Shown here in pieces: positions 1-64,000 of a stretch of 64,000 bases of DNA. The notes below the pieces were generated by a model, which made no database searches, was not told the origin of the DNA, and saw nothing but the letters and a program-made list of their open reading frames with translations. Position numbers and translations under genes: made by a program. Source of the DNA: Deltaproteobacteria bacterium (lineage in GTDB: Bacteria > Desulfobacterota > Binatia > Binatales > Binataceae); NCBI GenBank assembly GCA_003135135.1, contig PLDK01000041.1, forward strand, positions 1 through 64,000, in the 5' to 3' direction. Numbering within the stretch: the first letter of the stretch is position 1; the number at the start of each line of letters is the position of its first letter.

Positions 1-652
1 TTGCAGTCGCGGTCCTGGTCGCAGTTGCGGTCGCGGTGGCCGTCGCAGTCGCGGTGGCCGTCGCAGTCGCGGTGGCCGTCGCCGTCGCTGTCGAGGTTGC
101 CGTCGGTGTCGAGGTTGCAGTCACAGTCGGTGTCGCGGTTGCAGTCGGGGTCGGCTTCTTCTGGGTGGCTTTGCCCTTCAACTCGACGGTCGCCGAGGTC
201 GGCCCGGTGGTCGGGCCACTGCTGGTATTGGCGATGCTGATGCTTGCGTCCAGGTTCTTGTCGGCGCCGGTGGGGTTGAACGAAACGTCAACCTCCTGGG
301 CTATTCCGGCCGGAAGCGTCAGCGTTCCGCCCGCGCCATGAGAAAGTATGGGGGGGAATACAATCGTATAGTCGGAAGCGTCGGTGCCGCTGGGCGCGCC
401 GACGAGTACGGTCATCGGCAGCGTACCTTTGTTCGCGATGCTGAAATGCTTGGTCTGGTAGGTCGTTTTGTCGAGGTTGACGTTGAAGCTCAGCGACTTT
501 GGCGAAACAGAAAGTTTACTCGAGGGTGTACTGCTGTTGTCCGGCAGCACAAATGACTGCGCCAGAGCAGGCTGCGCAAACGCGCCAAGCAAAAACAGGA
601 ACGAGAAACTCAAGCACGCGACGGACCGCGTAAGCGACTGGTTGAAACGCAT
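1..652 (-). CDS. Secreted ASH-like domain protein with Thr-rich tail (3' end off the window)
   Basis: Reading leftward from an ATG at 650-652, the frame is open to the window edge (217 codons). Residues 1-32 form a signal peptide (hydrophobic run SFSFLFLLGAF, cleavage near ALAQ). Residues about 46-152 look like an ASH/HYDIN-type immunoglobulin-like domain ('choice-of-anchor D' style): LSVSPKSLSF, an N-F-N-P-T strand and a final VELKGKA. From residue 157 the protein becomes a Thr/Ala/Pro repeat that runs off the edge. GGGGAGGAC lies 9 nt before the ATG, and a promoter-like pair lies upstream. The shadow frames on the other strand read as MAVAVAV repeats and are not genes. Role is inferred to be surface exposed; the C-terminus is not visible. 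Confidence 0.82.
   Translation of the reverse strand, partial: MRFNQSLTRSVACLSFSFLFLLGAFAQPALAQSFVLPDNSSTPSSKLSVSPKSLSFNVNLDKTTYQTKHFSIANKGTLPMTVLVGAPSGTDASDYTIVFPPILSHGAGGTLTLPAGIAQEVDVSFNPTGADKNLDASISIANTSSGPTTGPTSATVELKGKATQKKPTPTATATPTVTATSTPTATSTATATATATATATATATATATATATRTATA
2..165 (-). repeat. Thr/Ala-codon minisatellite, array 1
   Basis: Degenerate repeats of GCGACN/GCNACN codons encode TATATA-type sequence in the partial left-edge gene. Every unit is a multiple of three bases, so copy-number change keeps the frame. Similar arrays occur in three other genes of the window. Confidence 0.8.
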
Positions 653-703
653 CGACAATGTCCTCCCCGAATAGCCCCAATGGCGGCGATAAAGCCGCAG
701 ACA

Positions 704-733
704 AAGTTAGGCCCCATCCGGTAAATTTGTCAA
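704..733 (-). promoter_or_regulatory. Sigma70-like promoter for the left-edge gene
   Basis: On the minus strand a perfect TTGACA (728-733) is followed after 18 nt by TAACTT (704-709), about 50 nt upstream of the ATG at 652. The -35 is perfect and the -10 is weak. Confidence 0.5.
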
Positions 734-901
734 GCGAAAAATCTCCGGCGTGATTCTGGCGGCGTTCTCAAGAGCACAAGTACCGCCCTTTGAGCCTTCG
801 GTTCGGGCCGTTCATGGTCAGGATTTTCCAAAATAAGTGACAACGAATTGTTATTTCACAAAAATTTCACCTTTTCGGTGAATTAAATCGACCCGCGCGC
901 C

Positions 902-931
902 TTGACGGTCTGACCGCAGTGGGCCTATAAA
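902..931 (+). promoter_or_regulatory. Sigma70-like promoter, TTGACG-18-TATAAA
   Basis: TTGACG (902-907) and TATAAA (926-931) are spaced 18 nt apart. A start near 938 would give a 5' leader of about 210 nt ahead of the ATG at 1151, which is unusually long. Confidence 0.55.
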
Positions 932-1110
932 GCAGGTCCGGGATTACGATTAGTTATTTTGGCTCATTGCGTAAGGTGGTCTATTTCGCCGCCACGCGGC
1001 TTGCGGTAGAGACCGCGGGCGTCGTCAGAAAGGAGGTTTGACAGAGCCGCACAGTCCCTCATGGATGGGGCGGGCACATTTTGGGGAAATGGGATTCCAC
1101 AGGTTTTTAA

Positions 1111-1140
1111 CGTCAGTAAACGTCTCGTCAGTAAATGTCT
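1111..1140 (+). repeat. 15-bp tandem repeat (x2) just upstream of a start codon
   Basis: CGTCAGTAAACGTCT (1111-1125) is followed directly by CGTCAGTAAATGTCT (1126-1140), one mismatch. The array ends immediately before the GGAGG that serves the ATG at 1151. It could be a protein-binding site or part of a translated leader (reads SVNVS twice). Confidence 0.8.
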
Positions 1141-1150
1141 CGGAGGAAGT

Positions 1151-2635
1151 ATGAAAAGATTGCTCTTGAGTTTTATCGTAGCGGGAGGCCTCGCTTTGAT
1201 GGCAGCCCCGCAAGCCGGCGCCACAACACCCGGCCTGTGCGGACACAGCTATGCAGTTCTCATTCAGGGAGCTGACACCAGCCTCGTTGCGGATGGACCC
1301 GTAACCGGCGCGGTCGGCGTTGGCGAACTGACGTTCGCTGCCGGCACTGCCACGGGTTGCGCCATAACCAGCGGCGAAATCATCTACAATGCAGGCGATG
1401 TCCAGACCAGCCCAATCGGCGTGTCTTTCGGGCCCGCAGCCTGTTACGGCGCCCTTTCGGGGCTTGGCGGAGTTCCGTGCTTCGACGGCGCCAACGACAT
1501 CACAGGTGGCAGCCTGACAGCCGGCGGCCCCGCGGGGACGTTCATTGTGGCATTTGGGGCGAATTATGCCTATTTTGACACAAGCATCGTCAGCGGCGTC
1601 TGGCCATTCGAGTTCTTGGTGGAGACCACCCTGGGCAACTCGGCTGCGCTTGGAAGCAGCCCGGCCGATGCGGCTGGCGTTAACGCCGCACTGCCTGGAA
1701 ATGGCGCTCCGGTCCTGGGCATCACGATGGAGAAGCAGGACGCGACGGATCCCGGGATCGCTTGGGGCACCGCGCCGTATAAGGGAGCGGATGCATTGCT
1801 CTGCACAGGGTTTGGTGCTAATTCGACCGACCTAGTTGCAGCAGGTCAGGCCGCAGCCACCTCCTACAACGGTTCTGCGATGACGGGTTCTTATGGCGCG
1901 ACCACTGGATCGTACGCAATCTTCAATGCGGGCCAGGCGGACGGAGAGTTGAGCTTCAACAACAACAATAGCTACGTCACCCCGGGCTCGGGGCCAGTCC
2001 CGAACAACAGCTTCTGCCCGTTCGTTTTGATTCCGGGTATCTACCTTCCGGGCGGCGGCGCGACCCAATCGATATTTGCTGATGGCACCAGCGACCTGGT
2101 CGCCTTGCTGCAAGTCTCCCCTGATTGCGAAAGTTCCAATCCGGCTAATCCAGCAACGGCGGGTGCGGGATATTCGGACAGCTCAGTGCAGTGGGGCGCA
2201 ACGGATGCAGACGCGTACGTGATCGTGACCGGTCTGATCAGCAACGCGACGGGTTTCGTACCTGCGGGCGAGTCGGCCACCTGCACCTCGTTAGAACAAT
2301 CGCCAGTTACCAGCACGATTGCGACCCTTGTCTCGACCACTCTAGTCGCGATCAACAAAACCGTGAACGGGACGGTCAAGGTGACCAACGGCAACGAAGC
2401 GGCCTGTGACATCGAGATCTCGATGCCCACGGCGTTCGGTGGCCCGTGCACGCTCAGCCTGGTCAACGGCCCGACAGTGGCAACCGCTGATGTCGGCCCG
2501 TCAGCTTCCACGATATTGGCGACCACAGCCTGCACCTGCACCGGACTCTCGGGTGGCTTGGCTACTGGCAGCATGACGATTTCGTCGGTAGCTTGCCCAG
2601 TGAGCGCGTCGGCCACGGTCGTGTGCAAGAACTAA
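1151..2635 (+). CDS. Secreted protein of unknown function, 494 aa
   Basis: Start chosen at ATG 1151 because GGAGGAAGT sits just upstream and the first 24 residues are a good signal peptide (Lys-Arg, hydrophobic LLLSFIVAGGLALMA, cleavage after AGA). An in-frame ATG at 1061 would bury the signal peptide. The mature protein is rich in Gly, Ala, Ser, Thr and Asn with about a dozen Cys residues, giving low-charge, beta-rich-looking sequence with no catalytic motif that I recognise. It ends in VVCKN. It is probably periplasmic, outer-surface or secreted, and the Cys may form disulfides. Its long leader with tandem repeats and an overlapping small frame suggests post-transcriptional control. No family assigned. 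Confidence 0.85.
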   Translation: MKRLLLSFIVAGGLALMAAPQAGATTPGLCGHSYAVLIQGADTSLVADGPVTGAVGVGELTFAAGTATGCAITSGEIIYNAGDVQTSPIGVSFGPAACYGALSGLGGVPCFDGANDITGGSLTAGGPAGTFIVAFGANYAYFDTSIVSGVWPFEFLVETTLGNSAALGSSPADAAGVNAALPGNGAPVLGITMEKQDATDPGIAWGTAPYKGADALLCTGFGANSTDLVAAGQAAATSYNGSAMTGSYGATTGSYAIFNAGQADGELSFNNNNSYVTPGSGPVPNNSFCPFVLIPGIYLPGGGATQSIFADGTSDLVALLQVSPDCESSNPANPATAGAGYSDSSVQWGATDADAYVIVTGLISNATGFVPAGESATCTSLEQSPVTSTIATLVSTTLVAINKTVNGTVKVTNGNEAACDIEISMPTAFGGPCTLSLVNGPTVATADVGPSASTILATTACTCTGLSGGLATGSMTISSVACPVSASATVVCKN

Positions 2636-2667
2636 GGGCGATTCGAAACTGATAACGTCGTAACCGG

Positions 2668-2693
2668 ACGGCGGGCCAGCAATGGCCCGCCGT
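2668..2693 (+). terminator. Strong hairpin after the 494-aa protein gene
   Basis: A perfect 11-bp GC-rich stem (ACGGCGGGCCA / TGGCCCGCCGT) closes on a GCAA tetraloop 33 nt after the stop. No U-tract follows, so it may act as a mRNA 3' stabiliser or a weak terminator. Confidence 0.6.
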
Positions 2694-2720
2694 TCGCATT
2701 CCCGCCGCTCGTTCGTCTTC

Positions 2721-2752
2721 TGTCATTGTACGGCGCAGCGAAGAATCCCGGT
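2721..2752 (+). repeat. REP-like repeat copy A
   Basis: TGTCATT, then GCGCAGCGAAGAATCCCGG at the 3' side of the GIY-YIG gene. The GAGCGAAGCGAAGAATCCC theme is a dispersed repeat that I know from many environmental bacterial genomes. Confidence 0.7.
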
Positions 2753-2758
2753 CTTTGC

Positions 2759-3058
2759 CTACGACTCAGCACTCAAGTCCCGCCACGAAGGGTTTTCTGC
2801 TTCGATGAGTGCAATCTTTCTCGCCCGCGATTGCCCCTTGATCTGTTTCTCGGCGGCGATTGCCGCGGCGATGTCGTCGGTCTCTTGAAAATAGACGAGA
2901 CGGTTGATCCTATAGCGCTTTGTGAATCCAGGTACCGCGCCGGTTTTGTGTTCATTCACACGCCGCTCGAGGTCATTGGTTACCCCGGTGTAGAGCGTTC
3001 GCGACGCGCTGCTCATTATATAGACGAAGTAGCGCTTGTTGCTCGATGGTTTCCGCAC
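2759..3058 (-). CDS. GIY-YIG nuclease superfamily protein, 99 aa
   Basis: The domain starts YFVYIMSSASRTLYTGVTND, matching the VYI...LYIGVTNDL signature of small stand-alone GIY-YIG proteins (UPF0213/YhbQ-like), with Thr replacing Ile in Y-I-G. The family Arg and the ERRVNEHK, GFTKRY and EKQIKGQSR blocks follow, and the end ENPSWRDLS is typical. The family is usually 80-100 aa, so the GTG at 3058 is the likely start. A longer frame reaching 3325 only translates flanking repeat DNA. Members cut DNA as structure- or site-specific nucleases, although many are uncharacterised. The gene lies between inverted repeat copies, which suggests it belongs to a mobile or self-propagating unit. Confidence 0.85.
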   Translation of the reverse strand: MRKPSSNKRYFVYIMSSASRTLYTGVTNDLERRVNEHKTGAVPGFTKRYRINRLVYFQETDDIAAAIAAEKQIKGQSRARKIALIEAENPSWRDLSAES

Positions 3059-3064
3059 ACAGCT

Positions 3065-3110
3065 ACCGGATCCGGGATTCTTCGCTGCGCAGACTCCGCT
3101 CTGAATGACA
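3065..3110 (-). repeat. REP-like repeat copy B (inverted)
   Basis: Read on the minus strand: TGTCATTCAGAGCG, an 11-base insertion relative to copy C, then GCGAAGAATCCCGGATCC. It borders the 5' end of the GIY-YIG gene. Confidence 0.75.
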
Positions 3111-3188
3111 CAAAAAAGGGGGAGGGGGAAGAATCGCGGACCGAACACTCCCGGCTCTGTGCTCCTTTGCCCTTCTGTCAATCCTTTT

Positions 3189-3226
3189 CTGTCATTCAGA
3201 GCGAAGCGAAGAATCCCGGATCCGAA
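3189..3226 (+). repeat. REP-like repeat copy C
   Basis: TGTCATTCAGAGCGAAGCGAAGAATCCCGGATCC in direct orientation with copy A, 80 bp beyond copy B and 80 bp before the next gene. Copies B and C share the TGTCATTCAGAGCG head and the GCGAAGAATCCCGGATCC tail. Confidence 0.75.
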
Positions 3227-3306
3227 ACTATTTCCGCGCCGCCGGTTTTCGCGTAAAGTGCGCGAACGGAAATGATCTCGAAAATTCAGCGTTTGGAAGG
3301 AGAGCA

Positions 3307-4137
3307 ATGGGTATGAAATTCGCATTCACCGCGGCCACCGTGATGGCCCTTGCGATGGCCGCTACCAGCGCGTCGGCCGGGGTTGTAATCTCGCAGGAGA
3401 TGGTCAACCAGACCGGCGCGCAAAAGACCGATCAGACCGTGATGGTCCAGGGTCACAAGCAGAAAGTCATCAGTGGCGATGATGAGGAGATCATTACCGA
3501 TCTCGACGGCGGCGCGATTTATATTATCAAGCCGAAGACCAAACAGTACTATCAGGGTAAGTTTCCGCCCGCCGGCGCGTACGCGATGAAACTGTTTTGG
3601 GAAGGAACATTCGTCGGAGTCGACAAGGCCAGCGGCGCCGATAAGGTGGCCGGATACGCCTGTCAGGATTACGCCGGCTCAGTGGCCGCCGCGCGCCACA
3701 TCCTCACAATGACTAAATGCGTGTCGAGCGACGCGCCCGGCGCCAAGGAGTACGTTGAGTTTCAAAAGGCGATGGCGGATAAGCTCAAGGGCACGCATCT
3801 GGCGCCCAAGGGTGAAACTCCTGACGGCATCCCGGTTTCATCGACGCGCACGATAGCGCCCACTCCCTACACGCCGCCGCCCTCACTTCCGCCCGCAGCG
3901 GCCAAGAAATTAATGGAGGCGATGGCCAAGGGCAACAAAACGGTCACCTTCAACACCACGGTTTCCAAAATCGAGGTAAAAGACCTTCCGGCTGAGACAT
4001 TTGCCGTGCCCGCCGGCTACACCAAGGGTGAAGCGCAACCGATAACCCCGCACCTTCTGAAGAAGCCCGGGCAGAGTCCGCCGTCGCCAGGCGCCGCCGC
4101 GGCACCGGGATCGCCCGCTGCTCCGGCCACGCATTGA
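3307..4137 (+). CDS. DUF4412-like secreted protein, 276 aa
   Basis: The start ATG 3307 follows GGAAGGAGAG. Residues 1-24 are a signal peptide ending SASA. The body (about 25-150) has the pattern of DUF4412-type periplasmic proteins: a VVISQEM strand, KTDQTVMVQGHKQKV, then DLDGGAIYIIKPKTKQYY and a GYACQDY segment. Such proteins read like sensors or carriers of unknown ligands; no enzymatic motif is known. A Pro-rich linker (about 185-200) precedes a second small strand region, and the C-terminus is low-complexity Pro/Ala/Gly. It stands alone on the + strand after the repeat unit. Function unknown; export is well supported. Confidence 0.8.
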   Translation: MGMKFAFTAATVMALAMAATSASAGVVISQEMVNQTGAQKTDQTVMVQGHKQKVISGDDEEIITDLDGGAIYIIKPKTKQYYQGKFPPAGAYAMKLFWEGTFVGVDKASGADKVAGYACQDYAGSVAAARHILTMTKCVSSDAPGAKEYVEFQKAMADKLKGTHLAPKGETPDGIPVSSTRTIAPTPYTPPPSLPPAAAKKLMEAMAKGNKTVTFNTTVSKIEVKDLPAETFAVPAGYTKGEAQPITPHLLKKPGQSPPSPGAAAAPGSPAAPATH

Positions 4138-4213
4138 GCTTGATCGACACGAATCGCGGAACTATCGTCATCGCAAGAGCCAAAAGTCAAAAGTGAAAAT
4201 GGGGTGAGCAGCG

Positions 4214-4603
4214 ATGAGATTGGAGACCAGCGCCGCGCACACGTCGCGCCTGGGGCTGGTGGTGATCGCGGCGGTTGTGTTCGCTGTCGGGCTTGGATTG
4301 GGGAACCTCGCGCCGGCGCGGGCACAGACCGATGATGCAGCGCAGAACGCGGCGAGCGATCCGGGACAGGACGCTCAGAGCCCAGACCCCGCCCAGCAGG
4401 CGCACGATGCCGCGGATGCGGCAGAGGCAGCGCTGGACGCGGCGACCGACGCGCGCAATCAGCTCGAGAGCGACGGCGCTTCGCAGGATCAGATCGATGC
4501 GGCCAATCAGGCGGTAACACAGGCGCGAGCGGCCAAGGATGCCGCCGATCAGGCAGCACAAACGGCTGATGACGGCGGGGCGGACGACGCGCAGAGCAAT
4601 TGA
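4214..4603 (+). CDS. Small exported Ala/Asp/Gln-rich protein, 129 aa
   Basis: ATG 4214 follows GGGGTGAG. Residues 1-38 form a signal peptide (VVIAAVVFAVGLGLG, cleavage near ARAQ). The mature part is almost all Ala, Asp, Gln and Asn with heptad-like Ala spacing (AADAAEAALDAATDARNQL), so one helix or coiled coil flanked by disordered acidic tails is likely. No homologous family is recognised. A lipoprotein Cys is absent, so it should be soluble in the periplasm or released. The strong signal peptide and RBS make a real gene likely despite low complexity. Confidence 0.65.
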   Translation: MRLETSAAHTSRLGLVVIAAVVFAVGLGLGNLAPARAQTDDAAQNAASDPGQDAQSPDPAQQAHDAADAAEAALDAATDARNQLESDGASQDQIDAANQAVTQARAAKDAADQAAQTADDGGADDAQSN

Positions 4604-4738
4604 GAAATCGGCAGGCTGGCGGCCTTGAAAGCGCGAGACCGAAACGCGCAGATATTGGTATTTTTGCTACTTGCTCAAGCCGCCTGATGGCGGCCTGAGG
4701 TCGCTGGGCGAACTGCTCCAGCTTGGGGGGGACGAGCG

Positions 4739-7414
4739 TTGAATTCGCAGGTTGGCCGCGCAAAAAAGCGCTATCGGCGCAGCTTCGGGATTGCGGCCGC
4801 AATGGTTGCCGTCGCGTTGTATGCGGCGATCGTGCTTGCCACCGGCACTACCTCCGACGTTGTGCTGGGCCAGTTGGGTTTCACCCACAACGTGCCCAAC
4901 CTGGTGGACGGTAAAGGACTGAACCGCCCGCAAGCGGTGGCGATCGATTCGAGCGCCACGCCCAATCGAGTTTACGTCGCCGATCAGGACAACAACCGGG
5001 TGCTGGGATGGAGAGACGCGGACTCATTCAGCAACGGCGCTGCGGCCGACCTGGTGATCGGGCAGCCCGATTTCCTCTCCTCAAAGTGCAACGGGAGCAA
5101 CGCCGCGGTCAGCGCCAACAGCCTGTGCGATCCAGCGGGAGTCGCGGTGGACGGGGCGGGCAACCTCTACGTGGCGGACGATTACAACAACCGGGTGCTG
5201 GAGTACACAAATCCGTTTGTGGCATGCAATAACACCTTCCCATGCGTGGGCGGTGCGGCCAACCTGGTCTTCGGCCAGGGCGCAAGCTTCAGGTCGGATT
5301 TGTGCAACTTCGACACCGTCGATAGCAGCTCCACCGCCATCGACTTGTGCAATCCAGCCGGAGTCGTGGTGGACGCGTTGGGCAACCTCTACGTGGCCGA
5401 TGGAGGCAACAACCGGGTGCTGGAGTACAACACCCCGCTGACCACCGATGTCACTGCGGACATGGTCTTCGGCCAGGGCGGGGACTTCACCTCGGATGCT
5501 GAGTGCAATTACGACAGCGGTTCTTCCGGCAGCGAGAGCACTGCCAACGACTTGTGCGATCCAGCCGGAGTTGCGGTGGACGCATTGGGCAACCTCTACG
5601 TCGCCGATCAAAGCAACAACCGCGTGGCCGAGTACAACACCCCGCTGTCCAGCGGCACCATCGCCGAACGGGTGTTAGGCCAGGATGATCTCCTACACAA
5701 CGTGGCCAACCTGGTGGACGCTGCGGGCCTGAACTTCCCTGAAGCGGTGGCGATCGACGCCAGCGCCATTCCGAATCGGCTTTACGTGGCCGATGAAGAA
5801 AACAACCGGGTGCTGGGCTGGAGAGATGCGGGCGCGTTCATCAACGGCGCTGCGGCCGACCTGGTGATCGGACAGCCCGATTTCCTCTCCTCTATGTGCA
5901 ACGGGATCAGCGCTACGGTCAGCGCCAACAGCCTGTGCTATCCAGAGGGAGTCGCGGTGGACGCGTTGGGCAACCTCTACGTGGCCGATGAAAACAACAA
6001 CCGGGTGCTCGAGTACGCCAATCCATTTTCGGCCTGCAACAACATCTTCCCGTGCGTGGGCGGTGGGGCCAATGTGGTCCTGGGGCAGGGCACGAGCTTC
6101 ACCTCGAATAGTTGCGATTACGACACCGGCGACGGCAATGTATTCTCCGGCGCCAGCGCAATCGACCAGTGCTACCCAAAGGGAGTCGCGGTGGACGGCG
6201 GGGGCAACCTTTACGTGGCGGATGCGAGCAACAGCCGGGTGCTCGAGTACAACGCCCCGCTGAGCACCGGCGCCGGCGCCGCGCGAGTCTTTGGGCAGGG
6301 CGGCAGCTTCACCACCAACGCGTGCAATTTCGACGGCGGCGCCGGTGTCCCCGCGCTCAGGCCGTCGTCCGCAATCGACCTCTGCGATCCATCTGGAGTC
6401 GGATTGGACGGCGGGGGCAACCTCTACGTGGCCGATCAAGACAACAACCGCGTGCTGGAGTACAACACTCCGCTGACCACCGATGTCACGGCGGATACGG
6501 TCTTTGGCCAGGGCGGGAGCTTCACGTCGCATGCGTGCAACTACGACGGCACCGGCTTTCCCAAGCCCCCCAGCGCCAAGGACTTGTGCGCTCCGACAGG
6601 AGTCGCGGTGGACGCGTCGCGCAACGTTTACGTCGCCGACGCAAGCAACAACCGGGTGCTGGAATACAACACTCCGCTGACCACCGGCACGACCGCCGAC
6701 CGGGTCTATGGCGCCTGCGGCAGTTTCACCTCGTCGGCATGCACGGGGCTCAGCGCTAACAGCCTGAGCGATCCGAAAGGAGTCGCAGTCGACGCGTCCG
6801 GCGACCTCTACGTGGCGGATTTCAATAACAGCCGGGTGCTCGAGTACGATCAGCCGCCGGCGACTCCCACGCCGACCGTTACTACAACGGCGACTCAGAC
6901 AGCCACGGCGACGGCAACGGCGACCGGTACTCCAACGGCAACGGCGACCAGCACTTCAACGGCGACGGCGACCAGCACTCCAACGGCGACGGCGACCAGC
7001 ACTTCAACGGCGACGGCGACCAGCACTTCAACGGCGACGGCGACTGCGACGCCGACGCCGGTGCCTGCATCTTTAAAGGTATCGCCCAAGGCGCTGCACT
7101 TCCCGGCCATCCTGGTGGGCAGCACCAGCAAGCCGGACAAAGTGAAGCTCTCCAATCCGCGCAACAAAAAGCAGGACGTGCAGATTCTCATCAAGGGTGC
7201 GGTGCCGACCGCGCCATTCGCCATCGATACTGCGCTCAGCACCTGTCGGGTCGGCATGCAGCTGGCGCCCAAGAGCGACTGCTACTTCTTCCTGACCTAC
7301 ACTGCCAGCGCGCTGGGCACGCAGACCGGGACCTTTACGATAACCGACGACTCGGAGGCGGCAGGTCGCGTGATCGTCAACCTGAGCGGCAAGGGGAAGG
7401 CGCCGAAGAAATGA
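4739..7414 (+). CDS. NHL-repeat propeller protein with Thr-rich linker and ASH-like C-terminus, 891 aa
   Basis: A TTG start (4739) preceded by GGGGGGGA gives a basic then hydrophobic N-terminus (1-36) that serves as signal peptide or anchor. Residues about 37-705 hold ten NHL units of the form GVAVD..GNLYVAD..NNRVLEY, separated by GQG.SFTS.CN segments with Cys pairs. A block beginning near 5041 recurs at 5851 with an 810-bp (270-residue) period, so the propeller grew by internal duplication. A Thr/Ala/Ser repeat (about 708-775) links to an ASH/choice-of-anchor D domain (776-891) that ends VNLSGKGKAPKK. NHL propellers bind protein or glycan ligands. The ligand here is unknown, and surface location is inferred. 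Confidence 0.85.
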   Translation: MNSQVGRAKKRYRRSFGIAAAMVAVALYAAIVLATGTTSDVVLGQLGFTHNVPNLVDGKGLNRPQAVAIDSSATPNRVYVADQDNNRVLGWRDADSFSNGAAADLVIGQPDFLSSKCNGSNAAVSANSLCDPAGVAVDGAGNLYVADDYNNRVLEYTNPFVACNNTFPCVGGAANLVFGQGASFRSDLCNFDTVDSSSTAIDLCNPAGVVVDALGNLYVADGGNNRVLEYNTPLTTDVTADMVFGQGGDFTSDAECNYDSGSSGSESTANDLCDPAGVAVDALGNLYVADQSNNRVAEYNTPLSSGTIAERVLGQDDLLHNVANLVDAAGLNFPEAVAIDASAIPNRLYVADEENNRVLGWRDAGAFINGAAADLVIGQPDFLSSMCNGISATVSANSLCYPEGVAVDALGNLYVADENNNRVLEYANPFSACNNIFPCVGGGANVVLGQGTSFTSNSCDYDTGDGNVFSGASAIDQCYPKGVAVDGGGNLYVADASNSRVLEYNAPLSTGAGAARVFGQGGSFTTNACNFDGGAGVPALRPSSAIDLCDPSGVGLDGGGNLYVADQDNNRVLEYNTPLTTDVTADTVFGQGGSFTSHACNYDGTGFPKPPSAKDLCAPTGVAVDASRNVYVADASNNRVLEYNTPLTTGTTADRVYGACGSFTSSACTGLSANSLSDPKGVAVDASGDLYVADFNNSRVLEYDQPPATPTPTVTTTATQTATATATATGTPTATATSTSTATATSTPTATATSTSTATATSTSTATATATPTPVPASLKVSPKALHFPAILVGSTSKPDKVKLSNPRNKKQDVQILIKGAVPTAPFAIDTALSTCRVGMQLAPKSDCYFFLTYTASALGTQTGTFTITDDSEAAGRVIVNLSGKGKAPKK
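6861..7065 (+). repeat. Thr/Ala/Ser-codon minisatellite, array 2
   Basis: The core is a 24-bp unit (ACGGCGACGGCGACCAGCAC then TTCA or TCCA) encoding TATATSTS or TATATSTP, four copies in near-perfect tandem, flanked by looser repeats. It joins the NHL propeller to the ASH domain. Confidence 0.85.
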
Positions 7415-7517
7415 ACGATTCGGCTTAAGCTCTTTCGATCTTGTCCTGCTTTCGCCCCGGGCATGTTCAGGAATGCCCCTGGTGCGTCAATATTAGCCGA
7501 TTTGGTCGCCCTCGGGC

Positions 7518-7546
7518 TTGATTGTTACCGCTTAATGAACTATTTA
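7518..7546 (+). promoter_or_regulatory. Promoter candidate for the polysaccharide operon, TTGATT-17-TATTTA
   Basis: TTGATT (7518-7523) and TATTTA (7541-7546) have ideal 17-nt spacing in a locally AT-rich stretch, about 90 nt ahead of the first glycosyltransferase. The gap 7415-7634 holds nothing else that I recognise apart from a 6-bp stem near 7460-7480. Confidence 0.5.
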
Positions 7547-7634
7547 TCGCACCTAACGCTATCTGAGTAGCGTAAACACCACTGTACATGACTTGGATTC
7601 GAGCGTCAGGATTTTCCATGCTCGACGACTGAAA

Positions 7635-8825
7635 ATGGCGAACCGAAGCCTTAGCGATACAGAACGCTCCAATGCGCGGCGTCGCGCGGTGCTGCACTTG
7701 TTGACAAGTAGTGTATTCGGCGGTGCGGAGGAGCACGCACTGTCAATCCTGACCACGATGAGCGCGTACGGATTCGAGCCGTGTCTGGCGGCGCCGGGCG
7801 AGCTGATCGCGGCGATGGAGCCTGGTCTTTCGGCGGCCGGCGTCAAATGCCTGCCGCTTGAGTTTTCGTCGCGGCTTGACGTGATGGCGGCGGCGCGCCT
7901 GCTGCGATTCATTCGCCGCGAAAATATCGCGCTTGTGCATTGCCATCTGTTCACTGCGAGTTTACTCGGCGCCGGAGTGGCGCGGATGGCCGGTGTCGGC
8001 GCGGTGCTCGAGACCTGTCACGGTCCCGAGGTGTGGCGGATGGGAAAAGGCCTGCGTGGCCGCTTCTGGGTGGATCGGCAGGTGGGAAGGCTGGTGGACA
8101 AGTATATCGCGGTGTCGCACGCCGCGGCCCGCCATTTGATCGCAACCAAGCGCGTGCCGAAGAGCAAAGTCCGGGTGATTCACAACGGGCGCGACCTGGA
8201 CCGTTTCGCTCCAACGGATGCGCGGCGGCGCGCCGCGACGCGCACCGCGCTGGGGCTCGGCGATGAACCAACGATTCTCACGCTGGCGCGCCTCGACGAT
8301 CAAAAGGGCCATCGGCACCTGATCGATGCGCTGGCGATCCTCGCTGCGCGCCGGCCAAAGCTGGTGACGCTGCTGGCGGGCGAGGGTCCGCTGGAGGCTG
8401 CCTTGCGCGCGCAATGTGCGGCGCTGGGGCTGGCGGACCGCGTGCGATTTCTCGGCTACCGGCGCGACGTGCCGGAGCTGTTCGAGGCGGCCGACCTGGT
8501 GGTGCTGCCGTCGCTGTACGAGGGTCTGCCGCTGGTGGCGATCGAAGCGCTCGCGGCCCGACGCCCGATGGTTGCGACGGAAGTTGACGGCACTCCCGAG
8601 GTGGTGATCCACGAAAGAACCGGGCTGCTCGCGCCGCCCGCGAATCCGCCCGCGCTGGCGGCGGCGATCGAGCGCTTGCTTGACGATCCCGCGCTGGCAT
8701 CGCGGCTGGCATCCGCGGGATGCAAATTCGTGCAGGAAAACTTTGCCTTGCAGCGGCAGATCGAACAGACCGCCGCGCTTTACTCCGAGCTGATCGCAAT
8801 GGGGAAACAAGGAGAAGCTGCTTAG
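7635..8825 (+). CDS. GT4 family glycosyltransferase, 396 aa
   Basis: This is a GT-B fold retaining enzyme that transfers a sugar from a nucleotide donor to a growing lipid-linked glycan at the cytoplasmic membrane face. The N-terminal Rossmann half begins VLHLLTSSVFGGAEEHAL. The donor half contains LARLDDQKGHRHLIDAL and the EX7E motif in YEGLPLVAIEALA (about 292-305). Length is normal for GT4. ATG 7635 (MANRSL) is preferred over an in-frame TTG at 7593; neither has a clear Shine-Dalgarno. It is the first gene of a tight + strand run with the next start 28 nt away. Donor and acceptor cannot be told from sequence. Confidence 0.9.
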   Translation: MANRSLSDTERSNARRRAVLHLLTSSVFGGAEEHALSILTTMSAYGFEPCLAAPGELIAAMEPGLSAAGVKCLPLEFSSRLDVMAAARLLRFIRRENIALVHCHLFTASLLGAGVARMAGVGAVLETCHGPEVWRMGKGLRGRFWVDRQVGRLVDKYIAVSHAAARHLIATKRVPKSKVRVIHNGRDLDRFAPTDARRRAATRTALGLGDEPTILTLARLDDQKGHRHLIDALAILAARRPKLVTLLAGEGPLEAALRAQCAALGLADRVRFLGYRRDVPELFEAADLVVLPSLYEGLPLVAIEALAARRPMVATEVDGTPEVVIHERTGLLAPPANPPALAAAIERLLDDPALASRLASAGCKFVQENFALQRQIEQTAALYSELIAMGKQGEAA

Positions 8826-8853
8826 GGGACGCGCGTCGGGGGACGCAAAAATT

Positions 8854-9981
8854 TTGACGGGCTTGTTTTACATTTCAGGATTCCTGCTGCTCTACGCGTA
8901 CGTGCTGTATCCGATGGTGCTGATCGCACTGTCGCCGTCGCAGCCGCGTCGGGCCGGCTCCGATGACGGCTGCGCCGGAAGTACCGCGGCGCCGTCGCTG
9001 TCGGTAATCGTCGCGGCGTACAACGAGGATCGTTGCATCGCGCACAAGATCGAAAATTTTCTCTCCTGCCGGTACTCCGGCGAGGCCGAGATGATCGTGG
9101 TGTCGGACGGATCGAGCGACCGCACCGCGGAAATAGCCGAATCGATGGCGGGCGAGCGGGTGCGCGTAATTCGCCAGCCGCAGCGCCGCGGCAAGGGAGT
9201 CGCGGTGAATGAGGGCGCCAATGCCGCGCGCGGCGAGGTGCTGGTGTTCACCGATGCGAACGCGATGTTTGCCGCCGACGCGCTGGAGAAGGTGGCGCGT
9301 CCGATGCGCGACAAATCGATCGGATTGGTGACGGGAGTGTCGCGTTACCCGGGCGAGACGATCGGGTCGACGTATCAGCGCTACGAGCAGATGCTCAAAG
9401 GGCTGGAGTCGCGGCTGGGCGTGGTGGCGGGAGCTGACGGAGCGCTCTACGCGATTCGCCGCGATCTGTTCAAGCCGCTGGATCCGGCGCTGATCAACGA
9501 CTTCGTGCACCCCATTGTCGCCTCGCTGGCGGGTGCGCAATCGGTTATGGCGGGCGACGCTTTTGCGCTGGAGGAATTCTCGGAGGCGGGCGAATTCGCG
9601 CGGCAGGTTCGGATGGTCTCGCAGGCCGCGCTGGTGTATTTCCGGCTGCTGCCCGAGCTCATCAAAAAGCGGCGCTGGCGTTCGATCCTGGTCTTAACCT
9701 CGCATAAAATGCTGCGCTGGCTGACGGCTCCGCTGCTGGTAATCGCGGTAATCGCGACCGTGCCGCTGGCCGGGCGTGGGGGAACCTTCCGAGTCGTGCT
9801 CGGCATGGAGATATTGTTCGCGCTGATCGCGGCGATCGGTATGGTCGCGAGCCGGCGCGGCACCGAAGGCAACGCGACCATCGCGTATCAGTTCGTCGCG
9901 CTGAACTGTGCGCAGGCCGTCGGGCTGTGGCGATGTTTTTCCGGGGAAGTTCCGGTGGTCTGGAAGCCGAGGAACCTTTAA
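8854..9981 (+). CDS. Membrane-bound GT2 glycosyltransferase, 375 aa
   Basis: TTG start. One N-terminal transmembrane helix (about 3-25, FYISGFLLLYAYVLYPMVLI) precedes a GT-A domain: SLSVIVAAYNE, VVSDGSSDRT and the metal-binding FTDAN (DxD-like). GDAFALEEFSE and RQVRMVSQ come in the place of the acceptor-side and QxxRW-type blocks. Two or three C-terminal helices (about 295-345) follow. This is the architecture of processive or lipid-acceptor GT2 enzymes such as IcaA- or cellulose-synthase-like proteins, with a short membrane part. It sits between a GT4 and a FemAB-like gene in one operon. Substrate unknown. Confidence 0.88.
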   Translation: MTGLFYISGFLLLYAYVLYPMVLIALSPSQPRRAGSDDGCAGSTAAPSLSVIVAAYNEDRCIAHKIENFLSCRYSGEAEMIVVSDGSSDRTAEIAESMAGERVRVIRQPQRRGKGVAVNEGANAARGEVLVFTDANAMFAADALEKVARPMRDKSIGLVTGVSRYPGETIGSTYQRYEQMLKGLESRLGVVAGADGALYAIRRDLFKPLDPALINDFVHPIVASLAGAQSVMAGDAFALEEFSEAGEFARQVRMVSQAALVYFRLLPELIKKRRWRSILVLTSHKMLRWLTAPLLVIAVIATVPLAGRGGTFRVVLGMEILFALIAAIGMVASRRGTEGNATIAYQFVALNCAQAVGLWRCFSGEVPVVWKPRNL

Positions 9982-9996
9982 GGCGGGGGATCAGAG

Positions 9997-11055
9997 TTGA
10001 GCGTTGTAGTTTGCAGCGAGAATCGGCGGGCGGATTGGGATGAACTGATCGCGAATTGCGCTGACGCGACCTCGGGCCATCTTTGGCAATGGCGCGAGGT
10101 GGTCGGCTCGGCGTACGGATTCGATTCCCATTACCTGCTCGCTCAGGACGGGCGCGGCCGCCCGATCGCCGCGGCGCCATTTATTTTCGTGCGCAGCTTT
10201 CTTTACGGCAGTGAGCTCGCGTCGATGCCTTATATCGACTACGGCGGGGTGTGCCACGCCGACTGGCTGGATCCAGCGGCTCGCGACGCGGCGCAGGCCG
10301 AACTGATTGCCCATGCCCGCGAGCTGGCGGCAAAGCTGCGCGCCAAGCGGCTGCATATCCGAAGCTTGCACCAGTTGGGGGCGCCGTTTGACGTCAGCAC
10401 GGAGAAGGTGGCGCAGCATCTGGCGCTCGCCTCGACGCTCGATGAGCAATTGCGGCGGCTGCCCTCGGAGCGCCGCAATCGGCTCAAGCGGGTCGAAAAG
10501 CTTAAGCTCGGCGTGGAGGTGGGTGACGCGACCGATCCGGCGGCGCTGGCCGATCTGTGCGCGGTTTATTCGGAGAACATGCGCGATCTCGGATCGCCCA
10601 CGCACGGGCGCCGGTTCTTCAGCCAACTCGTAGGCCACCTGCGCGATCGGCTTTCGCTGATTCGCGTTCGCAGCAGCGGGCGCGTGGTCGCGGCCGGGCT
10701 GGCAATGAATTTTCGCGGCTGGATGACGCTGCCGTGGACGGGCGCCACGGCCCAGGCGCGTCCTGTGTACGCCACCAACGCCCTGTACTGGGCGGGGATA
10801 CGGCTTGGGATCGAGTCCGGTTGCCACACCTTCGATTTCGGGCGGTCGACCTTCGGCTCAGGCATCTTCGAATTCAAGCGCCAATGGGGTCCGACTCCGG
10901 TGCAGCCATATTGGAGCACGCTGTACCTTTCGCCGCGGGCTGCGTCGCCGCGCCATCGCAAGAGCCTGCAGACCATCAGCCGTCTGTGGCGCTACATGCC
11001 GTTGGGAGTAGCCCGCACCGTGGGACCGGGGCTGCGACGGGGGATCTCAAATTGA
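9997..11055 (+). CDS. FemAB-like acyltransferase, exosortase-system type, 352 aa
   Basis: Two tandem GNAT-like halves, as in FemAB and in the family tied to XrtA/PEP-CTERM loci. Visible blocks are WDELIANCADATSGHLWQWR, MPYIDYGGV, LPSERRNRLKRVEKLKLGV, VYSENMRDLGSPTHGRRFF and the C-terminal FDFGRSTFGSGIFEFKRQWG. FemAB proteins move aminoacyl or acyl groups, usually onto an amino group of a cell-surface precursor. Here the likely target is a sugar or the glycan. TTG start; the stop overlaps the next start by 3 nt. No exosortase or PEP-CTERM substrate is visible in the window, so the usual partner system is missing or elsewhere. Confidence 0.82.
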   Translation: MSVVVCSENRRADWDELIANCADATSGHLWQWREVVGSAYGFDSHYLLAQDGRGRPIAAAPFIFVRSFLYGSELASMPYIDYGGVCHADWLDPAARDAAQAELIAHARELAAKLRAKRLHIRSLHQLGAPFDVSTEKVAQHLALASTLDEQLRRLPSERRNRLKRVEKLKLGVEVGDATDPAALADLCAVYSENMRDLGSPTHGRRFFSQLVGHLRDRLSLIRVRSSGRVVAAGLAMNFRGWMTLPWTGATAQARPVYATNALYWAGIRLGIESGCHTFDFGRSTFGSGIFEFKRQWGPTPVQPYWSTLYLSPRAASPRHRKSLQTISRLWRYMPLGVARTVGPGLRRGISN

Positions 11056-11876
11056 GTTCATTGGCGGCACCGCGATTTGGTATCGAGAAGGCGGCCGGCG
11101 AGCCCTCGCGCATTCGCCGCCAGGCGTATCGCTTCATCGGCGAGATTCACATTCCGGGACGGATTCGACTTAACCACGTGTTCCGCGAGATTAAGGCGCT
11201 GGGCCTGCCGGAAAGCGGCGTGCGCATGCTCGATGCGGGCACGGGCCGCGGTGATATCGCGCTGCACTGCGCGCGGCTGCATCCGGATTGGCGAGTGCAT
11301 GGAATCGATCTGGTCGATGAAAGAGTGGAGCGATGCCGCACGGCGGCGCGAAACCTGGCGCTGGGCAACGTCACCTTCAGCCGCGACAATCTGCTCAATC
11401 TATCGGCGATAGCGCAATACGACCTGATCACCAACACCGACGTGCTCGAACATATCGAGGATGATCGGGGCGCGATGGCCAACCTCGCGCGGGCATTGGC
11501 GCCGGGCGGCTACCTGCTGTTGACGTTTCCGTCGGTGCCGCAGCGCCGTCATCTGCGGCTGGTCGCGTGGCGCGAGCGCCGAATCGGATTCAAGCCCGAG
11601 GACATCGGTCACGTGCGGCCGGGCTACTCGCCCGAGATGATAAACGCGCTGGCGCGCGAAGTTGGGCTCGAGCCGGTCAAGACGGTCTGGACGTACGGTC
11701 CGTTCGGCAATCTCGCGCACGACTTGTTTTTCGTACTCGGAGACAGCAAGCCGAATCCGATTGTGTTCGCAGCCTCGCTGCCGTTTCTGCTGGGCTTAAG
11801 TTTTCTCGAGAATCACACAACGACGCGGCACGGCTCCGGGCTGCTCGCGATTGTGAGGAAGCCGGTGAAGCAATGA
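11052..11876 (+). CDS. Class I SAM-dependent methyltransferase, 274 aa
   Basis: Motif I is RMLDAGTGRGDIALH, followed by an acidic HGIDLVDERV strand, then NTDVLEHIEDD and LARALAPGGYLLLTFPS (motif IV to post-motif). This is the usual layout of glycan or lipid O-methyltransferases of the Methyltransf_11/25 type. The TTG start at 11052 overlaps the upstream stop (TTGA). A longer frame starting at 10557 runs inside the upstream gene and is rejected. A hydrophobic stretch near 240 (PIVFAASLPFLLGL) could sit on the membrane. Methylates an unidentified intermediate, presumably a polysaccharide precursor. Confidence 0.85.
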   Translation: MSSLAAPRFGIEKAAGEPSRIRRQAYRFIGEIHIPGRIRLNHVFREIKALGLPESGVRMLDAGTGRGDIALHCARLHPDWRVHGIDLVDERVERCRTAARNLALGNVTFSRDNLLNLSAIAQYDLITNTDVLEHIEDDRGAMANLARALAPGGYLLLTFPSVPQRRHLRLVAWRERRIGFKPEDIGHVRPGYSPEMINALAREVGLEPVKTVWTYGPFGNLAHDLFFVLGDSKPNPIVFAASLPFLLGLSFLENHTTTRHGSGLLAIVRKPVKQ

Positions 11877-13003
11877 AGGCGAGCATCTTCGTATTGATCG
11901 ACGCCTTGGGCTGGGAATGGATCAAAGACCATCCGTTCCTGAAGGAGGCTGCGCCCTATCGGCGTCCGCTCGATTCCGTGCTTGGTTTCAGCACCGCCGC
12001 GATTCCATCGATTCTTACCGGGCGATTTCCCGATGAGCACGGACGGCTCTCGTTGTTTCATCGCGCCAACGGACACTCGCCGTTCTCGAAGTTGAAGCTC
12101 ATCTGCGCGATGCCGCCGGCGATGGTCGAGAACCGTTACGCGCGCTTCGCGGTCAAGACGATTGCGCGCCGCATCAATCATCTGAGCGGCTACTTTCAGC
12201 TCTACGGCATACCGCTGAAATATCTGCCGAAGCTCGACGTCTGCGAGAAGCGCAACATCTACGAGCCGGGCGGAATTCCAGATTCGACTTCGATTTTCGA
12301 CCTGCTCGAAAGCAACGGCACATCTTACAAGGCCTACTGCTATCACGACGGGACCGACGATCAGCTGCTGGCGTCGATCGAAGCGGATTTGCGCGCCGGC
12401 GGTGCGAAATTTTATTTTCTCTACCTCGCGGAGCTCGATTATTTTCTGCATTTGCACGCCGACGATCGCGCCGCCGCGGCCCAGATGCTGGAAAAATATT
12501 CGGCTGCGCTCGCGCGGCTGCACAAGATCGCGCTCGAGACCTACGGTGCGGCCGACATTCACGTCTTCGGCGATCACGGCATGGCGCCGACCGTGGCGAC
12601 GGTCGATATCCAGGCCGCGCTGGCGGCGCTTCCGATTAGCGCGGCCGATTACTTGTGCCTGCTGGATTCCACGATGGCGCGCTTCTGGTTCTTCTCCGCT
12701 CGCGCCCGCGAATTGGTGACCAAAGCATTGAAGGAGGTCGGCGGCGGAAGATGGCTCGACACCGACGACCTCACCAAGCTCCGTTCATATTTTCCAGACG
12801 GGAAGTACGGCGAACAGATTTTTCTGACCGAACCGGGAACGGTAATCGCGCCGAGTCACATGGGTGTGCGGGCTCCGGCTGGGATGCACGGCTTCCTCCC
12901 GTCCGCGCCGCACTCGCGGTCGGCATTCGTGTCGAGCGTCGATTATGGCGACAGCATCAATCAGATCACCGACCTATTCGGCGTGATGAAGGCGCATGTA
13001 TGA
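11873..13003 (+). CDS. Alkaline-phosphatase-superfamily phosphodiesterase/phosphatase, 376 aa
   Basis: Metal and catalytic positions of the type I phosphodiesterase/nucleotide pyrophosphatase fold can be placed: D10 in FVLIDALG, nucleophile region S40/T41 in GFSTAAIPSILTG, D189 with H193 in LAELDYFLH, D234-H235 in FGDHGM and a late His in GMHGF. There is no signal peptide, so it is probably cytoplasmic, unlike most secreted family members. The ATG overlaps the upstream stop (ATGA). In an export operon it may hydrolyse nucleotide sugars or phospholipid-linked intermediates, or act as a phosphoglycerol-type transferase. The reaction is inference; the fold is well supported. Confidence 0.82.
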   Translation: MKASIFVLIDALGWEWIKDHPFLKEAAPYRRPLDSVLGFSTAAIPSILTGRFPDEHGRLSLFHRANGHSPFSKLKLICAMPPAMVENRYARFAVKTIARRINHLSGYFQLYGIPLKYLPKLDVCEKRNIYEPGGIPDSTSIFDLLESNGTSYKAYCYHDGTDDQLLASIEADLRAGGAKFYFLYLAELDYFLHLHADDRAAAAQMLEKYSAALARLHKIALETYGAADIHVFGDHGMAPTVATVDIQAALAALPISAADYLCLLDSTMARFWFFSARARELVTKALKEVGGGRWLDTDDLTKLRSYFPDGKYGEQIFLTEPGTVIAPSHMGVRAPAGMHGFLPSAPHSRSAFVSSVDYGDSINQITDLFGVMKAHV

Positions 13004-13019
13004 AACGGAGGAACGTGTG

Positions 13020-13874
13020 ATGGCAATCGGCGCCGTATGCGATGAAGGCTACGCCCGGCTGCGGGGAAATTTCAGCCACTGGCGCGTGCCGAGCGCGATA
13101 ATCGACGATCTGGTCGATTATCGAAACACGATCAGTTACCCGCGCGGCGCAATGGTATTTCTGGAAGGATCGCCGGGCGATCTGTTCGGCTGCGTGCTGG
13201 CGGGCTACGTAAAGATGTACTGCAACGCGGCTAATGGCGCGCGGGTGCTGGCGCGGCTGTCGGGTCCGGGCGAGATAATTGGTTACGCCGATTGCGAAGA
13301 CGGCAAGGGACGCCGGTCGAAGGTATTTGAGACGCAGGCGCTGACCAAGTGCTCGATTGCGCTGTTCACGCGAGAGCGGGCGGTACGGCTGCTTCGCGCA
13401 CTTGAGTCCGATCAGGCTATCGAGCTCTACCAGACGTTAAATTCTTTCTGGTCGTCAACTCTGCATTGGTGGACAAGTTTTCTTGGCCTAGGTTTCCAGC
13501 AGCGCCTCGAAGTTGTCCTGAGCGATCTCGGTCGACGGGTTGGTGTGCACGACAACCGTGGCACGCTGATAATTCCCGAGCTTTCGCAAGCGGATCTGGC
13601 AGAGATGATCGCGAGCTCGCGGCCGCTGGTAAGCCGGCTCTTGAACGAAATGGAGGACCGTGGTCTGGTTCAGCGGCGTGGGAAACAGTATATTCTGCTA
13701 AAGGGTTGGGACTCCCAGGAACACACATTCGCCCGGATCCAAAGTTCGCTCGGCGATGAGCCACGCTCCGCGGAGGCGGCTGCGCAGCAACGCTATGGCC
13801 GGCTTTCGGTCGTCGGTGAGCGGCCCAAGGGTGCGAGGGGCAAGCTGACGCTGAAAGGGGCGGTTGGGAAGTAA
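13020..13874 (+). CDS. Crp/Fnr family transcriptional regulator, 284 aa
   Basis: An N-terminal cyclic-nucleotide-binding-like beta barrel (about 25-135: YPRGAMVFLEGSPGDLFGCV, GPGEIIGYADCEDG) is followed by a long helix and a winged HTH (LSQADLAEMIASSRPLVSRL, wing RGLVQRRGKQYILL). No Fnr-type Cys cluster is seen, so an FeS sensor is unlikely. The effector is unknown because the phosphate-binding RxS motif of true CRP is not evident. The second ATG at 13020 is chosen because CGGAGGAA lies 8 nt upstream. It sits mid-operon between biosynthesis and export genes, so it probably controls this locus. The C-terminal 45 residues are a basic, disordered extension beyond the usual length. Confidence 0.88.
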   Translation: MAIGAVCDEGYARLRGNFSHWRVPSAIIDDLVDYRNTISYPRGAMVFLEGSPGDLFGCVLAGYVKMYCNAANGARVLARLSGPGEIIGYADCEDGKGRRSKVFETQALTKCSIALFTRERAVRLLRALESDQAIELYQTLNSFWSSTLHWWTSFLGLGFQQRLEVVLSDLGRRVGVHDNRGTLIIPELSQADLAEMIASSRPLVSRLLNEMEDRGLVQRRGKQYILLKGWDSQEHTFARIQSSLGDEPRSAEAAAQQRYGRLSVVGERPKGARGKLTLKGAVGK

Positions 13875-13878
13875 TTTG

Positions 13879-14532
13879 ATGAAAATTGGCACTATTGAGT
13901 TTACCCGCGACTTCAGGCGCGCGGGTGCGGCTCTGACGGGAAAAATTTTGCTCGCGGTCACAATTTCAATTTCGATGGCCGCATGCAGCTTGTTCAATTC
14001 TGCGCCGGTGCTGGAAAAAGATGTTGCGCGTCCGGCTGCGAAGGCCGTCGAACCCTACCGGATCGGCAGCGATGATGAGCTCGAGATCATTGTCTGGACG
14101 CAGCCGCAACTCAGTGGCAAGGTAATCGTCGCGTCTGACGGAACGATCGCGATGCCGCTGATAGGGAGAGTGCCCGCGGCCGGCCTTACGCCGGACCAGC
14201 TGAAAGCGGACCTTGAGAAGCGCTACGCGCGCTATGTTCATGGGGCGAATGCTACGGTGCGCGTGAGCGATCCTGCCAGCCACGTGTTTTATGTGCTCGG
14301 CTCGGTAAATAAACCGGGAGCGTACAAGCTGCACTCGGGTGAAGTTTTGTCGCAAGCGCTCGCCGAGGCCGGGGGGCTTGGGGAGTTTGCTGACCCAAGC
14401 AAGATCCGTATCATGCGACATAAGGAAAACGAGACGGTCGTGCTGACGGTCAACTACAACGTGGTGCGATCCGGTGGGGACGTAACAGCGGATATTCCGG
14501 TGGAGCCCGGAGACACGGTGTCGGTGCCATGA
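13879..14532 (+). CDS. Wza-like polysaccharide export lipoprotein, 217 aa
   Basis: An N-terminal membrane segment ends in a lipobox-like SMAAC, so the mature protein probably begins at that Cys. The polysaccharide export domain (about 55-130) reads YRIGSDDELEIIVWTQPQLS, then VASDGTIAMPLIGRV. One SLBB domain follows (VFYVLGSVNKPGAYKL, LSQALAEAGGL). It is shorter than E. coli Wza, with a single SLBB and no C-terminal outer-membrane helix, so it may rely on the barrel encoded next. Its ATG follows the Crp gene directly and its stop overlaps the next start. Confidence 0.9.
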   Translation: MKIGTIEFTRDFRRAGAALTGKILLAVTISISMAACSLFNSAPVLEKDVARPAAKAVEPYRIGSDDELEIIVWTQPQLSGKVIVASDGTIAMPLIGRVPAAGLTPDQLKADLEKRYARYVHGANATVRVSDPASHVFYVLGSVNKPGAYKLHSGEVLSQALAEAGGLGEFADPSKIRIMRHKENETVVLTVNYNVVRSGGDVTADIPVEPGDTVSVP

Positions 14533-15767
14533 TCATGAAAACGAAAAATTATCTGGGCGCACCAATTCTCATCGCGGTAATCATCTTTGCCTTTCCGGCC
14601 GCAGGGCATACAGACGACCTGTTCCGGCTTTATCCTGAGTTCGAGGCAAGTGGACTTGTATCCGACAACGTCCCGCTGCGGACCACGCACGAGGAAGGCG
14701 ATTTCGCGGGCACAATGGCCGCGGGCTTTTACCTCGACTACACGTCGGCCGCAAGGTACGCGTCGCTGCACTGGGATACATTCGCCCAGTTTTTCGCGCG
14801 CCAATCTCAGTACGATCGTGCCGGCGAAGCCCAGTTTGTCCACTTGACCGACGATGAAAACCTGTCCCCGACGACCAAGCTGCGCCTGAATGAACTCTAC
14901 TACCGCGATTCGCCGGCCGGGATGGCCGTCATCACGAGCGATCAGGCGCCGCAGTTCAACACCGTGGCGGCCGAGTTGTTGCTGGCGAACGACCAGGCAT
15001 CGGTCAATCAGTTCGGTGCAGATTTGTCCCACTATTGGGGGCGCAACTGGTCCAGCGAACTCAGCGTTCATCAGACGACCTTTTGGAACAATGGCCCCAA
15101 CAGCAGCGGCAACAACACGAGTTACGACCAAAGCATCACCACAATCACCGACTACCATTTCACCGATAACTTCGCTCTGGGCGGGGGATATCGCTTTTAC
15201 GACTTCATGTTTAGCCGTCCGGGTCTACCCGACGAACAGGCGCAGTGGCCATTCGTACGGGCTTCCTGGGAGCCGATGAAAAACCTTTACCTCGAAGGCA
15301 TGGTGGGCGTCGTGATTTCCCACATCCAGGGAACCAACGAGCAAGCCGTCAATCCGGGCGGCCTGGCGTTGCTCGAATACAATTTCGAGCGCGCACGCCT
15401 GAAAATATACGGAGGTCAGGAACCCGAGCTGACCTCCGGCTTTGGCGGCGCCGGCAACATCCAGGAGTTGCGCGGCGCGTTGCTCTACGACTTCACCCGC
15501 CGTTTAACCGGAGATGTTGGCGCGGGATTTTACGAAGCGCACGCCTCCAATTATGACGGGCAACTCATTTCGTGGGGCGTCGGTCTGACCGATCGCGTGA
15601 ACAATTGGATAAGCGTTTACACCAGGTTCGTTCAGCTTCGCCGCAAGGAGACGACTTCCAATCAATTTCTTACCAGCGGCACCCAAAGTGGGCGCGAAGC
15701 AGTTGGTGACTATTTCGTGGTGGGATTCAATGTCTCGTTCGAAGCGCTCAGATGGAGCTGGCAATGA
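14529..15767 (+). CDS. Outer-membrane beta-barrel protein of the export locus, 412 aa
   Basis: A signal peptide (about 1-27, ILIAVIIFAFPAAGHT) is followed by alternating amphipathic strands rich in aromatic residues (YPEFEASGLVSDNV, YASLHWDTFAQFF, LGGGYRFYDFMF) and a terminal FNVSFEALRWSWQ with a C-terminal aromatic-rich strand. This is the pattern of the barrel proteins that accompany exosortase-type or Wzx/Wzy exopolysaccharide loci. It likely forms the outer-membrane pore that completes the short Wza-like protein. ATGA overlap with the gene before; a second ATG two codons in is also possible. No enzymatic motif. Confidence 0.8.
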   Translation: MIMKTKNYLGAPILIAVIIFAFPAAGHTDDLFRLYPEFEASGLVSDNVPLRTTHEEGDFAGTMAAGFYLDYTSAARYASLHWDTFAQFFARQSQYDRAGEAQFVHLTDDENLSPTTKLRLNELYYRDSPAGMAVITSDQAPQFNTVAAELLLANDQASVNQFGADLSHYWGRNWSSELSVHQTTFWNNGPNSSGNNTSYDQSITTITDYHFTDNFALGGGYRFYDFMFSRPGLPDEQAQWPFVRASWEPMKNLYLEGMVGVVISHIQGTNEQAVNPGGLALLEYNFERARLKIYGGQEPELTSGFGGAGNIQELRGALLYDFTRRLTGDVGAGFYEAHASNYDGQLISWGVGLTDRVNNWISVYTRFVQLRRKETTSNQFLTSGTQSGREAVGDYFVVGFNVSFEALRWSWQ

Positions 15768-18067
15768 GTAATCAGACCTTCATTAACGTTGGACCTTACT
15801 GGGATGTGGTTCACCGCCATCGGGCGAGCTTCTTTTCGACCATCGCGGCGGGTCTGGCGCTGACGATGCTGGCGCTGGTTCTTATTCCCAAGCAATACAC
15901 CTCATCAGTGCTGCTACAAGCCTGGCATTCCGATGTTCAACCCGCATTGATTGGGGCCGAAGCTCCAAATATCTCCTCCAGTCCCCATATTGAAACGCGT
16001 TTGGAGGCGCTCAGCGAGGAGACCATTGCACGCAGCCATCTTGAGGAATTGATATCGAAGCACGGGCTGTATGTTCACGACGGCAAGCGGGAGCCCGGCG
16101 CGATAGGAGAAATGGCCGGCCGCATAACAATCAACATTCCGGATTCAGTGATGCAGTCAACGACCCCGAATCGTTTCGAGAAATTGCTTCCTCCGGACGC
16201 TGTCGAGATTTCGTTTCAGTACCCCAATCCGGCCAAGGCGCAAGCGGTGGCGAACGATTTGGGGGATATAATGATCGATGCGTACGGCAAGGAACTTGAG
16301 CGCCACAACGCGGATACCATCAAACTACTTTCGAGCGAAGTGGATGAGACCCGAGGCAAGCTCGCCGAAAGCCAGCGCCAGATCAAAATCCTGAAGGAGA
16401 AATATCGCGGGAGCATGCCGCAAGACCTCGATGACAACGTCAAGGCTTTGCAGGCACTCCAATTGCAGCTTGAACGGTCCGCGGAGAGCACAAGCAAGAC
16501 CGATTCATCGGATGCGGCTTCGTCGAATTCGCCAAAGCCAAACACCCCCGATTCGGCGCTGGCAGCGTTGAAGACCAAGCTGGTTGCGCTCAGAGCCCAG
16601 TATAGCGACGAGTATCCGGAGGTGATCGAGACCAAGTCCCAGATCGCCATTCTGGAAAAGGAGGTGGCAAACCTTAGCAAGCAGGCGGCCGCTGCGCCGA
16701 AACCTAATTCGGCCACCACCTTGATCCAGCAGCAAATTGCCGATTACCAGCGCGCGATCGCCGAAACCCCGGCACATGAGGAAGCGATTGCGGCCGTGAA
16801 CCGCGACTATGAAATCCTGTCGAGCCGCTATCACGACCTGAACAATCTCTTGTTTGAAGCTCGCGCCGATCAGGCAGTGCTGGAACGCGGGCAGGGAGAG
16901 CGCTTGAAGGTACTGCAGTCCGCCGGGCTGCCCATCAATCCGTCATATCCAAACCGGCTTTTGATTATAGGCGGCGGCATTGCCCTGACGCTGATCGTTG
17001 CGCTGGCGATCCCCTTTGGGCTGTTCTACACGGATAGTTCATTCAAGGATTCCGATGACGTCAGGGGCGAGTTCGCCGATGTCAACACAATTGTCATCTC
17101 GCGGGTGGCGGAGGTCGAGAACCGTTACGCCAATGGGGCGTCAGAATCGGCGCAGACCCTGCTCGCGCTGCCGGGAAATGGGGTCGCATACGACTCCAAC
17201 GCAATCGGAAATGGACAGTCCGCCAACGGCGGTCACACTGCGGTCGATGGCGAATCAGCAAACGGCAACGGCGTTAATGGAAATTTTCATCCGCTCATGG
17301 GCGCGGCCGCAAGGTTCGCCCAGCGCTATCCGGCGCCGCCGTTGGTGGCGGCTGGAGAGGGGATGATCAGCAGCGCGGCTGACGAGTTCCAGTTGCTCGC
17401 CTTCAAGCTGAGATCATGGGCGGCGCAACGCGACGCCAAGGTATTTGTCGTTGCCAGCGGCATCGGCGGCGAGGGAAAGAGCTTTGTCGCGCTGAATCTG
17501 GCCGCCGCGCTGGCAGTATCGGGTAGCGGCACTCTCTTGATCGACGGCGACATCCGCGCGCCATTTCAGCACTATGCCTTTCCGGTGCCGAAAGTGGGCG
17601 GACTGCTCGGATATCTGCAGGGAACCACGGAATTCGCCTGGACCCTACTGCCGACACCCGTGCCAGGGCTGAGCCTGTTGCCCGCGGGTGGAACAAGCAA
17701 CCGCGCGCCGGAATACCTCGCTTCCACCAAAATGGACGAGTTGATCGAGACCGTGAAGGCCAGCGGCGCTTACCAATACATAATAATCGATACCCCAGCG
17801 GCATTGCTGGTTCCGGATGCCCAGATTCTCGCGAGGGCCGGAGATGGCACAATCGTCGTGACCGCCGCCGACAGCACCTCACGCGCCGCGACCACCAAGA
17901 CGTTTCTTATGTTCGATCCCGAGACTCTATTCGGGGTGGTGCTGAATCGCTTCAAGCCTTCGTATTCGACGGTGCGCAGCGAGCGTTATAGCCGCTACGG
18001 ACGCTACGGCCGATATGGGCGCTACGGGAAATACTCGAAGTACTCGGATAGTGAGACGATCCGCTGA
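15764..18067 (+). CDS. Wzc-type chain-length determinant and bacterial tyrosine kinase, 767 aa
   Basis: The N-terminal Wzz part has TM1 (about 20-43), a long periplasmic coiled coil (about 170-380) and TM2 (about 395-420). After a disordered Asn/Gly linker comes the BY-kinase: Walker A GIGGEGKS (about 567), Walker A' LLIDGDIRAP, Walker B YIIIDTPA. The C-terminus carries seven Tyr in [RK]Y[SG] triplets (ERYSRYGRYGRYGRYGKYSK region), the autophosphorylation cluster. It drives polymer length and export with Wza. The start at 15764 overlaps the barrel stop (ATGA). No cognate low-molecular-weight tyrosine phosphatase is in the window. Confidence 0.93.
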   Translation: MSNQTFINVGPYWDVVHRHRASFFSTIAAGLALTMLALVLIPKQYTSSVLLQAWHSDVQPALIGAEAPNISSSPHIETRLEALSEETIARSHLEELISKHGLYVHDGKREPGAIGEMAGRITINIPDSVMQSTTPNRFEKLLPPDAVEISFQYPNPAKAQAVANDLGDIMIDAYGKELERHNADTIKLLSSEVDETRGKLAESQRQIKILKEKYRGSMPQDLDDNVKALQALQLQLERSAESTSKTDSSDAASSNSPKPNTPDSALAALKTKLVALRAQYSDEYPEVIETKSQIAILEKEVANLSKQAAAAPKPNSATTLIQQQIADYQRAIAETPAHEEAIAAVNRDYEILSSRYHDLNNLLFEARADQAVLERGQGERLKVLQSAGLPINPSYPNRLLIIGGGIALTLIVALAIPFGLFYTDSSFKDSDDVRGEFADVNTIVISRVAEVENRYANGASESAQTLLALPGNGVAYDSNAIGNGQSANGGHTAVDGESANGNGVNGNFHPLMGAAARFAQRYPAPPLVAAGEGMISSAADEFQLLAFKLRSWAAQRDAKVFVVASGIGGEGKSFVALNLAAALAVSGSGTLLIDGDIRAPFQHYAFPVPKVGGLLGYLQGTTEFAWTLLPTPVPGLSLLPAGGTSNRAPEYLASTKMDELIETVKASGAYQYIIIDTPAALLVPDAQILARAGDGTIVVTAADSTSRAATTKTFLMFDPETLFGVVLNRFKPSYSTVRSERYSRYGRYGRYGRYGKYSKYSDSETIR

Positions 18068-18172
18068 GCTGCGCGCGGCAAAGCGATTTGTGGTGCGATC
18101 GTCAACATTCCGTTCACCGGCTGGATTACCGATGGCAGACAGAAATCTGCTGACGCGTGTGGCTCTGAACCG

Positions 18173-18871
18173 ATGAGCGGACTAGAGACAAGCCGTCAAT
18201 TCTGGGATGAGAAGGCCCGGGAAAATCCCTACTGGTATGTATCGTCAGCGGGTCCGTACGAGGGGCGCAACCTCGCCGAATTCTGGGCGTCGGGCCCGAA
18301 GATCTGGAACGATCTGAAGTCGGCGTCCGGCTACCAGCCCAAGCGGATCGACACAGTCGTGGAAATCGGCTGCGGCGTAGGGCGCCTGACTCGCGCGATC
18401 GCGCCCGAGGTGGGCAGCGTATTCGCGTTTGATCTGTCGGCGGAGATGCTGGCGATCGCGCAAAGCTCGGTCGAGGCTGCCAACGCGTCGTTTCATCGCG
18501 CGGAGACCCCGGCACTCGCCGAAATCGCGGATGGCTCGGTCGATGCGTTCGTCGCGTACTGCGTCTTTCAGCATCTGCCCAATCCGGGAGTGCTGCGAGA
18601 CTATCTGAAGACTGCGGCGCGGGTGCTCAAACCGGGCGGATGGCTTATCTTCACGATGACGCCGCGGACGTGGCGAGACTCGATTGCGTTCGCGTTGCGC
18701 GCGCGTCGCTGGCTGGTGGAGCGGCGCTCCTCGCAGGGCCCGCACGGGCTGTATCGCAACGAGTGGTACGGAATTCGTCCGACGATTCAGGAGATCGAGG
18801 GTCTATCCCCGATCAAAACGAAAAATCTCCTCCTGCACGGAGACAAATGGCTCTTCTTCGGAACGCTTTGA
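18173..18871 (+). CDS. Class I SAM-dependent methyltransferase, 232 aa
   Basis: Motif I is VVEIGCGVGRLTRAI, then FAFDLSAEMLAIA (acidic SAM-ribose strand), FVAYCVFQHLPNP and ARVLKPGGWLIFTMTPR. Complete small methyltransferase with a C-terminal tail of about 60 residues. It is the first gene after a 105-nt gap from the kinase gene and is separated by 4 nt from the nucleotidyltransferase-like gene downstream, so it is probably co-translated with that gene. Target unknown; a sugar hydroxyl or carboxyl of the glycan is likely from context. Confidence 0.85.
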   Translation: MSGLETSRQFWDEKARENPYWYVSSAGPYEGRNLAEFWASGPKIWNDLKSASGYQPKRIDTVVEIGCGVGRLTRAIAPEVGSVFAFDLSAEMLAIAQSSVEAANASFHRAETPALAEIADGSVDAFVAYCVFQHLPNPGVLRDYLKTAARVLKPGGWLIFTMTPRTWRDSIAFALRARRWLVERRSSQGPHGLYRNEWYGIRPTIQEIEGLSPIKTKNLLLHGDKWLFFGTL

Positions 18872-18875
18872 GCGA

Positions 18876-20129
18876 ATGACTGACGGCGCGTTCAGCTTGA
18901 GCCCGCCAGGATCGTTCCCGCTTAGCGCCGATCCCGCGTTTGAAGACGAGGTGCGCCGCGAGCTGGAACAGCTGATCGTGCGCGTCCGCAACTGCGCCGC
19001 CGCGCCGAGCGTGGCCGGCGTTCTCCTGACGGGAAGTTTCGCGCGCGGCGAGGGAACAATAATCGCCCATCCTCGAACCAGAAGCCGGTGGCTGAGCGAT
19101 GTCGAGTGCCTGGTGGTGGTTCGGGGCGGCATCGTCTCAAGGCGGGAAATACAGCAGTCGATGCGGCAGGTCGAGCGGGACACCAACTCCGATTTGGCCA
19201 ACGCCGAGCGCGGAATCAAGGTTGAATTGCGCGCGATTCTGACGCAGGGGATGACTCGGCTGCGTCCGGCGATCTTTACCCGAGAGCTGTGCGAGCATGC
19301 AAAGCTGCTCTGGGGTGATCCTGGCGCGATTCCGGTTCCGCGCATGCCGTCGAGTGGAGACACAATATCCAAATATGATGCGTTTCGTTTGCTGAACAAC
19401 CGGATAATCGAACAAATTGCGGTACGGAGCGAGTATGCGGACCGCGTCAGCGATAGTACTACGACTGCGTACTCGCTGGCCAAATTCTGGATTGATCTGG
19501 GGACGTCACTGTCGGTGTTTTTGGGATGCTACCGGCCAGGATATCGGAGCAGGCAAAAGCCGTTTGAGGATGCCCTTGGCGCGCACAAAGAGATTTTGGG
19601 AGCCGAGATGTGCGGCCGGCTCATCTCCCGCTTCCGCAACGCGATGGCTCAAAAGCTCGGCCAGACCGGATTTCCGCCCGGAGATCCCGCCCAAGAATTC
19701 AACGAGGCCGTTGAGATTGCGCGCGCGACCTGGAACTGGGAAAGCGGGCAGTTGCTGGGCACAAACACAGCGGCGGGCGATTGGCGCGGAATCTTCGCGC
19801 GACTGAGCAATCTCGAGACCGCCGCGCAGCGCTTTCGTGGCTGGGCTCGAGTGTTGCGGCGGCCCTCAGAATTGCGTCAATTGGGACCGCGCGCGATGCT
19901 CGCCGCGGCGCGGGTCGGTTCGCTCGCCACGCTGATTTACGGAACCGGATGTGTAATCGATTTCTTCTGGGACGAGATCGGATCGGATAGGAGTCGAGGA
20001 ACCGAGATGGTGGCCGAGCTTTGCCGCGCGCTCGGCGTTGAAGCGCGGGACGCATCGGAACGCCGCCGGCTGCTCACTCGCGCCACGCTCGGAGCCTGGG
20101 AGAGGCATTTGAGGTTCGCTGCCGCATGA
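18876..20129 (+). CDS. Nucleotidyltransferase-fold protein, 417 aa
   Basis: LLTGSFARGEG (G53-S54) with a later SDVECLVVV (D75, E77) and a third acid in KVELRAIL matches the minimal nucleotidyltransferase signature hG-S...Dh[DE]h. The gap between GS and DVE (about 22 residues) is longer than the usual 9-13, because of an inserted Arg-rich loop. The C-terminal 300 residues are helical with no recognised family. An ATG at 18876 is used; longer frames would overlap the methyltransferase. The next gene overlaps its stop by 4 nt. Possible nucleotide transfer to a protein or sugar; function unknown. Confidence 0.72.
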   Translation: MTDGAFSLSPPGSFPLSADPAFEDEVRRELEQLIVRVRNCAAAPSVAGVLLTGSFARGEGTIIAHPRTRSRWLSDVECLVVVRGGIVSRREIQQSMRQVERDTNSDLANAERGIKVELRAILTQGMTRLRPAIFTRELCEHAKLLWGDPGAIPVPRMPSSGDTISKYDAFRLLNNRIIEQIAVRSEYADRVSDSTTTAYSLAKFWIDLGTSLSVFLGCYRPGYRSRQKPFEDALGAHKEILGAEMCGRLISRFRNAMAQKLGQTGFPPGDPAQEFNEAVEIARATWNWESGQLLGTNTAAGDWRGIFARLSNLETAAQRFRGWARVLRRPSELRQLGPRAMLAAARVGSLATLIYGTGCVIDFFWDEIGSDRSRGTEMVAELCRALGVEARDASERRRLLTRATLGAWERHLRFAAA

Positions 20130-21049
20130 GTCGCGCGGTCACCATCTCAATTCTCACTTACAAGCGCCACCAGCACCTCAGGCGCGCGCTGGCATCGGCG
20201 CTTCCGTACGCGGACCAGGTGGCCGAGATCATCGTGGTCGACAACGCCGCTGAACCCGAACTGAAGAGCCTGCTGGCGGCCGAATATCCAAATGTGCGCT
20301 ACATCGCCGCGCCGTCCAACGCCGGTTGCGAGGGCCGAAACATTGGGCTGCGCGCAGCCGGTACTCCAATCGTAATTACCATCGATGACGACGTGGAATT
20401 TTCCAGTCCCAATTGCATCGCGGAAGTGGAAGCAGCATTTTCGCGCGACCCGCAGCTCGCATGCCTGAACTTCACAGTCACCGGCGTCGACGGCAAGGTT
20501 CTGGAACGCGATTGGTGTCACCCTCGGCCAATCTCACACGCCGCCAGGGAGTTTGAAACTCACTTCATTCTGGAGGGAGCATCCGCGCTCAGCCGGGAGA
20601 AGGTTTTGTCGGTGGGCGGCTACCCGGCCGAATTTTTCCTCGGCCACGAGGGTGTGGATCTTAGCTATCGACTAATCGGCGCCGGGTACCGCGTCGTGCA
20701 TACACCCCTCGTATCGACAACGCATTACGCGGCGCCCGAGCATCGTCCCGATTGGCGGGTTTATTATTATTACACTCGGAATGGAATTTGGGTTGCATAT
20801 AGATCTTTTCCGCCGGTAATGGCCATTTCCCGGGTGTTCGCCTATCTCGCCACGATGGGATTTTTTTCGTTGCGCGCGAATCAGATCCCGGCGTATCTGC
20901 GGGGATGCGTAGACGGAATGCGCGGGTTGTCGCGAATGGACCGTCACAATCTCGATGCTGACTCGCTAAAGCATGTGCGCGAGATCCGGTCCGAACGGGT
21001 GCGATTATTTGGAAGAATCCAGCGACGCTTCCGCGAGAGAATTCTATAA
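20126..21049 (+). CDS. GT2 family glycosyltransferase, 307 aa
   Basis: GT-A fold: VTISILTYKRHQHLRRAL, EIIVVDNAAEPEL, then the metal-binding ITIDDDVEF and the acceptor-side FLGHEGVDLSYRLIGAGYRVV. A single cytosolic domain with a weakly hydrophobic C-terminal part (AYLATMGFFSL). It is typical of rhamnosyl-, galactosyl- or GlcNAc-transferases adding one sugar. ATGA overlap with the nucleotidyltransferase gene implies translational coupling. Donor unknown. Confidence 0.88.
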   Translation: MSRAVTISILTYKRHQHLRRALASALPYADQVAEIIVVDNAAEPELKSLLAAEYPNVRYIAAPSNAGCEGRNIGLRAAGTPIVITIDDDVEFSSPNCIAEVEAAFSRDPQLACLNFTVTGVDGKVLERDWCHPRPISHAAREFETHFILEGASALSREKVLSVGGYPAEFFLGHEGVDLSYRLIGAGYRVVHTPLVSTTHYAAPEHRPDWRVYYYYTRNGIWVAYRSFPPVMAISRVFAYLATMGFFSLRANQIPAYLRGCVDGMRGLSRMDRHNLDADSLKHVREIRSERVRLFGRIQRRFRERIL

Positions 21050-21145
21050 CATTTGCCGAGTCTGCCCCGGGTGCATCTCAATGTTTGGAACCTTTCAGCG
21101 GCACGCCAATGATCGCCACTTGATGCGGGGGGCAGGCTCAGCGCC

Positions 21146-22417
21146 GTGACATTTTATTTCCTCTTTCTGTTCCTGGTTCCGTTTCAGCACCATCCGGTGA
21201 TGGGAGCCCAGCTTTTCCACGTCGGATTCTTTCCCATTACGCCGATTAAATTGGTGGGAATTCCGCTGGTCGCCGCCGCCTTGCTGCTTCCCCGGCCGCG
21301 TGACGCAGCCCCGCGGCCGAGCGCGCGAATTCTTTTTCTGTTTGCCGCGTTCGTGCTGTTTCAGGTACTCGGGACCACCTTGTCTTCCTTACGCTTTCCG
21401 GCCGACGACGCATCCACCCTGTTTTCCTTCGCGATCCTGATGGTCGCGACAAATCTTCTCATCAGCACTCAAAACAGAATGCAGATGACTATTCGCGTGA
21501 TCGTGCTGGTCGAAACATTCGCGAGCACGTGGCTGTACAAGCAGTACTACATTTATCATTGGCCGCGGCCGCTTGGTCCGTCGGCGGATCCCAATTATGA
21601 GGCGCTCTCGCTGGTCATGACGGTACCGCTCGCAATCTGGATGATCCGCTACGAACAACGCGATTTGTGGAAATGGGTCGGGTGGATTTGCGCCCCGATT
21701 CTCGCATTCGCGGTTTTCGTTTCGCAGTCGCGAGGGGGGTTGCTTGCGCTAGTCGTGATGGCCGCGCTGGCGTGGCTGAATTCCCAGCATAAAATGCGAT
21801 TGGCGGTGGGCTCCGTGGTCGCGGTCGCCTTTATGCTCGCGATTGGTCCCGGCCAAATGATCAAGCGGCTCCAGCAGATGCAATTTCAGGGACAAGCAGA
21901 GACTGGCGCCGAAATCTCGACGCGAGCCCGCATCGAGTTGGCGCGAGCCGGGCTCCGCATGATGGAGCATCATCCGGTCTTCGGCGTAGGGCTGGACCAA
22001 TTCCAGTCTTACGAATTTCACTACAACCCGTTGCTGATGAGCCTTGAGGGACATCCGCACATCGCGCACGACACCTACGTGCAGTTGGGCGCCGAGGGAG
22101 GGATTCCCACGCTGGCGCTCTATTTGGCTATTCTGATGTTGACCCTGGCTACTTGCCGCAGTGCCCAGAAGGGGCAGGGTGTACCCGAGGATATGGCGGG
22201 CCTCGCATTGGCATTTCAGATCGGATTGATTGGCATTATGGTGGCGGAGGTTTTTCTCACCGCGCAATACATAAAGGAAGTCTGGGTATTTATCTCGCTC
22301 ACGCCGAATTTGTACGCGATTTCCGTTCACGCCGCCGCAATGAGCAGGAAGACCGCATCCGCTCCGACCGGGCCTGCAACGCCAATAGCCCCGAGGCCGC
22401 GCCTGCGCACCGGATGA
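21146..22417 (+). CDS. O-antigen ligase/polymerase-like protein (Wzy/WaaL family), 423 aa
   Basis: About ten transmembrane helices and the conserved loop signatures VSQSRGGLLALVVM and HDTYVQLGAEGGIPTLALYL. These mark the Wzy_C/O-antigen ligase superfamily, which polymerises or ligates undecaprenyl-linked glycans on the periplasmic side. In a Wzx/Wzy cluster the polymerase role is the simplest reading. GTG start at 21146. The 96-nt gap upstream contains an imperfect CTGCCCC...GGGGCAG pairing that would cover the GGGGGGCAGG ribosome-binding region. The stop overlaps the next start (ATGA). Confidence 0.87.
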   Translation: MTFYFLFLFLVPFQHHPVMGAQLFHVGFFPITPIKLVGIPLVAAALLLPRPRDAAPRPSARILFLFAAFVLFQVLGTTLSSLRFPADDASTLFSFAILMVATNLLISTQNRMQMTIRVIVLVETFASTWLYKQYYIYHWPRPLGPSADPNYEALSLVMTVPLAIWMIRYEQRDLWKWVGWICAPILAFAVFVSQSRGGLLALVVMAALAWLNSQHKMRLAVGSVVAVAFMLAIGPGQMIKRLQQMQFQGQAETGAEISTRARIELARAGLRMMEHHPVFGVGLDQFQSYEFHYNPLLMSLEGHPHIAHDTYVQLGAEGGIPTLALYLAILMLTLATCRSAQKGQGVPEDMAGLALAFQIGLIGIMVAEVFLTAQYIKEVWVFISLTPNLYAISVHAAAMSRKTASAPTGPATPIAPRPRLRTG

Positions 22418-23622
22418 GGATCCTGCTCATTTCAGAGATGATCCCGTGTCTGCCGAGTCACGACGGTTTTCGCCTGATACCCGCAAACCTGATTCAGAAT
22501 CTCTTCGATCGTCACGAAATTCACCTGATTGCGCTCTCGCGCGACGGAGAAGGCGAGGAGCAATCGGAGTGGCCGCGCGCCTACTGCCGATCCGTCTCGA
22601 TATTTAGTTGCGCTCGTGGAACTCGAGCCAAAGTGCGCGCGATAACCGGCGCCATTGATCCAGCGCTGGCGCGCTTCATCAGCGATGCAGTGGCGAAAGT
22701 GCGACCGGACGTGCTCCATCTCGAAGGCGGAGGATTGGCTGCGCTGCTTCGCGCAACCACGCGAGGGTGGCCCGGAGTTCTCTGCGTGCATGACTCGAAG
22801 GCGCTCCGCTACCGGGAATTCGCCGGTTATGCCGCCGGGGCGCGAGAGCGGTTCCGTCTAAAGCTTCTCTCGGTTCTGGCTCGGCGTCAGGAGCGCCGAT
22901 GGTTTGGCTACGCGGACCGCGTCGTGGTCACGTCGCCCTCCGACGCACAGGCGCTGTCGGCCGCTGTGAACGCGGACCGAATCGCCGTGATACCCAACGG
23001 CGTTGACCTTGAGTATTTCGCGTACCGGCCGGCGCCGGAGGTGGGCCGAATCGTCTTCAGCGGCAATATGAGCTGGCCACCAAATGAAGATGCGGCCGAG
23101 CATTTTGCTCGCGATCTCATGCCGGCGATCCGAAATCGGGTTCCAGGCGCTACTTTCTGGATCGTAGGCGCGCAACCATCGTTGCGAGTTCGAAATCTGT
23201 CGAGCCTTCCCGGAATTCATGTGACAGGTACGGTCGCCGATATTCGGCCCTGGATCTGGAGCGCGGCCGTTTACGCCAGTCCGCTGAGGTTTGGACTCGG
23301 CGTGAAAAACAAGATTCTTGAGGCGATGGCTTCCGGCGCGCCCATAGTTGCAACATCGCGAAGCCTCTCCGGCACGCCATTGATCGACGGGCGGCACGCG
23401 ATGATCGCGGATGACGACGCGAAATTCGGCGATTCGGTGGCCCGGCTATTGGCCGAATCCGCGATGCGCGAATCGCTCTCGCGCGAAGCGCGGCGCAAAG
23501 TCGAGGCGGAGAACTCATGGTACTCGGTCGCGGCGGCGTATGAGGGCGTATATCGCGAGGCTTTGGCGGATCGCGACCGCCAGCAACAGCACGAGCCGGG
23601 AGGTTCGGTCAAAGGTCGCTAA
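22414..23622 (+). CDS. GT4 family glycosyltransferase, exosortase-locus-like, 402 aa
   Basis: GT-B fold with N-terminal RILLISEMIPCLPSHDGFR and donor-side VVTSPSDAQAL, VIPNGVDLEYF, FSGNMSWPPNEDA and GLGVKNKILEAMASGAPIVAT. The KNKILEAMA form, with the first Glu of EX7E missing, is what I know from glycosyltransferases next to exosortase A systems. The ATG overlaps the wzy stop; a longer frame from 22153 lies within wzy and is rejected. It ends the + strand block and overlaps the convergent gene by 14 nt at the stop. Confidence 0.88.
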   Translation: MRILLISEMIPCLPSHDGFRLIPANLIQNLFDRHEIHLIALSRDGEGEEQSEWPRAYCRSVSIFSCARGTRAKVRAITGAIDPALARFISDAVAKVRPDVLHLEGGGLAALLRATTRGWPGVLCVHDSKALRYREFAGYAAGARERFRLKLLSVLARRQERRWFGYADRVVVTSPSDAQALSAAVNADRIAVIPNGVDLEYFAYRPAPEVGRIVFSGNMSWPPNEDAAEHFARDLMPAIRNRVPGATFWIVGAQPSLRVRNLSSLPGIHVTGTVADIRPWIWSAAVYASPLRFGLGVKNKILEAMASGAPIVATSRSLSGTPLIDGRHAMIADDDAKFGDSVARLLAESAMRESLSREARRKVEAENSWYSVAAAYEGVYREALADRDRQQQHEPGGSVKGR

Positions 23623-24691
23623 GCGCTTGCTTTGCGGTGGTCGCCGGAGTCTTTCCGCGTCGACGGCCGGGGATCAATCCGAGCTTGATTATCTTCACTG
23701 CGGCGGCTTGCGGCAAAAGCGCGGCGAGCGCAAACCAGACCGTGTGTAACAGCTTGCTGCGAAAGTTGTAGCCGGGATTACGCCACGAGGATCTCAGTCC
23801 CGTAAGCATCAGGCGCACCCGCCGATCGTCCATCATCGGGTGATGGGTTGGGTCGACACGCAACGAGGCCAGTCGATACTTCAGATGCGCCGGCTCACGC
23901 GCGGCCCAATTGCGTGGGATTGCGAACCCGGACCGGCTGGCGAACTCCGATAGCGCCGACTCGCGCTGCAGATCGATGACTATCTTGACGCGCAGCTTGC
24001 GCGAATCCAGTTCGTCGCCCAACATGCCGTGATTGGATTCGTGAATCCGGTAACAACCGAGAGTTTTTCTGAGCGAAACGACGTCGCCCAAAAACGGCGC
24101 AATTATTTCAAGCGACGTATCGGCTGCCTGATGCCACTGTGACTCGGGCAACGGCAGAAGGCGGTCAAGAACCGCTCGTGCGAACGCGTTCCCGCTGGTA
24201 GGAGCTCCGACGTAGCCGCCTGCATCGAGTATCGATGCGCGGATGTCGCCATCGGGCATTTGCGCCGGCGAATATGGAACGGTTCCTCCGAGCGCCTGCC
24301 CATCCGCGTCGATATGCGCCAGCACGAATTGCGCTTTCGCGACTCCGGGATGCCACGCCCGCATCACCTCCTCGACGGCATTGGGCAGCAGCACGTCATC
24401 CGCGTCGAGAAACATCACGATGCTACCGTGACTCGCGCGGAATCCGGCGTTGAATGCGGATGCGTGCCCGCCATTGGGTTTGAAGATCGCAGATACTCTG
24501 TTGCCATAGCTCGAAATCACATCGCGGGAATTGTCGGTCGAACCGTCATCGACGACTACGACTTCGACGGGCGCATAGCTCTGCGCAAGCGCGCTATCGA
24601 TCGCCGCGCGCAGAAAACGAGCGTAATTGAAATTATCGATTACGATGCTGACGAGCGGCGTTGTCTCTTCCGCTTGCGCCCGCGTTTCCAT
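23609..24691 (-). CDS. GT2 family glycosyltransferase, 360 aa
   Basis: LVSIVIDNFNYARFLRAAID, VEVVVVDDGSTDNSRDVIS and IVMFLDADDVLLP define a GT-A domain. A helical C-terminal part with a membrane-associated WFALAALLPQAAAV segment follows. It is a close paralogue of the gene at 36437-37474: both share KPNGGHASAFNAGFRAS-type and SGNAFARAVLDRLLPL-type blocks. The start ATG 24691 lies 10 nt after the sulfotransferase stop, so the two are co-transcribed. Its 3' end overlaps the convergent GT4 by 14 nt. Confidence 0.87.
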   Translation of the reverse strand: METRAQAEETTPLVSIVIDNFNYARFLRAAIDSALAQSYAPVEVVVVDDGSTDNSRDVISSYGNRVSAIFKPNGGHASAFNAGFRASHGSIVMFLDADDVLLPNAVEEVMRAWHPGVAKAQFVLAHIDADGQALGGTVPYSPAQMPDGDIRASILDAGGYVGAPTSGNAFARAVLDRLLPLPESQWHQAADTSLEIIAPFLGDVVSLRKTLGCYRIHESNHGMLGDELDSRKLRVKIVIDLQRESALSEFASRSGFAIPRNWAAREPAHLKYRLASLRVDPTHHPMMDDRRVRLMLTGLRSSWRNPGYNFRSKLLHTVWFALAALLPQAAAVKIIKLGLIPGRRRGKTPATTAKQALSDL

Positions 24692-24701
24692 GCGAGAGTT
24701 A

Positions 24702-25607
24702 CTATCCAGCGACCGATCGAACGTCCGCGCTGCCATAGTCAAACTTGCGTTGCGCGACGGGTTTCCAGCGGGAAAGGTCTCTCCCGGTGAGCCGTTCAAG
24801 CTCCTCTATTTCAGGGAGCATCATCGCGCGGATCTCGTCAGCCGATTCCTGGCTGAGCGGCGGGAACTCCTCGACGAAAGGGCGCCGCATGATCTTCCAC
24901 AGCGCGGTACGCTGGCCGAGTTCGATCAGGGGACGCGCGCCATGGCGAGAAACCCAATCGACAGTCTCGACCGTGCGCCGGGCAACCGCGCTGGAGCGGG
25001 CGGCGGCGGGAGCCGAATATACCTTTGCGCTGCCGACCCTGGAGCGATCCAGAGCAATGCGACGCGTTCCGACAAAATCACAGACCGTGTCCAGGTAGCC
25101 TTGCGGATTCGAACTTAGATCTTCATAGAACAGCACCAGCACTCGCGACTTTCCAAAGGTAGCTTGCCATCGCTTGAGGTGAGTCGCGTAGCTGCACAGA
25201 TCCGCGCCGCAGTTGATCTGGAAGCGCCAATATCCGTCGAACGTATCATTGACGGGGCGGCGCTCCGATCGGAGCAGCCGATACAGCGAATACAATCTTG
25301 CGGCCGGCTCGCGAAAGGTGACGATTATTTTGCAGTCGGGAATGTCGCGTTTGATTCTTTCCCGCGCGATCGCATTCGAGAAATAGGTGGGGCCCATCTC
25401 TCCGGCCGGAACATCGGCCGGGTAGTCGCCAAACAGATTGCAGTACCACTCGACGCCGCGATCGTAGCGAACATCAAAAAATCGCGTTTCCTTTTCGCTC
25501 GGCAGACCGATATGACCGGTCAACACCTCGTGCAACCAGGTTGTACCAGTTCGAGGTGGCCCCACATGAACGAAAGTGGGCAGTCGCAATACTTTTCCGT
25601 TACTCAT
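24702..25607 (-). CDS. Sulfotransferase domain protein, 301 aa
   Basis: The PAPS 5'-phosphosulfate loop is VGPPRTGTTWLHEVL near the N-terminus and the 3'-phosphate-binding block is TFREPAARLYSLYRLL, as in NodH/heparan-type sulfotransferases. This would put sulfate on a hydroxyl of the glycan or a lipid. Cytosolic, with no signal peptide. ATG 25607 (MSNGKV) is preferred over an upstream TTG at 25622; neither has a clear RBS. Downstream is the GT2 at 10 nt, upstream the secreted glycosidase-like gene. No PAPS-synthesis gene is present in the window. Confidence 0.88.
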   Translation of the reverse strand: MSNGKVLRLPTFVHVGPPRTGTTWLHEVLTGHIGLPSEKETRFFDVRYDRGVEWYCNLFGDYPADVPAGEMGPTYFSNAIARERIKRDIPDCKIIVTFREPAARLYSLYRLLRSERRPVNDTFDGYWRFQINCGADLCSYATHLKRWQATFGKSRVLVLFYEDLSSNPQGYLDTVCDFVGTRRIALDRSRVGSAKVYSAPAAARSSAVARRTVETVDWVSRHGARPLIELGQRTALWKIMRRPFVEEFPPLSQESADEIRAMMLPEIEELERLTGRDLSRWKPVAQRKFDYGSADVRSVAG

Positions 25608-25688
25608 TTCGTGTGTTTGCAACTATCGGCGGTAGTCGAAAACCATAGCGCACAGCGGATTAGAAACCCAGACGCCCGCGAGAATCCA

Positions 25689-27716
25689 TCAATCTATCTT
25701 GTAAACGTGAGCCTGAAATGGAGCGTAAGTATCTTTGAATCCAGACCCGCCTTGATCCGGCGCAATTGAACGATTCTCGCCTTCCACGGATACCGCGCGA
25801 GCGGGCCGCCGCAACGTGAAGTTTGCAGTGACGCTGTCACCGCTGTGATTGTACGAAATAAGGTAGCGGCTTCCGCCCTTGAGGTCCTTCTCCTTGGTAA
25901 TCACGGTGCCGGTAGCCGAATTTGCTGAGAGCACGGGGCTGTCCGGCGCGATCAGTACCGGCTCAAGCGCGCTGATTCCCTTGGTCACGTTGACCAACTC
26001 GTCGTAGCGCTGCTGGCGAAGCACCGGATCCCGCTTGCCCCAGTCGAGTCCGCGCAGTCCGTATGACCAATAGAAGACTCCGCGCGCTCCTTCGGTGATC
26101 GCCATCCAGCTCATGTCATGGAGCTCCTGCTCGGTGGGGAAGTGCGATAGCCGGTTCTGCCAGAAAAACTGGATCACGGTCCAGACCGGCCGCGCGCCGT
26201 GAACCGCGCCTATCACCTTGCGGGTCAAATCGCCGACGTAGCTCTCAGGGAAGCGCGTGCCGAGAACGTACGGGTCGACGCCGAGTACATCGACAGTGTC
26301 GCGCCAGAACTGATATTCGTTGGGATAATTTTCCACCGCGAAGGTTATGCTGGCCGGGTCATTCTGTTTGATCAGGCCATATTGATGGAATGTCCGCGGT
26401 TGCCGCTCGCTTGCGCACTCGTCACAAGTGTAATAGCCGACGACGCGCGAATCGCCGGCTAATCCTTTAGCGTATTGAGTAATCACCTGGTCCGGGGGAA
26501 CGTTTCCCGCTCGCGCCCATATCGGATACGCGCGCATCTCCGGAAAAAACGCGCTCACCGTCGCCAAGTAGAAGATGCCGAACGGCTCCATCGCCTCGGT
26601 GTAAGGATAGATTACATCCGCGCGGCCGTTGGCGATAAAATAATTTATCATCAGATTGATCGGCGCCTTGGCTATCGCCGTCAATCGCGGAGTATAGACT
26701 TGAGGCCGAAGCCCAAAGCCGGTGGTATCGTACAGGCCGATCACAAATCGCGGGCGCCCGCCCATGTGAATGATATTGTCCGAATCGATCCACGCCTTCA
26801 TTTTGGCGTGCGTCTCGCTGCTGACCTTGACGATCGTGTACGACGATGGCGTGAAGATGCGCTTGTCGCCGGGCCCTTCCAGGTATCCCTGTAGCCGGTA
26901 TTGTCCAGGCGGAAGACTGCCCATGTCGATGGTCGCGACGATAGAGCCGTTGGCCGGCGGCGACAGACGATTAGTCGAAAGCACCTTTCCGCCCGAATCC
27001 GTCACTTCGAGCTTGACGTGAAGCTGCGCCATGGTGGTGTCCGCAGGCGGCTTGACATCGATCGAGACCCGCGCGACCTGGCTCTGGTCGCTGAACATCA
27101 TTCCCCGATAGTTCGGGTACAGCAGATAGGTTTCCAGCGGCGGGGGAAGCTCGGGTTGCAGCAAAAGTTTTCTGAACCATGACGTTCCAGCAACCGGTCC
27201 CACCGTTTCCGCGCGGAAGGAACCGACGCTGCCATCGGCGACCTCGGCGTGCGCTTTCATTACTGGAGACCAGTCAGTCGTACCGACAACCGGCTTGGTC
27301 ATCGCCCATTTGTTGGCAGGGATTTCGATAAGACGGATTCGGCTTCCGCCGAGCCGCTTGGGCACGGTAATGTTAGTTTGAGTTTTTATTTCAGCCGAAA
27401 TCGTGTACAGGCCGGGCGGACATTTCAAAGCATTCTGGGCGAATGGGTACGGCTGGGCGCACGGTTGCTGCAGCCGCAGGCTGGCGGTATCGCCGCTCCC
27501 TTCGAGGCTGAAGCAAGAAGGGTTGAGCGTCCACCCTTGAAGTCCGGAGCGCAGATCTCCGTTGACCAGAAGATTCGGCCCCAAAGTGTACCCCGTTTCC
27601 GGCGCATCGCGGCCTCCGGTAACGATGCCATCACAATGCCCGGAGCCGGCCTGCGTGATCATCGAGAAGCAGACGACCGCCAGTGCAATAGCTACTCGAC
27701 TAGTCAGTCTCAGCAT
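25689..27716 (-). CDS. Secreted glycosidase-like protein with N-terminal carbohydrate-binding-type domain, 675 aa
   Basis: Signal peptide 1-23. Residues about 40-190 look like a CBM_4/9-type jelly roll (NLLVNGDLRSGLQGWTL). A beta-sandwich follows (about 205-300), then a TIM-barrel-like region (about 310-600: FVIGLYDTTGFG, VVGYYTCDECASERQ, VDVLGVDPYVLG, PVWTVIQFFWQ, MSWMAITEGARGVFYWS) and a final beta domain. It is a full-length paralogue of the protein at 39234-41969 but lacks the Thr-rich and ASH tail. D432-E433 are candidate catalytic acids. Where the paralogue has E573 this one has Ser (about 551). Likely acts on the glycan outside the cell; no GH family assigned. Confidence 0.78.
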   Translation of the reverse strand: MLRLTSRVAIALAVVCFSMITQAGSGHCDGIVTGGRDAPETGYTLGPNLLVNGDLRSGLQGWTLNPSCFSLEGSGDTASLRLQQPCAQPYPFAQNALKCPPGLYTISAEIKTQTNITVPKRLGGSRIRLIEIPANKWAMTKPVVGTTDWSPVMKAHAEVADGSVGSFRAETVGPVAGTSWFRKLLLQPELPPPLETYLLYPNYRGMMFSDQSQVARVSIDVKPPADTTMAQLHVKLEVTDSGGKVLSTNRLSPPANGSIVATIDMGSLPPGQYRLQGYLEGPGDKRIFTPSSYTIVKVSSETHAKMKAWIDSDNIIHMGGRPRFVIGLYDTTGFGLRPQVYTPRLTAIAKAPINLMINYFIANGRADVIYPYTEAMEPFGIFYLATVSAFFPEMRAYPIWARAGNVPPDQVITQYAKGLAGDSRVVGYYTCDECASERQPRTFHQYGLIKQNDPASITFAVENYPNEYQFWRDTVDVLGVDPYVLGTRFPESYVGDLTRKVIGAVHGARPVWTVIQFFWQNRLSHFPTEQELHDMSWMAITEGARGVFYWSYGLRGLDWGKRDPVLRQQRYDELVNVTKGISALEPVLIAPDSPVLSANSATGTVITKEKDLKGGSRYLISYNHSGDSVTANFTLRRPARAVSVEGENRSIAPDQGGSGFKDTYAPFQAHVYKID

Positions 27717-27771
27717 AAGCTGATAGTGCCAATGTATAGGTTAGAATACAATTTCAGAATGCAATCATGGA

Positions 27772-28602
27772 TCAGGATGCGGTGGTGGTTGCGATGAGGA
27801 AGAATCGCGCCTCGACGAGCGGCGAGCGTTCCGAGAACGGAATAAAGGCATCGAGCTCCGGACTACTCATCCAGAGATGATACCCAAGCCCGTCGAGCGA
27901 ATCGGTTATGGATTTCACCGATCCGCCAAATTTTTCGAGTCCGCACCCGACATGCATTTCGAAGAAGCAATCCGGGCGATAACGCGAGAGCGTATCGGCC
28001 GCTCCCCGCAGCACTTTCGACTCGAAGCCCTCGACGTCAACAAAGAGAACATCGGGAGGCCCATATCGCCGCGTAAGCTCATCGACGCTGATGCTGGGCA
28101 CGGCGATTTTGCCCCAGGCGCCGCTACCGTCATCGACCTGTCCGTTCGCGCGGCAATTGAATTCAATAGGGTCCGAGGTGTCGGACACTGCCGCATTGAT
28201 CACCTCGACGTTGCCGGCGTCATTCAGGCGGCAATTTCGGATTGCGGCCCCATAGTTATGCGGGCTGGCCTCGACCGCGATCACCTTTCCGGTCGCGCCG
28301 ACAAATTTCGCCAGAATCATCGCGATGAGACATTGAAACGCGCCGCAATCGAACACAGTGGCGCCCCGACGCAGACGATGCTGCGCGAGGAACGACATTT
28401 CGAGCGGATTTTCGGGCGCATCGCGGTCGTACCAGCTCTTTGCGGTCGGATCCGAGATCCACAAATCGAACTGATGGCCCGCCCTCAACCGGCGTACCTG
28501 GTAAGGCCTGAAACGCCGTAGCGCCCAACGATACCTCGCCACCCGGATTCGGTTCGCGACCGCCGGTGGAAGCATTAAATTGGCAGCGCCTCTAAGATTC
28601 AT
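27772..28602 (-). CDS. FkbM family methyltransferase, 276 aa
   Basis: Layout of FkbM O-methyltransferases: DCGAFQCLIAMILA (a variant motif I), GKVIAVEASPHNYGAAIRNC, NVEVINAAVSD, ISVDELTRRYG, LFVDVEGFESKVLRGA. The last block (VDVEGFE, usually DVEGxE) is diagnostic. ATG 28602 is chosen; a TTG at 28644 would add 14 residues. The promoter region is shared with the divergent methyltransferase gene at 28791. Presumably O-methylates a sugar of the surface glycan. Confidence 0.87.
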   Translation of the reverse strand: MNLRGAANLMLPPAVANRIRVARYRWALRRFRPYQVRRLRAGHQFDLWISDPTAKSWYDRDAPENPLEMSFLAQHRLRRGATVFDCGAFQCLIAMILAKFVGATGKVIAVEASPHNYGAAIRNCRLNDAGNVEVINAAVSDTSDPIEFNCRANGQVDDGSGAWGKIAVPSISVDELTRRYGPPDVLFVDVEGFESKVLRGAADTLSRYRPDCFFEMHVGCGLEKFGGSVKSITDSLDGLGYHLWMSSPELDAFIPFSERSPLVEARFFLIATTTAS

Positions 28603-28677
28603 ACCTGTTCTTGACACTGTCGCATTGGCTGGAAACCTCTGCAACCATAGCGCCGCTGCATCGGCGTGATTATTGTC

Positions 28678-28705
28678 TTGACAAATGGTCGCGAGCGGCT
28701 ATTTC
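28678..28705 (+). promoter_or_regulatory. Weak promoter candidate in the divergent spacer
   Basis: A perfect TTGACA (28678-28683), part of a small TTGTC-TT-GACAA inverted repeat, is followed after 16 nt by TATTTC. The spacer 28603-28790 separates divergent methyltransferase genes. The -10 match is poor. Confidence 0.35.
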
Positions 28706-28790
28706 CCCGTGCTTTGGCCAAGCGCCGGCGCCTGCGGGGATCCGGGATTGGGCGAGACGTCGCGCGCCGGAAGGAATTTAAAGGATTTTG

Positions 28791-29603
28791 ATGAGCGAGA
28801 ATCATTCCGTTGGCGGGACCGCCTCGTCCCGAATAGTGCAGACGCTGGATCGATATTTGGGCCGCGGCTCGTACTATTGGCTGAAGGACCGGATTCATCC
28901 GCAGCGCGAATACACCCAGCTTACCTATGCGCGACTAATCGACGAGGTGCTGACTCCACAAACGCGCTGGCTCGACGCCGGCGGCGGCCATAAGATTCTG
29001 GAAGTCACGTCACCGGAAGGCGAACTGGCGATGGTGCGACGGGTCCGGCTGGCCGTGTGCTGCGATCGCGTCCTCGATGCAATCGCGAAGCATCGCAGCA
29101 TTCGCCTTGGCGTCGGAGCCACACTTGACCACCTCCCGTTTCGCGGACAATCGCTGGACTTGATCACCCTGAATAACGTTGCCGAGCATCTCGAGCGGCC
29201 CCGCGAAGTGCTGTCGGAGTTCGCGCGCGTGCTCGCCCCGGGCGGCCGCGTGATCATCCACACCCCAAACGTCTCGAGCTATGCGATGCGCATCGCGGAG
29301 CTGGGGCGGCGCATTTTGCCCAAAGCATTCATCATGAAACTGATTCGCTTCATGGATTTTCGCGAAGAAGAGGACGTGTTTCCGACCTACTACCGCGCCA
29401 ACACCTGCGCTGATCTCGCCGCGGCGGCGGGGCAGGCCGGCCTCTCGACCGAGAAAATGCTGTTGGTACCCGCTCGCCCGTTATTTTATTTCATCGCGCC
29501 GCTGTGCGCTGCCGAACTGGCCGCAAGCCGACTGATGATGCGCCTGGGTGCGGAGCGTTTCGCCGCGAGCGTAATCCTGGCGGTGTTTCGAAAGCCGGCT
29601 TAG
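28791..29603 (+). CDS. Class I SAM-dependent methyltransferase, 270 aa
   Basis: RWLDAGGGHKILEV is a variant motif I, with an acidic AVCCDRVLDAI strand, then LDLITLNNVAEHLERP and FARVLAPGGRVIIHTPNVS. A long C-terminal extension with an amphipathic or hydrophobic segment (LFYFIAPLCAAELAASRLMM) suggests membrane contact. ATG 28791 follows AAGGA. It ends at a TAGCTA palindrome that also supplies the TAG stop of the convergent GNAT gene, so there is no space between the two. Confidence 0.84.
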   Translation: MSENHSVGGTASSRIVQTLDRYLGRGSYYWLKDRIHPQREYTQLTYARLIDEVLTPQTRWLDAGGGHKILEVTSPEGELAMVRRVRLAVCCDRVLDAIAKHRSIRLGVGATLDHLPFRGQSLDLITLNNVAEHLERPREVLSEFARVLAPGGRVIIHTPNVSSYAMRIAELGRRILPKAFIMKLIRFMDFREEEDVFPTYYRANTCADLAAAAGQAGLSTEKMLLVPARPLFYFIAPLCAAELAASRLMMRLGAERFAASVILAVFRKPA

Positions 29604-30200
29604 CTAACCAGCCTTCATTTTCGCAATCGAAAACTTGGGCCCGCCTATTCCGCGGCGACGGACGACGCCGACCTCGTGGAATCCGACCTGGCAAACCGCC
29701 TTCATGGGGGTGGGATTGTTGCTGGCGACAATGGTGAACAGGCGGGGACGTTCGCGCAGTTGCCACTCAGTCGCGAAATACAGCAACGCCCGGTAGAGTC
29801 CGCGGCCGCGGAATTTTTCCATGGTGTATGAGGTGGATAACTCCGCCTCCCCCGGTTCCAACACGATTATCGGGCGCTCGGCCGGATAGTCGTACGCCCA
29901 CACCACGCCTCCCAGTTCCCCGTTGAGCTCGAGCGTTGCGCAGTGCGATGCGCCGCTCGTCTGGTCGCGCCAGAATTCGTTGGGCAGGTCGGTTCGGTTC
30001 TCGCGAGCGCGCTTGAGGCGATCCAAAGCGTCGGCATACATGGCGACGCCGTCGGGTACCGGAAGCGGCTCACGCAGCTCTCCGCGATTGATTACGAAAA
30101 TGTGAAAGTCGAGGAGCCTCAGCAAATCGAGAGCAACGCGTGGCAGATTCAGGATCCCCTCGTCTCGAATCAGGGCGCGAATTGCTGAAAGGCGTGGCAT
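29604..30200 (-). CDS. GNAT family N-acetyltransferase-like protein, 198 aa
   Basis: The C-terminal half has a GNAT core: GELGGVVWAYDY, ELSTSYTMEKFRGRGLYRAL (the R/Q-x-x-G-x-A/L acetyl-CoA loop is KFRGRGLY), TIVASNNPTPMKAVCQVGF and a last strand. The N-terminal 60 residues are helical and not conserved in my view. It could acetylate an amino sugar or a protein. It is convergent with the methyltransferase gene, sharing a TAGCTA stop palindrome. Confidence 0.78.
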   Translation of the reverse strand: MPRLSAIRALIRDEGILNLPRVALDLLRLLDFHIFVINRGELREPLPVPDGVAMYADALDRLKRARENRTDLPNEFWRDQTSGASHCATLELNGELGGVVWAYDYPAERPIIVLEPGEAELSTSYTMEKFRGRGLYRALLYFATEWQLRERPRLFTIVASNNPTPMKAVCQVGFHEVGVVRRRGIGGPKFSIAKMKAG

Positions 30201-30420
30201 GCAGAAATCACTCGAACCGGCGAGTCGTTATTGAGTCAAGCCGGACTTGCCGCGATGCGATTCCGCTGCGGCCAGATACGACTTTCGGCTCCCAAAAGAA
30301 CACCCAACGAATCTTGCTGTATCAAGCGGGCGGACACGAATGCAAATGGCCAATCGTTTGGCGGGCAAAATCACGCAATGAGCCCCCGTCGGAGGCGGCG
30401 ATTTTTCAAATTTGCACAGT
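30201..30420. other. Non-coding spacer before the sugar transferase gene
   Basis: No convincing gene is visible on either strand between the GNAT start and the promoter-like site at 30421. Short open frames here lack ribosome-binding sites and recognisable content. Confidence 0.5.
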
Positions 30421-30450
30421 TTGACAGCAAAGCCGTAACACAGCTAAAAC
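30421..30450 (+). promoter_or_regulatory. Promoter candidate TTGACA-18-TAAAAC
   Basis: A perfect TTGACA (30421-30426) and TAAAAC (30445-30450) at 18-nt spacing, about 105 nt ahead of the initiating sugar transferase. Confidence 0.5.
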
Positions 30451-30556
30451 TGAGAGACTTGGGGCGAAAAGAACGAGCAGTTGACGCTTTAGGGCGGATT
30501 TAGGGGACCGCTGCCCGAAGGCTCGGGACGCTGGAACGACACCGGTGGGGGTCACG

Positions 30557-31993
30557 TTGAATCCGCAAAATAGCAGGGAAGTGGCGGAGCGAATTGCCGA
30601 CGCAATTTGTATTTTCGTCGGCTATCTTCTGGCCACAGAAATCGCCTTGGCGATGCACTGGGGCAGGATTCAGGTATTCCCGCCTGGCGGGGCTTCGGAA
30701 GCGCAATCGCAGTATTCGGCCCTTTTAATCCTCGCGATCCTGTCTTGGCTGACGCTGACCGCATACACGGAAACCTATCGACCCCACCGTACGGAACGCC
30801 TCAATTTCATTGCTAGCAGGCTGATACGAACTTTGCTGATCTGGTCCCTGGTGACCATTGCGGCGATCTTTGTACTGAAATTTGAATTTCTGAGCCGGCA
30901 ATTCACCGGTTATTTCATTGCCGCGTCAGCGGTTCTCATCTTCTTCAGGCAGTTGGGAACCGTGCTTCTGTTGCGCAGCCTGCGCCGCTCCGCGCATAAG
31001 TGGCGGACTGCGGTCGTGATCGGCGACGACCAGGCAACCTGCGAGCACTTCGCGGGACTTCTGACTGCCGCGCATCCCATGGGCTATCAGCGGATAGACG
31101 TTCAGCCGGGGAAGCGGGAGGTGGGTTGCCACGGCAATCGGGCGGAGTCTGGCAGCGGCTGCAAGTGCGCTTCGCTTGGGGAGATTGACGATGTTTACCT
31201 CATCGGCGTGAGCGACGGGGCGGACGGGTCGGCGAGTGCGGGATGCATGCTCACCCTTCTCAAGCAAGGCAAGTCCGTCCACATCGTACCCAGCCTGCTC
31301 GATACGAGGCTGTTCCGCCAGTCGCTCGGCGATATCGCGGGGATTCCGGTGCTTTCCGTAAGCAAGGGTGAGCTGAGCCCCGTTCAGACAGCCGTTAAAC
31401 GCGCAGTCGATTCTGTCGTGTCGGCGCTGTTATTGATCGTTCTGTCGCCTGCGATCGCCGCGGTCGCGGTCGCGGTAAAATTGACCTCGCCGGGGCCCGC
31501 GCTGTTTCGTCAGAGGCGCCTGGGTCTCAATGGAAAACCCTTTACTCTCTATAAATTCCGCACGATGCGCACCGACGCGGAGCAAATCCTGAAGGACTCG
31601 CCGTCGCTGCACGCCAAATACCTGAAAAACAATTTCAAGCTTCCCAAGGGCGAAGATCCGCGCTTCGCTCCGCTCGGAGCATTCCTGCGCGCCACCAGCC
31701 TTGATGAGCTGCCGCAACTGTTCAATGTCTTACTCGGTGAAATGAGCCTGGTCGGGCCGCGCCCGATAGTGCCCCCTGAGGCAGTTCATTACGGCGATTC
31801 AGCGATGCTCTTCATGTCCGCCAAACCAGGGATGACCGGCCATTGGCAGGTCAGCGGCCGCAGCGAGATCGCGGAGTACGAGAAGCGGGTCGAATTGGAC
31901 CTCGAATACATCCGCGACCAGTCATTCGGCAAAGACCTCGAGATATTGCTGCGAACCGTTCCGGCAGTATTGCGGCGCAAGGGCGCCAACTAG
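30557..31993 (+). CDS. Initiating sugar-phosphate transferase (PssY/WbaP-like), 478 aa
   Basis: Four or five N-terminal transmembrane helices with a CoA-binding-like central domain, then the bacterial sugar transferase domain (about 275-478): a membrane-dipping helix [80 protein letters not shown] and [13 protein letters not shown]. It moves a sugar phosphate from a UDP-sugar to undecaprenyl phosphate, the first committed step of the repeat unit. TTG 30557 with GGTGGGGGT upstream is preferred; GTG 30545 is an alternative. It is a long (polytopic) family member. Confidence 0.9.
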
Positions 31994-32128
31994 CGGTTGC
32001 GGCGGACTGTCGTCGCCGTAGCAGCCGCGGGCTCTGCTACCGTGGGTTTTCCTGATGCCATTGATTTCGCACCTTTTCCCCGGGTCGCCCGTATGGTAGG
32101 AGTTCTGCTCAAGGGGCTTCGTGCAACT

Positions 32129-32974
32129 ATGATCAAACGATCACTCCGTCAGTCGTGCCTGTTCGCGTGTTTCGTGATAGTTGCCGGATGCTTATCCGCT
32201 GCGCCTTCTTCTCTGGCGGCGGCGCTCCCAGCGCGCATGCCGCGCCGGGTTGCCCTGTATCTTAATCTCCAGAATACGGGACAGACAGTTGCGCTTTCGG
32301 TCGGGGAACAACTGGTCGTGACGCTTCCAATGAAGACCTACAACGACAACTACTGGTATGTGGCCCGCAATTGGGGCGGGGGCCTGAAATTGGTAGCGGG
32401 GCCTGACGAGCGACGCCCGAAGAATTGGCAACCCTCGCGGAGATACACCTCGGAGGTGTTCTACTTCCGTAAGGAGACCCCGGGAACCGCGCATTTGGTG
32501 CTGGAACAGAGCTATTGGTCGAAGCCGATGATTCTCAAGGTGGTCGATCGGCCATTTCCATCGCCTCTGCTGCCTCCGGCTTATCCTCCTGCTTCTGCTC
32601 CTCTGGCTGCTGCATCTTCTAATTCTCCGGTCAGGGAGAGGGTGGTGCTGCGCGGTATCCATTTCGACTTCAACGAGTCGAGGATCCGGTCCGGTGATGC
32701 AGCCGTTCTGGATGAAGACGTTTCAACGCTTAAGGCCAGCCCCAACGTGGCGGTAAACGTCAACGCCTACTGCGACGCGATCGGCGGCGAGGAATACAAC
32801 TTGAAGCTGTCCGATCGACGCGCGGACGCCGTGGTGGATTATCTGGTGAAATCCGGGATTCCGTCGAGCCAGTTGATTCCGCACGGGTACGGCAAGACTG
32901 ACTTCGTCGCCACCAACGACACGGCTGAAGGCCGAGCTCAGAACCGCCGCGTCGAACTGGTGCCTAATCAATAA
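32129..32974 (+). CDS. Chagasin-like inhibitor domain fused to OmpA-type peptidoglycan-binding domain, 281 aa
   Basis: A lipoprotein-type signal peptide ends in VIVAGC. Residues about 45-140 resemble the I42/chagasin cysteine-protease inhibitor fold: GEQLVVTLPMKTYNDNYWYV in place of the NPTTGY loop and VFYFRKETPGTAHLVLEQSY matching the F-x-F...PG-x-A-x-L-x-L-x-Y block. A Pro/Ala linker leads to a complete OmpA_C domain (HFDFNESRIRSGDAAVLDE, NLKLSDRRADAVVDYL, GKTDFVATNDTAEGRAQNRR). It likely tethers an inhibitor-like module to the cell wall in the periplasm. The loop sequence is divergent, so inhibitory activity is uncertain. Confidence 0.78.
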   Translation: MIKRSLRQSCLFACFVIVAGCLSAAPSSLAAALPARMPRRVALYLNLQNTGQTVALSVGEQLVVTLPMKTYNDNYWYVARNWGGGLKLVAGPDERRPKNWQPSRRYTSEVFYFRKETPGTAHLVLEQSYWSKPMILKVVDRPFPSPLLPPAYPPASAPLAAASSNSPVRERVVLRGIHFDFNESRIRSGDAAVLDEDVSTLKASPNVAVNVNAYCDAIGGEEYNLKLSDRRADAVVDYLVKSGIPSSQLIPHGYGKTDFVATNDTAEGRAQNRRVELVPNQ

Positions 32975-33076
32975 GCCGGGCTGAGACTGAAAACGTCTGA
33001 TAACCGGCCGCAGTCCCCTACCGGGTGTTTCGATAGGCGAGGCCCAGGGGATGGTCTCAGGCCGCAATCGCCCGGC
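32975..33076 (+). other. Nested inverted repeats, candidate structured RNA or terminator
   Basis: Starting at the base after the OmpA-fusion stop, helices nest symmetrically: GCCGGG/CCCGGC (32975-32980 with 33071-33076), CTGAGAC/GTCTCAG (32981-32987 with 33054-33060) and TCCCCT/AGGGGA (33014-33019 with 33046-33051). No U-tract follows. No known RNA family fits. Confidence 0.45.
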
Positions 33077-33129
33077 TCGCACCGATGTGATTCTGACAGC
33101 CTCGGGCGTAAGCTGCCGACTGCGATACC

Positions 33130-33909
33130 ATGCCCATAATTGCGCAACACGTTCCGATATATGAGGAAATTTTGGCGTTGCCCGAGGTGGTCGCCGATCC
33201 GGTTCTGTCCTGGGGCGTCACCAAAATTAAGATCCCTGATTTCTTTCGCAAGCCGTGGGCAAAACTGTCGATCCGCGAGAAGCTGATAAAGCTGCACCAT
33301 TGGCTGCTGCACAATCTGCCTTGGACAGTTTCCGCCGAATTCGATCAGCCAGACTTGGGTGCGCTGCTCCGAAAGCGCGGCGTGCAAACCGTCGACATCC
33401 TTGATTGGTACGACAGCCGCGCGAACCTCCGGCTCGATATGAATCAGCCGGTCGCTGCCGAGCTTCACAATCGTTATGGCATGTTCATCGACATCGGCTG
33501 TTTGGAGCACGTTTTCGACACCCGCCAATGCATCGAAAACTGCATGCGCATGGTCGCTCCCGGCGGCCATTATGTTCTCTGCACTCCTGTCAGCGGATAC
33601 GTCGGTCACGGCTTCCATACGTTTGATCCCAAGGGACTCGGCCTCGCGCTGGCCCTGAACGGGTTCGAGGTCGTTTATCAACGCTACACTACAAAAGAGG
33701 GGCGATTTCTGAAGCGCCCCAAGGGCGACACGCTCATCTGGCTGGTCGGGCGCAAGCTGAGCGCAATGGGGGAATTCAAGATTCCGCAGCAGGACTACTG
33801 GTGGGGCGAATTTTTCGGAACCGGTCGGCAGCCGCTAACCCAGCCTGAGAAGGCGCCGTCCGGCGAGGCAGACCAATCCGAGCCGGCGCGCGCGCGCGCC
33901 GCACGCTGA
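33130..33909 (+). CDS. Methyltransferase-like protein lacking a clear SAM motif I, 259 aa
   Basis: The central part reads as the second half of a class I methyltransferase: VDILDWYDSRANLRLDMNQP (acidic region), MFIDIGCLEHVFDTRQCIEN and MRMVAPGGHYVLCTPVSG. The usual glycine-rich E/DxGxGxG motif is absent; the N-terminal 90 residues offer only LSWGVTKI. It may therefore bind SAM differently or be inactive. The acidic-disordered C-terminus (from about 235) is unconserved. It is convergent with the next methyltransferase gene, separated by 1 nt. Confidence 0.72.
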   Translation: MPIIAQHVPIYEEILALPEVVADPVLSWGVTKIKIPDFFRKPWAKLSIREKLIKLHHWLLHNLPWTVSAEFDQPDLGALLRKRGVQTVDILDWYDSRANLRLDMNQPVAAELHNRYGMFIDIGCLEHVFDTRQCIENCMRMVAPGGHYVLCTPVSGYVGHGFHTFDPKGLGLALALNGFEVVYQRYTTKEGRFLKRPKGDTLIWLVGRKLSAMGEFKIPQQDYWWGEFFGTGRQPLTQPEKAPSGEADQSEPARARAAR

Positions 33910-33910
33910 C

Positions 33911-34783
33911 CTAACCTCGCGACCCACCGGAGTAAAACTCCGCGATGCGGCGCGCCCGTTCCGCTTCATCCATGAAATGAGGATTTTTGAGCAGCCGCGA
34001 TGGCTTGCGGGTAATCCCGTCGCGCGGCGTCACCACGGAAAAGCAGTCGATCAACGATGGACCGTGGTTCCAATTGACAAGTTCCTGCGACCTGCAATCG
34101 AGCCCGGCAGCGTCGCATGATTCCCGGAATATTCTGGCGCTCATCGATTCGGCGCGATTGTCGAACGTGTTGACGAGGCCCCAATCCGTCAGCTTCGATT
34201 GCAGCCGCCGTCGCAGCCATAGACTCCGCGACATCGGCGCCGGCTTGGCGGCGTCGGTGCCAATCGGCCGGGGCCGGCCGATCGCCTTGGGCAGCCAAAT
34301 GGACCTGCGGTACGACTCGAGATTCGAGTGGTGGAGGAAGGCGAACCCGCCGGGCTTTAATTTCTTGCCGAGTTGATTCAGATACGCAGCGATTACGTCC
34401 GCCTCGACATGCACCAGCGAATCGAAGCTGAACGCGAAGTCAACGCTCCTGTCCTCCACCATCGCCAGCGACTTGCCGTCATTCACGTAGCATCGCACGT
34501 GCGGGTCCGACGCGAACCGTTCCTTGCACCTCTCGATGCAGGCCGGGGAAACGTCAACTGCGATAAGCTGCTCGCAAAATCCCTTGAGGAACTGGGTCCA
34601 GCGGCCGAAGCCGGGCGCAATTTCAAGCATCGTGGACGCGGGGAGGAACTTCCGAATGCGAGGGAAGATCGAAGCCCACCACTCCAGATCTGTCCCGCCC
34701 CATTTTACCGACCACTTGTCGCCGTCGTCCTTCCAGCCGTCCGGCTTGCCCCACAAAATCAAGTTTTGCTCAACCGTTGGCAT
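33911..34783 (-). CDS. Class I SAM-dependent methyltransferase, 290 aa
   Basis: MLEIAPGFGRWTQFLKGF is motif I, followed by IAVDVSPACIERC, VDFAFSFDSLVHVEADV and GKKLKPGGFAFLHHSNL. An N-terminal lead (EQNLILWGKPDGWKDDGDKW) is typical of sugar methyltransferases found in O-antigen clusters, and a C-terminal extension of about 100 residues follows. It is part of a minus-strand pair with the methyltransferase gene starting at 35609. Confidence 0.85.
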   Translation of the reverse strand: MPTVEQNLILWGKPDGWKDDGDKWSVKWGGTDLEWWASIFPRIRKFLPASTMLEIAPGFGRWTQFLKGFCEQLIAVDVSPACIERCKERFASDPHVRCYVNDGKSLAMVEDRSVDFAFSFDSLVHVEADVIAAYLNQLGKKLKPGGFAFLHHSNLESYRRSIWLPKAIGRPRPIGTDAAKPAPMSRSLWLRRRLQSKLTDWGLVNTFDNRAESMSARIFRESCDAAGLDCRSQELVNWNHGPSLIDCFSVVTPRDGITRKPSRLLKNPHFMDEAERARRIAEFYSGGSRG

Positions 34784-34856
34784 GGTACTCTACCGCTTAA
34801 AATTGGCGTTGATCGGGATGAATGGGCAGGGCTCTTCAGGAGCCGGAGAATCCCCT

Positions 34857-35609
34857 TCAGGATTTGGGCCGCAATGCCTTCGAGGCGCGGCGCAGCACCC
34901 GTCGAGTCAGCCTTCGCGCGCGCCTGGCAGGCCCTTCCGCTTGCGCATCAGCCACCCACATGTGGACCCATTCAGATTCAAACCCCTGCTCGACCTCAGG
35001 GCAATCCGCCAGCGCCGGATTGCCGGCGATCGCCTCGGGCGATGCGAACAGAACCATATTCTGGCGATACCACCACGCCACCTGCCGATTATCGCGAAGT
35101 TTGGGCCGGAATGGATCGAGCATCCTGAATCCGAACTCTTCAAAAATCTTCCGCCAGTAGGACAGGGGCTGGCAGTTGACGTGTCCTTCGCCCCCCTGAC
35201 CGGGAGGCGCCGCGGAGAACAGAACTTGCGGCGCCGCCGAGGTCAGCAGTCGCACCAAGTGCCGCGAATTGGCGGCGGGCAGATGCTCCGCAACCTCCAG
35301 GCACATGGCCAAGTCGAATCGACCTGCCGGAATCTCGAATTTGCCGCTCAGATCGGTGGGACGAAAGCAATCGGCCGGAAACAGCAGCGTCGATGGCTTG
35401 AGATAGTCGCCGTCAAGTCCGACGATTTTCGCTATCCCCTGCGCCTTGAATTCGCCTAGCCACGCGCCGCGGCCGCAACCGACGTCCAGCACACTCGACG
35501 GATGAGTCAGGGCCACCACCATCGGCACGACGATTCGAGCGGAATCGCGCGTACGATCGCGTTCATACATATCTTCGGCGTAATAGTTTGCCAGGCTTTT
35601 GCGCATCAA
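34857..35609 (-). CDS. Class I SAM-dependent methyltransferase, 250 aa
   Basis: The opening LANYYAEDMYERDRTRDSAR and SSVLDVGCGRGAWLGEFKAQ (motif I), then GLDGDYLKPSTLLF, FDLAMCLEVAEHLPAANSRH and AAPQVLFSAAPPGQGGEGHV match the clade of bacterial glycan methyltransferases that work on large substrates. Basic C-terminus. It is 73 nt upstream of the 290-aa methyltransferase gene and divergent from the TylF-like gene (start 35673), so a shared promoter lies in 35610-35672. Confidence 0.86.
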   Translation of the reverse strand: MMRKSLANYYAEDMYERDRTRDSARIVVPMVVALTHPSSVLDVGCGRGAWLGEFKAQGIAKIVGLDGDYLKPSTLLFPADCFRPTDLSGKFEIPAGRFDLAMCLEVAEHLPAANSRHLVRLLTSAAPQVLFSAAPPGQGGEGHVNCQPLSYWRKIFEEFGFRMLDPFRPKLRDNRQVAWWYRQNMVLFASPEAIAGNPALADCPEVEQGFESEWVHMWVADAQAEGPARRARRLTRRVLRRASKALRPKS

Positions 35610-35672
35610 TTCCCGCCTTTATTTTGTCTAACGATTAGCAAACAACGGCGCTGTCAGATACCATCGCCGAAG

Positions 35673-36425
35673 ATGAGTCTCTCGGATCTGGTGCCCAAAC
35701 CCGCAGTCATCGCGGCCAATCTGGAAAGGCGCCGCCTTCGCTCAAGCTTCAGTAAAATCTACAGGAAATTTCGCGCCTATACGATGATTCACGAGGTCAA
35801 GTACGTCAACAACCTGGAACTCTGCTTCGAGTTCAGAAAGATTTTCGGGTGCGTGGTGGAGTGCGGGGTGTGGCGCGGGGGAATGAGCGCCGGTATGGCC
35901 GAGGTGCTCGGTCCCGATCGGCACTACTTTCTGTTCGACAGCTTCGAGGGATTGCCGCCCGCGCGCGAAGATCTCGACGGTGCGGCGGCGACCGCGTGGC
36001 AAAGCAATACCAAGTCGCCGACTTACTACAACAACTGCACCGCCGCTGAACAAGAAGCTGCGGCAGCAATGAAGCTTTCCGGCGCACCTTCATTTTCGCT
36101 CGTCAAGGGATGGTTCAACGAAACGACCCCGGGGTTCGCTCCTCCTTGCGAAATCGCAGTTCTGCGCCTCGACGGCGATTGGTACGATTCCACCCGCGTC
36201 TGCCTGGAGAATCTGTATCCGCATGTCGCGCCGGGCGGCATAGTAATTGTCGATGACTATTACAACTGGGATGGATGCGCGCGCGCGGTCAATGAATTTC
36301 TTGGCCGTATCGCGTCGCCGAATGCGGTCCCAAGGCTTCGCCAGTTCCACGATCGGGCTGCCTACTTGATAAAGCCGGGCGCTGCGCAGGCGGCGACGAA
36401 CGGTTCGCTCCAACAGAGCGAATAG
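35673..36425 (+). CDS. TylF/MycF-type O-methyltransferase, 250 aa
   Basis: GCVVECGVWRGGMSAGMAEV (SAM motif), HYFLFDSFEGLPPAREDLDG and VLRLDGDWYDSTRVCLENLY followed by GGIVIVDDYYNWDGCARAV carry the metal-binding Asp pair of Mg-dependent TylF macrolide/sugar 3'-O-methyltransferases. Length agrees with the family. ATG 35673 gives a natural start; longer frames run into the divergent gene. It probably methylates a deoxysugar-like residue of the glycan. Confidence 0.87.
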   Translation: MSLSDLVPKPAVIAANLERRRLRSSFSKIYRKFRAYTMIHEVKYVNNLELCFEFRKIFGCVVECGVWRGGMSAGMAEVLGPDRHYFLFDSFEGLPPAREDLDGAAATAWQSNTKSPTYYNNCTAAEQEAAAAMKLSGAPSFSLVKGWFNETTPGFAPPCEIAVLRLDGDWYDSTRVCLENLYPHVAPGGIVIVDDYYNWDGCARAVNEFLGRIASPNAVPRLRQFHDRAAYLIKPGAAQAATNGSLQQSE

Positions 36426-36436
36426 GTTCGCGGCGC

Positions 36437-37474
36437 CTATCGCGCGGGCGCCGCCAAACGCGAGACGACCGCCATCGGCCCGACCGCCATCACGACGAAC
36501 CAGATCATCTGCGATGCCCGCGCTTTGATAGCCAAATCGGGCTCTCGGATCGACGCTCTGATTCCCTTGACGAGCAACTTAAGCCGGGTGTCGCCCGCGA
36601 TTGGGTGAGTCTTCGGATCAAGGCGCAGTGAAGCCATTCGCAGCTTGATCCGCCGCGAGGTTGAACCCAGGACGCGGGGATCCAGCTCGATCCCCTTGGC
36701 CGCCGCGACGGCGCAAATCGTTTCCGGAACGAAAAACACCGCGCTCAATCGCCGGTGAAGGGCTTCAAGATGGCGACCCTTGAGACGCGAATCGTTGTCT
36801 TCATGAATGCGATAGCGGCCGAGCGGCGCGCAAATCGACACCACGTCGCCAAAGAATGGCGTCAGGAAAACCAGCGGCTTCTCCGCGGCGGCAAACCAGG
36901 TCGCTTCGTCCAGCGGCATCAGCCGGTCGAGCGCCGCGCGAGCATATGCATTGCCGCTCGAAGGCGAGGACGGGTATTCGCCAAAGCGCACGATTCGATC
37001 GCGGATATCGCCGTTGGGTATGAACCCGTTGAACGGAGGCACGCGCAGGCCGATCGGCTTGCCGCGATTATCGACCATCTCGAGCTGAAACTGCGCCTTG
37101 GCGACGCCCGGGCGCCATGCCTCTACCACCCGCGCGGCGGCTTGCGCAGTCAATTCATCGTCGGCATCCAGGAACATCACGATCTCGCCGCGGCTCGCCG
37201 CGAACCCGGCGTTGAGCGCCGAGCCGTGCCCGCCGTTGACCTTGATTATCGGGATGACACGCTTCCCGTAGGCTTCGATTATTTCGCGCGATCCGTCGGT
37301 TGAGCCGTCGTCAACCACGATTACTTCGACCTGCGGATAAGTCTGTGCAAGCCCACTGTCAATTGCGGCGCGCAAATAGCGGCCGTAGTTGTAGTTGGTG
37401 ATTACGATGCTGACCAGCGGTCGTCCCGATTGCATGATTGGCGATGGCGCCGACGCGGTACTGGGGGAACTCAT
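36437..37474 (-). CDS. GT2 family glycosyltransferase, 345 aa
   Basis: GT-A domain with LVSIVITNYNYGRYLRAAID, VEVIVVDDGSTDGSREIIE and IVMFLDADDELTAQ. The remainder is similar over its whole length to the GT2 at 23609-24691, so the two are paralogues. A C-terminal hydrophobic helix (MIWFVVMAVGPMAVVSRLA) suggests membrane attachment. It lies 9 nt downstream of the flippase gene, in one transcription unit, and its 3' end faces the TylF-like gene. Confidence 0.87.
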   Translation of the reverse strand: MSSPSTASAPSPIMQSGRPLVSIVITNYNYGRYLRAAIDSGLAQTYPQVEVIVVDDGSTDGSREIIEAYGKRVIPIIKVNGGHGSALNAGFAASRGEIVMFLDADDELTAQAAARVVEAWRPGVAKAQFQLEMVDNRGKPIGLRVPPFNGFIPNGDIRDRIVRFGEYPSSPSSGNAYARAALDRLMPLDEATWFAAAEKPLVFLTPFFGDVVSICAPLGRYRIHEDNDSRLKGRHLEALHRRLSAVFFVPETICAVAAAKGIELDPRVLGSTSRRIKLRMASLRLDPKTHPIAGDTRLKLLVKGIRASIREPDLAIKARASQMIWFVVMAVGPMAVVSRLAAPAR

Positions 37475-37483
37475 CTCACCGGC

Positions 37484-38809
37484 CTAATCCGTCTGCTGCA
37501 GCAGATAGGCCATTATCGGCAGCGCGACCAAAATCGATATTACTCCCGCGGCCGCGGCGCCGACGGGCCCGTGCCACGCCGTCAATGGATAGATCGCGAT
37601 CGCCAGAACCGCTGCGCGAGTGGCTGCCGCGATGACGTACCGTTCCGGTTTTCCCAACCCGTTGAGAAAGCTTCGCCCGACCACCAGGATCCCCTGCAGG
37701 ATCCCGTAGATGCACAGGACCTTGAGCGGGTTCACCGCATGAATCCAGGCTGGTCCGAATAACCGGAGAACGACCTGATTGCCAAAGGCGAATATGAAAG
37801 CGGCGTATGCCAGCCCGACCGCAGCCACCACCCCTACCACGGACCAGTACAGGCGCACTCTTGCGCGGCGATCCGTGCGCAGTCGCGCCACCATCGGAAA
37901 CGTCACCAGGGATGCGGACATCGTAAATTCCGCGACCGGCATCTCGCCTGCGCGAAAGGCCATTTGGTAGTTACCCAGCGCGCTGGGTCCGAGCAGATGG
38001 CCCACGGTCAGATTGTCTAGTTGCTTCGCAATGAATTCGCACAGCATGCCAAAGCTGAACCACAATCCGAACGACAGCATTGTCTTCGCGTGGGCCATGC
38101 TGAAGCTCAGCCGCGGCCAATGCGGAAATAGCCAGTAGGTCAAAACATCCCGCACCACTGCGCCGGCGAGCAACGAAAACACCAGACCGCGCCAGTCGCG
38201 CCAGTACAGCACGGCCATAAGGCCGAATATCAAACTCGCCGCAACCTCCGAAACGTTCATGATGGTCACGAAATGGAAATCGAGACGCCGATAAAGAGAA
38301 ATAAGCCGCGGACTCTGAATCGATTGCAGAATGGGCAGTGGAACGATAGCCCAGAAAACAGTGTAGGCCTCGCCCAAATGGAAAAAGTTGCCCAGCGGAC
38401 GCGCGAACATAATCAGGATCAATCCGATAACCAGGCTGCGCACGAAATAAGTCGTGAATAGAGTGTCAAGATACGGATCGATCCGATCCTCCTGCTGGAT
38501 GAGCGCCTGCCCCATGCGCGGATCGCTTACCGCACTCAGCGCCGTGCAGACCAATGTCGCACTGGCGATCACGCCGAAGTCAAAGGGTTTGAGCAACCGC
38601 ACGAAGAGGATGTACCGCGCGGCGGTGCCAACGGAGGTCAGTCCGCGCGCCGCTGCGGTCCATGAAAGACCGGTGAAGAATGTCTTGAGTAGCGCCTCCC
38701 TGAGTTTGTGAGCGGCTTCCCGGTGGCCATCGCTTGCGTCCGCGGCATCCATCTCCGGTGCAGACGCCTCATCCGATGGCGCCGCCCGGTTTACCGGTTC
38801 GGGGGGCAT
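37484..38809 (-). CDS. Wzx-type oligosaccharide flippase (MATE-fold superfamily), 441 aa
   Basis: About twelve hydrophobic helices with typical markers: an N-terminal TFFTGLSWTAAARGLTSVGT, then ILFVRLLKPFDFGVIASA, LGPSALGNYQMAFRAGEMP and a cytoplasmic polar N-terminus of about 35 residues. It moves undecaprenyl-diphosphate-linked repeat units across the inner membrane for polymerisation by the Wzy-like protein. ATG 38809 (MPPEPV) is used; an upstream in-frame start at 38926 would add a basic, non-conserved stretch. The GT2 gene follows in the same operon. Confidence 0.85.
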   Translation of the reverse strand: MPPEPVNRAAPSDEASAPEMDAADASDGHREAAHKLREALLKTFFTGLSWTAAARGLTSVGTAARYILFVRLLKPFDFGVIASATLVCTALSAVSDPRMGQALIQQEDRIDPYLDTLFTTYFVRSLVIGLILIMFARPLGNFFHLGEAYTVFWAIVPLPILQSIQSPRLISLYRRLDFHFVTIMNVSEVAASLIFGLMAVLYWRDWRGLVFSLLAGAVVRDVLTYWLFPHWPRLSFSMAHAKTMLSFGLWFSFGMLCEFIAKQLDNLTVGHLLGPSALGNYQMAFRAGEMPVAEFTMSASLVTFPMVARLRTDRRARVRLYWSVVGVVAAVGLAYAAFIFAFGNQVVLRLFGPAWIHAVNPLKVLCIYGILQGILVVGRSFLNGLGKPERYVIAAATRAAVLAIAIYPLTAWHGPVGAAAAGVISILVALPIMAYLLQQTD

Positions 38810-39233
38810 TGTGACGATTCGCGCTCCATAGAAAAACTGTGCTCCGCCACTATGCCACGTGAGCGCCGTTCTGGTATAGCGAGGACGCGATCCCTCGAAT
38901 CTTAGGGAAGCTGGCACTGGGGCCAATTCGGTACTGTCCAGTTTCGGACAGTACCGCCAGTTCCATGCCGGATCTCATCTCAACTTTGCGCCACGGAGCC
39001 TCTTCGGGCTCCATCGATGCTCGAACACCAACCGCTCGAAACAGCGGAGAACCCCGGCTAGCTCGTTCGCCAGATCAAATGCGTCATCGGCGCGAAGATC
39101 GTGCGCGGTTACGCGACAGAGTGCTCCACCCTGGAACATCCATGAGTATCGACTGCTGACAGACCTCTAGCGGCAGGGAAGTTGCTCTTTGAGTGATTGT
39201 GAAGCGCACATCAACTCAAGCGGGGCAACGATT
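38810..39233. other. Intergenic region between flippase and ASH glycosidase-like gene
   Basis: No gene is recognised. The most distinct elements are the 10-bp stem palindrome at 38930-38955 and a short hairpin (GGAGCC, TCTTCG, GGCTCC) near 38995. The open frames here have no ribosome-binding site. The region looks like terminators or element debris between divergent genes. Confidence 0.5.
38930..38955. repeat. Perfect 10-bp palindrome, candidate IS-end remnant or terminator stem
   Basis: GGTACTGTCC, loop AGTTTC, GGACAGTACC. GTACTGTCC-type ends remind me of IS481/IS3-like inverted repeats. No transposase is nearby and no U-tract follows. Confidence 0.5.
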
Positions 39234-41969
39234 ATGTCGCATCGATACCGATACTATACATCATTATCTATTACATCATTAGCTACTAGGTCATTAGCTA
39301 AATGCTCTGTTTTGGTATTACTATTGTATACTCTTTCCCTGATACGCGGATCTCCCGCCTTTGCTCAGACAGTTGTCGACGGCGGATTGACCGCTCCGGA
39401 AGTCGGCTGGTCGTTGGGGTCTAATCTGCTGGTGAACGGCGATTTCTCGCAAGGTACAACCGGTTGGACATTTTCGAGTCCCTGCTTCAGTCTCGATCCC
39501 ACCACTGTGGCGCCCAACGGCGCCGCCAGCCTGGAGTTGAGCCAACTCGCAACTTGCAAGAGCCTCGCTCCGATCGCGAAGAATTCGCTCGCGGTCATCA
39601 GTGGGCAGGAGTATACGCTCAGCGGCGAGCTCATGACTGAAGGTGTTGTCGGCTCAAAGTCCGTCGACGGCGCGGATTTCGATCTGTTCGGCTATGGCCG
39701 TTCGGCTGCTATGAGCGGCACCACCGACTGGACCACCACGACTCTGCAGCATCTGACCGTCCCCTCAGGGGTGAACTCGTCTGTTCGCCTTCAGACCTAC
39801 GGCTCAGTGCCGACCGGAAGCGCATGGTTTGCAAACATGTCGCTGCAGCAGGAGATACCGCCGGAACTACAGATGTTTCTGCTGTACCCGAACTACCGCG
39901 GAATGATGTTTTCCGATCAAAGCCAGATCGCAAGCGTGGAACTGACCGTCACTCCGCCTGCCGGGACCGCGCTGTCGAGCCTGCAAGTCGTAATCAACGC
40001 GACGGACGCCAGCGGCAATATTGTCGCCAGCCAGACCATCACTCCCGAGTCGGCTGAGTTCACGGGCGCCCTCGACATGACATCCTTGCCGCCTGGGACC
40101 TATCAGCTCGCCGGAACACTCGAAAATGGCAGCGGCAATGTGCTGATGGCACAGAGCCCCTACGCCATCGTAAAGCTCGGCGCATCGGTGCGCGCGGGCA
40201 TGAAGGCGTGGATCGACCCGGCCAACCTTGCGCATTTCATCGACGGCAACCCTCACTTTGTGCTCGGAATTTACGACACGACCGATTATTCGGACAGTTC
40301 GGCTTACTACGTGCCGCGGCTTGCCGCGATCGCGCAGGCGCCGATCAACATGATTATCAACTACTACATTACCAATGCGAAGACGCCGGCGATTACCGCA
40401 TACACCACTGCGATGAAGCAGTTTGGGATTGCGTTTCTGCCCGACGTGGCCGCCTTCTATACGGGGCTTGCGGCCTGGCCGGTCGGCCCCGCCAAGGAGT
40501 TTGGAACCGAGAATCAGGACACGCTGATTTCCGATTACGCGGCGGCATTTTCTTCCGACACCAGCGTGGTGGGATATTACGTTGGCGACGAGCCCGCGCT
40601 CAGCCGGCAACCGGAAACGTTCACCCAGTATGGGCTGATCAAGGCGGCCGATCCCTCGGGCTTCAACCTGGCTGTCCTCAATACCCCGCTCGCCCTCCCG
40701 TCCTGGAAGGACACCGTCGATGTTCTGGGCGTCGATGCCTATCCGCTTGCTAACCTCACCGGCAACGATCTCGCCGAAGTTGCGGATCGCACTCGCGCAG
40801 CGTACCAGGCTGGCCACGGCTCGCGCCCGGTGTGGACCGTCATCCAGTTTTTTCAATTGGATTTGGAATCCGTATGGCCGACCCAGCAGCAACTCCACGA
40901 CATGAGCTGGATGGCTATCGTCGAGGGTGCGAACGGACTCTTTTACTGGGAATACGGCCTGCGCGGGCTCAATGAAGTGAAAGATCCGGTCGAGCACGCG
41001 GCGCTTTACCAGGAGCTGATCAACGTGACCACCGAGATCAAATCGTTGGAGCCAGAGCTGCTCAGCCCCGACGCCCCGGTGATCACCGAGAACTCCGAGG
41101 CGGGCACCGTGTTCACCAAGACCAAGGTCGGGAGCGGCGGAACCCGCTACCTGTTCTCGTACAACTACACGGCGTCACCCGTGACCGCCGAGTTCACGCT
41201 TGCGCAGCCGGCGGCCAGCATTATCGACTACGACACCGGAGTCAGCACTGCGCCGGATACCAGCACGAGCTTCTCCGCCACATACCAGCCTTATCAGGCG
41301 CACGTTTTGCTAATCAGCGATTCCCCTCCGGGGCCGACGCCCATTCCAAGCGCGACGCCGTCGCCGTCGGCCACCGCGACTCCCACCGGGTCCCCGACGC
41401 CAGCGCCAACCTCAACCGCCACGGCGACTGCGACTCGGACCGCCACGGCCACCGCGACTCGGACCGCCACGGCGACTGCGACTCGGACCGCCACGGCGAC
41501 TGCGACTCGGACCGCAACGGCGACCGCGACTCGGACCGCAACGGCGACCGCGACTCGGACCGCAACGGCGACCGCGACTCGGACCGCCACGGCGACTGCG
41601 ACTCGTACCGCCACGGCGACGGCTTCCGCGACGCCCACTGCGACGTCCACGCCCGGTGCGTTGTCAATCTCGCATGCGGAGTTGAATTTCGGGAATCACA
41701 GACTTGGCACCACGAGTTCAGCCAGGACTTTGAAAGTAACCAACCACAGCGGGGTGGCGGTGAAATTTACTGGAATGTTGGTTACTGGCGACTTTGCGCA
41801 AACCAATACCTGCGGCGCCAGCCTCGCAGCGCACAGCACATGCGCCGTCAGCGTCACCTTCGAGCCGACCGCCATTGGTAAGCGAACCGGCAACTTGCCG
41901 CTCCAGGACGACGCCGCCAATAGTCCGCAGGTGGTTAATTTGAGCGGGAAGGGGAACGCTCGGGACTAG
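39234..41969 (+). CDS. Secreted glycosidase-like protein with Thr-rich linker and ASH anchor domain, 911 aa
   Basis: ATG 39234 gives a 45-residue signal peptide containing a five-residue tandem repeat (TSLSI-TSLAT-RSLAK) and ending SPAFAQ. The layout repeats that of the 25689-27716 protein: CBM-like LLVNGDFSQGTTGWTF, a beta-sandwich, a TIM-barrel-like region (VVGYYVGDEPALSRQ with D452-E453, GVDAYPLAN, LFYWEYGLRGL with E573) and a beta domain. It then adds an ATATATRT-type linker (about 701-807) and an ASH/choice-of-anchor D module (808-911, ending VNLSGKGNARD). It is probably surface-anchored and acts on the glycan. D452/E453 and E573 are candidate catalytic residues; family not assigned. Confidence 0.8.
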   Translation: MSHRYRYYTSLSITSLATRSLAKCSVLVLLLYTLSLIRGSPAFAQTVVDGGLTAPEVGWSLGSNLLVNGDFSQGTTGWTFSSPCFSLDPTTVAPNGAASLELSQLATCKSLAPIAKNSLAVISGQEYTLSGELMTEGVVGSKSVDGADFDLFGYGRSAAMSGTTDWTTTTLQHLTVPSGVNSSVRLQTYGSVPTGSAWFANMSLQQEIPPELQMFLLYPNYRGMMFSDQSQIASVELTVTPPAGTALSSLQVVINATDASGNIVASQTITPESAEFTGALDMTSLPPGTYQLAGTLENGSGNVLMAQSPYAIVKLGASVRAGMKAWIDPANLAHFIDGNPHFVLGIYDTTDYSDSSAYYVPRLAAIAQAPINMIINYYITNAKTPAITAYTTAMKQFGIAFLPDVAAFYTGLAAWPVGPAKEFGTENQDTLISDYAAAFSSDTSVVGYYVGDEPALSRQPETFTQYGLIKAADPSGFNLAVLNTPLALPSWKDTVDVLGVDAYPLANLTGNDLAEVADRTRAAYQAGHGSRPVWTVIQFFQLDLESVWPTQQQLHDMSWMAIVEGANGLFYWEYGLRGLNEVKDPVEHAALYQELINVTTEIKSLEPELLSPDAPVITENSEAGTVFTKTKVGSGGTRYLFSYNYTASPVTAEFTLAQPAASIIDYDTGVSTAPDTSTSFSATYQPYQAHVLLISDSPPGPTPIPSATPSPSATATPTGSPTPAPTSTATATATRTATATATRTATATATRTATATATRTATATATRTATATATRTATATATRTATATATRTATATASATPTATSTPGALSISHAELNFGNHRLGTTSSARTLKVTNHSGVAVKFTGMLVTGDFAQTNTCGASLAAHSTCAVSVTFEPTAIGKRTGNLPLQDDAANSPQVVNLSGKGNARD
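39258..39302 (+). repeat. 15-bp tandem repeat (x3) inside the signal-peptide coding region
   Basis: ACATCATTATCTATT, ACATCATTAGCTACT and AGGTCATTAGCTAAA are three degenerate units, one pentapeptide each. The block is AT-rich, in contrast to the flanking GC-rich coding sequence. Confidence 0.7.
41338..41654 (+). repeat. Thr/Ala/Arg-codon minisatellite, array 3
   Basis: Eight copies of a 24-bp unit (ACTCGGACCGCCACGGCGAC then TGCG or CGCG) encode the octapeptide TRTATATA. Copies are nearly identical, differing mainly in wobble bases. The array links the barrel and ASH modules. Confidence 0.88.
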
Positions 41970-42237
41970 CGGCCTCGATGGACGCCGGCCATCCGAGATG
42001 GCTGAGCGAGGCGGGTGCCGCGCTCCCCGACCCCTCCTTTAAGAAGATCGCGTCAAAATCGGCCTCCCCGTCCGACTGTAGCCAAACCCGTCAGCCTGTA
42101 TCCAAACGGGTCAACATCTTGTTAATTTCAACTAACTGTCTGTTTAGATTACTATTTGTAATCTTCAGATAGCTTTTTGTAAGTTTCAGATGATTTTTAG
42201 TTATTTCAGCTATTTCTTTAGCTTATCCTATCTCCTA
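41970..42237. other. AT-rich intergenic region with small inverted repeats
   Basis: From about 42080 the base composition changes to strongly AT-rich, with repeated TTTCAG/TTCAGAT words, ACCCGT...ACGGGT and a perfect GATTAC-TATTT-GTAATC inverted repeat (42147-42163). No gene is seen. It precedes a promoter-like site and may be an operator or UP-element-like region. Confidence 0.5.
42147..42163. promoter_or_regulatory. Inverted repeat, candidate operator
   Basis: GATTAC, 5-nt spacer TATTT, GTAATC: a perfect 6-bp dyad about 75 nt upstream of the -35 element of the 1397-aa protein gene. Confidence 0.35.
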
Positions 42238-42266
42238 TTTACTCATAGTGGATATTTTGCGATAAT
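42238..42266 (+). promoter_or_regulatory. Promoter TTTACT-17-GATAAT
   Basis: TTTACT (42238-42243) and GATAAT (42261-42266) with 17-nt spacing in AT-rich DNA. The predicted leader is about 120 nt to the ATG at 42392. Confidence 0.55.
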
Positions 42267-42391
42267 TCCGCCTTAATTGCCGAAGGCTAGTGATACTTCG
42301 GGCAGAGGGGCGAAGAGGCACCGAAAGACTATTCGGGGCTTTGTGCGAGTCCGCCCTTCTGGGATCGAGCGGAAACGGGAAGGGGGAGAAC

Positions 42392-45300
42392 ATGAAATCT
42401 ATCGATCAATGGCGCCGCGGACCCGCGGGTCGCATTGGCCGTATTGTCCTGAAGTCTCTGATCGTCGTCCTCGTGCTTGCGCTTCCAATATCGGCGGAGG
42501 CGCCCGGCGTGTGGTCGATTTCCGGCAGTCTCAACACCGCGCGCGCCAATCACGCCGCCGCGATGCTTCCCAACGGCGGGGCGCTGATCGCCGGTGGCAC
42601 CGGCAGCTCTGGCGTGCTCACGAGCGCTGAAATTTACAGCCTGTCGGCCAATACGTTCACCGCGGTGCCGACCGGCCTTCCTACCGCCGCCTCCGGTCTG
42701 ACGGCAACCGTTCTGAACGATAATACCGTCCTGCTTGCGGGCGGCGCTGACAGTTCAGGAAACCCGCTAGCCGCGGCTGAACTCTACAATCCAACGCTGA
42801 ATTCATTCACCGCGCTGCCTGCGCTGAACATCGCGCGCAGCCATCACACTGCCACGCTGCTCACCGACGGCACCGTCCTGATCGCTGGCGGGGTCGGCGC
42901 ATCGGGGCAGCTCGCCAGCCTCGAGATCTACAATCCGAACTCGCAAACATTTTCGGTGGCGGCCGCCAGTTTGCAGAACGCACGGCAGGATCATACCGCC
43001 ACTCTATTCGCCGACGGCACCGTCCTGATCGCAGGCGGCGCGGATTCTTCCGGGCCGCTTGCCAGCGCAGAGATTTACAATCCCGTCACCGTCGCCGTCT
43101 CCGAGACCGGTAGCCTCAACACGGCGCGCACGCTGGCCAGCGCGTCGATGCTGCTCGATCTCAATGGCGACGTGCTGATTGAAGGCGGTCAGGATGCCAA
43201 CGGCAACGCCCTGGATTCGGCCGAGGAGTTCAGTTTCGCGACCGATACTTTTACGACGCTCACCGCGCAGATGATCACCGCGCGCAGCGGCCATGTGGGC
43301 GTGACGCTGCCCTACAACGGCAAGGTGTTCATCGCGGGCGGCACCAACGCGGGCGCGCCGGTGGCCACGAGCGAAGTTTACGATCCGATTGTCAATGCCT
43401 TTGTCGCCAACGGGCCAGCCAACGGCGCGATGAGCACTGTGGCGGATGAATTCGCGGCAAATTTCTTTGCCGCACCCGCGGTCGGGCAGTTGCTGATAAG
43501 CGGAGGACTGGACAGCTCGGGCAACCCGCTCACGCAGACCGAAACGTTTTCCTATCCGACCATCCGCACCGATAAGCCCGACTATCCGCCGGGCTCGGAC
43601 GTCACCATTTATGGAACCGGATTCGCACCCCTGGAGCAGGTTGCCATCCAGATTGCGCAGTCCAATGGCGACGGAAACCCCACAATTTACGACAACGCGG
43701 ACTCGACCGGCTCATTCACCGACTCCAGTAATTTCTCTATTAGCGATACCGACGGCGGCGTGAAGTTCGCGATGACGGCGACCGGGGCGACCTCGGGGCT
43801 GACCGCGCAGGATCGGTTCACGGACAGTATCAGTACCGTAACGATAACGCCGACCTCCAACACGGTTACGGACGGCGGCACATCAGCTGCCTATGTGGTC
43901 AGTTGTACGTACGCGAACAGCGAGCAAGATATCACTTACAGCCTTGTCAGCGCCGCGGGGACGTCGTCGAAGGCGGGCACCGCATGGTCGCTGGCTGGCG
44001 CGACTGCGTCGTTTAGTTCCAATGGCGTCACTTGCGGTACCAGTCCGCACCTGACGATCTCCACTACCTGCGGCACCACCCCAACGGGAGCGAATCACTT
44101 TTACGTGCAAGGATATGAAGCGCACGACACCACGTATGCTTTCTCTGCCGAAGGCACCCTGACCGTGAATGCGTGCGCGACGCCGACTGCAACTGCAACG
44201 GCTACCGCGACCCCGACGAAGACGGCAACCGCAACTGCGACTGTGAGCGCAACCGCAACGGCAACGGCGACCGCAACTGCGACCTTGACCGCAACGCCAA
44301 CTGCGACGAAGACGGCAACCGCAACGGCGACTTTGACCGCAACGCCGACTGTGACCGCGACGCCAACTGCGACTGTGACTGCGACGAAGACGGCCACTGC
44401 GACGGTGGTGCCGCCAACCGCTACGGCGACAGCGACGATCACCGCGACGCCAACCGCGACTTTGACCGCAACGCCGACACCGACCTCAACGGTCGTCTTT
44501 CTTACCACCGGCACTAGCTGGACCGTTTCGGCCGTCTGTAACGGCTCCAATAACACCATCCAGTGCATCGGCGGCGGTGCCGGCGGTGGTACCGGTGCTT
44601 CATCCGGAGGCGGCGGTGGGGGAGCCTACAGCAAGGTCAGCGATCTCTCGCTGACTACCGGCAATATCATTGACTACGCAATCGGAGCTGGGGGCGCTGC
44701 GGCGACCAACGGCGGAAACACTTATTTCAACGGCACGAGCGTAACTGCTTCCTCGTGCGGCGCAGGTGGCGGGTCAACGGGGTCGGGCAGTACAGGCGGC
44801 GCCGGTGGTACGGTTGGCAGCGGTACCGGCTACTCAGGCGGCGCAGGTGGCGCTACCACTCCCACGACGGGTTCTGGAGGCGGCGGCGGAGCGGCGGGCC
44901 CCAACGGGGCTGGCAATGCGGGAACGGGCGGGACATCGACGAGCGCTGGTCCTGGTGGCTCAGGCGATGCGGGCGATGATGGCGCTGGCGGCTCCGGCGT
45001 CGCTCCCTTCTTCGGGATCGCTGGCGGAGACGGTACAGAATGGCAAGCCTCGCCCGCGTACGGGAGTGGGGGCGGCGGTAGCGGTGGGTCTCTCACCGTC
45101 ACTGGCGGAGCCGGCGGCACTTACGGCGCCGGCGGCGGTGGCGCTGGCTTCGGGGGCGGTGCCGGCTCGGGTGGCCTCATCGTCATCACCTGTAATTATA
45201 TAGTGGCGATACCTACGCCGACTGCGACCGCAACTGCGACAAAGGCGGCAACCGCGATTGCTACCGCAACGCCGACCGTCACTGTGACCGCGACGGCGAC

Positions 45301-46585
45301 ACCGACTGTGACTGCGACCGCAACGGCAACCCCGACTGTGACTGCAACTGCAACTGCGACGAGGACGGCAACTGCGACGGCCACCGCAACGCCGACCGCG
45401 ACAGCCACCGCAACGGCAACTCAGACAGCGACCGCAACCGCAACTGAGACAGCGACCTCAACGCCGACCGTCACTGCGACGGCAACGGCAACGCCGACTC
45501 CCGTAGCGCCGACGATCACGCCATACAATATAATATTCACTTACTCGGTCGTCCTGAATTCCGGCACGACCACCACGCCGCCCAGGTTGGTCACGGTGGT
45601 AAATAACAATCCATCCGGCCTCCCGCTCACCTTCGGCCAGATCACCGCTACAACGACCTCGGCAAACGGAGTGCCGGTTAGCGTTTCCCCCTCTCCGAAT
45701 TTCCAGATACCGGTGGTTTCGGATCACTGCTCCAACCAGACGCTGTTGACCAACGGCGAGACATGCACGGTCGGCGTCGATTTCACCGCTACACTCAGTC
45801 CCAGCGATCCCACTGGCCTGGGACTGTTTACGGGCATGCTGACCATGCCCTGGAATGTTTCCGAGATCCCGCACACAGTGACGCTTAGCGGCACCGGCAT
45901 TGCCGGATTGATCAACCTCTCGCCCGCATTATCGTTTCCCAACACGATAGTGGGCCACCAAAGCACTACGGTTAAAACCGCGACGCTGACCAATCCCAAC
46001 CCGGTCGCGCTGACTGTTGACAGCATCACGCCGACCGGAGCCTTCGGCACAGAAACAAGTTCCGGCGCGAATCCTTGCAAGCTCAGCGGCACGACCACCC
46101 TGGCGCCCAAGGGGTCCTCAGGTTCGAGCTGCACCGTTGATGTGACCTTCACTCCGGCTGCGCAAGGCACGAATACGGGGAGCCTGCAAATCGTCAGCAA
46201 CGCCAGAAACGCCACTGCAGACGACCCCGCGACGATCGCGCTGAAAGGTACGGGGACGCTCCTGGCGCCGACGGTTTCGCCCAAGTCGTTTGCATTCGGC
46301 ACGGTCAGGGTCGGTAATCATCCAAGCATTTCCGTCACGGTAACCAACCCGAACACTGTAGGCCCAATCGCATTCGCTTCTGCGGCCGTTAACGGCAACA
46401 CCGCCTTCACAACGAGTACGGACACCTGCAGCGGCAACAGCATTGCTGCCGGCGACACCTGCACGATCGGTGTTACCTTCACCCCGACTGCAACAACCGG
46501 CAGTGCCTCCGGATCGCTGATCATTACTGACAACGCGGTGACCTTCACTCAGAAGCTGGCGATGTCTGGCAAAGGTAAAAACTAA
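42392..46585 (+). CDS. Giant mosaic surface protein: kelch propeller, Gly-rich domain, three ASH modules, 1397 aa
   Basis: ATG 42392 follows AAGGGGGAGAAC. Signal peptide about 1-36 (IVVLVLALPISAEA). Seven kelch-like repeats of the form LxDGTVLIAGGxDSSGxLASAEIYN (about 42-390) make one propeller. A filamin/IPT-like sandwich (YPPGSDVTIYGTGFAPLEQ) follows, then a domain with paired Cys (to about 590), a first Thr-repeat (595-700), a Gly-rich domain (about 704-940, GGGAGGGTGASSGGGGGGAY), a second Thr-repeat (941-1040) and three ASH/choice-of-anchor D domains (1043-1397). Likely an adhesin- or matrix-type surface protein. Kelch propellers may bind glycans; oxidase activity would need a Cu site that I cannot see. 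Confidence 0.82.
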   Translation: MKSIDQWRRGPAGRIGRIVLKSLIVVLVLALPISAEAPGVWSISGSLNTARANHAAAMLPNGGALIAGGTGSSGVLTSAEIYSLSANTFTAVPTGLPTAASGLTATVLNDNTVLLAGGADSSGNPLAAAELYNPTLNSFTALPALNIARSHHTATLLTDGTVLIAGGVGASGQLASLEIYNPNSQTFSVAAASLQNARQDHTATLFADGTVLIAGGADSSGPLASAEIYNPVTVAVSETGSLNTARTLASASMLLDLNGDVLIEGGQDANGNALDSAEEFSFATDTFTTLTAQMITARSGHVGVTLPYNGKVFIAGGTNAGAPVATSEVYDPIVNAFVANGPANGAMSTVADEFAANFFAAPAVGQLLISGGLDSSGNPLTQTETFSYPTIRTDKPDYPPGSDVTIYGTGFAPLEQVAIQIAQSNGDGNPTIYDNADSTGSFTDSSNFSISDTDGGVKFAMTATGATSGLTAQDRFTDSISTVTITPTSNTVTDGGTSAAYVVSCTYANSEQDITYSLVSAAGTSSKAGTAWSLAGATASFSSNGVTCGTSPHLTISTTCGTTPTGANHFYVQGYEAHDTTYAFSAEGTLTVNACATPTATATATATPTKTATATATVSATATATATATATLTATPTATKTATATATLTATPTVTATPTATVTATKTATATVVPPTATATATITATPTATLTATPTPTSTVVFLTTGTSWTVSAVCNGSNNTIQCIGGGAGGGTGASSGGGGGGAYSKVSDLSLTTGNIIDYAIGAGGAAATNGGNTYFNGTSVTASSCGAGGGSTGSGSTGGAGGTVGSGTGYSGGAGGATTPTTGSGGGGGAAGPNGAGNAGTGGTSTSAGPGGSGDAGDDGAGGSGVAPFFGIAGGDGTEWQASPAYGSGGGGSGGSLTVTGGAGGTYGAGGGGAGFGGGAGSGGLIVITCNYIVAIPTPTATATATKAATAIATATPTVTVTATATPTVTATATATPTVTATATATRTATATATATPTATATATATQTATATATETATSTPTVTATATATPTPVAPTITPYNIIFTYSVVLNSGTTTTPPRLVTVVNNNPSGLPLTFGQITATTTSANGVPVSVSPSPNFQIPVVSDHCSNQTLLTNGETCTVGVDFTATLSPSDPTGLGLFTGMLTMPWNVSEIPHTVTLSGTGIAGLINLSPALSFPNTIVGHQSTTVKTATLTNPNPVALTVDSITPTGAFGTETSSGANPCKLSGTTTLAPKGSSGSSCTVDVTFTPAAQGTNTGSLQIVSNARNATADDPATIALKGTGTLLAPTVSPKSFAFGTVRVGNHPSISVTVTNPNTVGPIAFASAAVNGNTAFTTSTDTCSGNSIAAGDTCTIGVTFTPTATTGSASGSLIITDNAVTFTQKLAMSGKGKN
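44177..44494 (+). repeat. Thr/Ala-codon minisatellite, array 4
   Basis: Degenerate GCAACN/GCGACN repeats with interspersed Lys and Pro codons (TATPTKTATATVSATATATA type) between the third beta domain and the Gly-rich domain. Period is looser than in arrays 2 and 3. Confidence 0.8.
45211..45505 (+). repeat. Thr/Ala-codon minisatellite, array 5
   Basis: A second array in the same gene (TPTVTATATPTVTATATATR type), between the Gly-rich domain and the ASH modules. Two in-frame arrays in one gene could recombine with each other and delete the Gly-rich domain without a frameshift. Confidence 0.8.
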
Positions 46586-46593
46586 CGGATTGA

Positions 46594-46624
46594 GCGGTCG
46601 CGCTTCCCAAGGGAGCGCGACCGC
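46594..46624. terminator. Strong hairpin between convergent genes
   Basis: GCGGTCGCGCT pairs with AGCGCGACCGC (11 bp), continued by CCC/GGG around an AA loop with one bulged T. It begins 8 nt after the stop of the 1397-aa gene, with a short T-rich stretch about 15 nt further on (CTTTTCTGTTTC). Probably serves the + strand gene, possibly both. Confidence 0.7.
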
Positions 46625-46708
46625 CTCGCGTCGCTGAAGCTTTTCTGTTTCCGAACTGCCATCCGGGAGTCTACAGCGCGGCTTTTCCGCCCGCCGCTAC
46701 TGTCCGGC

Positions 46709-47494
46709 TCATGATCGCAGCCTCATCGCGGCGACCTCGAAAGCTGTGGCAGGAAGATCGCGAGTGGGCGCCAGCTCATCGCAGTCCGGGAAATATGTGA
46801 AACCGAATGGCGCAAGGTATTCGCCAATCGCGCGCCGCTTTTCGCTCTGCTTGGGAAGGTCGAGAAGCAGGATAATCCCAGGATTGGCGCGCAGCGTCTG
46901 TGAGGCGCTGCGCAGCACGGCAAGCTCCAACCCTTGCACATCGATTTTGATCATATTGACAGATCCCAACTGCTGCTCCGCGACAACTCCGTCGAGCGTC
47001 CTGGTTGGGACCGCGACCATGCGTAAGCCGTTGAATTCAGGGGAAAGCGTATGCGAACCGCTGGTCGAGCCAATCTGTAGATTGGCGGTGCCGTCGCGGT
47101 CGCTTAGCGCGACCTGCAAGACCCTGATGTTGGTGTAGTCGTTGAGCTCGATGCTGCGTTGCAGAATCGAATGATTCTCCGGCGCCGGCTCAATCGAGAT
47201 CACCGTCCCGGAGTTACCGGCCAAGCGTGCTGCCAGCAGCGTGAAGTCGCCCTTGTTCGCACCGACGTCGATGAAAGTCATGCCGGGCCGCAGATGGCGC
47301 CGAATCAGCGCATGCTTGGCGGGCTCGTAGGCGCTCATCGCGCGCTGAACCATCGCGGCCGATTCGTGAAGGTTCAAGTAGATGAGCCCTCCCTCGACGC
47401 GGTAAATTTCGTAGCGATCCGCGGCCAGCCGCGAAAGCAGGCGATAAACCCGATAACGCCTGGGCGCAACACTGCACAGCGCCTGCATCAACAT
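46709..47494 (-). CDS. FkbM family methyltransferase, 261 aa
   Basis: MTFIDVGANKGDFTLLAARL (canonical FkbM motif I), GTVISIEPAPENHSILQRSI, IRVLQVALSDRDG, VPTRTLDGVVAEQ and MIKIDVQGLELAVLRSA (DVQGxE variant of the DVEGxE block). A second FkbM member in the window, clearly diverged from the one at 27772-28602. It stands alone, convergent with the mosaic protein gene. Probably an O-methyltransferase for a surface glycan. Confidence 0.87.
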   Translation of the reverse strand: MLMQALCSVAPRRYRVYRLLSRLAADRYEIYRVEGGLIYLNLHESAAMVQRAMSAYEPAKHALIRRHLRPGMTFIDVGANKGDFTLLAARLAGNSGTVISIEPAPENHSILQRSIELNDYTNIRVLQVALSDRDGTANLQIGSTSGSHTLSPEFNGLRMVAVPTRTLDGVVAEQQLGSVNMIKIDVQGLELAVLRSASQTLRANPGIILLLDLPKQSEKRRAIGEYLAPFGFTYFPDCDELAPTRDLPATAFEVAAMRLRS

Positions 47495-47971
47495 CGCGGG
47501 TACTCGCGCTCAGCGCGCTCACAATTCAGGGAATTGACCTCGAAGCGGAGCGGACCTGATTCCCCCGCGAACGTTACACTGAAAACATCAACATACCAGT
47601 AGGGATTTCCCGGGGCTTTCTCATTCCAGTATTGATGGCTTGCCTCCAGTCCGCTCATCGATTCGACGCACCTTCATTCAAATTTGGTCGGGAGTATATT
47701 GGCACAACGAACCACATGGACGGCAACCCGCGACACGCGTCACCGTCGCCTTCGCTGACGGGTATCAGATGATCGACCTCCAGATTGGTCGCGCTACGGC
47801 AGCAAGCGATCCGTGTTTCGGAGCGTTACTCGCGCTCGAGAGTGGCGGCTCAAAACAATGAACCGATCGCGCAGCGAGAGGTCTTAATCCTCAAGTCTCG
47901 CACGCGCCTTGAACCGGGAGCGCAAGACGAATAAGTTTCCTTGGTTCGAGCATAAAGAAAACTGAAGCCGA
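47495..47971. other. Non-coding spacer of about 480 bp
   Basis: I see no convincing gene, RNA or promoter here. A 73-codon frame at 47640-47861 has no ribosome-binding site or family signature. The region separates divergent genes (FkbM on the minus strand, GT2-methyltransferase on the plus strand). Confidence 0.5.
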
Positions 47972-49279
47972 ATGGACGTTTCTGTAATTTTGCCGGTGAT
48001 GAATGAGGCCGAAAACCTGAGGATATTGATCCCCAGGCTGGTCGCGTTGCTCGACCGCGAGCGGATCACTCACGAGATCGTGGTGGTGGATGGCCCGTCG
48101 AGCGACGGCACTAGTGAAACGGCGAAGGCGCTGGGCGCGCGCGTCGTTGGGGAACGCCGGCGCGGATACGCGGGCGCGATGGAGACGGGTATCGCCGAGG
48201 CGCGCGGCGACTACCTGCTTACGCTCGACGCCGACCTGTCGCACGATCCCGATTTCATCGTCAAGATGTGGCGGGCGCGAACCCGCGCTGACATCGTGGT
48301 CGCGTCGCGCTACGTGCTCGGCGGCGTCGCCTACTCGGGCTTGGTGCGCCGGTTTACGAGTTGGCTGCTGAACGTGGTGCTGCGGCGGATGCTCTCAATG
48401 CCGGTGCGCGACATATCCAGCGGCTATCGCCTGTACCGGCGTGAGGTGTTCGCGGAGCTGGAACTGACGGCCACGAATTTCGAGGTGCAAGAGGAAATCC
48501 TGGTCAAGGCCTACGCCAGCGGATTCAGCGTGGTCGAAGTTCCGTTCACATATTTTCCGCGCGGCGCGGGCCGCTCGCACGCGAAGCTGGCCAGCTTCGG
48601 GTGGAAAATCCTGCGTTCTTCACTACCGCTATGGAAAATCCGCAACTCGCTTAAGTCCGCCGACTACGACGAACGCGCCTTCTACAGCCTGATTCCCCCG
48701 CAGCGCTACTGGCAACGCCGCCGCCATCGCATCGCCGTGCTATGGGCGCGCGGCGCGGGCCGCGTGCTCGACGCGGGATGCGGTTCCAGCCTGATCGTGC
48801 AGAGCCTCAACAACGTGGTCGGCATGGATTACAACTACGCCAAGCTCCGCTTTCTGCGCCGCTACGAAATTCCGCTGGTCAACGGTTCCGCCTTCGCGCT
48901 GCCGTTCAAGGATGGCTCGTTCGACTGCGTGATGAGTTCGCAAGTCATCGAACATATTCCATTCGATGAGTCGATTTTCAGTGAGATGTGCCGGGTGCTG
49001 CGGACCGGCGGCATGCTAATCCTCGGCACGCCCGACTATGCAACGATTGGATGGCGGATTATCGAACCGATCTACGGCTTCCTGATGCCCGGTGGATACA
49101 AGGACGAGCACATCACGCATTACACGCTGGTCCGGCTCCAGGAGATCCTTGCCCGCCACGGAATCGTGATCGAGGAGACCGCCTACATCGTGCGCAGCGA
49201 GCTGATCATGCGCTGCCGCAAGGTTGGGCTCGAAGATCGTGCGCGCAGCGGCGCCGCGGCTGCCTCGCCGGCGGCCTGA
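47972..49279 (+). CDS. Fused GT2 glycosyltransferase and SAM methyltransferase, 435 aa
   Basis: Residues about 1-220 are a dolichol-phosphate-mannose-synthase-like GT2: VSVILPVMNEAENLRILIPR, EIVVVDGPSSDGTSETA, YLLTLDADLSHDPDFIV, MPVRDISSGYRLYRREVF, ISFTYFPRGAGRSH-type strand. Residues about 255-420 are a class I methyltransferase: GRVLDAGCGSSLIVQSL, VVGMDYNYAKLRFL, FDCVMSSQVIEHIPFDE, CRVLRTGGMLILGTPDY. Fusion implies the sugar transferred to polyprenyl phosphate or a lipid is then methylated, or that the two act on one acceptor. No RBS is obvious at the ATG. The C-terminal membrane helices of other DPM-like enzymes are absent. Confidence 0.87.
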   Translation: MDVSVILPVMNEAENLRILIPRLVALLDRERITHEIVVVDGPSSDGTSETAKALGARVVGERRRGYAGAMETGIAEARGDYLLTLDADLSHDPDFIVKMWRARTRADIVVASRYVLGGVAYSGLVRRFTSWLLNVVLRRMLSMPVRDISSGYRLYRREVFAELELTATNFEVQEEILVKAYASGFSVVEVPFTYFPRGAGRSHAKLASFGWKILRSSLPLWKIRNSLKSADYDERAFYSLIPPQRYWQRRRHRIAVLWARGAGRVLDAGCGSSLIVQSLNNVVGMDYNYAKLRFLRRYEIPLVNGSAFALPFKDGSFDCVMSSQVIEHIPFDESIFSEMCRVLRTGGMLILGTPDYATIGWRIIEPIYGFLMPGGYKDEHITHYTLVRLQEILARHGIVIEETAYIVRSELIMRCRKVGLEDRARSGAAAASPAA

Positions 49280-49300
49280 AATCCGGGAGCGAATCCTGAC

Positions 49301-49738
49301 ATGACAGAACGTCGCATCTTGCGGCTTGCCGGGACCGGGGCGCTGGCTTTTATCGTGGCGACCGCAATCTGCACGACGTCGTGCTCGAGCAAGAAGCCGC
49401 AATCGCCGGGGATGGATCTGACAAGCATGCATCTATCGCCCGCCCCGGCAGGCAGTTGCAAGATCGATGCGGTCAAGATGTGCCAGGTCACGGGAGGGCT
49501 TGCGGGGGCGGCGCCGTCGTCGCAGCCGGCGACGATGCCCACGGCGAGTTCATACGCGGCGCCCAACGCTCCCGAGTCGGTCGAATTGCAGATTCCTTTG
49601 GGCCAGACTATCGAGCTGAAGTGCTATTACGATCCGCAGCACAACTCGATCTCTCGGGCCGATGCGACCGCGCAATCCGCGCTGACCGGGAACTCCGTCG
49701 AGTACATGAAGCAGCGGGGACTGTGCATTAACAAGTAA
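49301..49738 (+). CDS. Small lipoprotein, 145 aa
   Basis: N-terminal basic region, hydrophobic GTGALAFIVATAI and a lipobox ending TTSC-SSKK point to a lipid-modified protein. The mature part has three Cys (SCKIDAVKMCQV, KCYYD, LCINK), a Pro/Ser/Ala stretch and a strand VELQIPLGQTIELKCYY. I do not recognise a family. It lies 21 nt after the fused GT2-methyltransferase gene and could be co-transcribed. Confidence 0.72.
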   Translation: MTERRILRLAGTGALAFIVATAICTTSCSSKKPQSPGMDLTSMHLSPAPAGSCKIDAVKMCQVTGGLAGAAPSSQPATMPTASSYAAPNAPESVELQIPLGQTIELKCYYDPQHNSISRADATAQSALTGNSVEYMKQRGLCINK

Positions 49739-49776
49739 AGCGGGCCGCCATTGGCGTTGCCGGAAAGGAGATCGAA

Positions 49777-50592
49777 ATGCCAAAGACTCAAGTCGGCGAA
49801 GTGAACCTCAACTACGACGTCGCCGGGAAGGGCGAGCCGCTCCTGATGATCATGGGTCTCGGCGCCAGTTCAGCGGTGTGGGATCCCGAGCTGGTAGCCG
49901 AGCTCGCGCGCACCTTTCGCGTGATCACGTTCGACAATCGTGGTACCGGGCAGAGCGACAAGCCGGACGCGCCGTATTCGATCGAGATGTTTGCCGATGA
50001 CGCGGCGGGGCTGCTCGGCAAGCTCGAAGTTCCGCGCGCGCACATCTTTGGCGTCTCGATGGGCGGGATGATCGCGCAGGAGTTTGCGCTGCGGCATCCG
50101 GGTCGAACGGCGACGCTCACGCTTGGATGCACCATGGCGGGTGGCGCGCACGCCGTGCCGCCACCGCTCGAATCGCTGAAGGTTCTGACCGCGCCACGCG
50201 AGGGTCTTGCGCCGGAGGAGTTGGTTCGGCGCTCATGGCCGCTCACGTACACGCCAAAGTACATCGCGGAGAATCGCGCGGTGCTCGAGGCCGCGATTGC
50301 GCGCCTGCTCAAGCATCCGACGCCGCCGTTTGCATTCCAACGCCAACTCGAAGGGACCTACACGCTTAAAACTTTCGACCGCCTGCCGCAAATCAAGGCG
50401 CCGACGCTGGTTGTGACCGGCGACGCCGACGTGCTGATCCCGGCGAAGAACTCCGAGATAATCGCGGCGCAGATACCCGGCGCGAAACTACACATCATCG
50501 CGGGCGTGGGACACGTATTCATGGATGAGGGCCGCGACGCATTCCTGAAAGCTTTTTTGCCGTTCATAAAATCGCATCCGATGCAGGGGTGA
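49777..50592 (+). CDS. Alpha/beta-fold hydrolase, 271 aa
   Basis: AAGGAGAT precedes the ATG at ideal spacing. LLMIMGLGASSAVWDPELVA (oxyanion region), ITFDNRGTGQSDKPDAP, the nucleophile elbow IFGVSMGGMIAQEFA (Ser), the acid VVTGDADVLIP (Asp) and the base IAGVGHVFMDEG (His) give a complete triad. The family includes esterases, lipases and C-C hydrolases; substrate unknown. No signal peptide, so cytoplasmic. The stop codon TGA lies in the loop of a hairpin (see the tandem hairpins). Confidence 0.88.
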   Translation: MPKTQVGEVNLNYDVAGKGEPLLMIMGLGASSAVWDPELVAELARTFRVITFDNRGTGQSDKPDAPYSIEMFADDAAGLLGKLEVPRAHIFGVSMGGMIAQEFALRHPGRTATLTLGCTMAGGAHAVPPPLESLKVLTAPREGLAPEELVRRSWPLTYTPKYIAENRAVLEAAIARLLKHPTPPFAFQRQLEGTYTLKTFDRLPQIKAPTLVVTGDADVLIPAKNSEIIAAQIPGAKLHIIAGVGHVFMDEGRDAFLKAFLPFIKSHPMQG

Positions 50593-50619
50593 CCCCTGCA
50601 CCGCAGGGCTGAGCCCTGC
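50582..50619 (+). terminator. Tandem TGA-loop hairpins at the hydrolase stop codon
   Basis: TGCAGGGG-TGA-CCCCTGCA (50582-50600) and GCAGGGC-TGA-GCCCTGC (50603-50619) are perfect stems in series. The first loop is the stop codon itself. There is no U-tract. It could be a dispersed repeat unit or an attenuator-like end. Confidence 0.5.
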
Positions 50620-50746
50620 ACCCACCGTTAAGGCCGCGCTCCGTTGTCGCGCGCGGCCCCCTGCCAACGGCTTAATACTGCGCTGCCGTCGCCACGGCCA
50701 CGGGTGGTGCTTGCGCGGGGGAGCGCGGGCAGCCTTAATCTCGTAC

Positions 50747-51370
50747 GTGCCTTCGTTTTACGACTTCGCAATCGTCTCCCAGTCGCTCGGCCAGACGCAG
50801 AGCCGGCTTCAGATGGCCGAGACGGTAGGCACATTTCTGGCCAAACTCGACATCGATGAAGCGGAAATCGCGGCGCGATTCATGGTCGGTCGCGCGATCG
50901 TGCTGGGCGGGGAGAAGCGCACCAAAATCAGCGGCCGCGCAATCTGGAAAATCGTCGCGGAGATGACCGACAGCGCAGACCAGGGCGAAGATATCTTTGC
51001 CGCCGCCGAAGACTTCGGCGAGGCGATCGAGATGACGCTCAAGCTTCGCGCGGCCGACCCTGAACCCACTCTCACGATCCGTGAGCTCAACGAAAAATTC
51101 GTCGAGATCGCCGCTATCGAGGGGCGCCACGCGCGCAAGCGCATGCTCGACCGGCTGCGCGAGCTGTTCGCGCGCGCATCGGCATTCGAAGCCAGGTACA
51201 TCGCGAAGATTCTGATCGGCGAGATGCGCCACGGAATGAGCGAAGCGCTGATGCTCGAGGCAATCGCCAGGATGGGCGCGCGGCCGGTCAGCGAAGTTCG
51301 CCGGATTCACATGCGGGAGGCCGACCTCGGCCACGTGGTGCGAATCGTCCGAAGTAGCACGGCGTCGTGA
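50747..51370 (+). CDS. Stand-alone DNA ligase N-terminal (DNA-binding) domain protein, 207 aa
   Basis: PSFYDFAIVSQSLGQTQSRL, FMVGRAIVLGGEKRTKISGR, LTIRELNEKFVEIAAIEG, KRMLDRLRELFARASAFEAR and YIAKILIGEMRHGMSEALML match blocks of the DNA_ligase_A_N domain of archaeal/LigB-type ATP-dependent ligases, in order and over the full 200 residues. The catalytic nucleotidyltransferase domain (KxDG) does not follow; the sequence after the stop is unrelated. It could be a decayed remnant or a true DNA-binding protein. The reading frame is intact, which argues mildly for function. GTG 50747 is likely; an upstream TTG exists. Confidence 0.78.
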   Translation: MPSFYDFAIVSQSLGQTQSRLQMAETVGTFLAKLDIDEAEIAARFMVGRAIVLGGEKRTKISGRAIWKIVAEMTDSADQGEDIFAAAEDFGEAIEMTLKLRAADPEPTLTIRELNEKFVEIAAIEGRHARKRMLDRLRELFARASAFEARYIAKILIGEMRHGMSEALMLEAIARMGARPVSEVRRIHMREADLGHVVRIVRSSTAS

Positions 51371-51444
51371 GCATTACCTCCGAGGCCGCAATCGAGGCTG
51401 CGTACAATGATATACAGCGGTTCACGGTTTCAGCGCGCCGTGAA

Positions 51445-51660
51445 TCAGTGATGATGCTGGACCTGGCTGGGCTCGTGCGCGACGCTCAGCGCCATTCCGA
51501 TAGCCTCGATTTCTGATTGGCCGAAATCCTCGAGCACAAACGCCTCGCCGCCGGCGTCGGTTTCTGCTCGCTCGTAAAGATCGCAGCACCACCAATCGGG
51601 ACCCAATTGGCGCGTTCGGATGACGAAGACATTGCCACAGACCACTTCAACCCGTTCCAT
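51445..51660 (-). CDS. Small protein with its own promoter, 71 aa
   Basis: ATG 51660 has AGGAAGG 8 nt upstream and a promoter-like pair further up. The sequence MERVEVVCGNVFVIRTRQLG then PDWWCCDLYERAE and a region ending AHEPSQVQHHH has mixed hydrophobic/charged composition. Codon use is like its neighbours. No family recognised; a double Cys after WW and a terminal HHH could bind metal. Confidence 0.6.
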   Translation of the reverse strand: MERVEVVCGNVFVIRTRQLGPDWWCCDLYERAETDAGGEAFVLEDFGQSEIEAIGMALSVAHEPSQVQHHH

Positions 51661-51716
51661 AAGAGCCACCTTCCTGACTTCGAATGGCCGCAGGCGCCGG
51701 GAGTACTAAGATGAAT

Positions 51717-51746
51717 TATTTAGCAGATTTGCGTCAGTAATGCTAA
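51717..51746 (-). promoter_or_regulatory. Promoter candidate for the 71-aa protein gene, TTAGCA-18-TAAATA
   Basis: On the minus strand TTAGCA (51741-51746) and TAAATA (51717-51722) are 18 nt apart in AT-rich DNA, about 60 nt before the start codon. Confidence 0.45.
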
Positions 51747-51809
51747 TGCTCGAAGTGTGAAAGTTCGCGTGATTAGTGGAGTTTTTCCGCAGAGTCGGGC
51801 CAAAAATCG

Positions 51810-52370
51810 TTAGCGAGCAGAGCCGATCGAGGCAACCCAGGCGGTCAGAGCGTCAGTGGTCGTGGGGAAGGCGAGGTCGTGCCACGGAATGTCGTCGGGG
51901 GCGAAGTAGCGGACTTCGGTTGCCTCGTCGGACAGAGACGGCGTGTCGATGCCCGGTGCGGCGAGATAGACAACGATAGTCATTGCCGGACTCATCGAGT
52001 CGGTGAACACTCCCAGGAGCGGCCCGAGCGCAACCCGCATCCCAACTTCCTCGCGCGTCTCGCGAACCGCGGCGTCGGCGGAGTTCTCACCGAAATCGAC
52101 GTAGCCACCCGGAAAGGTCCACTTGCCGACCGCGGGTTCGATGCCGCGGCGCAGCAACAATACCCGGCCGCCGTCAACCACGAAGCATCCAGCGACCAGC
52201 TTGGGTCCCGGGAAATGCACGAAGCCGCATCGCGTGCAGACGTTGCGCCGGGCGTTCTCGGGCATAATCAGCCGAGGCGCCATCGCGGCCCCGCACAGCG
52301 GACAGAATCTCACCTTGGCCGGGTAATCGCGCTGCACATGATGGTTGGCGTGAACCGGGTCGTCTTTCAT
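51810..52370 (-). CDS. Nudix hydrolase with N-terminal zinc ribbon (NudC-like), 186 aa
   Basis: Four Cys in CPLCGAAMAP...CTRCGFVHFP make a zinc ribbon as in NADH pyrophosphatase NudC. The Nudix box GGYVDFGENSADAAVRETRE continues EVGM and is complete (GX5EX7REVGX form). Cytosolic pyrophosphatase of NAD-like or nucleoside-diphosphate compounds. ATG 52370 lies 10 nt after the VWA gene stop, so it ends the MoxR operon, an unexpected partner for envelope genes. Upstream in-frame starts would overlap the VWA gene. Confidence 0.9.
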   Translation of the reverse strand: MKDDPVHANHHVQRDYPAKVRFCPLCGAAMAPRLIMPENARRNVCTRCGFVHFPGPKLVAGCFVVDGGRVLLLRRGIEPAVGKWTFPGGYVDFGENSADAAVRETREEVGMRVALGPLLGVFTDSMSPAMTIVVYLAAPGIDTPSLSDEATEVRYFAPDDIPWHDLAFPTTTDALTAWVASIGSAR

Positions 52371-52380
52371 CGAACTGCTC

Positions 52381-54957
52381 TCATGCAGTGAGGCGGCGAA
52401 CCAAGGCTTCGCCAATAAGCATAATCATCGCCGCGACGAGCAGGTACGGATTCATCGAGACGCGGCGCTCGAGCGTGGCGCGTTGCGTCGAGACTTCCGC
52501 CGGCGACGGATTGAGACGCCCGCCGGTGGCGGACGCGAGTTGTTCGAGCAGTCCGTAGTTGGGCTCGGGCTGCGGCAGTTCGGCGTTGACGGACGGACTG
52601 ACGGTGAACGCGAGCGGCGGGAACTTCTTGTCCTTGCCGGCCGGCGAGCGGACTTCGAAGTAGTAATTGCCGGGGGCTGGCGCGTCGATCGATCCCGACA
52701 GCTCGCCCACAACTTCTTCGGTTAGTGCGGTTTCAGTCCTGGTTCCGTTGGGCCGCGTCACGAGCACGGTTACCAGGCGGGCCGCGTTGCCCGGCTCCGC
52801 GCTGTAGTCGGTCAGCTTGATATTGATCCGGCCTGCATTGTAGCCGAGTGCGACGTCGATTTTGGGCTCGGCGGGCATCTCCGGCGTCATCCAGGCGAGC
52901 ATGCGATCCCAAAGCGGCTGAAAAACATTCGCGCTGACCCACCTCCCGGACCATCGCCCGCTCGCATCCGTGGTCACCGCCATCGCCTTGCCCGCGCCGT
53001 ACTTCCAGCTCGCGATGACGGGTTCGCGCGTGCCGCTGCGATCCACGTACATGCTCATGGTGGCGCGCGGTTTGATTTCGGTGGAGACGTAGCCCTTGAG
53101 CGGCGGCATCTGGCGCGCCGCGAGATCTTTCAAAATCGCGTCAGGGTTTTCGGTACGCGGTGTGAATTCTTTTTCGACCATCGTGATCTCGCCGCCGTGC
53201 GCGCGAAAGTCTTCGACGAAAAGCTGGGGCAGATTGCTCGGGTTGTCGGTCTGATAGTAGGAACCGCCGCCGTACCTGGCGATCGCCTGGAGCAGGTCCA
53301 CGTTGGCGTCCCGGCCGACCGCGATCGTCGAGATCGTCGTGTTGGCGTCATGATGCATCCGCGAGACCAGGTCGTAGTACATCTCGGCGGTGCCTCCGGT
53401 CTCGCCGTCGGTGAGGATAACGACGTGCTTGACCTGTGCGCCGCTGTTGCCGAGCATGCGCTCGGCCTCGCGCAGCGCTGGAATCATGAAAGTCTGGCCA
53501 TGCGCGGAGAGCCGGTTGATCATCTGATCGAAATACGGGCGGCTCTGCGCGACGGACTGCAGCGGGATGACGACGAACGGTTGCGAGTCGAATCCGACGA
53601 CGCCGATAAGGTCGTTGTCCTTGAGAGTTCTGGTGACGGTCTCGGCGGCGGCTTTGGCGTAGGTGAGTTTGTCGTTGCGGCCCATCGAGCCCGACTTGTC
53701 GATAATGAGCACCAGCGCGCGTTTCTTTTCCTTGTGCTGCGGCGGCTTCATCGTCACCGGCATCACCTCAGCGAGCGGACTGTCGGCATAACCGCCAAGG
53801 CCGAAACTCGAATCGCCACCGACCATCGCGAGCGAACCGCCGTGGCGCACGTACTCCGCCATCGCGTTCTGCGCGGCCGGCGCGATTCGTTCGCTCGGCA
53901 CGTTGTTGATCAGGATCGCGTCGTAACCCGAGACGGCGCCGTCCCAGGCCGCACCGGTGACGGGCACGACGGTTGGTTCGAGTCCCATCCGATTGACGAC
54001 GATGCCAAGATAGTTCGCGTCCCTGGCGCTGCCGGTAAGAATCAGAACTTTGCGGCGCGCGCCCACTCCCACCCATCCTTTGAGAGAGTCGTCCTCGGGG
54101 TACGCGTCGAGCGCGGGATTGTCGGGCTTGAAGGCGGCGGTGTACGAGGCCAGGCCGGCGGTTTCGTTGCGGACCGGGAAGTCGAAGCGCTGCGAGCCGC
54201 GCGCCAGCGTCACCTTGCGCTCATCGATTAGCGCGCCGTCGCGCTCGATGGTGACCGTCCCCGTCACGGGCACGTCGTTAAGATTCTCCAGCGTGACGCC
54301 GAGCGCGAACGCAGCCGCCTTCTCCAGCGCCGGTGGAAGCGAAAGCGCCGTCATCGCGACGTTGGGGATCGAACGCGCGCCGGGCGGCGTGAAGATGTCG
54401 AGGCGAATCTCGGCGGAGACAATCGCGCTTATCGCGCGCTCAGCGTCGCCGCGATTTTGCCATCCGTCGGTCACCATCACAGCCGGGCCGCCATGCGCGT
54501 CGGGATCTGCGGCGATACGGTAGAGCGCGCTCTCAAGGTTGGTCGCGCCGGGCCCGCATTCGGGGCATCCGGTTCCGTTGGCGAACGCCGATTCGACCGC
54601 GCCGATCGATTGAGGCACCGCGCTGGCTGCGAACATGTACGCGGGGTCTCCCGCGCGCAGACCAAGGTCGTCGCGGATAAGCTTGAGCGTCCACGCGCGC
54701 ATCGCTGGCGTGATACTGGCGCTCGCATCGACGATTGCGGGCCGCGCGGCCCCTTCGGAATGCATTACCTGCTGCGGATTTGCGAACGCGACAACGAACA
54801 GGACGAGCACCATCGCGCGCATCAACGGTGCAAACACGCGGCGAATTTCGCGCGCGTTGACCAGACCCCAGAGCGCAACGATCGCGGGAATCGCGAGCAG
54901 ATAGAGCACCTCGCGATGAGCAAAGGTCAGATCGTGCTGGAAGACTGTTGGAATCAC
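52381..54957 (-). CDS. Membrane VWA-domain protein with N-terminal BatB/C-like part, 858 aa
   Basis: GTG 54957 overlaps the BatA stop (GTGA); a longer frame to 55593 lies inside the BatA gene. Two helices near the N-terminus (YLLAIPAIVALWGLV, MVLVLFVVAFANP), a GATase1-like sandwich (about 345-440, WVGVGARRKVLILTGSARDA), then a VWA domain with a complete MIDAS (LIIDKSGSMGRN, TDGETGGTAE) at about 465-640. A beta-rich region follows and a C-terminal helix (YLLVAAMIMLIGEALV). MoxR/VWA systems act as chaperone-like assemblers of metal centres or membrane complexes. The MIDAS is intact, so this is likely the functional VWA of the operon. Confidence 0.88.
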   Translation of the reverse strand: MIPTVFQHDLTFAHREVLYLLAIPAIVALWGLVNAREIRRVFAPLMRAMVLVLFVVAFANPQQVMHSEGAARPAIVDASASITPAMRAWTLKLIRDDLGLRAGDPAYMFAASAVPQSIGAVESAFANGTGCPECGPGATNLESALYRIAADPDAHGGPAVMVTDGWQNRGDAERAISAIVSAEIRLDIFTPPGARSIPNVAMTALSLPPALEKAAAFALGVTLENLNDVPVTGTVTIERDGALIDERKVTLARGSQRFDFPVRNETAGLASYTAAFKPDNPALDAYPEDDSLKGWVGVGARRKVLILTGSARDANYLGIVVNRMGLEPTVVPVTGAAWDGAVSGYDAILINNVPSERIAPAAQNAMAEYVRHGGSLAMVGGDSSFGLGGYADSPLAEVMPVTMKPPQHKEKKRALVLIIDKSGSMGRNDKLTYAKAAAETVTRTLKDNDLIGVVGFDSQPFVVIPLQSVAQSRPYFDQMINRLSAHGQTFMIPALREAERMLGNSGAQVKHVVILTDGETGGTAEMYYDLVSRMHHDANTTISTIAVGRDANVDLLQAIARYGGGSYYQTDNPSNLPQLFVEDFRAHGGEITMVEKEFTPRTENPDAILKDLAARQMPPLKGYVSTEIKPRATMSMYVDRSGTREPVIASWKYGAGKAMAVTTDASGRWSGRWVSANVFQPLWDRMLAWMTPEMPAEPKIDVALGYNAGRINIKLTDYSAEPGNAARLVTVLVTRPNGTRTETALTEEVVGELSGSIDAPAPGNYYFEVRSPAGKDKKFPPLAFTVSPSVNAELPQPEPNYGLLEQLASATGGRLNPSPAEVSTQRATLERRVSMNPYLLVAAMIMLIGEALVRRLTA

Positions 54958-56765
54958 GGCGCGGCGGCCTCGGCGGTTCGGCGGCGCCGATAGACGATGA
55001 GGGCTTCCAGAGCCGTCAGCGCGATGATCGCGGCGAGAATGTAATCGCCAAGCGAGGATTTTTCCATTAGCGGCGCGGCTGCGGAACCCGAATTTGCGGC
55101 TTCGACTTTGAGCGGCGCGGAGCTGGAGAGATCCGACTCGGTCAAGTCGGCAAGATTCACCGCGCGCGGCGTCTTCGCGCCGCCGGGACCGACGAGTTCG
55201 TAGACTCCCTGCTCCGAAACCGCGGTGAAAAGCGTTCCGGGATGAGCTGCCACCGCGCTTCCCGACGGAAGTATCACGCGCTCGACGCCCGCCGGCACCA
55301 GCCACGGCTGTCCGGTCCGGGAGCCGTTGCTGCTCGCACCCAGTCCGGCGAGATAACTGATGGCGTTGAGCGTCAGCACCGACATGGGAAGGTTGCGCCG
55401 CCCGAGATACGGAAACGGATTGAAGCCGGTCGCGACGAAACGATGCGCTCCGCGCTCGCCCTTGAGCACGATCGCGCCGCCGTCGCCGCCGACCACCTGA
55501 CTCATCCATGGATGAGTCCCGAAATACTCGCCCCCGCGCAGGCTGAGCAGGCGGAAATTCACCGAATCGGTGAGCGTGTCGGTGGTGCGCCATCCGGCAA
55601 TCTGGACCTTCGCGGTCGGCGTCACCGTCAATCCGAAAACGGGATCGCCCGGCGGCGGCATCGCGAGCATCGTGTTCACGCCGGGGATTTCCTTGGGCGC
55701 GGCGTATTCAAAGATGGCGAGATCGAAGGTGCCGAGATCGCTGGGTGAGTAGGAATCGGGGGTTCGCGCGGTGACCTCGACGCCGGGAATCGAATTCAGT
55801 CCCGCGGCGTCGGCGGGAGTCGGGCTGATGAAAAGAATCGATACGTTCTTGACGGAGCCTGCGGTCGCATAGGCGACGTTGTCGAGGGCGAGCGCGTCGT
55901 CGGGTGCGAGTTTCGCCTCGTAAATCCGCGCGGGCGGGATCGCGGGGAACTCGAGCGTAGCAGTCCCACGCGCGCCGATAGCTTCCCTGGCGTGGGCGAT
56001 TTCCTTGCCGTCTCCGGTCACGACGAGTTCGAGCGTGCGGGTATCAGGGCTGAAGTTGGCGATGGAGAGACTCGCGTGAAGAGCTACGGCGCCAAGGGCT
56101 TCGCGCCGCAGCGAGAACGAGCCGATCGCGGCGTTTGCGACGGCGTCGCCCACCGCGATCGGATGAATTCGCGCGGGAACCGGCGCGGCGAGCGCGTTGG
56201 AGCCGGCAAAAATCACCTTTGCGACGCGCGCTTCCGAGGCGAGGTTGCCGAGGAAGTTTTCGAGCGTCGTTTGATCGTTGGGCGCATCGGTCGGCTTGAT
56301 TCGCGACAGCGCAATGCGCGCCTCGGTCAGGGTATTGAACGGGGGCGCCACCCGGCGCGGCTGCGGCGCGGTGACGTAAACGGAGATTTCGCCGCCGCCG
56401 TCTTCGGCGGACAAGGCGGCGTCGAGCTTTTCGCGCGCGACCTCGAAACGGCTTTTACCCGCGGGCGTCAACGCCTGCATCGCGGCGGAATTGTCGATCA
56501 CGACTGCGAGCGGAGCGGTTTTCTTCCAGATGAACGGACCCGCCATCGCGAGCACCGCGAGACTCAGGATGAAGACCTCGGCGAAGAACATCCAATCCAG
56601 CCGCGGCCATCCACCGAAACGCTCCCGGCGAAAACCGCGCAGCGCACGGAACGCCAGCACGCTCGAGACCGTCACGCGCGCCGGCCGCTCCTTGGCCAGA
56701 TATGCCAGCACCAGCGCCGGGATGAGGGCGAAAAATACGAGCGCGCCTGGATAAAGGAATCCCAT
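54954..56765 (-). CDS. BatA-type membrane protein with degenerate VWA, 603 aa
   Basis: The N-terminal BatA domain is clear (MGFLYPGALVFFALIPALV, two TM helices). The VWA region starts AVVIDNSAAMQAL: the MIDAS DxSxS reads D-N-S-A-A, so metal binding is probably lost. Beta-rich repeats follow (ANFSPDTRTLELVV, GLTVTPTAKVQIAG) and a C-terminal helix (YILAAIIALTALEALIVY). Aerotolerance-operon membrane component. Start and stop couple to DUF58 (11 nt upstream) and the VWA gene (overlap). Confidence 0.87.
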   Translation of the reverse strand: MGFLYPGALVFFALIPALVLAYLAKERPARVTVSSVLAFRALRGFRRERFGGWPRLDWMFFAEVFILSLAVLAMAGPFIWKKTAPLAVVIDNSAAMQALTPAGKSRFEVAREKLDAALSAEDGGGEISVYVTAPQPRRVAPPFNTLTEARIALSRIKPTDAPNDQTTLENFLGNLASEARVAKVIFAGSNALAAPVPARIHPIAVGDAVANAAIGSFSLRREALGAVALHASLSIANFSPDTRTLELVVTGDGKEIAHAREAIGARGTATLEFPAIPPARIYEAKLAPDDALALDNVAYATAGSVKNVSILFISPTPADAAGLNSIPGVEVTARTPDSYSPSDLGTFDLAIFEYAAPKEIPGVNTMLAMPPPGDPVFGLTVTPTAKVQIAGWRTTDTLTDSVNFRLLSLRGGEYFGTHPWMSQVVGGDGGAIVLKGERGAHRFVATGFNPFPYLGRRNLPMSVLTLNAISYLAGLGASSNGSRTGQPWLVPAGVERVILPSGSAVAAHPGTLFTAVSEQGVYELVGPGGAKTPRAVNLADLTESDLSSSAPLKVEAANSGSAAAPLMEKSSLGDYILAAIIALTALEALIVYRRRRTAEAAAP

Positions 56766-56776
56766 CGGATAACTCT

Positions 56777-57676
56777 TCAGTGCGCCAGGCCGAGGTCGCT
56801 CACCGCGCGGACGAAGAAATTCTGGAAGTTCTGGTCGGTCGTGTAGAGCGCGTAATGCAGCCCGCGCCCGAGGCAGAACGATTTTATTTCGCGCGTGAGA
56901 CGCAGCATCGTCTCGCGATACTGCGTGCGTTCGCGGTCGCCGATCGAGACGCGCAGCCGCTCGCCAGATTCGGAATCGACTACCTCTACGTCGCCGTCGA
57001 GGCCCTGGCCGTTGAGCTCGCGCCCGCCAAGAATCTGCACGGCCGTCAGGTCCATCGAGGCCGCGGTGAACATCCCGAGGCCGCGCGTGACCGAGTTGAG
57101 CAGCATCAGAAAGTCGGAAACGATAAACACCTTGCCGGCGCGCCGAATCGCGAGCAGCTCGGTCGCCAGCGACGTCGCGAAATCGAACTGCCCGCCCGGC
57201 TTGAGATTGTGAAGGCGGCGCGCAAGCTCGACGATTCGATGGCGGCCGTTGACGAACGACGGATTCACCTTGCCGCCGCTGCCGCCGAGCACGCGCAGCA
57301 TCACGCGATCGCCGCTGGCCAGCGCGACGTAGGCAAGTGCGAGCGCCGTCAGGATCGCGGATTCGAACTTGCGGTCGCCCGCCGGATACGCCATCGACGC
57401 GCTCGCATCGACGAAGATGTAGGTGAGCAGGTCTTCCTCTTCATGGAAAAGCTTGATGTAGAGTTTGTCGCTGCGCCCGTAAAGCCCCCAATCGATGTAG
57501 CGGAAGTCGTCGCCGGGCGAGTAATGGCGAAAATCGTTGAACTCAAGCGACGAGCCGCGCTTGGGCGATAGATGCATCCCCCGGCCCAGCCCGCCGTATC
57601 GCTGGCGGGTTCTGATCCTGAGCTTTTCGAGCCGGGCAAGAAAACCCGGCGTGAACTCGTCCGGCAGTCCGAACAT
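56777..57676 (-). CDS. DUF58 family protein, 299 aa
   Basis: LEFNDFRHYSPGDDFRYIDW and LYGRSDKLYIKLFHEEEDLL are signature DUF58 blocks. A divergent VWA-like fold follows (YIFVDASASMAYPAGDRKFE, VFIVSDFLMLLNSVTRGLG). DUF58 proteins always pair with MoxR ATPases and are thought to act as adaptors. The start lies 3 nt after the MoxR stop. Confidence 0.92.
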   Translation of the reverse strand: MFGLPDEFTPGFLARLEKLRIRTRQRYGGLGRGMHLSPKRGSSLEFNDFRHYSPGDDFRYIDWGLYGRSDKLYIKLFHEEEDLLTYIFVDASASMAYPAGDRKFESAILTALALAYVALASGDRVMLRVLGGSGGKVNPSFVNGRHRIVELARRLHNLKPGGQFDFATSLATELLAIRRAGKVFIVSDFLMLLNSVTRGLGMFTAASMDLTAVQILGGRELNGQGLDGDVEVVDSESGERLRVSIGDRERTQYRETMLRLTREIKSFCLGRGLHYALYTTDQNFQNFFVRAVSDLGLAH

Positions 57677-57679
57677 CGG

Positions 57680-58699
57680 CTACGTGCGCGGCTTCCTGAG
57701 CCGCTTTACCACCTGCTCGAGGATCGATTCCGAAGAAACACTTTCGGCCTCGGCCTGGAAGTTGAGCAGCAGGCGATGGCGCAGGCACGGGACGATCGCG
57801 TCGTCGATATCGTCGTAGCTCACGCTCACGCGGCCGGCGAGCAAGGCGTTAACCTTGGCGCACAAAATCAGCGCCTGCGCACCGCGCGGGCTCGGCCCAA
57901 AACGCAGGTATTGGGGAACCTCGGGGATGGCGCCGGGACCGCCGGGAGTGCATCCGCCGATCACGCTGATGATGTAACGCTCGAGCGGTTCGGCCACCAT
58001 CACCTCGCGAACGAGTGCCTTGAGATCCTCGATCGCCCGCGGCGCGCGCGAAGGTTCGAACACCGGCTGAATTTTGGCATGCGCCGTACCAGTGGTGCGG
58101 CTGAGGATTTCGCGCAATTCGTCGGGCTTGGGCGATCCCATCACGACTTTGAAGATGAACCGATCCATCTGCGCCTCCGGCAGCGGATAGGTTCCTTCGA
58201 GCTCGATGGGGTTTTCCGTGGCGAGGACGATATACGGCGGATCGAGCACGTAGGTGGTGCCGAAGACGGTGACCTGATGCTCTTCCATCGCCTCGAGCAC
58301 GGCCGATTGCGTCTTGGGCGTCGCGCGATTGATCTCGTCGCCGAGCACCATGTGCGCGAAGATCGGGCCGGGCTTGAACTGGAACTCGCGATGACCGTCG
58401 GCCTCGGTCAGCACTTGCGTGCCGATGATATCCGAGGGCATCAGGTCGGGCGTGAACTGAATTCGTTTGAAGCTGAGCCCGAGCGTTTCGCTGGCCGCCT
58501 TGACCATCAGCGTCTTGCCCAGTCCGGGCACGCCTTCGATCAAAATATGGCCGCCGCAAAATAGCGCGGTCAGCATTTTTCGCACCACCTCACGATGGCC
58601 GACGATCACGCGCGCGACTTCGCTCTCGGCGCGCGAGAAGATCTCGCGAAATTCTGCGACCCGCTGGTCGGGTGAAGCTTGTTGAGGAGCCGCTCCCAT
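57680..58699 (-). CDS. MoxR family AAA+ ATPase, 339 aa
   Basis: Walker A LIEGVPGLGKTLMVKAASET (about 56-75), Walker B LGDEINRATPKTQSAVLEAM, sensor 1 VLATENPIELEGTYPLPEAQ and the RVSVSYDDIDDAIVPCLRHR lid are complete. MoxR ATPases remodel client proteins through VWA partners. It is the catalytic core of the DUF58-BatA-VWA operon. The disordered membrane gene is 27 nt upstream. Confidence 0.95.
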   Translation of the reverse strand: MGAAPQQASPDQRVAEFREIFSRAESEVARVIVGHREVVRKMLTALFCGGHILIEGVPGLGKTLMVKAASETLGLSFKRIQFTPDLMPSDIIGTQVLTEADGHREFQFKPGPIFAHMVLGDEINRATPKTQSAVLEAMEEHQVTVFGTTYVLDPPYIVLATENPIELEGTYPLPEAQMDRFIFKVVMGSPKPDELREILSRTTGTAHAKIQPVFEPSRAPRAIEDLKALVREVMVAEPLERYIISVIGGCTPGGPGAIPEVPQYLRFGPSPRGAQALILCAKVNALLAGRVSVSYDDIDDAIVPCLRHRLLLNFQAEAESVSSESILEQVVKRLRKPRT

Positions 58700-58726
58700 C
58701 CGTTGTCCTTCCTTATCCTGAATCTT

Positions 58727-60265
58727 CTAGTGAATCATGTCGCGATAGCGCGGCGGCACCAGTTGTCGTTCGTCGGGCGGCGCGTCGTCGCTGGTCGGCG
58801 CAAGCGGGGCATTGACGTAACCCGTCGTCGCCGTGGGCCGATCGGTGTCAAGTACCGTTTTCCCGCCGCTACCGGAAGAGGGCGCTCCCGGCAGCCGGAA
58901 CATGACGTAGCGCGCATCCTTGATGTCCAGTGCGGCGCCCTTCTCGCCGGGCTTCAGGAAGCGCTGCGCATTAGTCGAGGTCGGCATCTCGCCGAGATGC
59001 GTATCGCCGAGGTTCGAGCCCATGTCCTTGTTATTTTTGGGGTTACCGCCGGCGGCGGGAATATTGCGATCGCCGTTGGCGCCCGGCTTCGGGATGATCC
59101 CCGGTCGGTTGGGATCGAGCTGGCTGCCGCCGCCCTGATTCTTGTCGCCGCCGGGCTGTTTGTCGGGGCTGGGATTTTTTGCGTTGGCGGTCTCGACCTG
59201 CGCTTCGGCTTTGGCGAGTTCGTCATGGAGTTCGAGGCTCGATTGGTCGCCCTTGTTCTGATCGTTCTTGTCGTTTTTTGCCGATCCTTTTCCGCCCTGG
59301 TTCTTGCCCGAATTCTTGCCGGTGTTGCCTTTGCCCGAGCCCGGACTCTCGACGCCCAGCTTCTGGCCGGCGCCGGACTCGCTCTTGCCCTCGCCGTTGC
59401 CCGCGCCCGTGGAGTTGCCCTGGCCCTGGCTCTTGCCGTTGCCGTTTCCGTTCGGTGCGTTCGACTTACCGGCGGCCTGATTTTTTCCGGATTGGCTGTT
59501 GCTGCGTTTTTGTGCGGCCTTGTCGGCCTGCCGCATCGCTTCCTCGATGCGCGCCTTTTTCTCTTCCGGCGGCAGCTTGGAATTTTCCAGCGCGTCGGCT
59601 GCCTGGCGAATCTTGTCCGCCAGCGCGGAATCGTCGGAACTGGCCGATGTTCTGGCGATCTCCTCGGCGATCGCGCGCAGCTTGGCGGCCTCGGTATTCT
59701 CGGGCGTCGGCGCGCGCACCAATCCTAATGTCGCGAGCACCATCGCAAGCGCGACCACGCCCGCAAAAATCGAGGATCGCTTGAGCGGCTCGCCGACTTC
59801 GAGTCTGAATTCCCGGCGAACATCGAGGCCGCCGAACAGCGCGATCGCGCGCCGCCACAGAATCGGGAACAGCGGCGTACGCCGCGCACGGATGCTCTCC
59901 GGCGCCGACGGATTGGTCAGCGTGCCGAACGTCACGATCTCCTGATCGCAATTCAGGCGGTCGTCGAGCTCGGCTGCCGCCGCAACAAAGTCGTTGGCGC
60001 GCCGATACGCCCGAAATGCCATGACCAATCCTGCCGCAAGCACCACGATGCCCGCGCCGATCAATACGAGGCTGAGCACAGCCGCGCGCTCGGGCGCAAG
60101 CCGGTATCCCAGCCGCGTCCAGGTCACCTTGCCGATTGGCTCGAGCAACACCCCCAGCGCGATCGCGGTGAGCGCCGGCGCAACCGCGCATAGCACCGCA
60201 CGGATGGCGGCTAGCCGCGCGATCCGCGCGCTGGCGATCCCGATTGTCTCGACCGGATTGTCCAC
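58727..60265 (-). CDS. Membrane protein with a long disordered Gly/Asn/Lys/Ser-rich region, 512 aa
   Basis: Three or four TM helices in the first half (about 18-42, 60-85, 165-185: LSLVLIGAGIVVLAAGLVMA, IFAGVVALAMVLATLGLVRA), then a coiled-coil-like stretch (about 190-260) and a low-complexity region (about 260-440: NGNGNGKSQGQGNSTGAGNG type). The C-terminus ends in RQLVPPRYRDMIH. Position directly before MoxR suggests the DUF4175-like component of these operons, a membrane scaffold with a flexible arm. No catalytic motif. Confidence 0.8.
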   Translation of the reverse strand: MDNPVETIGIASARIARLAAIRAVLCAVAPALTAIALGVLLEPIGKVTWTRLGYRLAPERAAVLSLVLIGAGIVVLAAGLVMAFRAYRRANDFVAAAAELDDRLNCDQEIVTFGTLTNPSAPESIRARRTPLFPILWRRAIALFGGLDVRREFRLEVGEPLKRSSIFAGVVALAMVLATLGLVRAPTPENTEAAKLRAIAEEIARTSASSDDSALADKIRQAADALENSKLPPEEKKARIEEAMRQADKAAQKRSNSQSGKNQAAGKSNAPNGNGNGKSQGQGNSTGAGNGEGKSESGAGQKLGVESPGSGKGNTGKNSGKNQGGKGSAKNDKNDQNKGDQSSLELHDELAKAEAQVETANAKNPSPDKQPGGDKNQGGGSQLDPNRPGIIPKPGANGDRNIPAAGGNPKNNKDMGSNLGDTHLGEMPTSTNAQRFLKPGEKGAALDIKDARYVMFRLPGAPSSGSGGKTVLDTDRPTATTGYVNAPLAPTSDDAPPDERQLVPPRYRDMIH

Positions 60266-60326
60266 AGAATGAAATTATAGCGTACTCGACGCAGATGCGA
60301 CCGTCCAATCGGCGGTCCAAAGTAGC

Positions 60327-61349
60327 TTATTTTACCGGTATTGCGGCTCGTTTACCTCCCGGCGGTTTCCGCTGGAGTGCGATTGCGCGCCGATGCTCGT
60401 CAAACGATTTCGAAAAGACATGAGTGCCGCCTTCGCGTGCGACAAAATAGAGAAATTCGGTATGCGTCGGATATAGCGCGGCCTCGATTGATTTGAGCCC
60501 GGGATTCGCGATTGGCCCCGGCGGCAAGCCGGTGAAGTCGTAGGTGTTGAAGGCCGACGCCGTGTGGACCGCGCTCGCGGCCGACTCTTTCGCGCCATCG
60601 AATTCGTACGCGTACTCCGCCGTCGGGTCGGATTGCAGCGGCATCTTGAGCCGCAGCCGATTGTAGAAGACACCTGCGATGAGAGGGCGCTCGCCGGGCG
60701 CTTTCGCTTCCTTCTCGACGATCGAGGCCATCGTGACCAGCCGTCGCGCATCCAGGCCGGCCTCGAACATCCGCTCTTCCACGGCAGGCGTCAGAACCTG
60801 GTAGAACCGCGCGAGCATCGCCGCCAACATGTCGTTGGTCTTCGCGTGCGGTGAAAATCTGTACGTCGCCGGGAACAGGTAGCCTTCGGCGCCGAGCGGC
60901 ATCAGGCCGAGCGCGCGCACCATCGCGCCGTCGCGCGCGGCATTCTCGAATTCGTCCGCGCAGACCAGCCCCGTCTCGGCCAACCGCTCCGCTATCTGAT
61001 GGACCGTCAAGCCTTCGGGAATCGTGACTGTCACGACGACGAAATCGCCCCTGACCAGATGGCGCATCACGTCGGGAATCCGCTCGCCGCCGTTGAAAGC
61101 ATAGTCGCCCGGCTTGATTTGGCGCGCGGTCTCGCTCATCTGGCCGTACAATCGGAGCGCGAGCGCGCTTCGAACCACGCCGGCGTCCGCCAGCGCTCGC
61201 GCGATTTGGCGAAACGACTCGCCCTTTTCAATCGTGAGCGCGCGTGGCGGCGCGAATTTTTCGGTGGGACTCAGCCAGTAGTATGAGAACGCGGCGTATG
61301 CTGTGCCCACGACGATCGCGACTGCGAGGATTGATGCCGCAAGCTTCAT
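60327..61349 (-). CDS. mltG: Endolytic transglycosylase MltG (YceG), 340 aa
   Basis: One N-terminal helix, a LysM-like domain (FRQIARALADAGVVRSALAL) and the catalytic YceG domain: VTMASIVEKEAKAPGERPLI contains the catalytic Glu, followed by GVFYNRLRLKMPLQSDPTAE and a late TGLPPGPIANPG block. It cleaves nascent peptidoglycan strands at the inner membrane and sets glycan length. It follows ruvX by 36 nt. The N-terminal helix AAFSYYWLSPTEKF matches the family. Confidence 0.95.
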   Translation of the reverse strand: MKLAASILAVAIVVGTAYAAFSYYWLSPTEKFAPPRALTIEKGESFRQIARALADAGVVRSALALRLYGQMSETARQIKPGDYAFNGGERIPDVMRHLVRGDFVVVTVTIPEGLTVHQIAERLAETGLVCADEFENAARDGAMVRALGLMPLGAEGYLFPATYRFSPHAKTNDMLAAMLARFYQVLTPAVEERMFEAGLDARRLVTMASIVEKEAKAPGERPLIAGVFYNRLRLKMPLQSDPTAEYAYEFDGAKESAASAVHTASAFNTYDFTGLPPGPIANPGLKSIEAALYPTHTEFLYFVAREGGTHVFSKSFDEHRRAIALQRKPPGGKRAAIPVK

Positions 61350-61385
61350 CTAATCCGAGGATATATTTCGCGCCGCGGTTTTTCA

Positions 61386-61829
61386 TCAGCCGCCACCGCC
61401 GCGCGGGACTTTATCCGGATGCGCCTGCATCCAGCCTTCGAGGATCACCACTGCCGCGAGCGCGTCGAGCCCTGTCTTGCGTGCGCCCTTCCTGACCGGC
61501 ATGTCTGCCAGACGATCCCGGGCTTCGAAGCTCGTCAGCCGCTCGTCGAACATCTCGACGGTGACGCCGAGCGCATCCGCTATGCTCGCGGCGAACCGCC
61601 GTGCCCCGCGCGCGGCCGGGCCTTCGCTGCCATCCATGTTGAGCGGCAGGCCGACGACGATCGTGCTCACGCGGCGGTCGCGGATCATCGCGGCGATCGC
61701 CTCGAGGTCGTGCTTGAGCGCGCGCCGCTCGACGATTCCCAGCGGATGCGCCCCCATCGAGGCCTGGTCGGTGACGGCGACTCCGATTCGGCGCCGCCCG
61801 AGATCAAGCGCAGCAATCGCCATCCGCAT
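61386..61829 (-). CDS. ruvX: Putative Holliday junction resolvase / pre-16S rRNA nuclease RuvX (YqgF), 147 aa
   Basis: RNase H-like fold with AIAALDLGRRRIGVAVTD (first catalytic Asp), VVGLPLNMDGSEGPAARGAR, VEMFDERLTSFEARDRL (second) and LDALAAVVILEGWM (third Asp). Length is normal. ATG 61829 or 61823 are both possible. It appears first in the minus-strand unit with mltG, an adjacency I know from many bacteria. Confidence 0.93.
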   Translation of the reverse strand: MRMAIAALDLGRRRIGVAVTDQASMGAHPLGIVERRALKHDLEAIAAMIRDRRVSTIVVGLPLNMDGSEGPAARGARRFAASIADALGVTVEMFDERLTSFEARDRLADMPVRKGARKTGLDALAAVVILEGWMQAHPDKVPRGGGG

Positions 61830-61950
61830 CCCCGTCCAGTCGCGTCGCGCGCGTTTGATATTCACGATTCATCGATGACCACCCGCATCTGCTGTCGTTT
61901 GTAACACGGCCGCGTACTATAGGTGCCACAATCGAGGGCTGGGTTATCTG

Positions 61951-63099
61951 ATGCATTTGATGGAACCGTTTTCGCACTCCTCGCGTTCACCGGCGCTTTG
62001 CATTGCCAATGTCGTATTGGCAGTTCTGCTCTGCCCTGTATCGGCGTGGGCTTGGGGAAGTGATGGGCACAAAATCGTCGCGGTCGTTGCGGCGGACAAC
62101 CTCACGCCGGCGGCCGCGAGCCACGTGGCAGACATCCTTGGCGCGTCGGCCGATAAAAGAGCAATTGCAACTGCGATGGAGGCGGCTTCGATCCGTCCGG
62201 ATTTCGAGTTCCGCGACGAAGATCCTTTGACGAGGCCATGGCACTTCATCGACATTTGTCTGCAAGACCGGCGAGCGGACGTTCCTGCACGATGTCCCGG
62301 CGGAAACTGCGTGACAGGGAAAATCGACGAATATTCGAAGCGCTTGAAAGGGAGCAACTACGACCGCTGGGGCGCTGCCGGTGATCTCGCGTTCCTGATC
62401 CACTTTGTCGGCGACATCCATCAACCTCTGCACGCCGCTAACGACGAGGACCACGGCGGCAATTGCGTGACGGTCGATTCGAATATTCGAGCAAAAAATC
62501 TTCACGAGGTCTGGGACACGACTATCGTGCGCCGTCTCGAAGACAGCATCGATTCCGGAAGGCCCGAGACGACGGCCCATAAGTTGGAACGAACATATGC
62601 GCCTGAGAAAGAGGCCGATTCGTGGATTGCCGCCGACGATGTTGCGTGGGAATCGAATCAACTTGCGCGTTCCGACATCTACGCCGCGCTGCACATCCCA
62701 ATCGAACCCTGCCAACCCACAGCCGATGTCTGCCTCAATCCCCTCGGACACGCCGTCGAGCTCGACTCTTCTTACCTGGACCACGCCGACGCGGTCGCGG
62801 GTCATCAGCTTGTGAAAGCGGGATTCAGGCTGGCCAGCCTGTTGAATGAGATCTGGACACAGCCGGCTGGTCCGAACGATGGGCCGCATGCAGGGAAAGC
62901 GAATTCCGCCCCGGCGCAGGTTGTTTCATCTAAGACCGTTGCCGGCCAAATCGTTTTCGTTGGTAATCGGCGAAGCAAGATTTACGCTTGGCCCGGATGC
63001 GGAACCTACGACAAGATGGCGCCCGAGAATCGAGTCGTGTTCGCCAGCCGCGAAGGAGCCGAGCAGGAGGGTTATCGGGCGGCTCGGAATTGTCCCTGA
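61951..63099 (+). CDS. Secreted S1/P1-type nuclease with C-terminal metal-binding-like module, 382 aa
   Basis: A signal peptide ends SAWA just before WGSDGHKIVA, so the mature N-terminus is the Trp that binds zinc in S1/P1 nucleases. Other ligands lie in RPWHFIDICLQD, IHFVGDIHQPLHAANDEDHG and AKNLHEVWDTTIV. A C-terminal extension (about 325-382: GNRRSKIYAWPGCGTYDKMA then PENRVVFASREGAEQEGYRA and a final C) resembles the Ada-type/'sunset' Cys module. Degrades nucleic acids outside the cytoplasm, perhaps for phosphate scavenging. Family proteins usually stop without this module. Confidence 0.9.
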   Translation: MHLMEPFSHSSRSPALCIANVVLAVLLCPVSAWAWGSDGHKIVAVVAADNLTPAAASHVADILGASADKRAIATAMEAASIRPDFEFRDEDPLTRPWHFIDICLQDRRADVPARCPGGNCVTGKIDEYSKRLKGSNYDRWGAAGDLAFLIHFVGDIHQPLHAANDEDHGGNCVTVDSNIRAKNLHEVWDTTIVRRLEDSIDSGRPETTAHKLERTYAPEKEADSWIAADDVAWESNQLARSDIYAALHIPIEPCQPTADVCLNPLGHAVELDSSYLDHADAVAGHQLVKAGFRLASLLNEIWTQPAGPNDGPHAGKANSAPAQVVSSKTVAGQIVFVGNRRSKIYAWPGCGTYDKMAPENRVVFASREGAEQEGYRAARNCP

Positions 63100-63314
63100 T
63101 GAATTTGCCCTGACACCGCCCCGTTTAGTCGCGTCGCGGGTGGTTGATGCTCCCGATCCATATGTGCCCTGCGCATCGGTTTGTTTGTTCCTGTTGTAAC
63201 CGCGTGAATTTCTGTCGCTATCCTCAGTCAAGTATGAATAGAGATGACGGTGATGTATCAGAGTGATACACCGCTAGGGGTTGCGTTGGGTAGGCGAATG
63301 ACTTAGCGTCGCTG
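63100..63314. other. Short intergenic region with a dyad
   Basis: No gene is seen between the nuclease and the M23-type gene. It holds a TGTATCA-GAG-TGATACA inverted repeat (63254-63270). Confidence 0.5.
63254..63270 (+). promoter_or_regulatory. Perfect dyad upstream of the M23-type gene, candidate operator
   Basis: TGTATCA, 3-nt spacer GAG, TGATACA: a 7-bp dyad 45 nt before the ATG at 63315, the size and shape of a dimeric repressor site. It could also form a short hairpin. Confidence 0.35.
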
Positions 63315-64000
63315 ATGATGCTGGCTCGGGGGAGACGCTCTTTGGGATATCCACGCGCGCTGATGGGGTTGGTCGTTGCCCTGATCGCGACCACCGCGGC
63401 GCTGTTTCTTTTTTTCCAGGCAAATCCGCAGACGCTTGCCTCGCCGCTCGACACGCTCAGCTCCGAACTGGATGCCGGCAAGGACGCCCCTGACGTAGTC
63501 GAGCAGCCCGAATCCGCCAACCCCGCACCTGCGTCGATCACGATCAGCATGACGCTTGACCGCACCGCGTCAATCGAAAGCTACCTTCGCGATGCCGGGA
63601 TGGAACCGGACGACGCGCATCAGTGGGCGTCGTACATTCAGCGCATCACCGCAAACCGATATTTTCACAGCGGCCATCCGCTGACGCTATATAAGGATCC
63701 CGAGACCGGTGAGATGCGCGGCCTCAAGTACGATCTTGACGAAAAGACCACGCTCACCGCGGCCAGCCTCGGCGCCGGCGTGCTTAAGGCTGGGCTGCGG
63801 CCGATCGAGTATTTCGTTCGCCCGATCAAGCTGACGTTCGCGGTCAAGGACAGCTTCCAGCGCGCAGCCGCCGAGAACGGGATTCCCAAGCCAATCGTCG
63901 ACACGCTGAAGGATGCGTTCGCGGACCGCCACGATCTCAATCGCCTCGCGCCCGGTTCCGCAGTCAAGCTGATTTACGATGAAAAGGTCAGCCGCGACGG
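63315..64000 (+). CDS. Membrane-anchored M23 (LytM/MepM-like) peptidase, N-terminal part (runs off the window)
   Basis: ATG 63315 (or 63318), open to the right edge (228 codons). A single N-terminal helix (ALMGLVVALIATTAALFLFF) is followed by a disordered segment and then an OapA/LysM-like domain pattern: SIESYLRDAGMEPDDAHQWA, YIQRITANRYFHSGHPLTLY and a second such domain (SFQRAAAENGIPKPIVDTLK, then DAFADRHDLNRLAPGSAVKL). This order precedes the M23 catalytic domain in MepM/Csd3-like endopeptidases. The catalytic domain itself lies outside the window, so the family call is inferred from its N-terminal half. Confidence 0.75.
   Translation, partial: MMLARGRRSLGYPRALMGLVVALIATTAALFLFFQANPQTLASPLDTLSSELDAGKDAPDVVEQPESANPAPASITISMTLDRTASIESYLRDAGMEPDDAHQWASYIQRITANRYFHSGHPLTLYKDPETGEMRGLKYDLDEKTTLTAASLGAGVLKAGLRPIEYFVRPIKLTFAVKDSFQRAAAENGIPKPIVDTLKDAFADRHDLNRLAPGSAVKLIYDEKVSRD

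Follow-up and report, generated by a model that had tools for sequence, protein, structure and literature searches.

The short gene and its neighbours

The window analysed here is a stretch of 64,000 nucleotides from a genome of the Candidatus Binataceae. We call this genome G000 (3.73 Mb, 51 contigs, 98% complete); G001 to G006 are the congeners and relatives with which it was compared. The locus carries the following features.

49777–50592, forward strand: alpha/beta-hydrolase-like gene, named from its sequence alone and recognised by synteny.
50747–51370, forward strand: gene for a stand-alone DNA_ligase_A_N domain, the DNA-binding domain (DBD) of ligases, supported by Pfam, AlphaFold2, structure matches and selection tests.
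51346–51356, forward strand: deletion junction, where the interdomain linker is fused to codons near the ligase C-terminus, located by BLASTN pieces.
51353–51417, forward strand: scrap from the C-terminal domain of the ligase, lying out of frame (65 bp aligned to the full-length gene of G002 at 80% identity, E = 3e-10).
51445–51669, reverse strand: small conserved ORF of 74 aa downstream of the short gene (74.5% identity to G004 over 216 bp).

The frame 50747–51370 is uninterrupted from its GTG start to its TGA stop and encodes 207 aa, as the original prediction had it. Its GTG aligns with the ATG or GTG starts of full-length ligases. Pfam DNA_ligase_A_N (PF04675) matches the protein over the entire profile (positions 1–174 of 174, E = 7.9e-24) and is the sole match above cut-off; the Pfam search found neither the nucleotidyltransferase domain PF01068 with its KxDG motif nor the OB domain PF04679. 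The earlier reading of this gene as a ligase N-terminal domain without a catalytic domain is thus confirmed. Since both the nucleotidyltransferase and the OB domain are absent, the short protein is unable to seal DNA.

Structure prediction, proposed earlier together with the profile search, leads to the same domain. The AlphaFold2 model is all-helical (pLDDT 90.6, pTM 0.87), and the product is predicted to adopt the fold of a ligase DBD. The top solved structure is the archaeal ligase 3gde (Z 26.4, rmsd 1.9, 206 residues aligned), and all 50 structure matches listed are N-terminal domains of ATP-dependent ligases (Z 17.6–26.4). Archaeal ligases and the human enzymes LIG1 and LIG4 come nearest, in each case through the N-terminal DNA-binding domain. 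A sequence search with the 207-aa protein retrieved 2cfm (E = 2.2e-16, residues 6–202). No convincing promoter or terminator was found at the short gene.

Origin by deletion from a full-length ligase

Relatives in the genus and family possess a LigB-like ligase of about 560 aa. The protein was matched in 41 of the 58 genomes searched, our own included, and within the family mostly by frames of 550–690 aa. Full-length genes are present in the congeners G002 and G004; that of G002 (locus L035) encodes 561 aa with PF04675, PF01068 and PF04679. G002 also carries a second LigB-like copy (L062, contig C418), which ends at the contig edge and contains one undetermined base.

Wherever the locus could be compared among the relatives, the order is the same: glycosyltransferase, small gene, hydrolase, ligase, 74-aa ORF. 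The position is considered orthologous because the hydrolase-like gene adjoins the ligase in G001 to G004; in G006 it has been lost. The 74-aa ORF recurs in G001 (dN/dS 0.28 between G000 and G001) and in G004, where it follows the full-length ligase. Synteny with G002 to G004 and a readable junction establish that the short gene shares descent with the full-length ligase at the same locus. Orthologues, in the earlier proposal a point to check, are stand-alone in G001, G005 and G006 and full-length in G002 and G004. Further downstream the window carries an intact NUDIX-like gene, again named from its sequence (51810–52415, reverse strand). G001 and G005 lack it, and an 89-bp match is all that is left of it in G006. 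The DNA from the ligase to the vWA genes is prone to deletion.

The short gene is the deletion product of a LigB-like ATP-dependent DNA ligase, of which the N-terminal third remains. Compared with the G002 gene, about 860 bp are missing from the window, and in BLASTN the L035 segments 2692–3339 and 4203–4267 abut at window positions 51351/51353. The latter segment corresponds to the C-terminal scrap, which reads EAAYNDIQ in another frame and spans the stop codon of the short gene; its first bases supply the TGA. The original statement that the downstream DNA is not ligase-like therefore holds for most of that DNA, with the exception of 51353–51417. Its suggestion of a remnant proved right, given full-length relatives at the same position and a readable deletion junction.

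One common junction is found in G000, G001 and G005, with TGA and TAA as the stops in G001 and G005, respectively. An assembly error as the cause of the short gene was rejected because three separate genomes have this same junction. The junction of G006 differs: linker bases (RSPGA), present in G002 and lost from G000, G001 and G005, are retained and continue directly into DNA past the old stop. Because these bases are retained as in G002, we regard the G006 deletion as probably independent. Its short gene probably stems from a second, separate deletion in the same linker, and the catalytic domain was thus probably lost twice within the genus; derivation of the G006 junction from the common one is less likely. 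The grouping of G000, G001 and G005 by the common junction is in contrast with the tree of the downstream 7.6 kb, which places G005 and G006 together (support 97). Neither the tree of the N domain (support 54–56) nor that of the upstream region (36) resolves the branching.

Within the class, PF04675 is present in 68 of 148 genomes, and true stand-alone copies occur only in G000, G001, G005 and G006. This count covers frames shorter than 300 aa; a longer frame in G041 (335 aa) combines the N domain with a portion of the catalytic one. Several further candidates were rejected. The short frames of G016 and G075 are cut by contig ends; the 315-aa frame of G003, near a contig end and with an undetermined base inside, includes the start of the catalytic domain; and in G133 (L060, contig C400) a full-length-type ligase is broken up into multiple frames and its catalytic part can still be read. 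This gene is either a true pseudogene or an assembly error. Phage records gave no match to the stand-alone domain, and none of 32 pattern stretches in viral contigs was confirmed. Plasmids contributed four records, three haloarchaeal and one ORF from Tsukamurella.

Constraint on the short gene

None of the four short copies has a stop within the N domain or a gap in the 591 bases compared. In a codon model with the three lineages of the shared deletion as foreground, dN/dS is 0.303 or 0.305 against a background of 0.070, depending on which of two topologies is used. Both dN/dS = 1 (p = 3.5e-5 and 2.8e-5) and equality of foreground and background (p = 8.6e-7 and 6.2e-7) are rejected on these topologies, and a third topology yields 0.301 (p = 6.2e-5 against 1). 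For the tip of G006 taken by itself dN/dS is 0.27 (p = 0.002), all four short-copy tips together have 0.29, and the full-length G002 tip, used as a control, has 0.05. The roughly fourfold rise after the deletion fits relaxed constraint.

Neutral simulations, in which the number of base changes was fixed at the observed value, lead to 39–40 amino-acid changes (sd 3) where 27 are observed; not one of 1000 runs in either of two mutation spectra came as low as 27. All three frames were still open in 280 and 384 of the 1000 runs, respectively, and open frames by themselves are therefore weak evidence. Summed over the three lineages, changes at the three codon positions number 15, 16 and 23, a modest third-position excess. 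The short genes of G000 and G001 align without a gap and differ at 39 of 600 sites. Right after the stop, 13 of 74 sites differ, and in the intergenic DNA upstream 23 of 142 sites do, with 12 gap columns.

The flanking genes have pairwise dN/dS values of 0.14–0.64 in a comparison that leaves out one G006 hydrolase pair, since the gene is lost in G006 and the match is a paralogue, and in which four comparisons lack a counterpart. Given this span, a value of 0.3–0.4 is ordinary at the locus; the short gene itself has 0.31–0.38. It evolves as an ordinary gene under moderate constraint, which is about four times weaker than that on full-length copies. A simple pseudogene, which the original prediction set up as the opposing case, was expected to combine full-length relatives at this position with frame damage. 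The full-length relatives exist, but the frame is open and under purifying selection in four species. Of the usual marks of a pseudogene, neither a broken frame nor a dN/dS near 1 is found (0.30).

At the residue level, 55 columns are invariant across all 18 aligned rows of short and full-length copies, among them M160, R161, H162 and G163. Eleven of 85 positions conserved in full-length copies are altered in at least one short copy. All 14 full-length rows have L59 (window 50921–50923), where the four short copies read T, I, T and S. This residue may once have been turned towards the missing catalytic half; in the model, residue 59 sits in a loop of low confidence, and the full-length model made for interface mapping is poor (pLDDT 71.9, pTM 0.45). 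The literature search returned nothing on the contact residues of the LIG1 DBD.

A proposed retained DNA binder and its alternatives

LigA is present in all 34 genomes of this comparison. PF08494, which we take to mark Lhr-type helicases, occurs in 30 of the 34, including all seven of the genus, and lies in G000 on a different contig from the short gene. PMC10140301 describes LigB in operons with Lhr. G000 contains PF04675 once and PF01068 once. The latter, which answers the earlier question of a catalytic domain elsewhere in the genome, belongs to a LigD beside Ku on another contig (C7). G005 likewise keeps Ku and a LigD-like gene. Neither Ku nor a PF01068 match turned up in G001 (96% complete) or G006 (98%), both of which keep the short gene. 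The absence of Ku and PF01068 from these two, next to sister species with Ku-LigD, amounts to a parallel loss of end-joining genes.

In our judgement, the explanation with the better prospects is that the truncated ligase is retained as a free-standing, non-catalytic DNA binder under relaxed but real constraint. A deletion starting in the flexible interdomain linker took the nucleotidyltransferase and OB domains. The remainder, whose predicted fold is that of an entire DNA-binding domain, would have been kept as a small free-standing protein, relieved of the constraints imposed by the lost catalytic half. Such a protein would most likely grip duplex DNA at nicks or ends via the minor-groove face of the parent ligase without sealing them, and bound breaks could be shielded or passed to LigA or, where present, to Ku-LigD. 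Reportedly (Pascal 2004), the DBD of LIG1 alone binds DNA and aids the core in trans. A DNA-binding role in its own right is possible for the short protein. We infer its expression, DNA binding and role. More specifically, it might be a domesticated, free-standing binder of nicks or ends, cooperating with the NAD-dependent LigA after what were probably two losses of the core in the genus; this narrower version is tentative and, on present evidence, rather doubtful.

The main competitor, which we think improbable but take seriously, is a decaying pseudogene: the ligase became dispensable and lost its core, and the N-terminal frame has not yet had time to break. The constant presence of LigA, which would make the ligase dispensable, is what this account would lead one to expect, and so are a dN/dS four times the full-length background and the probable double loss of the catalytic domain. 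Deletions surround the locus, with NUDIX gone or reduced in three short-copy congeners and the hydrolase lost in G006, and neutral simulations frequently leave all three frames open. It does not explain why, on each of three topologies, post-deletion dN/dS falls significantly short of 1, nor why amino-acid changes are fewer than in every neutral run of both spectra. Moreover, the non-coding DNA next to the gene has diverged about 2.5 times as much, with gaps upstream and none in the gene.

A split ligase, in which the DBD assists in trans a catalytic core from another locus, e.g., LigD, would suit G000 and G005, which retain such genes, and PMC4538836 treats the ZnF-DBD and NTase-OBD of human LigIII as independent DNA-binding modules. 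Yet a separate catalytic domain was rejected as a general partner, being found only as LigD in G000 and as a LigD-like gene in G005, and G001 and G006 keep the short gene with neither PF01068 nor Ku. The DNA-binding adaptor of the original prediction, understood as serving an ATP-ligase core, is for the same reason excluded as a general role. In one study, Sso7d and ZnF domains gave a viral ligase no stimulation in trans (PMC5746248), and we hold the split ligase to be very unlikely. Alternatively, the domain may have left ligation behind and now bind proteins or act as a competitive inhibitor. Ligase DBDs bind proteins too, as the entry 4htp, in which the DBD of human LigIV is paired with a peptide of Artemis, indicates, and new constraints may be behind changes like that of L59; against this, no new partner gene adjoins and the neighbours are the ancestral ones. 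We hold such a role to be equally unlikely.

The locus offers a readable example of an enzyme cut down to its substrate-gripping domain, with intact full-length sisters in the same genus, and the shared junction marks lineages in which constraint after the deletion is measurable. Provided that the short protein is real, it is a natural test of a ligase DNA-binding domain acting alone and a warning against declaring every truncated repair gene dead. If the domesticated binder holds true, a repair accessory factor was created by deleting the active half of an enzyme. Decay, on the other hand, would record the loss of an optional LigB pathway in a clade that always retains LigA.

In the literature searched, with subscription journals outside its scope, we found no report of stand-alone DNA_ligase_A_N proteins nor, among the papers listed for Binatota ligases, of a stand-alone copy. 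The domain is already known; what is new is its retention alone, which is of modest interest pending binding or expression.

A parallel outside the class is the 222-aa ORF WP_082791349.1 on a plasmid of Tsukamurella tyrosinosolvens (L064:2285–2953; PF04675, E = 5e-15), likewise a ligase N-terminal piece without the catalytic domain. Unlike the short gene, its best stretch covers only profile positions 104–174 and it ends just past FKLDGA, so it looks like a broken gene end. As it carries part of the domain, N-terminal ligase pieces evidently arise elsewhere too. With LigB-type ligases (PF04675, PF01068 and PF04679; NCBIfam NF002868) the short gene shares the full-length N-terminal domain, but it has this first domain alone and no ligase capacity. 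L035, full-length with all three domains, itself scores 492 bits against NF002868, below the 641-bit cut-off. In a further difference from the LigB type, the neighbours at the window locus were not recognised as Lhr, phosphodiesterase or MBL nuclease, the neighbourhood being considered without a dedicated search. The predicted structure resembles the DBD of human LIG1 (1x9n: Z 18.7, rmsd 2.8, 199 aligned) and the isolated DBD of human LIG4 (4htp: Z 19.3, rmsd 2.9, 196 aligned). In archaeal ligases as well as in LIG1 and LIG4 this domain is part of a larger enzyme, whereas in the window it is the whole product.
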